A stretch of 64,000 bases of DNA from Pempheris klunzingeri (Eukaryota > Chordata > Actinopteri > Acropomatiformes > Pempheridae): positions 12,139,915 to 12,203,914 of the forward strand of contig NC_092032.1 of the NCBI RefSeq assembly GCF_042242105.1, read 5' to 3'. The notes under the pieces are model-generated. The model was not told the DNA's origin. It did not search any database and saw only the letters and a program-made list of their open reading frames with translations. Made by a program: the position numbers and the translations under genes. Shown in pieces: positions 1-64,000 of the stretch (within the stretch, counting starts at the first letter, position 1; the number at the start of each line of letters is the position of its first letter).

Positions 1-1549
1 TCTCACAGGTTACAGAGGACACTTCCTCCTTACTGAAAGTCAACCAGAAGTAGCAGCATTTTCTTCTAAATACATTAATTTTTGTATGCAGTCTCATCTG
101 ATTGTGAATGAATAGAAATCGAAGACAACGGTGGGCAGCTGCAACATCTCAGATAAATTAAAAAAGCTCCTGAAAATTAAACCAACTAAAATAATCTGGA
201 GAAATATGCCAGCTAAACTATTTGAAGACTAGTTTAGAAGGCAGGCTGCAGCAATATTGTTAAATAGGAGCACAGATACGATGATAACTTGATGTTTTTG
301 ACTCCAATCAGATTACTGTCAACAAGTTTGGCTCACCTTTCACTTCTGCAGATATAATTTACTCCTGCCTCTCCTTTCTCTTTCTCTTCCTCCTCCCTGC
401 CTGTCTGTCTCACCCTGTCAAACGTTTTCTGCACTGTTGGACAAAGTGAAAAGTTTTGAAAACCAGCCTCCACTAACTTTCTGTGCCAAAAAGAAAAAAA
501 AATTGCAGACATTTGATTTCTATGGACAGTTTATGATAATCTTATTTTTCAATACAGATTTTGTCTTTTTGTGGCAGCATTTAGAGGCTGTTACAACTGC
601 ATCTTAACTTACTTCCACATGAGACACTTGGAGTTTGTTGGATGGCAAAACAGGTGAATATTTTCCGAATTTAGAGGACAGCAAATCTTCTGCCTCACCA
701 TCTGAATCTACTTAATGAATTGAAACAATGACAACCGCAGTCAGCAGCATGCCACAACAGTGATGTTGCAATGATGCAGCCACCATACCAGCCTGACAAA
801 GTTTCACATGAAATCCTACCCCAAGACACAGCCCAGGTAAACTCAGGACAGATGAAGAATGATTTAAAATAACACTCTTCTTTGTCTTCATGTACATTTT
901 TGTGTTTGTAAAAAAAAAAGGGAGTTTTGGTTTTGGTCAACAGTAATGGCACAGCAGGCAAAATAAACAAGAGCTCTGCTGTGTTTAGACACACATTCAG
1001 CTGACATTCAGAGATGGCCTGATAAGGAGATGCTTACACTCTCCCCATCAGCACAGATATCTGCAGATCACAGACAGGTTTGGCCAGAAAAGCTTCCCCA
1101 TTTTTTTTGGGGGGGGGGGGTATTTGCTCTAATCATCAGATGTTTTCTGAACTTTTGTTGTTGACATCTTGTGAGCCCTTATGGACATCTAATAAAGCAT
1201 CTACAGGTAAAAACATCAACATAAACTACTTTGTTTGGTGGATGTGTACAGAGTCTGGGAGTAGAGGGGAAGTTAGGGCATGAGCAAGAAGAAAAGTGAG
1301 GTAGTGAGTTGTTTCACACATTCACACTCTGACAAGCCTACAATACGCCGTACAACATCCTGTGGCAAGACAACTTCCCCCATAGCTCACCGAATCAACA
1401 CCCCTTTTCCGTCCACACCCTCAAATATCAGCCTGAAAAGAACATGACTGAATCATGTATACGCATGCATGTTCTCCCTTTGGTGCGTTGTGAGTTACAA
1501 ACACGCTGTTAGTGTTGCTCCTCATCAAGATGTAGTGCCCTTCACATAC
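1..1549. other. Noncoding: pan3 intron region at left edge
   Basis: No exon is recognisable on either strand. The stretch lies downstream of the last visible pan3 exon (minus strand), so it is most simply the next pan3 intron, with the remaining C-terminal exons beyond the left edge. Short A- and G-homopolymers occur (for example a G run near 1111-1120). The small open frames here have no domain-like content. Confidence 0.6.
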
Positions 1550-4500
1550 CTTGGCCAGGTCCTCCTCAATGACATCATTCCTCATCTGCGATGCATCCAG
1601 TTGCGTGTAGAACCGAGCTCCAATCATCGGCATAATGTCATTGACGCTGCGCAGGCGAGACTGATCAGTCAGCAGATACCTGCACATGCACAGGAACATC
1701 AGAGTTTGCCTTCAGGTGAGCTGGAAATGCTGGACACGGCCATGCAATGTCAGTGACCACAATTATTTTGATGCCAACACTGAAGTTTCAAAGCACCTAT
1801 TTAATAGATAATCAATTTCTGATAATCACTTTATGTTCAGGAGGCAATAATGTAAACACTGCTACGACTTAAAAGATTAAACAGTAATTTATGATTAGAG
1901 GTCTGTCGTTAACAACTCCCCCCCCCCTCCTTACAGAATGAGGTTCTTGAGGTCTGAAGAGTAGTTGATGGACACCAGCTCCATGGCCTTCTGCAGGTTC
2001 TCCCTTTGAATGCCAGCCAGGGAGTTACAAGCCAACGCCAGGACCACCTTGCCCAGTGACACTAGATCTGCTTGCTACACAACAAAACACACATCACAGA
2101 AAGACATGATATAAAGTCCCCTGATGAAGTTGTTAAGTAGATGAGATAATTTTTTTGTAATGTATATTCATGTATTAAACTACGTAAAAGAAAGTACCTG
2201 GTACTGTGGCATTAGGGCAAGATGATTAGTCTGACTGTTGTCAAAAGTTAAGACATCAAACACCCCAACACAGTTCACCCGTAACCTGCAGAGAGAAGAC
2301 ACTGTTATCATCATTAGTTTGTGTGCGTGTCTGTTTTAAGCGCGCAAAACCACGTGGTTGCGGGGAAAAAAGGAAGCCTTGACTCCAAATACTCTTCTGC
2401 ATTTAGTGTAAAATGTTATCTACACTTTCGGCGCTGGAACTTGACATTCATGCTCTTCGGTACACCACCATTTATGGTTACGCATGACAGGTTCTAATCA
2501 ATAACATCCATCAGCCCATGCTCAGTTGTCAAATATCTACTGGGGGTATATTTGTGTGTGTACCTGGTCTTGCCAGTTATAAGAATCTTGCTGGGGTCCA
2601 TGACACGGCAGGCCAGGCCAGCAGTGTGGATGGTGCGCAGGGCTGAGCTGAGTTGGACAATGTAGGCCCAGATCAGAGACTCAGGGAGCAGACCTGCGTG
2701 CTGCCGTGGCGGGGGAGGTTCATGTTGTCCTGTGCACAAAAACATGCTTCAGCACAAAAACAATGCCTGAAGGGTTAATGATTACTAATGAACTAAACCT
2801 CAAAATGTCTCCATTATTCTTGGTAATCTTATCTTCAGTGGAAATTGTCTCACACAGTTGTGATAGTAGTGACGTTGTGATCAGTAAAACACATCATCCC
2901 CTCCCTAATCTTTAACATAAAAGGATGGTGAAAAATACTTTATTTTATGCATATTTCGTCTGATCAACAGTCAAAAACTCCAATGATATTTGGTTTACTA
3001 TTATATAAAACTGAAATCCTTCAAGTAGAGAGTCTGGAGCTCATTATCATACATCATCATACATTATCACGTAAAAAATGACAGTTAAATGATTATTCAA
3101 ATAATCACTGATTACTTTTTGTTGACTGACTAATTGTTTCAGCTCTAGTATGAACAAAATACATGAAGGACGAAATTTAGCTCACTGTTCCCACTAAACA
3201 TGTTTACCATCACTTCATAACATTGTCTTACTTGTAATATTCTCTAACCATGAACAGGAGGTTACATCATGCACTGTACTGCAAAACTAAAGCCACTTAC
3301 ACACAGAGTGCCAACGTTTGGTTCCCTAAGGCGATTCAAAAAAAGAAATACATTTCTGCTATGTGATACACTGCTTTTGATGTATTTTTAGTACTTTGCT
3401 GTGCAATTTTAAACAATTTATACTTTATATTTGTTATCAGTTGCTACAGACAAAACAAAGCCTAGGGCCTGAGTGGTTTTGCTTCCTCTGTCTGTATTCC
3501 TGTAGGTAGGCCATACAGCACCTGCCATAGGATCAGTTTCAGCCACAGTTTCCTCCAAGTCACCATGTTTCTCTCATATAGACACACGCATGCTAACTGT
3601 CAAACTGGGACAGTTTGCAGACTCCATACACTTGAATCATTTTTCAAGCCTAAAGACATCCATGAAAGTAGTTTTAGACCTTTATACTGAAATGTGTCTT
3701 TCTTGTAAGTGGGTAATATACTGCAAGCACACAACCCAAGCTGTCAAATGTCAGCTCGTGCACAGCCCCATACAATGCCAGTAAATAATACACACCCAAA
3801 TATACTTTTGCCAATGACCTCATTAGCGAACAAATGAGCGCAGTCAAAAAGTGTGAAGCTGAGGGGAGCAGAGGTGATACTGGGTCTATTTCAGGGTGAA
3901 GGAGGGAGGGAGGACCAACTCACCCCACTTCCTCTTGGTAAAGTACGAGTCTGCTGCTGGGTCATTGAAGTGTCTACTGAACATGGTTTCTGCACCCGCA
4001 TGGAAGTCATATGAGAACACCAACGCTAGGGCAAAAGATGGATATGGAAATTGTTACAGCTCAGAAAACTTGATCAGCAACAGTGTAACAGCTGTATATA
4101 CTTTTATTCATCCAATTATTGCCACTCCTAAACTGTTTTCACCATCATGAGACTATAAAGTGGGAGAATTGAGTACAAAGCCCTCGTTTCTATCAGGAAA
4201 CTTCATTTCTCCTACTAACTTTTGTGAGCTAAGAAGGCAAATCATTGGTGACAAAAATTCACCTTAAATAGAGCTTGAATGCAAAACTGCAGCATCAAGT
4301 AAAACACTCCCTTTAATATTTTAGCGTTTCTGTCTGAATACAATCAATGAAACAATGAATAAAATTATAGAGCAGGCCAACTTTATGTCCGGGCCATGTA
4401 AAAAATACAAAAAGATAAATTAAGCATTAAGCACACAACTCCTGTATATAAAAACTGCTTATATATACTCACAGTGGTCTCCAAAGGCCTTTGTGGTGAA

Positions 4501-7500
4501 GACCTCCCTCAGCGTTACAGCGTTGGAGTGCTGAATCTTCTTCCACATGTCCACCAGCATCATGCACTTGGTGTTAACAAGGCGGAAACCTGAACACATT
4601 TTAAAAAGATACACAACAGACAGATACAAATAGAAGTTAATGGAATATAACACTTGCATTTCGTGCTGCTTTCTTGCTTCAAAGGTATGGGCATATCTAT
4701 AGTTTTTGTGAAAACAAACAATTATTCCAATTCTGCAGCTTTAGTTGCCCCAGCTATATTTTGTGAAAATATGCCTAATTTTAGTTGGAACGGGTAATGC
4801 AAGACTGATTAGTCCAATAGAATTACTAAAACTACCTTTTAAAAAAATAACATTATTGACACGTTTCACTGTGCTTTGGAAGCAAGTAATTATCCCAGCC
4901 AGTGGGCTGCTCATCAGTCAATATATGGTGCCATCATTTGTCACAGTGGTAACTTTGGTTGTGCCACATAGAGTATGCTTTACACTTCTGTGAAAGACTA
5001 TTTCTTGTCACTACATTTCTTACCATGTATCCTCCTCAGGCAGTAAGGCAGATCATCCTTGCTGTTGACTGCCTTGTAGCAGGAAGTGATGTAGCTGAAG
5101 TTGCTGGTCTTCTGCATGCGGTTTGGTGGGGGGAGGGGCTCGAGGGGAAACAGGCTGTGATAGCTGTCCACCTCAGACGGTACATCTGCCAAAGACAGAG
5201 GCAGTTTCAAGAGAAAAAAAAATGACATATGTAGCCAAAAACAGATCCAACAACTTTAAGTAGGCTATGAGCCATGGCCAATGTGAGCTTGTTGACTTGT
5301 TTTGATCAACACTAAATCAGCACTAGATTATGACTTCCCCATTTGACTTGTTTTCATTCATGTCATTTGACAGATCACAATTGTTGCCCCTTATTGTGCG
5401 CGTGACGATAGCATAAAAAAAAAAAAACATATGGGTAACTAGAAGCCCACAAACATATTTCAATTATTTCAATTTTATATCTCTCCACAACAGACATGCT
5501 CATTTGTTTATACACGCAACGTAGGTTGTTTTTTTTTTCACTTGCACAACAATACAGAGCACACCTGTCATGAATTGTTGGATGTTTTTATTGCAAGCCT
5601 GTCGGCACACACTGGGGAAATTGTTGGTTAACAACAACCCTTTGCTGGGACAACAGAGTAGATCCTTTACCTGGATTCTCTGAGTGGTCAATCTGGGCCA
5701 TGGTTATCAGATGTCTGTTTATCAACTCCTAGAGAAATAAGAGGGCATCACATCAGATATCAGCTCCAGATAAGAAGGCATGGGAGACATTTAGTGAAAA
5801 TAGAGGAGGGCGAGTTGGAAATACCTGTCGGAGTTCATCAGCCATGAAGAAGGACGGGGCATTGGCTTTCGGCTGCATGTAAGCCACATGGGGCGCAGTG
5901 GGGGGATAGATATGGTAGGTAGGAAACACCTGTGATGAAACCAGAAAACACAGCTTCCTATTTATTAAGAAATGAAAACCAGGTTGATCATACTTGTATT
6001 TTCTTCCCCCGCAACTATAAGCTCACAGCTGTGCAAATTATTGTGATTATTGTGAATTAAACTCTGATCAGGATTTGAAGCAAGTGTTAAGAAAGTTACT
6101 AAATGCCACATCAGGCCAAATTATAACCTCTAGTTAGCCAGAATAGTTGTGTTCTTTAAAATTATGAAGTGTCTGCTCAAAAGGACAGCTCAAAGACTCA
6201 AGTGTAGTGTTATGTGCATCCCAACAGAACCTCAGATCAGATCAAGCTTTAAATGCAGACAGACTTAAAAGCAGTTTGGTGTTTAGTTATGACTTAAAGA
6301 GGCATCTAGTGTACTCCCAGCTTTGGTCTGCAATTCCCTCCTCACTAAAATACAGAGCAGGATGCTATGTGCAGCACATACCATCCCAGCCATTGGTGCT
6401 GGGGTGTTGTCTGTGTAGAAGTAGGTGGTCCCGCCTACAGTCTCTTTCTGGATTATGTGTGCGCCCTGGTCAGTTGCGGTGGTGGGCACCATGTAGTTGG
6501 CAGGGTTTGGGGTGTGACTGCGCCGACGAGGAGCAGGTGAGGTGTGCGGTGTAATTTTTGGGGAGTGGAGGGGGGAGGATCCAGCAGACAGAGACATGCC
6601 TAAAATTGGAGACAAAAGGAAACATTGGCCATTACTCACTGACTGCAGTCATATAAAATGTTTGAAAGAAACGCAGCACTCAAAGAGGTCTGTCTTTGTT
6701 TCGACAGTAGTACATGTGGTACTTTACACAAGAGGGAATTCCCAAACTTGCTGAACAATACAATTTTAGGACTAAAGATGGAAAACAAAACTGAGCCATC
6801 TAGAAAGTAGAGCACAGCAGAGATAAGAGGGTGGTTTCTCAGTTGGTGACGGTCCAAAAACCCTCACCTGGAGCCAGCGCAGCAGCTGTGGAGCTGCTGA
6901 GGCCAGGATGTGGGAAGAGAGGCGAAGGGAAGGCCTGGACAGTGGACTGAGCCATGGTGGCCATACGTGGAGCTCCCTTAGGGATGAACTCACTTGCTGC
7001 CGGGTTAGGAGCCTGGTGGCACAAGGAAAAACATGCAAGAGTTACGTGAAATTTACCGCTCCTGTTAAAGGGAATAAAGATGAAGATGGAAATTACAGTC
7101 ATCCCAATTACCTGCACATACAAAAGTACAGCACTTAACTTTAAAAGCACTTCAAAAAATAATGTAGCTGTCACTTAGATGGGATGCTGGTGTGCTCACC
7201 TTTCTCCTTTGGGAAATATTAAGAGCACCAAAATCACTGAACAATGAGGATGTCGGGGAGTTCACTGGATCTGTGGAAGACCAAAGAGTGCGAGAAGTTG
7301 AGCAGTGGAGCTTTCAACATTCAGGGATGAGAGCTGCATAATGCCACACAGAGCACTGAAGGAGGCTTTACCATGAGTGCTGTGGCTGAAGTTCTTGGCA
7401 CCATCGTTGAGGAGACTGGGGGAGCTGCTGCTGGTAGTCATTCGCTATATGGAGGGTACAAAGAACAGATGTGTTACTCTAATCTATGACAATAAATTAT

Positions 7501-9111
7501 TAATTTAACTATTATTGTGTTCTGATAAAGTGTGTGGCTGAAAACATTTTTCAATAACTACATAACTACAAACAACCACATGCAAAACATTTCAATAATG
7601 AATGTAGTGCCTCCATGTGACCACACAAACATCAGCTTTAAAAGCAGTTGTTGCTGCACTTTATGTTTACACTAACTCTGTGTCTATATCTACAGCTTCA
7701 CTTTCATACCTGCATCATTGAGTATTTAGACTCTGCTGGGCTTCCAAACCCATTGACCCCAATAAAGCTGCTGCTGAAGTAAGAGTTGGTGAGATTGGCA
7801 TCGCTCAGGGTCGCACCCTCCATCCCTGGGACTGGAGATGACAGAAACAAAATATCAGCATATACCAAGTGCAGATATAATTCACTGCTTTAACAAAGAC
7901 AATGAGATCAAGTTTGCATGTTAATGTCAGCACTACTGAGTGTTTGCTGAACCAATCAGGGAGCTCTTTTAGGACACATTCAAACATTTCCACAACTGCA
8001 GAGAGAGCTACTACATGTACTGGGGAGATATCCCCCATGAATTTTATTTAATAACAACATTTCTAGTTACGATTTCTGGTTTTGTGGGTTCCGAGTTAAA
8101 GAGGACGTCGTCAGCTTCTGAGTTGCATGTTATTGTTGATGACTTTCGTTTGTTTACTTTGGGAAAACAACAACACAACACAATGTCCCGTGCACAGCTA
8201 GCGTAGCTATGCTAATGTTAGCAAACATTCAACTCACATCTCAAAAGCATCATTACTCTTCCAATAAACATTTAACTGGAGACAAACGAACAGCATCAGT
8301 ACACAAATTGATGACGCCTCTCTGAAGACGAAACCAAATGCACTGAAGTTAGTCAAAGCGGTACATTTAACGCTAGCTTAAGCTAACGCTAGCTGGCTAA
8401 TAGCTAAAGTAGCTCACTTTAGTGGGTCGAGGATTTCTGCCCACTCACAGCTGTCACACAAAACAGCAGGCCTCCTCCGTGTGAGCAGCAACAGCGTGGA
8501 TACTATTGTTGTATATGTTGTTATAAAGCACAGCCAACACCACAAAAAGAAAAGGCTATTCACAAGACAGCTAAAGGCAACCGTCTGTGCTAGCTGCGCA
8601 CAGAGGGTTTTGGGTCTTGTTTGGCAGGTAAATGTAACCCACGTTGTTTTGGGGTACAGAGGCCTCGGTGAATCCTCGGGCTAAAGTTTAACAAAGCCCC
8701 ACAAGGCCCAAAAGTAAAGTCACAGACAAGCACCCCGTGTGAGGCCTTGTCTTGCTGTAATTGTTACTCACTGCTTAACAGCTGCCCCTCCAGAGACGTG
8801 CCTCCAGGCCCCAATGTTTCGGTCTTCTTGGACACACCGGTCCCCCCGCCGCTCGGGCAGGCCGCCGCGGGGCCACCGAGGGAATACCCCGTTGGCGTCC
8901 CGCCACCCCCGGCCATGGACAACGGGACGGGGCTGCCGCCGCCACCGTGCAGCGGGATATTTGCCATGGACGGATCATCATGCAGGAACTGACACTCGTC
9001 TCCATAAAAGCAGGTTTTGTCTTTCGCGTAATATCGGCAAAACTTCACCTTGACATTGGGTATCCCGGCACCCCCGAGCGGAGCAGCTGAAGCTGGGAGT
9101 CCACTGTTCAT
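1550..9111 (-). CDS. pan3: PAN3, deadenylase complex subunit (C-terminal exons outside window)
   Basis: Regulatory subunit of the cytoplasmic PAN2-PAN3 poly(A) nuclease, which starts mRNA deadenylation and binds PABP. Fifteen exons (transcript order): 8772-9111, 7710-7831, 7372-7444, 7200-7270, 6868-7012, 6382-6599, 5825-5929, 5671-5728, 5024-5185, 4473-4589, 3924-4025, 2564-2729, 2198-2285, 1935-2074, 1550-1679. They join in frame to 679 codons. The start is the ATG at 9111 (MNSG, as in mammals); an in-frame stop lies upstream at 9151-9153. Visible parts are an N-terminal CCCH finger (Cys25, Cys33, Cys39, His43 in FCRYYAKDKTCFYGDECQFLH), a PAM2-like PABP-binding motif (NPAASEFIPKG, about residues 205-215) and the pseudokinase (RVMDPSKILITGK; GVFDVLTFDN). 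About 115 C-terminal residues are missing only because the window ends. The exon specific to the mammalian long isoform is not seen between 7013 and 7199. Confidence 0.97.
2940..3150 (-). repeat. Dispersed short repeat (GTGATGTCTTCA family), minus copy
   Basis: In a pan3 intron. GTTTACTATTATATAAAACTG and GATTACTTTTTGTTGACTG, ending in CAGCTCTAGTA, parallel the copy at 55560-55790, which also ends in CAGCTCTAGTA. Identity is low and the relationship was judged by eye. Confidence 0.4.
7832..8771 (-). other. pan3 intron 1, rich in GCTAGC/GCTAAC words
   Basis: This 940-base first intron holds no coding exon. It contains dense clusters of GCTAGC, GCTAAC and GTTAGC words at about 8196-8223 and 8369-8414. 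The same words recur in the pan3 5' leader at 9171-9197 and 9419-9438. It may carry promoter-proximal regulatory sequence, which is inference. Confidence 0.5.
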
Positions 9112-10200
9112 GGCACCGCTGCTGCCGCCGCCGCTGCTGCCGGAAGACACTCAAACATAGAGAGACGCAGATAGCTAGCGAGCTAGCCAGCTAGCCTGCA
9201 AACAGTTTCCCCTTAAAGGAACGGATTAATATAACTTCAGCTGGTGAGGAACACTTGAGACGCTACAGTACTCACATTATAAGGCTAAGATGCATTTTGG
9301 TTTAAGAAAATATGATTGCATGCGTTGAATCCTGGTCGTCGTTGTTGTCGCTCTCCATGCAGCTGCCGTCTTCCCACAGTAGCCTGTTGTTGTTTTTTGC
9401 TCGCAGTCGGGCTGCTCTGCTAGGGACCAGCTAGCATAGCTTTGCATTGTGGGTACAGCGTTTGGCAGAGTTTACCTGCTGCAAATTGAACTTGCACCAC
9501 TGTGATACTGAGAGTGCAAATGAATAATGTAGTCGGAGGGGTCGAGGTATCTGGAGCCAAGTTTGCAGGATCAGTGCTCTCTAAGTATTTGCTATCATCC
9601 GTCAGCTGCATAAAATTATAAGTAATTTGATCGCTAAATAAACCTGTGCTGAACTGTATCATCCCAAACATTTTATTGCTACAGTTAATGACTTACAGTA
9701 CAGGCTGCACAAAAACGGATGCATGACAATACAGCATCAGGATAAAAACCAAAGAATGGATAAAACATCTATTATAATATTCATATAGGGAAAGGCATGT
9801 AAAATTATTATATTTTAATGTCATCATCTTTTGTCTGCTCCCACATCACAAACATTTTAAAGCATGTTTTACTCAAAAGTAGAAATATAACAATTTCTAT
9901 AATTTCTTTTAAAATCTCCAAACTTTAAACGTGACTTTATACCCATTTTGAGGCATTTTATTTCACATGATGCTATAATGTTGCCCTCTTAAACAGTTTC
10001 TAGCATATTTCTTACCATTTTTCGGTCTTTATGTAGATGTTTGTGGTGTCTAAACGCTGCAGCCAGGCGTGGCTGACAAGCGTCATCATTACCAGTATAA
10101 CTTCCCCCCGTTTAAAAGGTTCTCGCTCGCATCTTTTACATCAAAGTTTCGCTGTGTGACCCTGTTATGAGCATGTGGCACTGACAGACAGAAAGCATCG
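9112..10200. promoter_or_regulatory. Divergent promoter interval between pan3 and flt3
   Basis: pan3 reads left from 9111 and flt3 reads right from 10201, so about 1.1 kb holds both 5' leaders and both promoters. The pan3 side (9112-9440) is richer in GC and has repeated GCTAGC words. The flt3 side is AT-rich and has a TATA-like TTTAAAAGG near 10111-10119, about 90 bases before the flt3 start codon. I recall the same head-to-head arrangement for human FLT3 and PAN3. Transcription start sites cannot be fixed from sequence alone. Confidence 0.5.
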
Positions 10201-18638
<8,438 letters not shown>

Positions 18639-19683
18639 TCGATTGTCGATCAAATATTGAATCTATATTATAAAACAGTTATAATCATAGTAATACAGAG
18701 GGATGTACTTGCTTTACACTCATTTTTAGACTCAGGTGGGATTGAATAAGACACACTGAACAGAAAATTTCATAATCTGCAGAAAGAACAAAAAAGAATG
18801 ATATTCTCACCATGAAAATGTGGTCTGACTATGAGTACCAAATTTTTGTTTTCTATGAGTTTCAATTGTGCAGCTAAAAATCAAGGTTTCATAAAAGGAT
18901 CCTGGATACCCTCAGAACTACATATGTGACATATGTACATAGACAGGGAGGTTATACTACGATAACAGATCAAAGTTTGGTTTTAGATTCTATTATTGTT
19001 ATGCATATGGAAACAACATTTTGCCTTAAAATGTCAGTAATCATTTTGTGGTCCGTTCTATTATGTCAGCAGCTATTAAACCCAATTTCTGTACACATTC
19101 ATATATTTTCTAAACCGTAGCGTTCCTATTTTTTGAAACATCTGAATGGATTTTTTTCATATTTTGTAGCTACATGTTTAAACGTTATACCTGCAATAAA
19201 ATGTACTTTATGATTGAATGAAAAAGGTTCATCCAAAATATTATTGTCACTCCTCACATTGTTTTATTTGAGTGATTTCCGGAAGCCTGAAGAGGAATAA
19301 CTATTCAGCATTTGACAAGAAAAGAGGAAATTCTACAGAAATGTCCAGCCAATTATCTGTGACCCCCATCGCACTTGAAACATAAGCTACCTGTTGCTGT
19401 CTTGGTGCACTAGGAGACGCCAGAGATCAGAGTCAGCATGTTGGAGAAGCCAGTTTGCATCTAAAATTTGCACTTGTCTTTAAACTCCACAGCAGACTCC
19501 TCTTTTCAGCGTCAGATGATGGCAAAGAAAATATTAACCACAGACAGGCGTAGGGTGTGTGTGTGTGTGTGTGTTGGGGTAGGGGTGGTTGTTCTGTGTC
19601 CACCAGTGCATTAACCCTTGTTGCAAACTCTTGTCCGAAGGTCAATAAGCATCGAGTGTGCAACATCTACCCTGCGCCCCACT
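18639..19683 (+). other. flt3 3' UTR and flt3-urad intergenic
   Basis: AT-rich DNA with no gene. A polyadenylation signal AATAAA at about 19195-19200 probably ends flt3, giving a 3' UTR near 570 bases. A (GT)n run at about 19554-19572 lies just upstream of urad. No TATA box is obvious for urad. Confidence 0.55.
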
Positions 19684-19689
19684 ATGAGA

Positions 19690-20310
19690 ATGGACATCGC
19701 CGCAGTAAACGCTCTCTCGTACGAGGATTTTGTGAATATTTTCGGCAACGTGGTGGAGAAGTGTCCCATCATAACAGCTGCTGTGTGGTCGAGGCGTCCC
19801 TTTGCGAGCTTGACAGCTCTGGAGGCCTCGATCAGTGACTTCATCGATGCTCTCCCAGAGTCAGGTGAGACTTAAAACCTGATTCGCTGCGCGCAACGAT
19901 GCGGATAAAACAGTATATCAAGAAAACTGAGCGCAATCGCCTGTCGATGTTTGGTTCCAGGTAAGGAGGGGATCCTCAGGTGTCACCCGGACCTCGCGGG
20001 CAGGGACCTCCAGAGCGGCACCTTGACCCGGGAGTCGCACGAGGAGCAGGCAGGAGCCGGGATGGACGCGCTGAACCCCGCGGAGTCCTCGCGCATGGCC
20101 CGGCTCAACGAGGAGTACAAGGAGCGCTTCGAGTTCCCGTTTGTCGTCTGCGCCCGGATGCACGACAAGGCCAACATATTACGGCAGCTGTCCGAACGGT
20201 GCCGCAACGGGCGCGTGGTGGAGAGGGCGCGCGGCATCGAGGAGGTGAAGAAGATCTGCTGCCTGCGTCTCCAGGGGCTCGTGCTCAGTGACGCTCCCAA
20301 CAAGTTATGA
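19690..20310 (+). CDS. urad: OHCU decarboxylase (urate breakdown), URAD
   Basis: Third enzyme of uric acid degradation: converts 2-oxo-4-hydroxy-4-carboxy-5-ureidoimidazoline to (S)-allantoin, after uricase and HIU hydrolase. Two exons, 19690-19864 and 19961-20310, join in frame to 174 residues (about 173 in the mammalian protein). The ATG at 19690 matches the usual MDI start; an in-frame ATG six bases earlier (19684) is the alternative. The catalytic-site motif CHPDLAGRDLQSGTL, with its His, and FPFVVCARMHDKANIL are family hallmarks. The C-terminus, NKL, resembles a weak PTS1 signal, fitting a peroxisomal enzyme. The 3' half is notably GC-rich. It is 1 kb downstream of flt3 and tail-to-tail with pdx1. 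Confidence 0.95.
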
Positions 20311-21013
20311 CCCTCAGTCTCTGCAGTTTATGTGGGGACGCAAAGACAGCTCTCGGGCCTTTAATAGGCTGCGATATTTGCTTTAATCCAAATTTATTAA
20401 GTGTGCTATTCATCCATCATTCTGTACAATGAATTCTTCAAACAATAAAATGTGTGCCATTGATTCTCATTCAACACTTTCCATTATATGACCTTATATA
20501 CAAGTGGACGATGATAAAATAACAAATACAGCCATTTTACGCATAGCCTATGTGCATTCCGTACTATTCACATGTCTGACATGAAGAACAACGAAATGTG
20601 TAAAACTCAATATGAATTTGTGCAGCTGAATCCACGTCGCTGCCTCTAAAAATGGGGGGAAAGTATGTTGTCCTGAAATGATCTGGTTGTCTCGGGATGC
20701 CATCTGGTGCCCAAAACACCCCAAAGCACGCAGGGTGAAGAGGGATGAAGAAACGAGCCCCTCAGTCCAGTAAATGTCAGACAGTGGCGTCCGATAAGGA
20801 GGATCACTGGAAAACGGGAACCAGATGTAAACACCTCCTCACAGCTGAACTCTAAAAAGGGAGTCATGTGTTTCAATCTCTCCATTATCGCTAATTATCC
20901 TAAATCCCCTCACATGGGGCTGCGCTAACATCAGGATTTGTAAAAAATAAAATAAAAAAAGATCCCTGCAAAGTGAGTTCATTAAGTCCCAGTCCTGCGA
21001 CCCTCCTGTTGGT
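20311..21013. other. Tail-to-tail interval urad/pdx1; no cdx2 here
   Basis: Only 703 bases separate the urad stop from the pdx1 stop. A urad poly(A) signal AATAAA lies at about 20444-20449. A minus-strand AATAAA (plus-strand TTTATT, 20395-20400) could serve pdx1, so the two transcripts may overlap at their 3' ends. In mammals CDX2 lies between these genes; I see no homeobox-like codons here in any frame. Confidence 0.6.
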
Positions 21014-23727
21014 CTACGCGGCCTCTCGGGACCCAGCAGCGGAGAGGGGGAGAGCGTGCAGCGGGGAGACAGGGGGGGAGGAAGAGGTGACCCCTCTCGC
21101 GGCCCCCCCCTGGTCCGCGGAGGTGATGGCGGAGTCCTGGTCCGGGTCGGTCCCCCTCGCCCTCCTCCGGTCCTCCTCCTTCTTCCACTTCATGCGCCGG
21201 TTCTGGAACCAGATCTTGATGTGGCGCTCGGTGAGGCTCAGGGTCAGCGCCAGCTCCACGCGGCGCGGCCTGGAGATGTAGCGGTTGAACAGGAACTCCT
21301 TCTCGAGCTCCAGCAGCTGGGCGCGCGTGTAGGCGGTCCTCGTGCGTTTGTTTTCCTCAGTCTCCGCCATCACGTACGATCCTGGAGACAATCAGAGTCA
21401 GTGTGCTCACAAATGAGAATTTACGGGTTTATTATCAGTTTGTTTGGACTTAGCAAAGTCACTCTTTGTGTATTTTAGTGGATTGTATTTATCATAAAGC
21501 GAGGATTAGATTTTCTAAATACTTTTATGCTTTATTGGAGGTGGATTTGTTATATTTTGGTACCCAGGTACCCGCAGAAGGCCGCTGCACGGTGTGTGTT
21601 TGTCTTATGATAGCCAGTAAAATAAACATTTATTCACTTGTAATGTTACAAGGAAATTTGCAGTTACTTGAACTGTACCCAATGTTGACACATCGTGCTG
21701 CTTTCAAGACATGAAAATTCAGTTTTAGTGCAGATACTAAAGATTCAAAGTGTTAACAATTTTGGAGATTAAGATTTCGGTTATGTTTGTTGTTTCCTCT
21801 GTAAATAAATACATGAACCAATTTGAGCACATGTGGCAATTTGGATCTAAAATCCATACCAGTGACCAGGCTTTGGAAATAAAACGCAGAGTTTGCATCT
21901 ATCTACTTTTGTGATATCAGGACATTTTAATCCGGTTCATTCACTTGCACACGGAGGGGGTTTGTTTTGTTGCAGCCTGTTTTTAGGGGACACTGATGGT
22001 GAGAGAGAAATCAGTCACTTTTCACAGGATATAAAGCCGGGACCTCCTCAGTCCTCTGCCCGAGCAGGACCAGGGTCCAGGGGACTCAGAGCTTCACCTC
22101 ATATATCAAAACGGAAAAAAAAACATTTTATGGAAAAGTAAACCTGACCTACAGTTTGCCTTATTAGTCATCTGTTGCTTTAAGATTGTGCCTTTTAAAA
22201 GTTTTGTCCTGCGTAAACTTCACATCAACAAACAAGTTAATTTGACCAGAGCGGGACTGACGATGCGTTATTAAAATAAACTTTTCTCCCCCTAGAAATT
22301 TGTTTTTTGGTTGATTCGAAATGAAAGTTAAATTGATATATATATAATTATAGACAACAATTTAATTGTAACCATTTTGGTAATGGAAAAATGGTGTGTA
22401 GCCATTGGCAGTATAAATGTGTGTTTACCGAGACACAAATGACTGCTTGGGCCACTCAGTCAGCCTAAAAAATATGAATTGATTAAAAAAAAAAACCCTC
22501 TATCAGCCTCTTGGCGTCATCTTGTCTGATTCAAAACTTTTCGCAGTTTATTGCCAAATTTACTGGAATTGTTAGCCAATGCCCATTAAAGTCATAGATT
22601 AATCCCAGAAGTGGGCCACAGTGCCAGAGGACAGGACTCGGACAGTGAATCTATGATTAAAAAACGTCTTACAACAAATCAGAGGCGCTGAATAAAAATG
22701 TGTTGGAAGGTCTGAAACTTTTCTGAGAAGGTGATAAGTAGGTCTGTTTTAGCTGAAGACACTTTGTGCTCTAGTTTGTTCATATTTCAACCCGCCTCTC
22801 AGAAAACTAACCAGAGTTTAGTTCTAAGTAAACCCAGCAGTCTTGTCTAATCAAAAAGAGAAAAAATGATTCAGTAATTTAATTCAAATTATAAGATTTT
22901 GTGGAACCAAAGTCAAATAATTCACTGTTGATATAAAAGATCTATTTCATGTTGTCTACTTCAGTAAAAGACGCCTGTGGTAGATTTGGTCGTTTTAGCG
23001 GCCTATTGTCCTCTCTAGGATTCAGCCTGTTGGTGGTTTAAGATATGGCGATTTATACAAATGTTTTGTAAAGACAAAACCTACATTTTTGTGACGATAA
23101 GACCTGATAAAAGCGAGTGCTGACCTTCCGGGCCTTTTACAGATTGACTGACAAGGTAAACTGAAACACCCAGGATCATATTGTTGGGAGCATGATGTCA
23201 CGACCAGGCCTCACACACACTGAGCGCTATGACTACAGAGAAATGCTGTAAACAAATCTGTTCATGTATTTAGAAATCTGCGTATATCGGGGAGTGATTG
23301 TCTTTGTAAGAAAATTGTAGACGTGTTTGGAGGAGTTACCTGCCCACTGTCCCTTCCAGGTGTGTGAATGAGATTTTGTGGTTTTCATCCAGGGGAAAGG
23401 GAGGTGGTATCTGCTCTGATCCCCCGTGTCTCCATAGCCTGCAGCGGGTGGGAGAGAATGCTGCTGCTGCTGCTGGAGGCCCTGAGGATGGTGGAGCTGT
23501 GGCACACCTGGATCCTCCCGCATGGGTAGACTGTAAGAGGGGGCGATGTCAGGAAGGCTGGCCTGCTCCAAGGCTCCCATGGCCGGCGGCGTGTAGACAG
23601 AGTGGACCTGCCTGCCCATGTAGAGGCAGGCCGGAGGGCTGTGGCTGTAGTCCTCCCCCTGTGGTCTCTGGTAGGCACAGGCGTCTTTAAAAACCTGAGA
23701 AGGATAATAATGATCTTCCTGATTCAT
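21014..23727 (-). CDS. pdx1: PDX1 homeodomain transcription factor (ParaHox)
   Basis: Nuclear master regulator of pancreas, duodenum and beta-cell genes including insulin. Exon 1 is 23340-23727 and exon 2 is 21014-21381, together 251 residues, close to other fish and shorter than human (283). The start is the ATG at 23727 (MNQEDHYY). Visible parts are the N-terminal activation region with CLYMGRQ, a Gln run near 85-89, and the PBX-binding hexapeptide FPWMK at 111-115, followed by HTWKGQW. The homeodomain at about 140-199 runs from [20 protein letters not shown] to [16 protein letters not shown] and is nearly invariant against mammalian PDX1. The tail after the homeodomain is short and low in complexity. 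The 1.96 kb intron sits at the usual ParaHox position between hexapeptide and homeodomain. Confidence 0.97.
21382..23339 (-). other. pdx1 intron 1
   Basis: A 1958-base AT-rich intron with consensus GT-AG ends (donor GTAACT at 23339, acceptor CAG before 21381). No second gene, exon or recognisable repeat is seen. ParaHox introns often hold enhancers, but I cannot point to one here. Confidence 0.6.
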
Positions 23728-25602
23728 GGCTTCCACATGTACCGTATCTGCGCACTGCTTCGGCGTGCACCCTCTGCGCTACCTGCCCTGTGGCGCAACT
23801 GCGAGGGCCTCGCAGCTCCACACAGGTGTGTCACTCTGTCACCATGTGACTCCGCAGCGCCGAAGCCATTGGTTTCACTGTTTGCTCAAAACGACAGACC
23901 TATAGCCTCCCAGCTTCCAGGATATTCTGCAGCTTGTGGGATTTTTTTCTTCAGCAAATTGAGCCGCGCGTAAATCAATGCCACTCTGCAAATACCGCAG
24001 CGTTTACCTGGCATCCACCTGTGTTTGCCCCCCCACTGGAGCAACAGGCACCTGAGCCCCTGCACGCACAGAAACTGGTTACAGAGGTCCTTCTTAGTCT
24101 AGAGCGCGCGAACCTAACACGTTTCATGCAGGATTGTCCTCAAACACTGAAGCATCGACACTTTATATGGATATATCTCCCGTGTGCGCTCTGCGGCTGG
24201 TAAATCGATATGTATGGCGCAAACATTGGTTGACCTGCCAGATAAGAGACCTGGATGGAGAGACAGTTGTCTTGGAAACTCAGGTGAAAAGCCCAAACAC
24301 CAGAGTCTATCGTCACAACAACTTTTCCTCACTTGTCTGCACCTTTCTGACTTTTATAACGGACCCATTACACTTCTGTAAATGCATCATTTAACACCAT
24401 TTAGAGCGCCCGGGCGCGCGGTCCCCGCACGAAGGGCCGGGGGATGACAAACACGGAGCCGTTGCACTCTCGCCATGTTTGCTGGCCATTAGCCCCCGGC
24501 GGGTGTGTGTCTCCCCCATTAAGCAGCAGCTCTCGTGGTAAACCAATTAGTCTGGAGTGAGTCACAGAACTCAATTAACCAGCGTGCGCGTGGAGCGTGT
24601 CTCTCGAGCTCTCCTGCGCGTTTATACAACGTGTTGATCAGAGTCACATGATCAGAGTGATTTACCTACTTTTCACGTAAACTGGACAGGACGACGGGGC
24701 TTTTACCTCGATAGCGTGTATCAATAGACTATTTGCACGGAGTTCTTCAAAAGCAATTATGGCACTTTCCACGTATCTTAATGGGGCACTCAGTGATGCA
24801 ATAAAGTTCAGGCAAACCAATTCTGTACAAATCAGCCGCTGCACCACGGCCTAATGGTGTTTATATTTGATCACTGTTTCAGAAAGGAAGGAAACAGTTA
24901 ACCGAAGCTATTCCCGCCACGGTGGACAGGGACAACGAGATTTATGAAGCATGAGGGCCGTCAAACGCATTTCAGCTGACTTTCCAGAGGCTGGATTTTG
25001 CGTAATGGCTCAAGCGAGGAGTGGAGCAGGTTGTAGTCTGCTAATAGATGCCACGATCGAAGAGGCGGACAGTTGTCACGTTTATAAAACGCTCTGGATG
25101 CGGAACAATAAAATAGTGCAGGCTTAAACACATGGATGGACAGCACTGTGAACGCTTGAACACATGTCCATCTGTTGTCCTGAAACCCCAATGACCACAG
25201 AAACAGGTGGAAATACTGTAATAGTAGTAGTAGTATTGTTATTAAAGCCTTATTAAAACACTATTAATCCATCGCTACAGACCTCTTGTTCACGAGGACT
25301 CCAGCACATGTAGGAGTGTCAGGAAAGCAACATTTTTTTCTCCTTTGACAAACAAAACCGTTTCTGATAGGCGGTATACACATGTCAAAAAGTTGGACAC
25401 GCGATAAAATGTGCTTACCCAGTGGCGACAGCTTATGTAAACACTGTGACCAGTGAATAATGACACCAGAATGGTAATGACATTATAATTGGGATCTCAA
25501 ATCTCTTCTATACTGTAGGTGAAACAGAATCACACCAAACAAAACAAAAAAACCCCCAAAAAGTCAAAAGTGGTTTCCTGAGCTATAAAGGCCACTTGGG
25601 AG
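23728..25602 (-). promoter_or_regulatory. pdx1 upstream region with candidate enhancer
   Basis: Noncoding DNA upstream of pdx1. A GC-rich proximal part (23740-23870) has E-box-like words (ACAGGTGT near 23822 and CCATGTGACT near 23842). A second block at about 24410-24600 combines a FOXA-like TGTTTGC (24477-24483), adjacent homeodomain-type CATTAG and CATTAAG words (24488 and 24518 areas) and CAATTAACC. These factor classes are known to act on mammalian PDX1 upstream enhancers. That this block is an enhancer is inference. Confidence 0.4.
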
Positions 25603-25608
25603 TTTATT
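25603..25608 (-). terminator. Poly(A) signal, polr1d-like gene
   Basis: Minus-strand AATAAA about 340 bases beyond the stop codon at 25950-25952. It is the first canonical signal downstream and gives a plausible 3' UTR. Confidence 0.45.
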
Positions 25609-25949
25609 CACTCCAATTTCAGTGGAAAATATCAAAAGAGTGTGGCTTTAAGAGGAGATTAAGGGTGTCAGATAACCTCAACAACTACAAAATGGTTATA
25701 ATTTCAAAAGTGAAAAGGTCAGTAAACAACCACATTAAGACATTTGTGCACCTTTTTCCACAAGGAGGAATAAAAACATGTCTTCTGGGGCCCAGGACAG
25801 GCCCCTGAGCCCCACAGCAGCTCTGTGAGGTGTGTTAGAAGGTCAGAGAGCAGCTTCAGGAGTGTCCTCCTCTGTGCTCCCTGCAGGAGGAGTGGCTTTT
25901 ATAAAATCAACGTCCCTAAAATCAAAGTCTCTGCTCTGGACAGGAGTCT

Positions 25950-28475
25950 TTACTGGTGCAGTCTGTGTCTGTCTTTGTCTCCGCTCTGACTGTCCCTCCC
26001 ACATCTCCGCTCTCTGTTGTCTCTGTGCCTCCTCTCTTTGTCTCTATCCTGCTTTTTATCTTTGTTATTGCAGCTGTCCCTGTGATGGTGTTTATGGTCT
26101 CTGTGGCCTCCTCCTCCTCCTCCTCCTCCACTGCTCCTGTGATCTCTGGGAGGTGTTCTGCTGCGGTCACGGCTTCCTCGCGGGGAGTCGCTCCTCAGGC
26201 GCCCTCTTGTGGCGGAGAGGCCGGCTCCGGGCGCACCGCTGCGCCGCTGCAGGCCGGTGGAGCGCAGGGTGTTGAGGAGGAAGCGCTTGTTGGTGCTGCG
26301 CAGAGGACACTTCAACCTGACAGAGGAGCGAACAGATACACCGGTTTATTACACTCAGGATTTATTTCAGAGGGATTAGCAACCTTGGGAGTTAAAAAAC
26401 GAACACATTGTGGGTATTTTATAGGCTTATTCCAGTATTAAGTATCTTATTACAATTTTTAGGCCAGCAAATACATAACGATACAGTATATGCCCACCAG
26501 AATCATTATGTATTTCATTGAAGGCTTTGAAATAGCATGTCAATGTAAGACATGTCTTTGTGTTATCTCATGTCGAGAAATAAGATAAAAAGCATATAAA
26601 TTACAATGAATCAATCAATAAATGGGGTAAATTTGATTCATGATCTCAGTGTTTCTAAAATCCTGACTATGACCTCTCATACTAACTCTGAACAGGAGAG
26701 GGCTGGTATCCAGTACACTCTGTACACTGTCCACACTATCATTGGAATTAGCTGCACCACAAACTGGTGCACTGGTTAACACTGTTGCCTCAAAGCAAGA
26801 GCATTCCAGTTTCTAATCTGCTGGGCGGCTGATTTGAACCTGCGGTCTTTCTGTGTGGAGTTTGCATGTTCTCTCTGTGCTTGCGTGGGTTTTCTCCGGG
26901 TGCTCCGGCTTCCTTCCACAGTCCAAAGACATGCAGGTTAGGTTAACTGGTGACTCTAAATTGCCCGTAGGTGTGAGTGTGTTGGCCCTGTGATTGCCTG
27001 GCAACCAGTCCAGGGTTTATCACGCCTCTCGCCAAATGTCAGCTGGAACTGGCTCAAGCTCCCTCGCGACCCTTAAGTATAAACGGTATAGACAATGGAC
27101 GGATGGATGGATGGCCAAACTGAAGTTAGAGACTCATTCCTTTTAAGGCGTATAAAGCTCTGCCTGCTGATATCTGTGATAACGTGTCATTGCGTTAAGA
27201 AGTGTGTGTGTGATGATGACCACTTGGTGTTACTGCATTATCTACTTTTATTAAAGCTGTACATACATAAATCATTTGTTCTCAGGGTTTTCTTGTAGAT
27301 GATATCTAGATCTGAATGAGACGTTCCAAATAAATCCAGCTTCACTGACTGCTGAGTTAGTTTGGCTATTTAAAATTACACATTCACAAAGCGGCAATGA
27401 GCAACAAATATGTAAATAAACAATGTATTTAGCTGGTTATACTATAATTAAATGTTTCAACATTTATCAGTGTCATTATGAAGACAATCTGGGAATGACC
27501 AATAATTACTAACAAAACAATTTTGCCAGCTACAGTCATGTTCACTTCACTCACCTAGGACAGTATAGTAAATTAGTATAACAAACCCATAACTGGACAG
27601 GCCTACACCGATGACACATGATCTCAATTCAGAGAAGAGTAAATGATCGAGTATTGATGGCGTGGGATTCATATGCTTATTCAACTGCAAACAGTAAGAT
27701 TGTTGATTTAAAGAAATGGAGCTGCAAAGCATGCACCTGAAAGGCATCATGTCTGTGGAGCTATCCTTCGTGCTGGGCACGACAAATACAACAAATAGGA
27801 TGGCAGAGAATATAACACAGAAACAAGACAAACTGCACACAGGCTAAATGTGAACACAAGAGAACAAAATCTGCCCCAGTGCAGGGACAGCTAAGCGGAT
27901 AAGTGACAGATGTGTGCAGACTGATACAGATGGCTTGTCAAACACAGCGCTCACCATCCTGCCGGGCCCATGGTCTCTGCCCTCAGCCGGGCCCTGTCAG
28001 TCTCCTTGAGGAGCTCCTCCACTGCACGTCTGCAGAGGCAAACACAGCAAAACATGAGTCATGTGGAGGGGAGGACATGGGGGAGACACGGAGGACGGAG
28101 ATGACACAAAGCTCAAGGGGGAGCCAAGTGGAGGGTAACTAAATGAAGTGAGAGAAAACAAAGTGTAAAGGAGAAAGTGAATCACGAGTTAGTGAATGAG
28201 GAAGAGCGACAGCGTCCTCGTTTGACCCGAGCAGCTGAATCAGCAGAGAAACCTCATTTAGCCGACCTTTGACCACACGGACAGCTAATGTTAGCGGATA
28301 TGGTTGCACATTAAATACAACAGCTGACCGCCAAAAATACCCCTCCTCACTGATGGATGCGGTTTCTGGAGTAAAGCTAGCTAAAGACGCGTGCTAACAG
28401 CAGCTGTAAACGCTAACCGAGGATAATAAAGAGCTGAATAAATACATACTTTTCAAGTTCATTATCCTCTGCCAT
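25950..28475 (-). CDS. polr1d: POLR1D isoform-2-like protein (no RPAC2 core)
   Basis: Exons 28450-28475, 27955-28029 and 25950-26316 join in frame to 155 residues. The N-terminus MAEDNELEKRAVEELLKET, then RAETMGPAGW and KCPLRSTNKRFLLNTL, matches the alternative human POLR1D product (isoform 2, about 122 residues). It does not match the RNA polymerase I/III subunit RPAC2 (isoform 1). The rest is a low-complexity basic tail rich in Arg, Asp, Ser and His (RDRSRTPPRDHRSS; a run of eight Gly; HRDHKHHHRD), resembling RS/RD-type nuclear proteins. The RPAC2 exon with HEEDHTLGN-type sequence is not seen in either intron or between pdx1 and lnx2. Its function is unknown. The gene sits between pdx1 and lnx2, the position of human POLR1D. 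Confidence 0.85.
26760..27116 (+). mobile_element. V-SINE-like tRNA-derived retroposon
   Basis: Lies in intron 2 of the polr1d-like gene. A degenerate tRNA-like head (GCACTGGTTAACACTGTTGC, then GATTTGAACCT as a decayed B box) is followed by the body shared by many fish SINEs. That body reads TGTGTGGAGTTTGCATGTTC, then GTGGGTTTTCTCCGGGTGCT, then ACTCTAAATTGCCCGTAGGT. It ends in a GGATGGATGG tail. Several differences from the usual body suggest it is not recent. Non-autonomous, no coding capacity. Confidence 0.75.
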
Positions 28476-28755
28476 CGCGTCGCAATCAATACCACGCTGA
28501 AAGAAAATTAATTCGACTAAAATCGATGGTTGTATGTTAATTAGCGCAGCATCTTTTTTGTTTACTCCTCCGTGAGGTCCTTCAGCCGAGGACCCTGTGT
28601 TTTTTGCTGTCCTTAGCGATGCCTGATCATTTCCAGCAGTCGACCCAAAGTCTTTCTGTAACACAAAACCTTGCAAAAATAACTATACCAGAAAATAACT
28701 TGAAATTTGAATTCAAGCTTTGTTTTTTTGCTCGTTTTTTTACACTGTTAATTAA
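28476..28755 (-). promoter_or_regulatory. polr1d-like 5' leader and promoter
   Basis: Upstream of the ATG at 28475. GCTAGC/GCTAAC/GTTAGC words cluster just inside the gene at about 28282-28297 and 28374-28416, as at the pan3 5' end. The region beyond is AT-rich and is bounded by the miniature transposon starting at 28756. No TATA box is evident. Confidence 0.4.
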
Positions 28756-29205
28756 AGGTCCCATATTATGTCTAATGCACTCTTTAATGTCTTTTCAATA
28801 TAACTAGTGTGCCTAATGACTATGACAGATAGCCAAACTATGAGAGAGGACCATCTTCTCTATTTCTATCCAGCTCCATTTTTCAGTAAATGGGTGTAAA
28901 TATACACTGTTTAGATTTTGCTCCCCTTATGATGTCATAAGGGGATCTGTCGAACATGTGACATCTGTTTGCTATTCAGCAGGCAGACTGTCCCTACCCA
29001 CTGAAAACCCCCGTAGTCCACCATGCTGCCCCGCTTTGTTTTGCTTAACTAACTCCTGGCAATGCAGTAAAACGGTACATGCAGAAAGAGGCTGAAAAAA
29101 GCTGCAGCAGCCATGTTTGTTTTTTTAGATTAAACCATGTAAACCTGTTCTAATAGGATCTTCAAATGCAAGTATGAACTTGAGAAAGAGCATAATATGG
29201 GACCT
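28756..29205. mobile_element. Miniature inverted-repeat transposon with TTAA duplication
   Basis: A 450-base element bounded by a perfect 15-base terminal inverted repeat, AGGTCCCATATTATG at 28756-28770 and its complement at 29191-29205. It is flanked on both sides by TTAA (28752-28755 and 29206-29209). There is no transposase frame. TTAA duplication is typical of piggyBac-type transposition, but these ends do not resemble canonical piggyBac ends, so the mobilising enzyme is uncertain. A degenerate copy lies at 13160-13465. Confidence 0.8.
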
Positions 29206-29739
29206 TTAAACAAATGACAGCTCTATATTCAGATCATTTACTTAAGTAAGAACATCATTAACACACCTCTATTTAAAAAAGGAAAAAAAAGTCGCCATTA
29301 TGAGTATCTTTTATCCAGTACCATTTGGGGAGGTTCATGTTAGTGTAAGTTTAATGTTAGTTTAATAAATTGATTGCCACAATCAGAGATGAAAGATTGA
29401 TAGTTTATTTCCCTTTATTGATTATTTATTTTATTAATGACTCAAATGTGAGACAGATTTTCCAGAAACTGGTACTCAAAAACTCCTTATTTTTTACAAA
29501 ACATTATAAAGAGCATCTTAAAACCTCTTCATAAGTGTTTTTCTGGCATGATCATATCTTAAAACAAAACTAAACCCATTTTTATATAGCCATTCATCTT
29601 GAAGTAGCATAACCTAATCTGTAACATTAAATCCATCCGCAAATGCAACATAGAAAGACTTGTCTGAAAGAAAAACAGCTGACTGAGGGTCCAAAAATTC
29701 AATTTTGGCTTTTATTTTATTTTTGATCAGGCTGTTCGG

Positions 29740-29958
29740 AAGCCACCCCTGGTGCTTCTCCTGACTGACAGCCGCAGGCCCCGCCCAGCTCCGTTGACGG
29801 ACAGCAGTGGGCGGGGCCAGCGCCGCCAAAGGCACGGGGGCGTTTTCGTGCGGGTTTGCGGAACGGGCCGTTGCGGTGAATGCGTGATCGAGGTCCCGCA
29901 GCTAATCGTCCCCCTTTTTGGGGCCGGAGTGCACGGCGCGGAGGAGCAGCCGGAGGAG
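29740..29958 (+). promoter_or_regulatory. CpG-rich promoter and probable noncoding first exon of lnx2
   Basis: A GC- and CpG-rich block (GGGCGGGGCC, GCGCCGCC) ends in a strong donor, GAGGAG|GTAACA, at 29958/29959. The next lnx2 exon has an acceptor at 32331-32332 and carries the start codon, so this block is best read as the lnx2 promoter and untranslated exon 1. The transcription start is not determined. Confidence 0.5.
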
Positions 29959-30648
29959 GTAACATCACATCTGCATATATCCAGTGCTTGCATGAGCGGT
30001 GTCAGTGTGTGGCTGGCTGTGCATTGATACTGCCATTGTCGCTTCATCTGTCCTAGCTGTTCGCTTGTGGAGGGTGGGATGGAGTCAGACAGATGGGGGC
30101 AATGATTAAAAAAATGCTCTTGTCTAATCAAACGCATGTGGGTCGCTTGCAGATGATGACACTTCACTTGGTGCGTTGCCAAGGCAAATTAAGACCATGA
30201 CAGTGGAAAAAAGGATATGATTTTTCAGGTAAATCACTGACAGTTGTGGTTGTTATCATTGCATGTCTGACTGTTGTGGAAAAAGCAGCCTATTGCAACA
30301 GACCTAGCAGAGCAGCAGCAGGCCTGTTCTTGCAAGTGGCTGTCAGCCTCTATGGCTTTTTTTTTTTTTTTAAAGATAAGAGACGACGAGATGGGGTTTA
30401 TGAAAATGTAGGCTAAGCCGGACAGGACCTGAGATTTTAAATCTGTGGCCTAAAACATCATCTCATCTTATTTGAAAATGTCATTCGTGCAGACGAGGTT
30501 GTTCAGAGCTTGTCCTGTGTTGTCAGAGTAGATTGTCATCTGTGAAAAATGATAAATGAGCAGAGGCAGGAGCAGGGCCAAGACTGTTATATATTACATT
30601 AATATACAGCAGAAAGCAGTGCAATGACAATATCAGCATGGCCTTGGA

Positions 30649-30680
<32 letters not shown>

Positions 30681-32332
30681 AACACACACACACATAGTGG
30701 GATTAAAAAATAGATATTTCACAAGCACTTGCCAGCCTTCGTTTGACTTGTGTAGAGGAATCTGTTGCTACAGAGTCCAGCTATGTTTAAAATAGATTTA
30801 AGTGCTTATCATGGCCAGGGCTCGAAACTGCAGCCACAGTGAAAATCTCAAGACTTTACTTATTGATAAAGACTATTTGCAGATCTGGTACCTAAAAAGC
30901 TCTTGTGCATGATGTGTGTGTGTGTGTAGACTTACACTTGCATAGGCTGTCTACAAGTCTGTGTGAGTGTGTGTGTGAGTGTGTGTGATGTGGTGATGTC
31001 ACAGCTTTGTTATAGGAACAGAGAAGCCTTGTGTCCTCATGATTAATTCATGTCCAGCTGCGGGATAGAGACAGAAGCAGCCAGTCACACACAGACAGGA
31101 GCACGTACTTAAAGGAGGCTGAAATAAGTAACTACCGGTCCGGTAGCCAAGGAGACAGGAGAGACAGGTTGTCACAGAAATGGGTAGCCATGGAGACGAG
31201 AAGGAAAAAGCAGCAAAAAACCAACCAAGGGGGCTCTCATCATCGTCTGCGGCGTCTGACAAGCTTTCAGGCTGTACCAGGGAGGAGCAGAGCATCCTGC
31301 TGAGAGGAGTGCATCTGTTGTGTGGCTCCTCTGCATCCTTCTCCGGCTACACTCTGAATGTCAAGCCCCACTGAACAGAACAGGCTCCAGGTCGTCATGG
31401 AGACAGGAGCAGACCCCCGCTGGAACAGAGGCAGGTAGTCACTGTGGCTTGGCTGGCCTGCCGTGCGCCGAGGCACGCCCTCTGCCGTCCGCCGACAGCA
31501 CCGGGCCCACAGGGGGGCTTCAGCTAATAGAGCGACTGAAGGTCTGAATGGCTTTGGATGTGAAGCGCGGTGGAAATGATCAGCACGCACACACACTGCA
31601 TTAGCTCTGGGGACGCACTCTCCTTGGTGGAGTGCTATATTTCAAGACTTTGCTTTAGGCATGTTCTCTCTTTCTGTTGCAGAGGAGACTGAGTGCCTCC
31701 ACTGTACATGGCCTGAACCAGAAATATCAAGTTCGTTGTGGGGAATGTTTAAAGAATTCCTACTATTTTCTTGTCTCTTTTGTTTCCACCTCTTTTGTAG
31801 ATGTGCTGCCTTTCAGAAGCTAACCCATACTCTCTCCTGTCACTCTTTTTACTGCCTCTTTTTTGCTTCTTTTTTTTTTTTACATCCCATTAATCTCTTT
31901 TCGCCTCCTCATTTTATCTCTTTTCCTTCCTCCTCCCTCTCTCTCCCTTCTCCTTTCTGCCACCCGCTGGCACTATTCTCCCTCTCTGTTGCTTTCCCAA
32001 TCCCACCTCCTCTGATCTATGTCCTCGCTCTGCCTCAATCCCAGATAATTCCCTCTATGTGGAATTGGAAGATTGCAGCAGGCGAGAGCAAAAGAGAGAT
32101 TATACTGTCAGATTAGTGGACAGGAGCAGCAATACATAATCTCAGCACACTCGCTGACACACACACACGCACAGACACACACACACACACACACAGCCAC
32201 TCTCGATCTCATGGAGACACGTGGGTCCACATGCACAAAGCTTTTGCCACATGAATAAATGCACATAATCAGACACTTGTTGTTTCTCTCAAACAGCTGT
32301 TTAACCCCCCTGCTTTGCCCTCTGACCTGCAG
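29959..32332 (+). other. Probable lnx2 5' intron
   Basis: 2.4 kb without a coding exon. It contains (CT)n(CA)n at about 30650-30694, GT-rich runs near 30916-30987, a pyrimidine-rich tract at about 31780-32000 and a CA run at about 32157-32195. The acceptor CTGACCTGCAG at 32322-32332 has a good pyrimidine tract. Confidence 0.5.
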
Positions 32333-32487
32333 GGTGATGTGCCATCAGCCACTGGGGGGCATCTGTCCTCTCTGCAACTTATTCATCCTCTGAATCACAT
32401 GGGATAGGAGTGTGTGTGCCCCTTCCCAACACTGCAGCCCCACTGGAGTCATTTGTGCCAAAGCTGAGTTGTGTCAAAGGAGCAGAG

Positions 32488-35400
32488 ATGGGCAGCCCAG
32501 GCTGCGAGGTGGGTCTAAATGGGCCACTGGAGCCAGCCCTGGAGGCTCTGTGTCCTGAATGTGGCCAGATCCACCGCAGCTGGGAGAACCACCTGTACAA
32601 CTACCGTTTGGAGGTGGACGACGACCTGGTGTGCCACATCTGCCTGCAGCCGCTGGTGCAGCCGCTCGACACGCCGTGCGGACACACCTTCTGTGCCCGC
32701 TGCCTGCGAAGCTTCCTCCAGGAGAGGGACTTCTGTCCGCTGGACAGGACGCGGCTGCAGCTGCAGGCGTGCCGCAGATCCAGCATATTGGTGCACAAGC
32801 TGCTGGACAAGCTGTCTGTGTCGTGCCCTTTGACCCCAGTCTGCTCCCTCAGCATGCCACGGTGTGACCTGGAGGCACACCTCAAACACAGGTAATAAAG
32901 CTTACATACAGACATAATAGGTGAACGCGTGCACACACACACACACACACACATTCATGCACATATTTGCTCATTTAGTTCTTCTTTGATAGTAAACTTA
33001 ATAGTCTTAGATTCTGAATCGTTGGTTGGACAAAACAAGCACTTTGAGCTTGGGCTATAACAAATATTGTTCTCCATTTTCTAGACCTGGCTATTCATCT
33101 ATTAACTGACAGACCAATCAGTAAGTTTTCCTCTCTGATAACTTAAGAAACCGTAAGTTGCATTCAGAAACCCTCCGTCCCCATGGCTGCCTCGTTTCTG
33201 GGACGAACTTCTCCTGATGTCATAGTCCTTAGTCCAGAACTGTTACACTTACTCGCCATCTTTAACCTCAATGGCTTCCATCCATCCACACGTTTTGGCT
33301 TTTGGCCCATTTGGACCAGGTGCTGTGAGACCCTGAGGGGATTATTGGGCTGTAGGTCATGTGATGGGGGATTAGTGATTCCCTACCGCAGTCATGGGTT
33401 GGCTGACCAGGAGCTCCATGTTCTCATTCTGCAATCATGCTGAGCAACTTCAACACCAGGGACCTTTTTAACCATTTCTTCTGTGAGACCGCCAAAGGCA
33501 ACCCTGGCTTGTGGTGAGTCGAACAGGGCGGGATGTGAGGTCAGCGTGACTCAGGGTGACAAAGCAGCACCTTTCTTTCGTTCTGTCTGCCTTTCTTGCT
33601 TTCTCAGTTGCCCTGTCTTACACTGAAAACCAAGAATGTGTGTGTGTATTTGTATGTGCGTTAGAGTTGCCATAGGAAACCCACGTTAGGTAGATGCTAT
33701 ATGGAAGGAATAGTGTAAGTTTTCACATGAGATGATATACAGAGGTTATAGTGATTTTACTCTGCTTGCTACTAATCTTTTGGTCAGAACGTGCTTTAAA
33801 TATGTAAAAACTAAAGACTGACCTTATAATCAGCATCATGGACTTTCTATGTATATTTTACAGTTTTATAGATGGTGTCTGTTGCTAAGGAGCTGTCCAT
33901 TGGTGTTTTGGCACTTGCTCTTTTAATGGATATCCAGTGACCACCTAACACCTTAAGCCAAGGCGATTCCTTAACAAGCTCACACTAACAAGCTATTGCT
34001 AACAAGCTGTTAAAAGCTTTTCTGAGTCAGCTGTTTTTACATAGACTGAGACCACACACTGTCGATTTTATGTCTTTAAAACAAGACATTGATGAGATAA
34101 TGGTCAAAAGTAGTGTAAAAGTAGCACAAGTAGCAAAGAAGAGTGAGCGTCAGCTAACATTAGCCACCATAAGCTACTGGTCACACCAGACCAAATCAGG
34201 CTGTAGCAGCAAAACCACTAAGAGTTTAAAAGTGAGTAATGGTGCGTTTTAATGCTTATTAAATCAACTTTTCATTTGTGAAAGGAAAAGCGTTTCATTG
34301 CAGCTTTCAAAAGTCACATAGTTGCGCTTTAAGAAAACACAGATGGTTTCTGTCAGTCTCCCTGTCCAGACCTTTTAATCAATCACATCCACAGAGGGCT
34401 GCATCTCAGCGAAGGTTGCATACATTATGTGGAGGCACGAAGACACAGAAAAATGGTTTAAGGGATCAAACAAGGTCACCCAGTGGACTAACATGACATT
34501 CTTCATTTAAGGTTACACCTCTGGCCCAGGTGGGTTTGCTGATCCTCCACCCTGCAGACTTAGGTCTAAGATAGAAACAGGGGACTGTCGCTCTGGAGCT
34601 TTTTCAGTCAACATTGTTTATGGTGAAGATTAAGGAACACTGGACATTAGATTAAAAGACAAGGGTGCTGGACCACTGTGTTGCATGGTGGTCAAGATGG
34701 GCTGGTTGGTCTTATTTCTGATGTGTGTGAGCACTGGGGTCCTTTCACTGCTCCTGTACCAGAGTACTCTAAGTAAAGCCTCTAGATAAGCTTAAGCTTC
34801 ACTTCTTCCTCTAAAAATTATTTCTTCTGGGTCTTGCTATGGGTCAAAGATAGACGCGACAGAGAATTAATTATGTAAAGGGAAAAGTAAAATCGCATTA
34901 AGCCACATAGCATCACAACGACGATTGTTAAGTGCTTTCTATTTTGAATACTGCAAGAGCAACAAATCCTGGGACAGAAATATCTGTTTTCCTTGCTCCA
35001 TTTCCTCAGAGAAAGGACAGAAGCATTTAGATAATTCAGTCGGCTCATACTGTAGCAGCCGCTTACTGTACAGTAAATACTTCTGAGTCAATTAAGCGTG
35101 AGACCACACTGATCCCTTGAGTCTGCCCGTCTGTGTTTATTTTTAATTGCATTTCAGTGAGGAGTTTCTATTTGTGTGACAGAATTGATGCATCCGTCTC
35201 TGCCACATTTGCGTGTGATTTGACGGAAAGAACAACCTCGGAGTGGCTGAACTTTTTTGGGACTGTATCTTATTATCCGATTGTTTAAGTCATTTTAAGA
35301 TGCAAAATTTTTTAAGTTTTACCAATTTCAGTTTCATAACATTATACATTGAATATCTTTAAGTTTTAGCAGATCAATTTTCATTGTGTACTCTAGGGGA

Positions 35401-38400
35401 CATTTTTCACTATTTTCTGTTTTCAGTTAATTACATTTTTAATCATAGAAATTAATTTGGGACCTTAACTACAAAAAGAACATTCTCCCTTTACCTGCTG
35501 AATCCGTCCCAGTTAGAATGTGACCCTAAACTCTGACCTCCTTTAAGGAGCGGACAAACATAAAGAGACTTGCCCTGATGGGATCAGTTGCATCACATTA
35601 AATTAACTGATGCTGAACCTGATTTTCTTTACACGTCAGATGGACTAACAAACTGACGCCTGTTGCTTGGTGAAAGGTGTCCCGGGACGCGGTGTCAGCA
35701 GACGAGTGTGGACGGTCCGCGATGTGACAGCGGGGATGAGCGAGTGATGGTTACCAGCCCTCCCAGATCGCCCCGCTCCCCACAGACAGACCTGAGGGAC
35801 CGCACGCCTTCTCCACCCACCGGACCTAATAACACCAGCGGCAATGGACCCATGTGGACGGACGATGCCGGCCTCGACAACCCTGCCTTTGAGGAGAGCA
35901 CGGAGGAGGACAGTGAGTGGATCCACTGTCCCAGTCTCAAATGAAGAGATTTAGAGTGTCAATACAGCTCAGACTGAGACTAGTTGGTACACAGTTGACA
36001 CGGCATCCTTGTCTTTGTGTGTTTAGGTGTGGTTGGGCTGGAGTGTGTGGTTCCTAGGGTGAAGCGGCCCCTCAGTAATCCCTGCATCCACCTCCTCCGC
36101 TCTGTCAGCTCCACCTCCTCTGGCTGGGACTGCCCTGAGTCTCCACCTCTGTCTGCTGAGGAGGGTATGACATCGCTTCCACTATTTGGCTGAGCAAATC
36201 TGAGATATGAAACATTACATCTTATCTTTCTTGTAATTCTAAGAGCTGTAATCTGTAATCACATCCAGGCAACATTATGTTAAAGGTTTGGAGGATGTGC
36301 AGATTTCTGAAATGCAGCTGTCTAATGTGATTTGTGTGTCCATTAAGGTTGTGTGAAGTTGCCCTCACTTCCTGAAGGAGAGATAACTGCCATAGAGGTC
36401 CACAGGGCGAACCCGTATGTTGAGCTGGGCATCAGTGTCGTCGGGGGAAACGAGACGCCTCTCATCAACATCGTGATTCAGGAGGTGTACAGAGACGGGG
36501 TCATCGCACGAGACGGCAGGCTGCTGGCCGGGGATCAGATACTGCAGGTAAGAGCCTCTTCAGTTTTGGGGTTTCAGTGTTTTGTTGGACAAGGATGTGA
36601 TTTTACATCTTCACTTTCTCCTAAATCAGCTTTCTACTACCAGTAAAAAGCTGCTCTTATCAATATTCTTATATTGATAATGGATCACATTATTACCTGT
36701 ATCTGAAGGGGGGTTGCTCACAGTGACAAACACACAGATTCTGCAGTTTCTCTCGAATGTAACAAGCATTTTAGCATCTTTTAGCTCATTGTTTTGGCCA
36801 CTTTTAAAGCTGCCTAAAGCAGCCGCACTGTTTTGATTCATTCTCACAACTATCATCAACCTAATTTCCTGCCTCATTAGCGAGAAAGCTCAAATAAACC
36901 CACTATAAACTACCTGCACAACACAGAAAAGCACATAGATAAAGGTGGTGAACATGGTGAGGCATTTAGCAGCTAAAGAGCCTAATATTTTTCTTAGGAG
37001 TTGGTGGAGACCAAGATGGAGCTAAAAGGAGAGTGAATATTAGACTCACAATTGTTAGATGGCCAGAAACAGAAAAGTGAGTGACTGAATTAATTGCCCA
37101 AAAAATCTTATCTTTCTCCCAAGGTGAACAATGTGGACATCAGTAACGTCCCCCACAGTTTTGCCCGCTCTACGCTGGCACGCCCCTGCACCACTCTGCA
37201 GCTGACTGTGCTTAGGGAGCGCCGATGTGCCTCCCGGGCGCCTCCCTCCTCCTCCTCCTCCACCCCGGCTGTGCCCCACGCTCCCTGCTCCACCCCAGAG
37301 GGCACCCCGTCCAGCCCCGCCGCGCTGAGAATCACCCTACACAAACGGGACTCAACGGAGCAGCTCGGCATCAAGCTGGTACGGCGAACAGATGAGTCAG
37401 GAGTGTTTGTGTTGGATCTGTTGGAGGGTGGCCTGGCAGCGAAGGATGGCAGACTGCGGAGTAACGACCGTGTGTTGGCAGTCAACGACCAGGACCTACG
37501 CCACGGCACCCCGGAGCAGGCTGCCCAGATCATACAGGTGAGGATGCCTTTTCTCATTTAGGCTAGATATCTCTTCTCTTATTTAGAAGCAGAAGTAGAA
37601 ACATAAACGACAGAAATGGAAACGCAAATAAGGAAATAAAAGGGCCCTAAAGCAGTGACTGTGTCTTCGTAGGCCAGTGGAGAGCGAGTCCACCTGCTGA
37701 TTGGCCGACCCAGCAAACCAACTCCTCCTCCACCGCCAAAATCAAGTTCCACCAGAGACCTCTACTGCCTTGATCACTTCCTGCCTAACCACAGCTCTAC
37801 CCCGAGCCCTGTGCCCATACACCTCTCCCGCACCAGCACTCACAGAGTGAGCAGATGTCTGATGTCAGATGTGTGTGTGTGTTTGTGTATTAGGATGATG
37901 TGCCACTATGTATTGAATTGTGTGTTTGGGGTAGTCTGGTATTTTTTTAGATAATTTTTTCATAATCAACATGCAAAGGTTTGCATTTTAAAATTCAACT
38001 TTACATTGGAGGAATATAGCTGAACATGCTCTGTGACTCTGTGTTATTTATTGTACATTTTTGAAGGGAAGGGAAAATCAAAAAGAATAAAAACACCATC
38101 AACCATTTTTCTCCTACTTTTTTTTTTATCAGTGGAGGCATTTTCTGAGATAGAAATCATTACAAAGTACAAAGTACTGAAGAGCATTTACCTGTGAATT
38201 GACATGTTTTCTGTTGTAGAGACTCAACCTGTGTCTGTGTGTTTATACCCAGGACCTCTCCCAGTGTGTGACCTGTAAAGAGAAACACATCACTGTGAAG
38301 AAGGAACCCCACGAGTCTCTGGGCATGACTGTCGCAGGAGGACGGGGCAGTAAGAGCGGGGAGCTGCCGATCTTTGTGACCAGCGTCCAACCACATGGCT

Positions 38401-40366
38401 GCTTGTCGAGGGACGGACGAATCAAACGAGGTGAGCACCTCCTCAGATGTGCCGATTTCAGCCAGATCAAAAATCACCAGGGACTACAGTGTCTCCCTCC
38501 TCTCTCTCTTCAGGCGACGTCCTGCTTAGCATCAACGGCCAGGACTTGACGTACCTGAGCCACGGCGAGGCTGTCGGCACCCTGAAGGCCAGCGCTGCCT
38601 CACCCTCAGTCCAGCTACGGGTGCTGGAGGTCAGCATGGTGGAAGAGCACGACCACGACGAGCTGCTGCCTCACACACATGACAGCGACTTTGACGCCAA
38701 CTGGTCCCCCTCGTGGGTCATGTGGCTGGGCCTACCCAGGTGAGCACACAGAAGAGGAAGGAAGACAGAGGTGCACATTGTAATTCAAATATAGCTGGAT
38801 TTAGATGTTGTTTTGTGATGTGTGAGTATTACGACGATGTATTTCTTTCATGCATTTCCATGACCTGATATCTGAATACTGCAGGCCTTCTTTAATGTTT
38901 TTAATACATAAATGCTTGATACTTCTTTCTTCATCTTGCCTTATTTTGTATTTGTTTGTAAATGTCTGAGCAGGTCAAAATTGTATGCTTTGGACTTGAA
39001 ATTGGGATGATTGTTCTAGTGTTTGAGTCAATATTGTAGCAACTCTCAGTTCAATAAGTCCTGCCCCAGTTTTTCTTCCCCTTCTTTTTCTCTTAAAAAA
39101 TTAGAAATTTGAAATTGAAAGTGGTAGATTTGCAGGTATCTCCACTACTTCTGATCGATTTTAAAGATCTTAAGATTCACAAGTAACATTTTTTCTTTGC
39201 GGATGCAGCCTATCTATACCCTATCGACACTCTGCTCTCTGCTCTGCTCTTGCAGCTACCTGCACAGTAGTCATGAGATTGTACTGCGGAGGAGCCACCC
39301 AGGCAGCTGGGGCTTCAGCATTGTCGGGGGATACGAGGAAAGCCACGGCAACCAGGCGTTCTTCATCAAGACCATCGTCCTCGGCACGCCTGCGTACTAC
39401 GACGGCCGACTCAAGTGAGTGATCAGTCGTTTTTCACATTATTTTTCCTATTGCCAACAAATCCCATGAAAAGACCAAAAACTAACGATAAATTGATGTC
39501 TGTGTCCATGTGGTTAAAGCTTAATATCGCTCTGTGCCATACAGCTCAGTTTTTGTCCAAAAACTACTAAAAACACTTGAGCTGCACTGGATGACATGTT
39601 CCTTTATGACAATGAGCATGAGCATTAGCACTGTGGTTTATTTTGAGTCAATCCTACTTACCCATAGCTGTAAATACATACTTGAACACCAAATGTGTCT
39701 TAATCCACGTCTGAAAATAGTCCCCAACAAACACTCTTAACTCGTCTGGGTGATGTTTGCTAAAAATATGCAGTTCCCAGCGATTTTAGGAATTTATTTA
39801 ACTTTAATTTTTATTTCTCATTATTTAGAGAGCCAGGCAAATACAAGTGTTGACCTGTGATTTATGCATTTTTAATGTACTGATTATTTATTTAATTAAT
39901 TAATTTTGGTCTATATAACAGAAAACAGTCAAAGGTGCCAAAGGTGATGTCTTCAGATGGTTTGTTTACTATCATACAAATAGAAAACCAGTAAATATTT
40001 CAATTTGAGATGCTGTGAACAATTTTTCAACTCTTTAATAGTTATTGGTATTTTCTAGTTCATGGGAATTGTTTAAATTAATACATTTTTGCACGCCTTA
40101 TTTTACATTTTCAATCTTCCGATGTAAGCCGTACCAAATGTTTCATGCCAAACAGCTATTTGAATGTCACGTCACACTGTCAGGTCCTGTTTATAAATCC
40201 ATCCTGACTCGTCTCTCGGTGTCACCCTAGGTGTGGTGACATGATCGTGGCAGTCAACGGCCTGTCGACAGCAGGAATGAGCCACTCAGCACTGGTGCCC
40301 ATGCTGAAGGAGCAGCGCAGCCGGGTGGCGCTTACTGTGGTCTCCTGGCCCGGCAGCCTTGTATAG
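32488..40366 (+). CDS. lnx2: LNX2 RING E3 ubiquitin ligase with four PDZ domains
   Basis: Ligand-of-Numb-X family E3 ubiquitin ligase and scaffold, cytoplasmic and membrane-associated. Ten coding exons: 32488-32891, 35677-35912, 36027-36164, 36348-36547, 37124-37537, 37673-37846, 38253-38430, 38514-38739, 39256-39414, 40231-40366. They give 754 residues in frame (human LNX2 690). The RING uses Cys49, Cys52, Cys64, His66, Cys69, Cys72 and Cys83, with Asp86 in the last position as in other LNX proteins (FCPLDR). An NPAF Numb-binding motif ([10 protein letters not shown]) follows in exon 2. The four PDZ domains start near [39 protein letters not shown] and [11 protein letters not shown]. The C-terminus SWPGSLV matches LNX2. 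The ATG at 32488 was chosen by family length; the frame stays open for at least 78 bases upstream. The 46-codon exon 3 has no counterpart in the human protein I remember. Confidence 0.95.
32892..35676 (+). other. lnx2 intron after the RING exon
   Basis: 2.8 kb with a CA run at about 32934-32954 and a dispersed repeat copy at about 34150-34332. It shows no coding exon. Donor GTAATA and acceptor TGAAAG|GTG frame it. Confidence 0.55.
34150..34332 (+). repeat. Dispersed GCTACTGGTC repeat, copy 1
   Basis: The text TAAGCTACTGGTCACACCAG, then GGCTGTAGCAGCAAAACC, later CAACTTTTCATTTGTGAAAG and AAAGTCACATAGTTGCGCTT, recurs at about 44200-44600 in two further copies. It is noncoding and about 180 bases long. 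Terminal repeats are not clear. Confidence 0.6.
39930..40065 (+). repeat. Dispersed short repeat (GTGATGTCTTCA family), plus copy
   Basis: In lnx2 intron 9. GGTGATGTCTTCAGATGG, then TTTACTATCATACAAATAG and AAACCAGTAAATATT, then GATGCTGTGAACAATTTTT. Related sequence lies on the opposite strand at about 2940-3150 and 55560-55790. It resembles a common short fish repeat. No ends are resolved. Confidence 0.5.
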
Positions 40367-41228
40367 CTGGGCCAAATCATAAGCAGGCTGCGCACCACAC
40401 AGAGTCCACCCAGAATGTTCTATATTGGGAACGACCTTGGCCAAAGTGAACTGGTACACGCTACTGTACATCGCTCCATACCGGGCTTAATCCAGGACCA
40501 AAAGCATTCAGAATTGTAGTAGACCCAGCAGGACCTAGCCTGTCCTGACCAGGTGGGAACCGATCCAGATCGTTCCACGTCACTCGACAGACTGCACTCA
40601 AACACACTGCTGAGTTCATATGGTCATGTTGTCTTCACTCCCGCTGGGAGAAATGGTACTGCAACTGTTAACAGGCGATCTGTGCTGTATTCACCTCACC
40701 AGGCAGTTGTAGAATCCAGGGCTGTATTCAGGTGGATGCATCGTTGCAGGTAGAGATAGAATATTTAAAAAAAAAAAGTAGCCCGTGATCCTTTGTCATC
40801 TAGGATAATGACCTGTAATCACTCTAATCAAGATTTTCTGCAACACCAGCGCTGTATCCAGCTGAATAAGCCTCAGGCCTTATTAGAAACCTGCCACACC
40901 CTGGGGGCGCAACTGCCCTTAGGCCTCATCACCATGACAACCAGCTGTCCCATCAGCTGGAGTTTTATACGTGTGTGAATGTGTGTTCTGTTTGTTTAAT
41001 AAACATCTCCTTCAGAGGAGCAACCGCTCTATAGCGTGCTTTTTCACTCTGCTAGTGGGGCAGACTGTCGGTCAGCTTATAAGCAACTGAGTCGCATAGA
41101 ACGATTGCTAGTATAGTGCTGTATTAATGAGGCTTTATTTTACATTTACTTAAACAAGGTATAGCAACAGAAATAGTACATGAATTGTTTCACCATTAAG
41201 GAACAATTCAGATATTTATAATCAAGCC
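40367..41228. other. lnx2 3' UTR and lnx2/gtf3a tail-to-tail interval
   Basis: The lnx2 poly(A) signal AATAAA is at about 40999-41004, giving a 3' UTR near 650 bases. The gtf3a signal is a minus-strand AATAAA at 41134-41139. The two transcripts end about 100 bases apart or less. MTIF3, which lies between these genes in human, would not fit and is not seen. Confidence 0.6.
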
Positions 41229-43418
41229 TCAAGATTTGTTTTCCTTTAAAGTTGTATTGTGCAGCTTTGCAGCAAGTTTGTTGGTCTCTGCTTGATTGGC
41301 TGCAGCTGCCAGTCTGAGCCGCTGTGCCATATGCCAGGGCTGGTTCTTTTTAGGATGCAGTTTCTGGAAGGAGAACAGACAGGAGCACAAACAATATGAG
41401 GACAAGATGAAAGGAGAAGTCATTTACTATATTAAGAAAAAAAAAAAAAAAAAAAAAAAAGGAGGTTGTCAAGGACACATTACCTTCAGCTTTTTCTTTG
41501 CTGGGTCATGCACCACACCATGTCGCCACAGGCTCTCCTGATTAACAATGAGACCAGTTAAAAACTGCACTGTATCAATTTAAATGGATTAAGTCACCCA
41601 GAATCTCAAAAGGATCATTTCTGATGTCCAGCCATGTATAGTTTCAATGCAATGTGCTCTGGCTTTTGATATCTGCCACAAACAAGTAAAATGAAGCTTA
41701 CTGAAACATTTGAAAATTTCAAGAAGCAGCACATCTTGCCAAAAATAATGTTCCCATCATACAGAATAATATAGTCCGTGCCCTCTGTAGAAAATAATTC
41801 CAAACTCATCCATACAGCAGGTTGATATTATCTTGGCTAACTTAGACATTTCACCGCAAAGAAATGTGTCATTTTGAGCACCAAAATAAAAATTACAGTT
41901 GCCTTATAATGGAGGTTGCAGCAAAGTGTGAGTATCAAAACCTTTATCAGGTTAAACCCAAGTTATCAGCCCGACAATGGCACTAGTTTGAAATGCATTT
42001 TGACTTAACATTTAATATTAAAAGTGCAGGTTTACCTTCATGGCAAAGCTCTTCTCACAGCCAGCATACGCACAGCTGAAGGGCTTCTTGCCCTCATGGT
42101 CTCCCAGAACGTGACTCTCCAAGTTGAAGGGGCGAGTGAACTTTTTATCGCACCCCTTCCAGGGACACAGCAACTTCTTCCTCTCCTCCACAGAGTGAAC
42201 ACGAAGAGCATGCTGGCGCATGAACCAGGCGTTGTTAAACAGCTTTTTGCACTCTCCACACGGCACCTTGACTGAGAGCAAAGGCGCCATTAAAAACAGT
42301 CTCAACAACACATTAGCAACAAGGTACGCGATGCAACAAAATGGTCTTGTAACACTTCAAGCATTGAATTCATACCTTTATGCCCTTTTCTGTGCTTCAC
42401 ATATTCTGTCCATGTCTTTCCCTGATAAGGACATGCTTCAGTCTCACAGGGGTAGCCTGCAGAAGAGAGGGGTTTTTTTGGGTTACACACACCAGTTAGA
42501 AAGAAACAAGCATTCTGGTGATCAACCAACCTGCATGCATCCTCTCATGATGCTTCAGTTTACCATGAGTGGGAAATTCTCTTGTACAGCCACTGAAAGA
42601 ACAGCTGCAACAAAATAAAGTTACAGTTTGAGGTAACCAAATACAGATTTTATTCTGGTTATTCCTGCATCAGGCAAGTAGCCACTCACTGAAATAGCAG
42701 GAGCTGTTGGTGTTCACACATGTGGGATTTCAGCTGGTTCCTCTTGATAAACTTCTTTCCACAGCCCTGGTGGTCACACTGAGAGAAAACAATACGAGCA
42801 AAAGCGGGCCAGTGCATCATCCCAGTAAACCCCAACCTACTTATGACAGATTGAAAAACGAACAAGAAGAAAAGGTCAAGATTATTTTACTAGATATTGC
42901 TTCTCCTTGTGCTGGTGAACTCGAGCCATGTGGTTCTTCAAGCTGGTATTTGTTGCAAAGGCCTCAGAGCATCCATCAGCCAGACACCTGGAGACCAGAG
43001 CAGGTAACAGTTCAGACACCAAGATCACTGTAGTCAATGTTTAAGAGTTCAGACAGCAACATTACATTTTACATCACACACATTCAAATGGAGACATGGA
43101 TGGTGGCTTACTTGTGTGGTTTTCCCCCGCTGTGATTGAGCTCATGTCTGGTGAGCTGATAGCGAGTGCAAAAGCTCTTGTCACAGTTCTCACAGGAGTA
43201 CGGTTTCTGAGAGCAGGGAAACGTGTCTCATTAATAAACAATAGTTAGGATGCGTCCACTTCTCATGGGTTGTGTTTGGCTTCTAGCAGCTCGGAGGCAC
43301 TTACCAATCCTGTGTGTTTGCAAAGATGAGCCTCCAGCTTCCATGACTTACTGAATTTAGCTTTACAATCAAAAAATGTGCAAACATAACTTCTTTGGCT
43401 TTGCAACCTTTCCCCCAT
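41229..43418 (-). CDS. gtf3a: Transcription factor IIIA (nine C2H2 zinc fingers)
   Basis: Binds the internal control region of 5S rRNA genes to start RNA polymerase III transcription, and binds 5S RNA itself. Nine exons (transcript order): 43305-43418, 43112-43206, 42891-42987, 42690-42778, 42531-42604, 42376-42456, 42036-42271, 41484-41537, 41229-41363, giving 324 residues in frame. Nine fingers can be read: [148 protein letters not shown] and [19 protein letters not shown]. The finger-6 spacing and TWTE motif are characteristic of TFIIIA. The N-terminus before finger 1 is only about 12 residues, shorter than in human, so an upstream start or exon is possible. A basic tail follows finger 9. 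Confidence 0.95.
41435..41460. repeat. Poly(A) tract
   Basis: An uninterrupted A run of about 26 bases within the last gtf3a intron. On the transcript strand it reads as poly(T), close to the last-exon acceptor. Confidence 0.8.
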
Positions 43419-44199
43419 CTTTAATAAGAGATGTCAGATGTGGTGTTGTGGTCACAGACAAAGCAAGTTGTAAAGGGGCAGGACATTTACTGACCTACAA
43501 CCAGCAGCTCACCTGTGCTTAATTTATCTCATTGGAATGTACCAATTAGAGCAAGAAGGGGGGGAAGCTTTCTCACTGGACCTGAGAAATATGCAACAGA
43601 TATTTGAACATCTTTACAACGATAAATTGGTGCTTCTTTTTAAATCCTTTTACACGCTTAGAACATTTCCTGCTGTCTAATGTACCATTATCAGCAGTCA
43701 CCTGGACTCAACTATGCAGGATTGTAGTACAGGTCAGCCAAATCAGAAAATGATTTAAGAGTTTAATAGTGATCCTATTGATACTCAAACCCTATAAACA
43801 TCCATGACTCTTTCCTCCACATTGATTGATTCAAGCTGTAAAAATGTCACCCTGGCTCCTTGCAGTATGTGTCCCTATCTGTGTGTGTGTGTGTGTGTAC
43901 GTGTGTGTGTGTGTGTGGTACGCAAGCAGAGAGAGAGGCGACTGTCTGTCTCCATTAATCACACACACACAGAATTTACTGCTCTAATCTTTATCTTATC
44001 GGCCTTCCAATGTTGTTTTCTGATATATTTGAGATTTATTGTTGTGAGAACTCATTCCTCAGTGAGATCCTTTGTAACCCACAAATCTGAACCTAAATCA
44101 ACCTTTCTCAACCTTTAAAGCTGGAATATGTAACACATCTTTCTCTTACAAAAAGAAAATTGAATTCATAAGTTATACAATTTTTCAATTCAGTACATT

Positions 44200-44605
44200 G
44201 AGGGGTTTTGCTGCTACAGCCTTGTTTGGTCTGGTGTGACCGGTAGCTTTATGAATTCAACTTTTCATTTATCAAAAGATGACTGTGCTATTTTTCCTTT
44301 TGAAAGTCAAATGGTCTCGCTTGAAGTCAATATAAATACTAAAATTACCATTTTATCGAAGCAGAAATTCAAATATTAAAGATTAGTCAAAATGAATTCA
44401 TTATGTCTGCATCAGGTTTGCTAACATTAGCTAACATTAGCCACATAAGCTACTGGTCATACCAGACCAAGCAAGCCTTTAGCTTTAAAACTTCTGATTG
44501 TATTGAATTGCACAAAGGTGTGTATGTTTGATTATTAATTCAACTTTTCATTTGCAAGAGCTGTTTTTTCGTTTCAAAGTTACATCGACTTGCTTTAGCA
44601 CAAAA
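44200..44605. repeat. Dispersed GCTACTGGTC repeat, two copies partly inverted
   Basis: GGTTTTGCTGCTACAGCC with TGGTCTGGTGTGACCGGTAG (44203-44252) is the reverse complement of the 34.15 kb copy. ATAAGCTACTGGTCATACCA (44446-44465) is in the same direction as the 34.15 kb copy. The CAACTTTTCATTT block follows each, at about 44260 and 44543, in the same direction. The arrangement is therefore a partial inverted duplication. Confidence 0.6.
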
Positions 44606-45054
44606 AAAGACAAATATTTTAAGGCTTTAGAAGAGCAGCAGAGACGTTAACAATCCAATATCACTATCTGCTTGTCTAAACATTAGAGATCACCCTCTGC
44701 GCCCATGCCGTGCTCTCATGCGAAACCTTTGACTGACTTTTGTGAATAAGGCCTATTGAGAGCCTGTTGGGCGTTACCCTGTGCCCTCCCACGCTTCAGT
44801 TTTGCATGCCTGGGTCAGTTGACACCGTTATCAGCCCCCCTCTCTTCTCATCCGGCCAACCCCCCCACCTCTGCTGTCAGGGCCACGATCAATACAGCTG
44901 GCCCAATATCCACATATATGACCACGCCTCCCCCGTCTCTGATAACCACATCGGCTCCATCACCCCACACACACACACACAGATACAGCGTGCACTCTGT
45001 TTGGCCTGCATAGGGATTTTCTTGTGCCTTTGTCAAAGCGTCAGGCCCATCCCA

Positions 45055-45056
<2 letters not shown>

Positions 45057-45089
<33 letters not shown>
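45057..45089 (+). repeat. (CA)n microsatellite
   Basis: About 32 bases of CA. Shorter TG and CA runs flank it at 43878-43917 and 44971-44982. Confidence 0.9.
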
Positions 45090-45091
<2 letters not shown>

Positions 45092-45304
45092 TGTGTGTCA
45101 TGTGGACACACACTGTCACACCCACACTTGCATCACAGTCACAAATATTACTCTCAGAGTTACTAAAGGGCTGTTTTTCTTCAAGACATATGAGAGTATG
45201 AGGGATGGTGAGGCCTCAGAGAGGGCCCGGCCTACAGAGAAAAAGGTTTTAAGGGTTGGTTCACCCAAATTATAAAAAAACGTACCCTCACCTACCCTTT
45301 TATA

Positions 45305-45757
45305 ATTACTGGAAGTAACTAATTACATTTATTTTATTGCTTTTAGAATCAAGCATTTATTCAAGAAATATTTACCATGTACTTCTATTTTACTTAATTT
45401 CAGGAAATGTTGCACTTTTTAATCCACAACATTTATCGTTTATTTTATAGCGACACACTGGAGTGATCATTGTTATCTAGCAGTGTAGTTACAGGTTACT
45501 TTTCAAATGAACCTATGATGAGCTTATAAAATGTGATGAATGTTACAGATTGTACCTCTCAACTTTACTGATGTAACTTGATATCAGACATCACTCATTT
45601 TCCTCAATGGGCTTTGCAATCTATAGTAATGTAATGATAACGTATATTTATTGCTGATAAAACCTTTGTATTTATACTCAAGCATAAGGAGCATTTTCAC
45701 ACTGTGATATTTCTACTTTTACTTCAATAAAGAATCAGAGTGCTTCTTCCACAACAA
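45305..45757. mobile_element. Relic of TGGTGGAA-type (hAT-like) miniature element
   Basis: GGAAGTAACTAATTACATTT at the left and TTCTACTTTTACTTCAATAA, then GTGCTTCTTCCACAACAA at the right, are typical of the family at 17724-18093. The outermost bases of the left end are lost. No coding capacity. Confidence 0.5.
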
Positions 45758-46045
45758 TTGTTTGTGTGTAGACAGAAGCTATAGAGAACGGTGACACTGA
45801 GGTCTGTGGATGTCCAGGCACTGCTGTTTTGATTTTTCAAGGCTTTGAGCCCCACAAATGAAATCCCATTCACCTCCACTGTCCTGGAATGGAGGCAGAA
45901 ATCTCAGAGAGAGAAAACTCAAAAACTGGGTAAAAAAAAAAACTAAGAAAAACACTGGAGATGATTGTGGGAAATCATGTCATATCTTGCAACATTTCCA
46001 CACACAACTCCTCATGAATTACGCCTGTGCACATGCCCAATTATC

Positions 46046-46050
<5 letters not shown>

Positions 46051-46102
<52 letters not shown>
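46051..46102 (+). repeat. (TG)n microsatellite
   Basis: About 52 bases of uninterrupted TG dinucleotide. Confidence 0.95.
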
Positions 46103-46103
<1 letters not shown>

Positions 46104-46260
46104 TTAATATGTAACACCTAGGGTCGATATGGCTGCTCTGAGCTGCTCGCTGAGCTGACACACTCAATCTGTGTGTGTCAAACGTGTGTGATTAAGGAGT
46201 TCATAGTGCTCCATGGCTTTTATCCACAAACTTCGTCTTTTTTCTGCCCTCCTCCCTCTC

Positions 46261-46265
<5 letters not shown>

Positions 46266-46299
<34 letters not shown>
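46266..46299 (+). repeat. (CT)n microsatellite
   Basis: About 33 bases of uninterrupted CT dinucleotide. Confidence 0.9.
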
Positions 46300-46304
<5 letters not shown>

Positions 46305-46987
46305 GCTTCTATGTTTACTTTTTGTTCCTTCAATCAGTAACCTCCATGAGTCAGTGCCACACATGACGCTCTGGTGTATCTGTGAGAACACACACGCACA
46401 AAGGACTTACTGTAGATATATAGGAGGGATTAATATCATTATACACTATAGGGAAAGAGCATCCAACAGTACTGAATCAAAATTATGGGAAAAATTTAAA
46501 AAAAATTGGGTGGTTTGAAGGAGGATTTTCAGTCCACTATTTGCTCAGTTGCTACAAGCTGTGGGAATATACAAAAACACAGAGGCACCATTCGTCTTAT
46601 CTAAATACTACGAGAAAAAAAAAAGATCCTTACGGATCAATACCAACCGGCTCATTGATTGATTGCATTCTATTTTTCCATCTGTTCTTCCAGGCTTTAC
46701 CTTTTCAGGTTGTTGGATACTTATTACTCTGTCCTGATAAGACCCATGTCTGAGTTCCCTGACCTGAGGCCTGCAGGGTTATGAGAGTGAACAAAGACAA
46801 CTTCCACAGGTTTCTCTCGACACCATCGTCCAGAAGAGGCTCAGAACATTTATTCTGTGTGCTTTACTTCTTCTGGAAAATCCACCCCCAACATGTGTGG
46901 GAGATGTCTTTTCCTTCAAGAAAAATTCAAGTGATGCACCCACAGAAACAAAATATAATCCTTCACTGGTGGACTTCTCCCTCCTGA

Positions 46988-47089
<102 letters not shown>

Positions 47090-47240
47090 CATTCTGTCAG
47101 CTGCTGGCCCTATCTCTGTAAACTGCAGCTAATTCGTGTAAATATTGGGTAAAGTACTGAGGTGGGATGAGATAACCTATTTGTCACATAACCAGCCAGC
47201 CATTCAGCCTCCACTGATTAAACAGCACACATCAAGTGGT

Positions 47241-47241
<1 letters not shown>

Positions 47242-47295
<54 letters not shown>

Positions 47296-47300
47296 CACAG
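47242..47300 (+). repeat. (CA)n microsatellite with one interruption
   Basis: A CA run with a single G interruption at 47289. It lies 155 bases from the previous run. Confidence 0.93.
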
Positions 47301-49449
47301 ACACAGAGGTATGACTGATACATGTATTTTGTTTTTACTCATTTGTGACAAAAATCTGTTAAATAACAAACCACAATAACATAGCAGGTTTCTTAGAATG
47401 ATTTCACAGAAAAGAGAGAAAAGAGAAAGGAGAAAGAAAATGTTAACAAGCTGCTTTAAACAGTTAATGCAGCTGATGGCACAGATTATGTATAAAGTTA
47501 CACAACGTTGTAAATGACATGTAAAATATGCCTTACATTTGAGCTGCCCAGATGTGGATTGTGAATGTCTAGAATTACTATTTTAACTAGTTAAAAGTGA
47601 GTATAATTAAATTAAAAATTGACATCTCACTCAAAAATGTAGATTTGTAATTCCTAGAATTGTTTTAACAAATCAAATATGAATTACAAATAATAAGAAC
47701 CTACAGATTAAACTGTCAAAATTATAGTTGTTTTTATGCAGTTGCTTCTATATTATTCATAATATATATTTTTTTTATTGCATTTGATTTTACTTTGCAC
47801 TGGAAAGCATTTTATGCTCCTCACTTAAAAGGTGATATACAAAAATAATTATTGTTAGTTTATCCCCACAATATGAAACAGTGTAAATACAGGTAGAGAA
47901 AATCACAGGGTCAGGTTATGAGGGGAATTTAGAGAAAATGCTGAATCATGCTGAACATACACGAACTAAAGTTTTGACAAGTCAGAAGTAAGCCACATCT
48001 GTAGTTGTGATGGTGCCTCAAAATATGGTTCACAGTTCAATAAAGCACAATTTAGATATTCATTAAGCCAACAAACTAACATTAATTCATTGACACTAAT
48101 TTAGTACTCTACAGTAACACCAAACAGCTGAGGAGCCTGATGTTTATTTTGAGCCTGACACATATCCTGGTGCACACTGCCACCTACTGCACAGCAACAA
48201 CTCCACCTGTGGCACCAACTGTATGAATGGGAGTCACTCACATGACTAATTGGGCCTGAGGTGTGTAAAACCACAGATACAACATGGCACTTGTCTAATT
48301 AACCACCTAACATACAGTTTGATTAAATAAAGCAGTTTTATTTACTCCACAAATATCATGTTTTTAAGGCTGCACCATTCAATGAGGCGCTATTTGTCTT
48401 GTTCATCGTTTGATAGACATTTCCTCACGATTCAGGCTGATGTGGTGCATCTTTGGAAAGGTCAGAATCTCCAGTAGGATTTAATCTAAGTTTCTGTGGG
48501 TGTGGACAGTGTTTTACTAGACAGCAGAGTTCAGTCTTTGTTGTCTTATAGCCTGGCAGTTTCAAATGTTGTAAAATCACACAGGTTCTTACAATTATAT
48601 ATAATTAGACCGCTGCGCAGACTGAAATTGGACAGAGCTAATCTGATTGTCTCCATACCATTGATAAGGATTTAAGTTGTCCAACATAAACTGACACTAC
48701 AGGACAGATCATGGCTTTACTCAGAAGAAATCTTGTTTTAAACTAAATACACTGTATGTGGTTCAGCAGCTTTATTATTCTGTTCTTTAGTGGTGCAGTT
48801 GGGATGTCTCAAAGCCCTGGAAGAGTTTATTTATCTCAGTTTAATTTAAAAGGAAATAAAAACACCCACAGCAATGTCTAAAAATCAGTACATCCAGTGA
48901 GTCACCTGTGTGGGGACACTGTGGGTGTGTAGGAGTGTTGTGTCTCAGCAGGAAAAGCACAGGTGTAGATGATGGCTCAGTTCTTAAAGCATCCCAGTGA
49001 TCCACAGCAATAAACCACCATTTACTATTACAGGATCCAGAAACTGAAGCAGATCGATTAGACTTGGCCTTCATTTATTCTATTTACACTTGTGCTTGAT
49101 TCATTGCAACACTTTAAAATGCCTTTGGTGGAAAAGATCAACTTATTAGTAGACATGACAGAGATGCAAGTAGCCCTGGTTTAACAGATAAAACAGGAAA
49201 ATAAAGTGAACACCTTTAAGCCTTTAACTGCTGCTCGTCAGTGAGCCTATTGGTCAAGGTTAATAAAGGAAGTGTACTTAGGATTGACCTTGTGGACTCA
49301 ACAGCTGAACGTGTGAGGACGTAAACCGGTTATGACGTGTATGCCAGTTACTCATTTCTCTTATCAAAGGGGGAGAAATCAGCACATCGTGACACTTAAA
49401 CTCAATGAACATATGACAACATGACAAGCAGGGTGTGTACAAATTTTTT

Positions 49450-49455
49450 ATTTTG
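49450..49455 (-). terminator. rpl21 poly(A) signal
   Basis: Minus-strand AATAAA only about 10 bases beyond the rpl21 stop codon. The very short 3' UTR is typical of ribosomal protein genes. Confidence 0.7.
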
Positions 49456-49462
49456 GTGAGCT

Positions 49463-51569
<2,107 letters not shown>

Positions 51570-52353
51570 TTACTGAGAGAAAACACTTCAGTTAAGACAT
51601 TACGGAGCCTGAAGATTTTCTTCCCATGTAAACATTTCACATCTGATCACTGGATAGAAAATAACTGTCACCAAAGGGGTCTCCTTCATTCTTATTGGTC
51701 CACAAAATGGGACATGATCTCAGACATTACACCAAACTGCGGTTTAATTTCTAAAATAAAGTAATAAAGATGTACATCAAGGTGCACCATATTGGGGGAA
51801 ATGGAGAAACAACCTATGAAGGCCAATCTAAGATCCAAACTAAGCTGCCAAACAAGCTAAATTGAGCTTAAAGGTTGATCCAAATTAAGCACATGCATAT
51901 TGGAAGAAACAACGTGTTTTTTTATTTATTGGATTCAACAGGACATAAAAATGTTGCCAATTACACCGTGTATTACAGGATATGCTAACATGTACGCTAG
52001 CAAGAAACACAAATCAAACATAGGCTCCTCGACGTTAGACAGCATCGTACTAGCAGATTTACGGACGACCACAAAGTCACAGTTAATGTCATGTTTAGCT
52101 GTATTAAAGCGGGACGTTTGAGGAAAACACTGTTTCTACTGAAGGTTTCGCTGCCTGCTAGGCCCACATGGAGAGCCACGCTGCTGGTCCTGCTCACATT
52201 TAACCGAAAATATCTCTCTGTGGAAGCTTTTTACAGGCTACAATATCCCATAGCTTCGTAAAGGAATGGCTGTGGCGCCTATTATAATGCATTTGTGTAC
52301 TAATGAAACGATAATAACGAAGAAAATAAGATTTCACGCGGAGATGATCTTAC

Positions 52354-52393
52354 CCCCGGTCTCTACAAGATGGCGGGTACGGCGGAAAGAGAG
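52354..52393 (-). promoter_or_regulatory. rpl21: rpl21 noncoding exon 1 with 5'-TOP start
   Basis: On the minus strand CTCTTTCCGCC (52381-52391) is a classic 5' terminal oligopyrimidine start. It is followed about 20 bases later by CCGCCATCTTG, and the exon ends at a GTAAGA donor (52353). TOP leaders put translation of ribosomal protein mRNAs under mTOR/LARP1 control. No TATA box is apparent. Confidence 0.75.
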
Positions 52394-53069
52394 ATCTCAG
52401 GCCCCCAAACTCCGCCTTGTGAAATACAATTTAGGTAGACCGGGATATTGCCTGAAGCAAATAAATGTGACTCTAAATGGGACCCAGCAGACCCAGGATA
52501 AGCTCATTCAGGAATTACAGCAGACCGCTAACGCTTGTTCCCATAGGTGAACTGATCCTAGATCTGTTATGATCGACGACGTTTATGTGATTTGTTTACT
52601 GTTTATCTCAGTCTAGTAGCAAAAAAAGAGAACAAAATATGAACGCGGCTTCTCAAATACAACTATTGCAACGTTTTTGTTCGCATGTTTCACGATGGTG
52701 CAAATATATTATCCACGCTATTGTGGTTATACGCGTGCGCAAAACTTTAGCAAGCCTAATCTTTAATTTTACCTGATGATATTGATAGGTGCTTCATAAA
52801 AAAAACACACGACTTTCACATGACTTAATTTGACCCCCACATCGTGAGCCTTTGTGAGAAGGTTGGAGTGAGACACTAACAACCAAAAACGAGGCGATCA
52901 TCTCCGCCTACCGTAATTAAAGCGAAGACGGAAGTCATTACCCGTGAATGCTCTTGTTTTCTTGAGCCGCTGCACTTTTCCGTCGCGAGCTCAGCAGAAT
53001 CGCCTCACGAGGGGAGGCAGCCCAGTCTTGTCAGCGCGCGGCTGTGTGGTGGAAGATGGCGCTAGCCGA
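52394..53069. promoter_or_regulatory. Divergent promoter interval rpl21/usp12
   Basis: rpl21 starts leftward near 52393 and usp12 rightward near 52.9-53.0 kb, so about 600 bases carry both promoters and the usp12 leader. The usp12 side becomes CpG-rich (CCGTCGCGAGC, CAGCGCGCGG). No TATA box is seen on either side. Confidence 0.5.
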
Positions 53070-56000
53070 ATGGAAATCCTAATGACAGTCTCCAAATTTG
53101 CCTCTTTTTGTACCATGGTGAGTGCACGGCAGCCTCATACGGGCATCAGTCGGGCTATGGGGTGGTAGGGAAACCGCGGCTGTGGTGTTATTGTCTTTTT
53201 AAACCGCGGAATTGTAAATAAAAACAGTTAATTCTGGTGTGCTAGCCAAGCAGTTTTCCGATCATAGCAAAGCAAGCAGCCACCCACTGCCTTCTCCTCA
53301 CTAACAGCTGTACATGGACGCCCTGCGGTCTGGACTTCTTTTTCTACTCATAGCTGGAGGACTTATTGGGTTAATATTTACCACAGCTGCTTTGAGCACA
53401 GTGACAGTGCACCTGCTGCAGCTGGGGCTCACAGCTAACTAGCTAACGTGAAGGTAACTGAGGCTAAACCAGTGTCACAGCTCGCCAGCAGCTGGATAAT
53501 CGATTACTTCAGACTAACAGAGGCGATTAACCTGCAGTGCGCGAGGGGAAGCCGTGAAAAAACATTTAATTTGGCGTGTTGGCCTTTGACAAACTACCAG
53601 ATCTTATTAACACAGGCAATGACGACATGGTTTCACATTAGCTGCGCAGTTGTGGAGCCGTTCATGTCCACTCTGCACAGTTTGTTACTGTATACATAAT
53701 GCATCGTACTCCTTTAACCCACACCACATCATGCGCGGGGGGTAAATGTTTCCTAAAACAGACACCGAGTCCTGTGCTAACTTCAAAAACCTCTGCTCTT
53801 CATTTTGTCTGTTCTGCCACATATAATTTTGTCATCTCAACTTTGCTGTCAGATAAAAATGATGCACCAGAAAGGTGGGAGGGAAAAATGCTTGTTTTTA
53901 AGCACTTGATCTTTTTTTTTGTTTCATCCAAGCAGCAAATCATGTTGAAAATGCCGTTTAATTTGCCAGTTGCTGACACTTAGTTGTGGCATTGGTGTGT
54001 TTTTGTCATTGTTGGGTTCAGATCACTAGCTGAGCTTGCAGTTTGTGTTAAAAAGATATATTTTGCTATATTTGCAGGGCGCCAATGCCTCTGCTCTGGA
54101 GAAAGAGATTGGATCAGAGCAGTTTCCGGTCAATGAGCACTACTTTGGCCTGGTCAATGTAAGTTGAATGATGCACTGTGCAGATTCTGCGTTTTGCATA
54201 CAGTTGTACTCTGATTTCACCGTAACAACATGATGTATGGTTTTTAGTTTGGGAACACCTGCTACTGCAACTCGGTGCTGCAGGCCCTGTACTTCTGCCG
54301 ACCGTTTCGGGAGAAGATCTTGGCGTACCGCAGTCAGCCGCGGCGGAAGGAAAACCTGCTCACCTGCCTGGCCGACCTGTTCCACAGTATTGCCAACCAG
54401 AAGAGGAAAGTGGGAGTCATACCACCCAAGAAGTTCATCACACGGCTACGCAAGGAGAATGGTGAGGGAGCAGAGTGTCAGATCAGCACTTTAACAGCTG
54501 CTTTAAAATCCTTTATCCCAATCACTGGAATAGCCTGAAGTACCTGTTGAACATACAGTCTTTCTGTGCTTTCTTCCTCAGAGCTGTTTGACAACTACAT
54601 GCAGCAGGATGCCCACGAGTTCCTGAACTACCTGCTCAACACCATCGCAGATCTGCTTCAGGAGGAGAGGAAGCAGGAGAAGACCAATGGCCGCCTTGCC
54701 AACGGCACTTTGGACTCTCAGAACAACAACAGCAACGCCACGCCCGCTCCCACCTGGGTCCACGAGATCTTCCAAGGCACTCTGACCAATGAGACACGCT
54801 GCCTAACCTGTGAAACGGTGAGATGCCTCACTGCTGTTTTTGTGTGAGGGCGGATGTTTGAGTGGCTTACACCAAACTTCTCCTACCGTGTGTCATCAGA
54901 GTCTTGTTTAAACATGTTTTCACTCAAGTCGAGCATCGAGCAGTCCTGCCACCGATTTCAGGGATTAGCAAATAGGTGAAGCTTCTTGGCACAACAGCAG
55001 TGAACAGCTAAGGTTGCGTCACTGGATGTGCAAACAATAATTTAGGTAAATACAACAGACAGGTATGGTTTTTATTGCCATACGGCCACAGCCCTCATAG
55101 CATAGTATTAAGACATTTAAGTTTTACAATAATGATAATAACGATGATAATAATATTAATAATAATAATAACTCTAAAGCATCCAAAGCAGCCCAAAGCA
55201 AACAGAAATGGATAAATAGTTCTAAAATATAATAGGGTAAATAAATAATAAGGAAAAACATAAAGTAATAAAATTACCTTAAAGCTGACTGAAACAGATA
55301 TGTTTTCTGCTGAAACATTTGTCTTGTATTTGTGTTTAGTTCCTTTTAGCTTACTTTACTCATTTTTCTTTTTTTTTTCTCAGATAAGCAGCAAAGATGA
55401 GGACTTCCTGGACCTTTCTGTGGATGTAGAACAGAATACCTCCATCACACACTGCCTCAGGTAAATTCACGGCATGTAGAAGCAGAGCTGCGTCAGGCAC
55501 TGAGGAAGCAGGATTAGAAGTTGACTAGACAAAAAAGGAATCAGCAGCTTTTATGATTAATTACGAAAAATCGTTGTCTAGCAAAAATGCAAAACATTTA
55601 ATGATTGCGGCTCCTTAAAAGTGAGGATTTGCCTCCTTTCTTTGTCTTAAATTATAGTGAAAACGATTTGAAGACATCACCTTGGCCTGGAATATAGGGA
55701 AGGAAGTTTTTCACAGTTTTCAGATGTTTTAACAACCAAGCGATTGATTAATTCAACCGTGAAAATCATCTGCAGCTCTAGTAAAGAATTTGCCTCCTAA
55801 ATGTTGTAAATGCTACAAAAATGGACAAATGTTTGCCAGCATTACAGAAGTGGTGACATTTTGACAGGTCTCAGTTTGCCGTGTTAATGTAAAGATTTTA
55901 TTTTGCTTTTATAGGAAGATTGTATAAGATGCTCGCACCAGGTGATGTTTGTTTGAGGCTGCTGGATTTTTTATTTATTTATTTTTTTCTAAAGATCAGT

Positions 56001-58512
56001 CACATTTTTATGCGTGACCGTTTCAGACAAGCGTGATGAAAGATGCTCTCTGTGCCATGTCCTTGATCAAACCGCGCGAGGAGAATGCAGTGTTTTGAAA
56101 TCGAGTGATTCATTTGTAGACACGAGACACTTCAGATTGTGCATCGATTAATCGTCTCTTTGTGGCTCCTCTCAGAGGTTTCAGTAACACGGAGACTCTG
56201 TGCAGTGAGTACAAATACTACTGTGAAGAATGTAGAAGCAAGCAGGAGGCACACAAGAGGTCAGTATACAGTTTCAGTCTTAATGTGTGCTTTTTTTAGG
56301 CGTGTGTGTGTGTTTTGGTATTCAGATGTCGTGCCTGACGCTGTCATGTTTGCGACGTAGGATGCGTGTAAAGAAGCTGCCGATGATCTTGGCTCTGCAC
56401 CTGAAGCGCTTTAAGTATATGGAGCAGCTGCAGCGCTACACCAAGCTGTCCTATCGCGTCGTCTTCCCCCTGGAGCTCCGCCTCTTCAACACCTCCGGGG
56501 ACGCCACCAATCCCGAGAGGCTCTATGACCTGGTCGCCGTGGTGGTGCATTGTGGGAGGTGTGTAGGTGAACGCACAGCTAGAATATAACACCTTTTTGC
56601 AGCCGTCTCCACAGCAACCAAAGACAGGCAGAGAAATTATTGTTCTAATGATAATAATCATGCATTTTCACCTGTTGGCACAAGAATAAAGGTGCATTAG
56701 ACTTTAAATCACATCAAAAACACAGACTGCATCCATCATTATTCAGCTGGACTTTCTCTCAGCGACGTCACGACCCAGCGTGAGTGGGAGTTTGTCTGTC
56801 TGTGTTTATACAAGGTGCTTCCCTGCTTTCCACACAGGGCCTGTTGGAGCAGACTCCAGCCCTTCACGACTCTGAACAGAAGTAATTTATTAAAGAAAGT
56901 GTATTAAAAGGTCAGACTTATTTGGAGTCGAGGCGGGAGTCCTGCAGATGTAAATCGTCTTGTCTGAGTGAGCGTCTCAGTCCTCTCTTCTCCCTTTGAG
57001 CTTCACTCTCATTTCAGCTCCCTCTTGCCAGGGTTATTTTCAGAGAAATTGATGTCATGATTTGAGGCTATATATCGTGTGGGACTGCAGTGATCATAAT
57101 GTCTCAATAGTGCTGAAACTATACAGTGTATTGAATTCTGCTTCAACTGAGTCACGTTAACAAATATGTTTATCTATTTTTGGCCAACAAGTGCATAGAA
57201 CAAGTGTAAAGAGGCCTGAGACGGTGTTCTGCCACCACAATATTTTAGAATGTATGTTGATCTTAAAAGCAAACCACTGCAATAATTATGAGTTGTAAAA
57301 AATTAGGTCTCTAAGAAGAAGTGAACCGTCATGCTTATTTCACTTGGTGTTATATTTGTGTTTAAGAGCTTCACAGCAGGTCTGCTAACGTTGCTAAGTG
57401 GTGTAAAGTGCTGATGCTCTAACTGCAGCGTCCCTAGTTTCACACCGTTTTATACAGTCCATGATTTCAAGTCCAGCTGGGGACCTTTTGTTGCACTTCA
57501 TTCCCACCTTGTTTCCTGTTTGTTTACTGTATCCTGCACATAAAAACAACATAAAAAACACTTTTTAAAAAAGTAAAAGCTTCAATTAAAGAGAGCAGAT
57601 TATTACTTTTCATGTAAAGCACAGATTAAGAAGTTAGAGTAATAAACTCGGATTAGTCAGGTTGAAAGCAGAAGTCTGACGTTTTAATCACATTTTTGTG
57701 CACGTGCGTCAGTTTAGGGCCTGCAGGTCACACCACAGCGATTGACCAATGCCATGAGATCCAGTTAACTAAACTGGGCCAGTATTCTCACAAAATATGC
57801 TAAATTCATACACAGGGAGGTATAGTTTTACATTTTCTTGTATTGGTCCATTGTCTGGTCTCATGCGCACACATTTCTACCGACAAGTGCGTGATGTTTG
57901 CTTTATTAAAGGCCCTGTACACCCACCCAGGTGTTTACTCTTCCTCTGGCTGATTAGACCTCTGCTGAGGTTGAAGCTGGGTGGAGCGATGCAGGAATTA
58001 CATGAAGTCTCCGAACTTCATGAACAAATAAAAATGTTAAAGGTGCAACTTCTCCCACTCAAGCCGGTGTAACAAAACTAATAGGAAGAGAGGCGTCAAT
58101 CACACATGCTCATACAGTAAAGCCAAAATAAGTGGAAACATGGACGTGTTGGGCCTTTAAAATCTCAGGGATATGATCATAGAGGCTAAAGTTAACTCTG
58201 TTGTGCTAATGCAGTGTTGTCTTTGTTTTCAGTGGTCCAAACCGGGGTCACTACATTGCCATTGTGAAAAGCCACGACTTCTGGTTGCTGTTTGATGACG
58301 ATATTGTAGAGGTGAGTGAGTTAGTCTGTATATGCGTTTGATTCAGTATTCAGAGCAACATTGCATTTATTTCTCTAACCCTGCTGCATGTCGTCTTTCT
58401 GTTCTTGTAGAAAATTGACGCACAGGCCATAGAAGAATTCTATGGTCTCACTTCCGAAATCTCCAAGAACTCTGAGTCGGGCTACATCCTCTTTTACCAG
58501 TCCAGAGACTAA
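53070..58512 (+). CDS. usp12: Ubiquitin-specific protease USP12
   Basis: Cysteine deubiquitinase activated by UAF1/WDR48 and WDR20, acting on substrates such as histones and signalling receptors. Nine exons: 53070-53117, 54078-54158, 54248-54461, 54582-54817, 55384-55460, 56176-56259, 56361-56558, 58233-58311, 58411-58512, giving 372 residues (human 370). The Cys box [16 protein letters not shown] holds catalytic Cys48; the His box NRGHYIAI holds His319. Zinc-binding pairs appear as CLTCET and [10 protein letters not shown]-terminus [13 protein letters not shown] and C-terminus [10 protein letters not shown] match USP12 more closely than USP46. A poly(Asn/Ser) patch ([11 protein letters not shown]) sits in exon 4. 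The first ATG in the leader that opens this frame was used. Confidence 0.97.
55560..55790 (-). repeat. Dispersed short repeat (GTGATGTCTTCA family), minus copy
   Basis: In usp12 intron 5. Read on the minus strand it has GGTGATGTCTTCAAATCG, like the plus copy near 39945. On the plus strand it ends CAGCTCTAGTA, like the copy near 3150. Confidence 0.5.
56559..58232 (+). other. usp12 intron 7
   Basis: The largest usp12 intron (1674 bases). AT-rich, with no exon, RNA gene or clear repeat recognised. Confidence 0.6.
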
Positions 58513-59345
58513 ATGTGGAGCCGAGCGTTTCGCCACCGAAACCAGAAGAGATGCTCTGTTCCCTGTTTGTGGGGAGTGGCGGACCATAAACGCACCACAC
58601 CACCCCACAATGCCGGCGCAGCTGTAATTCATACCTGTGCTTTTACACACTCGGCGCCAGAGCTCAGCCGTGGAAACCCTCTCCTCCCCTCCCTCGCCCG
58701 CTACGTACCAGCTGTCCCTCCTGACCTCCATGCCCCCTCCCCTCCTCATCCCCTTCACTCTGGCTGGACGCTGCTGCTGCTGCTGCCGCCGCCGCCGCCG
58801 CCGCCGCTGCTGCTGCCGGGACAACGAGACGATAATGAATGAAAACTGTGTCAAGATTGTTTTTAAAAAGACGCCGAATGAGGGTTGTACAGATGTCGGT
58901 TGGTCGTATGAGTGGCGTATTAGTTTTTGCTTTGGGTGTGGGGTCGAATGGGTATTTAATAATAATTCATATGATGTAATACCGGCCTGGTGTCTTCACC
59001 CCTCACACTGTTATGCTGCACTGGGATTTACTGAGAGTGGATCATGTTTTCGATCATGGATGTAAAGGAGGATGGGTGTGGGGTGAGCATCCCGCTGATG
59101 GGGCACACTGGGTTGTATATTTCTACAGTGTACAGGATGGTATTTGTATAAATATAACAAGAAGATAATATTATCATTGGAAAACGTTAGACCTTGAGAA
59201 GATGTATTAACACTATGGTGCACTTTTGATACCGTTTTGTAGGTGTTGGCAAGTTTAATGTGAGGGTTTGCTTAAAAAGGCCTGTTGTGAAGCGATCATT
59301 TTCTGTTTTAAAGAAAAAGAAATAAAGCCAGTAAGATTGAGGCAG
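58513..59345 (+). other. usp12 3' UTR with CTG/CCG triplet block
   Basis: Runs from the stop codon to the poly(A) signal AATAAA at about 59321-59326. The first 300 bases are pyrimidine- and GC-rich and include a triplet block at 58771-58818: five CTG, seven CCG, three CTG, one CCG. The rest is AT-rich. Confidence 0.65.
58771..58818 (+). repeat. (CTG)5(CCG)7(CTG)3CCG triplet repeat
   Basis: Perfect triplet units in the presumed usp12 3' UTR, arranged nearly as a mirror (CTG-CCG-CTG). It has hairpin-forming potential in the mRNA. Confidence 0.9.
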
Positions 59346-59796
59346 GGTGTGCTCTCTTCTCTGTGTCCCACAGGTGCGCACTGATGACTCATAGAGCTCA
59401 ACACCGCCTCCCAGCGGTGTTACCTGGTAGCCCACCCCCCCACCCCCTCCACCCCCCCAACACACACACACTGCAACAGGAACTATTTTTAATCCATTCA
59501 GACCCAAAAGGCAGGTGCTTTGGGAAAAAACGGAAAAAAACCATCCACGCACACAGCCGCCATAACGCTCGGTCAGCTAACTGCGGTCACACACACACAT
59601 CAACAAGTCAGCTATCAGTCTGTGATCAGCAGAGGTGTCCTGGAGGCAGCGCCGCAAGGATGGAGGAGAGATGAGCCAGAGAAGATGGAGGACGGAGGAG
59701 AGGGAGGGAGGGGGGGTGGTGACACACATTAGGGTTGCTGTTAATAGCACAGACAGGACCAGAATAGCAGGGCGTCGCAGGAGGAAAGCGAGCATC

Positions 59797-59858
59797 CAGC
59801 ATCTTCATCCAGCATCTTCATCCAGCATCTTCATCCAGCATCTTCATCCAGCATCTTC
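59797..59858 (+). repeat. Minisatellite, 13-base unit
   Basis: The unit CATCTTCATCCAG is repeated about four times in tandem, plus partial units at both ends, without changes between copies. Confidence 0.9.
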
Positions 59859-60025
59859 AGAACTGCAGTCAGACAGAAAAAAGAAATCACTGACACAAAC
59901 AACACAGCATTTTAAACTGTTTGTCCAGGTGAGAGGGGCAGATGTTGCAACATGTAGTCATACCTGTGGAAAGAGGTCACGTTTGTTTAAAATAAGCGAC
60001 CACCTGCATGTGAGCATATGGACAC

Positions 60026-60028
<3 letters not shown>

Positions 60029-60106
<78 letters not shown>
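60029..60106 (+). repeat. (CA)n microsatellite upstream of gpr12
   Basis: About 78 uninterrupted bases of CA, roughly 430 bases before the probable noncoding gpr12 exon's donor. Confidence 0.95.
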
Positions 60107-60107
<1 letters not shown>

Positions 60108-60180
60108 CTGTCTTTGTCCTTGAGACAGCACGGACCAGACATTTAGCTCCATAACGGAGTTCAACCGGTCTCTGGAGGTC

Positions 60181-60537
60181 TGGCCCGTGTGGGACTCCTC
60201 CTTCCCTCCCCTCCATGCGCACCATCACCTCCTCCTCTTCCTCTCTCCAGCCGCTGCTCCGCTCGCTGCTCTCTGCACAGCCGCAGTCCACGGCGATGCG
60301 CCGTTAACGGCAGAGCCGCTCCGCGCTCTTTTCTTCTTCTTCTTCTTCTTCTTCTCCTCCTTCTTCTTCCTCCTCCATCATCATCATCATCATCCCCGCT
60401 CACAGGCAGAGAGGAGCAGCATCCCCCTCCCCGGGCTGCGTGTCTGTCCGCCGGCTGCACCATCCTTATTGTTAACATGGAAATACAAGGCTGTCGTTCT
60501 TCCATCTAGACGGGAAGTCTCACCTCACAGAGTCAAG
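60181..60537 (+). promoter_or_regulatory. gpr12 promoter and probable noncoding first exon
   Basis: GC-rich (GCCGCTGCTCCGCTCGCTGC, CCGTTAACGGCAGAGCCGC) with a long TTC/TCC/ATC triplet pyrimidine tract at about 60328-60396. It ends at a donor, GTCAAG|GTAGGC, at 60537/60538. The coding exon has an acceptor TTTCAG at 61372-61377, so an intron of about 840 bases is implied. A short upstream open frame starts at the ATG at 60478. Confidence 0.5.
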
Positions 60538-61389
60538 GTAGGCTGGGATTATTGAGCATCATTGTCATGCATGGAAAAATGCAGCCTGTTTTTTTTTTTT
60601 CTCTCTCCCTTCACCTCTTGCATCCCTCTGCTGACGTGGAGCAGCCACTGTGTTGCTCTGATGCAAGGTGCAGAGGGGGGAAAGCAGCACCATATGGCCA
60701 CCAGTGTGAGATGCATGTATAGCGTTAGGGACGGACTGTGTCTCCACGACGGGTGCGGTATCTTCTGCTGTGGAGAGCGGCGTGAATTATTGCCGGTGCC
60801 GGCGGAGGGTTATCGATAAACTCTCTTCACAAACGTGGCCTGAAATTTGCTGCAAAGCCTGCTTTGGTTTTTCTATTATCCTCTGTCATTTGCCTGCTCC
60901 ATACATTAATAAATGGGTCTGTTCACGTGTGGTGTAACCTGGAGGACTCTGTTATAGAAGCCTGGGTTTAATTCCCAGAGGAAAATATCTGACCCGTTAA
61001 CTGTCTAAAGCTAAAATATACATTCCTGCTGCTGCACAGTGTTTAATTATTTAAAAAGAGAGAACCAGAGTGAAAGAGGCTAGTTTCTGTTAAAGGTTAG
61101 TGTGCGTGCCTACATCACAGGCCTGCAGACTGAGTGTTATCCTGACTATGCCAGTTTATGTAGAATGAGTAACACAGGTGACTGAAAAACAACACAAATC
61201 CAGTGGCAGGCACAGGGGGGGCAGTGGGGGGGGTTAGCAAAGTCTCTACACACAGTAGAGACATGTCTCAGATTCATTTATGCTATGGTCTGTCTTCTTG
61301 GGTTTTGTGTCGTACCCATGAAAGTGTGCATGTCACCAGTGTCTGATATCATAACAGTATGTTTGTGTCAATTTCAGACGGGGGGCACA

Positions 61390-62415
61390 ATGAGCGAAGA
61401 GCCACCGGTCACCCCCAGCTGGCTGACCCCTGACCCCACAGCATGGGCCAGCGGAGGCGGGGGACCGATGGACAACAGCACCAGCCTGGGGACGTTCCCA
61501 CCAGACTCCCTCCCTCCCAGCCAGCTGCCCCTGCTGGTCAACCCCTGGGACATTGTGCTGTGCTCATCGGGGACTCTGATAGCCTGCGAGAACGCCCTGG
61601 TGGTGCTGGTGATCTGGCAGAACCCGGCACTCCGAGCTCCAATGTTCCTGCTGATTGGCAGCCTGGCGCTGGCCGACCTGCTGGCCGGCCTGGGCCTGGT
61701 GCTTCACTTCACCTGTGCCTATTTGCTTCGCTCTGACTCGGCCCAGTTGCTGACTGTGGGCCTTGTGGTGGCCTCCTTCTCCGCCTCCGTGTTCAGCCTG
61801 CTGGCCATCACTATTGACCGCTACCTGTCGCTGTACTATGCCCTCACCTACAACTCAGAACGGACAGCGGCCTTCACCTACACCATGCTCGTGCTGCTGT
61901 GGGGCCTCTCCCTGTGTCTGGGCCTGCTGCCGGTCACAGGGGTCAACTGCCTGGCCGAGGAGGCTACATGCAGCGTGGTGCGGCCACTCACAAAGAACAA
62001 CATCGCTGTGCTCTCCGTCTCCTTCCTGCTGCTCTTCGGCCTCATGCTGCAACTCTACGTCCAGATCTGCAAGATTGTGATGCGCCACGCTCACCAGATC
62101 GCCCTCCAGCACCACTTCCTGGCTGCCACACCCCACTACGTCACAACGCGGAAGGGCGTGTCCACGCTGGCCATCATCCTGGGTACCTTTGCCGCCTGCT
62201 GGATGCCGTTCACCGTCTACTCTCTCATCGCCGACTACACCTACCCTCCACTCTACACCTACGCCACGCTGGTGCCTGCCACCTACAACTCTGTCATCAA
62301 CCCGGTCATCTACGCTTTCAGGAACCAGGAGATCCAGAAGGCGCTGTGGCTGGTGTGCTGCGGCTGTGTGCCTGCGAGCGTGGCCCAGCGAGCACGGACC
62401 CCAAGTGATGTCTGA
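61390..62415 (+). CDS. gpr12: GPR12, constitutively active Gs-coupled receptor
   Basis: Orphan class A receptor of the GPR3/6/12 group, raising cAMP in brain and oocytes. One coding exon of 341 residues (human 334). The start is MSEEPP at 61390, 12 bases after a consensus acceptor (TTTCAG at 61372-61377). Seven hydrophobic segments are present; the first begins at NPWDIVLCSSGTLIACENAL (51-70). Motifs are DRYLSLYY (143-150), PVTGVNCL in loop 2, CWMPFTVYSLIADYTYP in TM6 (270-286) and NPVIYAF (304-310). The palmitoylation-type Cys cluster CCGC (323-326) and the end ARTPSDV follow. The loop and TM3-TM7 text matches GPR12 rather than GPR3 or GPR6. There is an N-glycosylation site at Asn29. The N-terminal 45 residues are Pro/Gly-rich and unlike mammals. 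Confidence 0.97.
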   Translation: MSEEPPVTPSWLTPDPTAWASGGGGPMDNSTSLGTFPPDSLPPSQLPLLVNPWDIVLCSSGTLIACENALVVLVIWQNPALRAPMFLLIGSLALADLLAGLGLVLHFTCAYLLRSDSAQLLTVGLVVASFSASVFSLLAITIDRYLSLYYALTYNSERTAAFTYTMLVLLWGLSLCLGLLPVTGVNCLAEEATCSVVRPLTKNNIAVLSVSFLLLFGLMLQLYVQICKIVMRHAHQIALQHHFLAATPHYVTTRKGVSTLAIILGTFAACWMPFTVYSLIADYTYPPLYTYATLVPATYNSVINPVIYAFRNQEIQKALWLVCCGCVPASVAQRARTPSDV

Positions 62416-64000
62416 CCAAGCAGACCCAGGTGGGAAGAGAGAGGCGCCCTGGGTCAGCTCTGCTCCTCACTGGATCTGTCTGGTGTCAAAGAGAGCAGCA
62501 GCGGGGGAGATCAGAGAAGTGGCAGAGGCCTGTGGCTTCAGCTCTGGCTGGGGATGTCACTGGCAGAGGCAGTTTGGTTAGTTATCCACAGCCCACCTGG
62601 ATGGATGGCGTTTTTTTCTTTGTCACAGTCACCATAGGGCAAGATATCTCACTGTCTTCCCCCAGTACAGGCGGCCACTGCGCGGCCTGCATCCCGCCCC
62701 CTCCTGTTCAACCCGTGCCACGCCCTTCCTCTGTTCTGCAGAGAGCGCTGAGTGCATCACGTGTTTCAGGCAGCAGCTGTATATAGAATGTGCATATATT
62801 TAACAGCACCGGAGCTTTGGTTGACACGTGCTTGTTTTTCTTCAAATAGGGAGGGATTAATAATTTGCGCCCCTGTGTGTGCGTGCGTAAAAGCGCACGG
62901 CAGATTAACAAAGCAGTATGTGCGTGAGGAGAGGAGAGGAGAGGAGAGAGCGGCTAAATACGCAGGCATTTCCACATAAAGCCCGTCTGGAGCACCATCC
63001 CGGCGCTCTGCTGCTGCACTCTGAACGTGCGTCGAAAGCTAAACAGCCGCGGAGGGCTAAAAATAGACCCGGCGCTCTCTGATCCGCGCCCTGCGTCCTC
63101 CACAGACGCCGAGAGAGAAATCAAGCCGTTTCTTCTCCTCCTCCTCGCCTCTCCAACTTTCATTTGTCTCCTATTCTCTCTGGATTGTGCGTGAATGCGT
63201 TTTAGTTCATCTCACGCCTGGGAGGCCAAAGACAAAGCTCCAGGAGACCCCCACCATTAACCCCTCCTCCATTTTTTATTGTAATAAATGGAGGGACCAA
63301 ACCGAATATAGGATATAGGCCTGTCGGATTATGTAACCACCTTATATCCGTCCTCTCTCAATATTTGAATGGAGATTGCTTATGACTTTTTGAATGTCTG
63401 GAGATTGCTATGTAATATTGAATTATAATTTATTTAAGAAAACCCCACACATTTCATGGCTTGGGGAAATTTCTAAAATGATAACACAAATAGCAATGTA
63501 TTATCCCCAAAGGAATCCTATAGAAGGTTACAATAAAATGCCTATTGATCAAATCACTTCAAACTTAAAGACAAAACCCCTAATAGCAAAATTACATGTG
63601 ATTTTGTGAGTAGAAATCTACAAAATCTGAATGTATTTCCATTTATTTGATCTTTTCTGGCTGCTAAAGAGCCTCCCACCAACCACACGGCATCTGATCT
63701 GCATGCTAGACTTCAGTGTAATTTGCATGCAACAAGCACAGATCTCCTCTTCCTCCTGAGCTCAGCGTGGTAGGCCAAAAAGGCCACTGCACGCCATGTG
63801 TCACGGCACCCTGACGTCACCACAACCCCAACAGATTTTGTTTATGTGCAATGCACCACAGTGAACCTCGCATGTATCGCATCAGTGAGCTACAATCACC
63901 ACTGGATGGTCACAAGAGTGGCACCCTTTTTGAAAAATGTGGAATTCTTAAGGATATTTTGCTGTATAGTTTAATTCTTGGAGGTGTTCTGAAAGCTTTT
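62416..64000 (+). other. gpr12 3' UTR and downstream DNA
   Basis: The first 900 bases are GC-rich, with a GAGGA tandem near 62927-62948. A possible poly(A) signal, AATAAA, lies at about 63283-63288. From 63.3 kb to the right edge the DNA is AT-rich. No further gene is recognised. Confidence 0.5.

Follow-up and report, generated by a model that had tools for sequence, protein, structure and literature searches.

A free-standing gene for the alternative POLR1D protein in Pempheris klunzingeri and a probable capture of RPAC2 in the mammalian line

The DNA analyzed here, which we call the window, is a stretch of 64,000 nucleotides from the fish Pempheris klunzingeri. Judged from its sequence, the window contains an intact and complete gene for the alternative protein of POLR1D. 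The gene lies on contig C21, and our searches of this fish turned up no further copy; RPAC2, the other product of the mammalian POLR1D locus, was likewise found at one locus, on contig C9. We consider it fairly probable (about 0.7) that an RPAC2 cDNA was captured in the mammalian line by an older stand-alone gene, and that the parental RPAC2 beside EDNRB2 was replaced by this copy. Our confidence in this reading has been trimmed by conflicting exon labels for the human gene. The genome searches covered this fish; the evidence on birds and mammals came from published papers (gene names in the case of birds) and from the PDB.

Structure, product, and neighbors of the window gene

Joining of the exons produced a three-exon gene on the reverse strand (25950-28475) with GT/AG borders, two phase 2 introns, and a TAA stop at 25950, and the joined exons form a single open frame of 155 amino acids. 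Exon 1 (28450..28475, reverse strand) encodes MAEDNELEK and ends at a phase 2 donor, GTATGT. On the basis of its splice border and the N terminus of human RPAC2, exon 1 is similar to the first exon that in mammals serves RPAC2 as well. Intron 1 (28030..28449, reverse strand) has 420 bases, and no RPAC2 exon was found in it by profile, protein, and tblastn searches. Exon 2 (27955..28029, reverse strand), which was identified by its splice borders and the genome match with a provisional human protein sequence, carries RAVEELLKETDRARLRAETMGPAGW and is in phase 2 at both ends. Intron 2 (26317..27954, reverse strand), delimited by its splice borders, contains an interspersed repeat at about 26780-27130. 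Exon 3 (25950..26316, reverse strand) carries LKCPLRSTNKRFLLNTL, followed by a Gly-rich, RS/RD-like tail up to the TAA stop. A candidate polyadenylation signal, AATAAA, was spotted by eye about 340 bases past the stop (25603..25608, reverse strand). Upstream of the gene, a MITE-like element of 448 bp, whose 14-base ends (GGTCCCATATTATG) are perfect inverted copies of each other, occupies 28757..29204, about 280 bases from the start codon, a position from which it could influence the promoter of the window gene.

The encoded protein was compared with the human POLR1D alternative isoform, using a provisional human sequence as the query. With this sequence, 37 of 54 residues were identical in an ungapped alignment of residues 1-54. 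The N-terminal module, with the motifs ETMGP.GW and KCPL.STNKRF, spans all three exons of the window gene. The original prediction that the shared first exon and the isoform 2 exons are intact at this locus thus agreed with the joined frame, the splice borders, and the match to the provisional human isoform, and the expanded Gly-rich, RD/RS-like tail that it had described was evident from the composition of the last 100 residues (23 R, 15 G, 12 D, and 11 S).

The same start module and motifs are found in the human and mouse POLR1D alternative product (UniProt P0DPB5, "isoform 2"; accession as given in PMC12249828). While the mammalian alternative product shares exon 1 and the promoter with RPAC2, the fish gene stands alone, and the tail of the fish protein is longer and is rich in Gly, Arg, and Asp compared with that of the mammalian product.

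A Pfam search with the window protein returned no family at E values up to 1, and RNA_pol_L_2 was therefore absent from the Pfam result; the 43-residue core of the protein also matched no Pfam family. A sequence search of the PDB returned six chains with E values from 0.043 to 8.7, and in the three chains for which an alignment was given, the matches were confined to Gly/His-rich ends. There is, at the level of primary sequence, no ground for calling this protein a polymerase subunit. As a tentative suggestion, to which we give somewhat less than an even chance, the conserved module of about 54 residues might be a binding module that, together with a disordered RS/RD tail, makes the protein a small nuclear factor of the RNA-processing type rather than a polymerase subunit.

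A 66-residue query from the fish protein gave three matches in the genome of this fish (646 Mb in 439 contigs). Two of them were exons 2 and 3 of the window gene, and the third lay on contig C12 (E 4.4). The C12 match, with 41% identity over 29 amino acids, was taken as chance and not as a second gene copy. With the provisional human protein, four matches were obtained in the whole genome. One was window exon 2 (E 5.1e-4), the others had E values of 0.55, 3.3, and 6.1, and window exon 3 did not appear among them. No second copy of the alternative-protein gene or of RPAC2 was found genome-wide by searches that a diverged copy could escape.

Peptide anchors placed the window gene in the order FLT3-URAD-PDX1-[gene]-LNX2-GTF3A-USP12-GPR12, between PDX1 and LNX2. 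The names of these anchors were assigned by eye, except for URAD, which was identified by its OHCU decarboxylase domain. The anchors were an FLT3-like kinase at 17.0 kb (forward strand), URAD at 20.2 kb (forward), the PDX1 homeodomain at 21.2 kb (reverse), LNX2 at 32.6 kb (forward), the GTF3A zinc fingers at 42.1 kb (reverse), USP12 at 54.3 kb (forward), and GPR12 at 61.7 kb (forward). We take this order to be that of human 13q12, and on this human order, the mammalian alternative product has the same neighbors as the window gene. PDX1 was the sole homeodomain detected by motif in the window, and neither GSX1 nor CDX2, its neighbors on either side in the human ParaHox cluster, was seen around PDX1 (window 20.0-32.5 kb). 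This fits the breakup of the ParaHox cluster in teleosts.

RPAC2 as a separate gene on contig C9

The original prediction had also held that no RPAC2 exon can be read in the introns or flanks of the window gene and had proposed tBLASTn of RPAC2 against the locus and the genome. A whole-genome search with the Pfam Rpb3/Rpb11 family hit C9 twice and C2 once (three matches in all), and the human RPAC2 sequence from the PDB returned four, comprising the three larger exons of a gene on C9 and the same match on C2. The C2 match was rejected as RPAC2; it reads by eye as POLR2J/RPB11 and was weak with human RPAC2 (E 0.19). In a tblastn search of the window with fish RPAC2, seven hits were obtained at E values up to 5, the best at E 1.4; one of the seven, in intron 2 (27435-27503), was a 23-residue match of 39% identity at E 1.9. 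A laxer run against the window yielded 99 hits, the best at E 0.13. As predicted, none of these searches revealed an RPAC2 exon in the window, and the genome search with human RPAC2 led to the gene on C9.

Fish RPAC2 (C9:5344975-5349264, reverse strand) encodes 114 amino acids in five exons, whose coding lengths are 39, 98, 77, 83, and 48 bases. Two of its introns follow codons 13 and 99, and the other two interrupt codons 46 and 72. The protein starts with its own Met, and an in-frame TGA lies two codons 5' of the ATG. The RNA_pol_L_2 domain was found in it by Pfam at E 1.5e-27. Fish RPAC2 (AC19, the Pol I/III subunit) and the window gene together cover the output of mammalian POLR1D. The two fish proteins are unrelated: RPAC2 is encoded on another contig by five exons with its own start, and RNA_pol_L_2 is present only in RPAC2.

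The original prediction had explained the stand-alone gene by the splitting of an alternative-splice pair after the teleost genome duplication: a single ancestral POLR1D locus made both proteins, and the teleost duplicates kept RPAC2 and the alternative protein, respectively. The presence of one locus per product on different contigs (C21 and C9) is what such a split would leave. However, the surroundings of fish RPAC2 gave little sign of it. We searched for a relic of the shared first exon on the RPAC2 strand over 20 kb upstream plus 6 kb, using 20 shuffles per query. The fish exon 1 query scored at best 21/45, within the range of the shuffled maxima (16-27). The provisional human exon 1 query scored 24/50, just over its shuffled maxima (15-21), with a peptide that has no starting Met. 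These scores provide no convincing sequence relic of the shared first exon near fish RPAC2. When 200 kb around RPAC2 was compared with window frames of at least 30 residues, 20 translated matches passed E 1e-3. Nineteen of them came from the repeat that lies at 26.8-27.1 kb of the window, and the remaining match (30 residues, E 9e-5, window 36,970) reads as nongenic, repeat-like sequence. Since all of the matches near RPAC2 were repeats or repeat-like, no window gene was found within the 200 kb by the translated comparison, and no shared neighbors, as expected of sister (3R) regions, were found there. In short translated matches, copies of the intron 2 repeat (26780-27130) in the C9 stretch were 50-86% identical.

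Further copies of some window neighbors, which may mark candidate sister regions from the teleost duplication, were found in the genome: USP12-like copies on C6 and C23, LNX-like copies on C6 and at C9:16.39 Mb (of 81 matches, these two were the strong ones outside the window), and GPR12-like copies on C18, C23, C16, and others (12 matches).

The immediate neighbors of fish RPAC2 are an endothelin receptor, whose coding sequence starts at about C9:5333030 (forward strand), and VAMP7 (C9:5350466-5353468, forward strand), which was recognized from six segments that together span residues 1-219 of a provisional human VAMP7 sequence. In the PDB, the C9 receptor scored 123.6 bits with type B and 110.3 bits with type A, so that an endothelin-B-type receptor, RPAC2, and VAMP7 adjoin as a trio. 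The first exon of the receptor had six matches in the genome, five of which (C9, C15, C3, C23, and C10) were endothelin-receptor-like in strength. Identity to human EDNRB was highest for C15 (67/76), followed by C9 (60/76), and the others had 55, 55, and 48 of 76; the C10 copy, with 48/76, was the most divergent of the five. The C9 receptor is called EDNRB2 here by its position, the sequence comparison having been made with human EDNRB. The trio may aid in assigning teleost ednrb2 by position. Farther out, LPAR/P2RY-like receptors were seen by eye on one side, and genes that we take by eye to be MTUS1, PDGFRL, SLC7A2, MTMR7, and MICU3 were seen on the other.

The same arrangement has been described in birds. 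A study of the pigeon names "VAMP7, RPAC2, and EDNRB2" as neighbors (PMC10588866), and in the goose, POLR1D is reported to adjoin EDNRB2 (PMC7027040; PMC9640629). Judging by the name used for the pigeon gene and by the gene order in this fish, the goose POLR1D would be RPAC2 and not the second protein. Since the neighborhood of RPAC2 is common to a bird and a teleost, RPAC2 stood there before the teleost duplication, and the VAMP7-RPAC2-EDNRB2 layout of fish and birds looks ancestral. The combined mammalian POLR1D locus is more likely the derived one. We therefore give very little credence to a teleost split, given that the neighbors of fish RPAC2 match the bird place, beyond the reach of any teleost event. 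What held of the original interpretation was the identity of the window gene as a complete gene for the alternative protein without RPAC2; its history as a postduplication split found no support in an RPAC2 gene with its own Met, an in-frame TGA before it, and birdlike VAMP7 and EDNRB2 neighbors.

Origin of the combined mammalian POLR1D locus

The first ten residues of human RPAC2 (PDB 7a6h_K) resemble window exon 1, and Met1 of fish RPAC2 aligns with human Met18. The human N terminus thus looks like the host exon 1 followed by formerly noncoding sequence.

Human POLR1D, at 13q12.2, is described in a review as having three exons (PMC8470852). A clinical paper from 2026 used on genomic DNA a primer pair described as flanking exon 2, and the forward primer, AGGAAGACAGCCCTGGAAAT, corresponds to codons 23-29 (RKTALEM); the same paper places a codon 97 variant in exon 2 (PMC12941230). 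The discussion of that paper, however, assigns the same variant to an "exon 3 cluster," and a second study lists codon 99 under exon 3 (PMC11546311). The differing exon numbers probably reflect the choice of transcript. By alignment, introns 1 to 3 of fish RPAC2 correspond to human codons 29/30, 62, and 88, all of which are inside the span from codon 23 to codon 97, while intron 4 (human codon 115/116) falls beyond it. The primer and exon label of one paper suggest that human codons 23-97 lie in one exon; the exon 2 PCR by itself would be compatible with a short intron.

We propose that the window gene represents the original stand-alone vertebrate gene of the POLR1D isoform 2 protein, and that the ancestral RPAC2 was a separate, intron-bearing gene flanked by VAMP7 and EDNRB2. 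Reverse transcription of an RPAC2 mRNA in the mammalian line would have yielded a copy that was inserted in intron 1 of the stand-alone gene, and a splice acceptor 5' of the old RPAC2 start codon would have joined it in frame to the host first exon. One promoter and one start codon would then serve two unrelated proteins by alternative splicing in mammals, while in fish each protein is presumably made from its own promoter. The parental RPAC2 would later have been lost along with its neighbor EDNRB2. Such a retro-capture predicts that the body is uninterrupted, that the N terminus derives from an exon of the host, and that the gene has a new location in the genome. As expected of a retrogene, mammalian RPAC2 stands in a new place while the outgroups keep the old one, according to the fish DNA and the bird gene names. 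The retroposition, its timing, the order of events, and the absence of a parental RPAC2 from mammals are what we infer, and intron loss in place would give a similar picture.

The farther neighbors of fish RPAC2 bear on an older origin. We take MTUS1, PDGFRL, SLC7A2, MTMR7, and MICU3 to form the human 8p22 block, presumably a 2R relative of 13q12, and these genes, named by eye, may leave room for an older duplication with differential loss. A combined locus from before 2R would then have been duplicated, with fish and birds keeping RPAC2 on the copy beside VAMP7 and EDNRB2 and mammals keeping both products on 13q12 with the RPAC2 introns lost. We consider this unlikely, because it requires that at least three introns were lost, that fish and birds underwent their losses independently, and that the shared exon vanished without a clear trace upstream of fish RPAC2.

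A published reading explains the two products of POLR1D by overprinting. In the mouse, the two products have only the start in common, and RPAC2 was assigned to phylostratum 2 and the other product to phylostratum 5 (PMC3616865); from this paper, we also infer that the mammalian RPAC2 exon lies in the counterpart of window intron 1. Although these ages accord with overprinting, the stand-alone fish gene and the deep age of the second protein better fit an independent old gene. Moreover, when window exons 2 and 3 were compared with both strands of 200 kb around fish RPAC2, the best scores were 25/128 and 30/108, which fall in the range of the maxima that 20 one-strand shuffles gave (22-37 for exon 2 and 26-42 for exon 3). 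We regard overprinting as highly unlikely. What is seen in this fish and in birds suggests the opposite of the published reading (Neme & Tautz 2013), namely an old independent gene into which RPAC2 moved.

The capture of RPAC2 by the older gene may also be connected to the loss of EDNRB2. EDNRB2 is reported to have been lost in therians and also in Cypriniformes and to have been kept in monotremes, birds, a lizard, and many fishes (PMC12346172, PMC5039696, PMC3900529, and the pigeon paper, PMC10588866). Possibly, the parental RPAC2 became dispensable through the capture in stem therians, and a single deletion beside VAMP7 removed both the parent and EDNRB2; this part of the history is rather doubtful.

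Retrogenes captured by a host intron and first exon are a kind already known, and those whose parent has been lost are called orphan retrogenes. Mammalian RPAC2 would be like them in its apparently single-exon body, its N terminus from a host exon, and the disappearance of EDNRB2 from the place of the parent. It would differ from typical orphan retrogenes in being an essential polymerase subunit that shares the host promoter. In a literature search that had most subscription journals outside it, we found no published statement that RPAC2 moved into an older gene and no description of POLR1D as a retrogene, including in the retrocopy and orphan-retrogene papers among the matches listed.

Implications for POLR1D

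In mammals, POLR1D alleles in exon 1 or the promoter should affect two unrelated proteins together. The fish layout, with two genes on separate contigs, makes the role of the alternative protein, and its share in POLR1D disease, testable apart from RPAC2. If the retro-capture is true, a published example of overprinting would be inverted, with a testable tie to the therian loss of EDNRB2. On the more doubtful reading with a single deletion beside VAMP7, the loss of this pigment cell receptor would be linked to the relocation of an essential RNA polymerase subunit, and the human Treacher Collins gene POLR1D would be an orphan retrogene on an older host gene.
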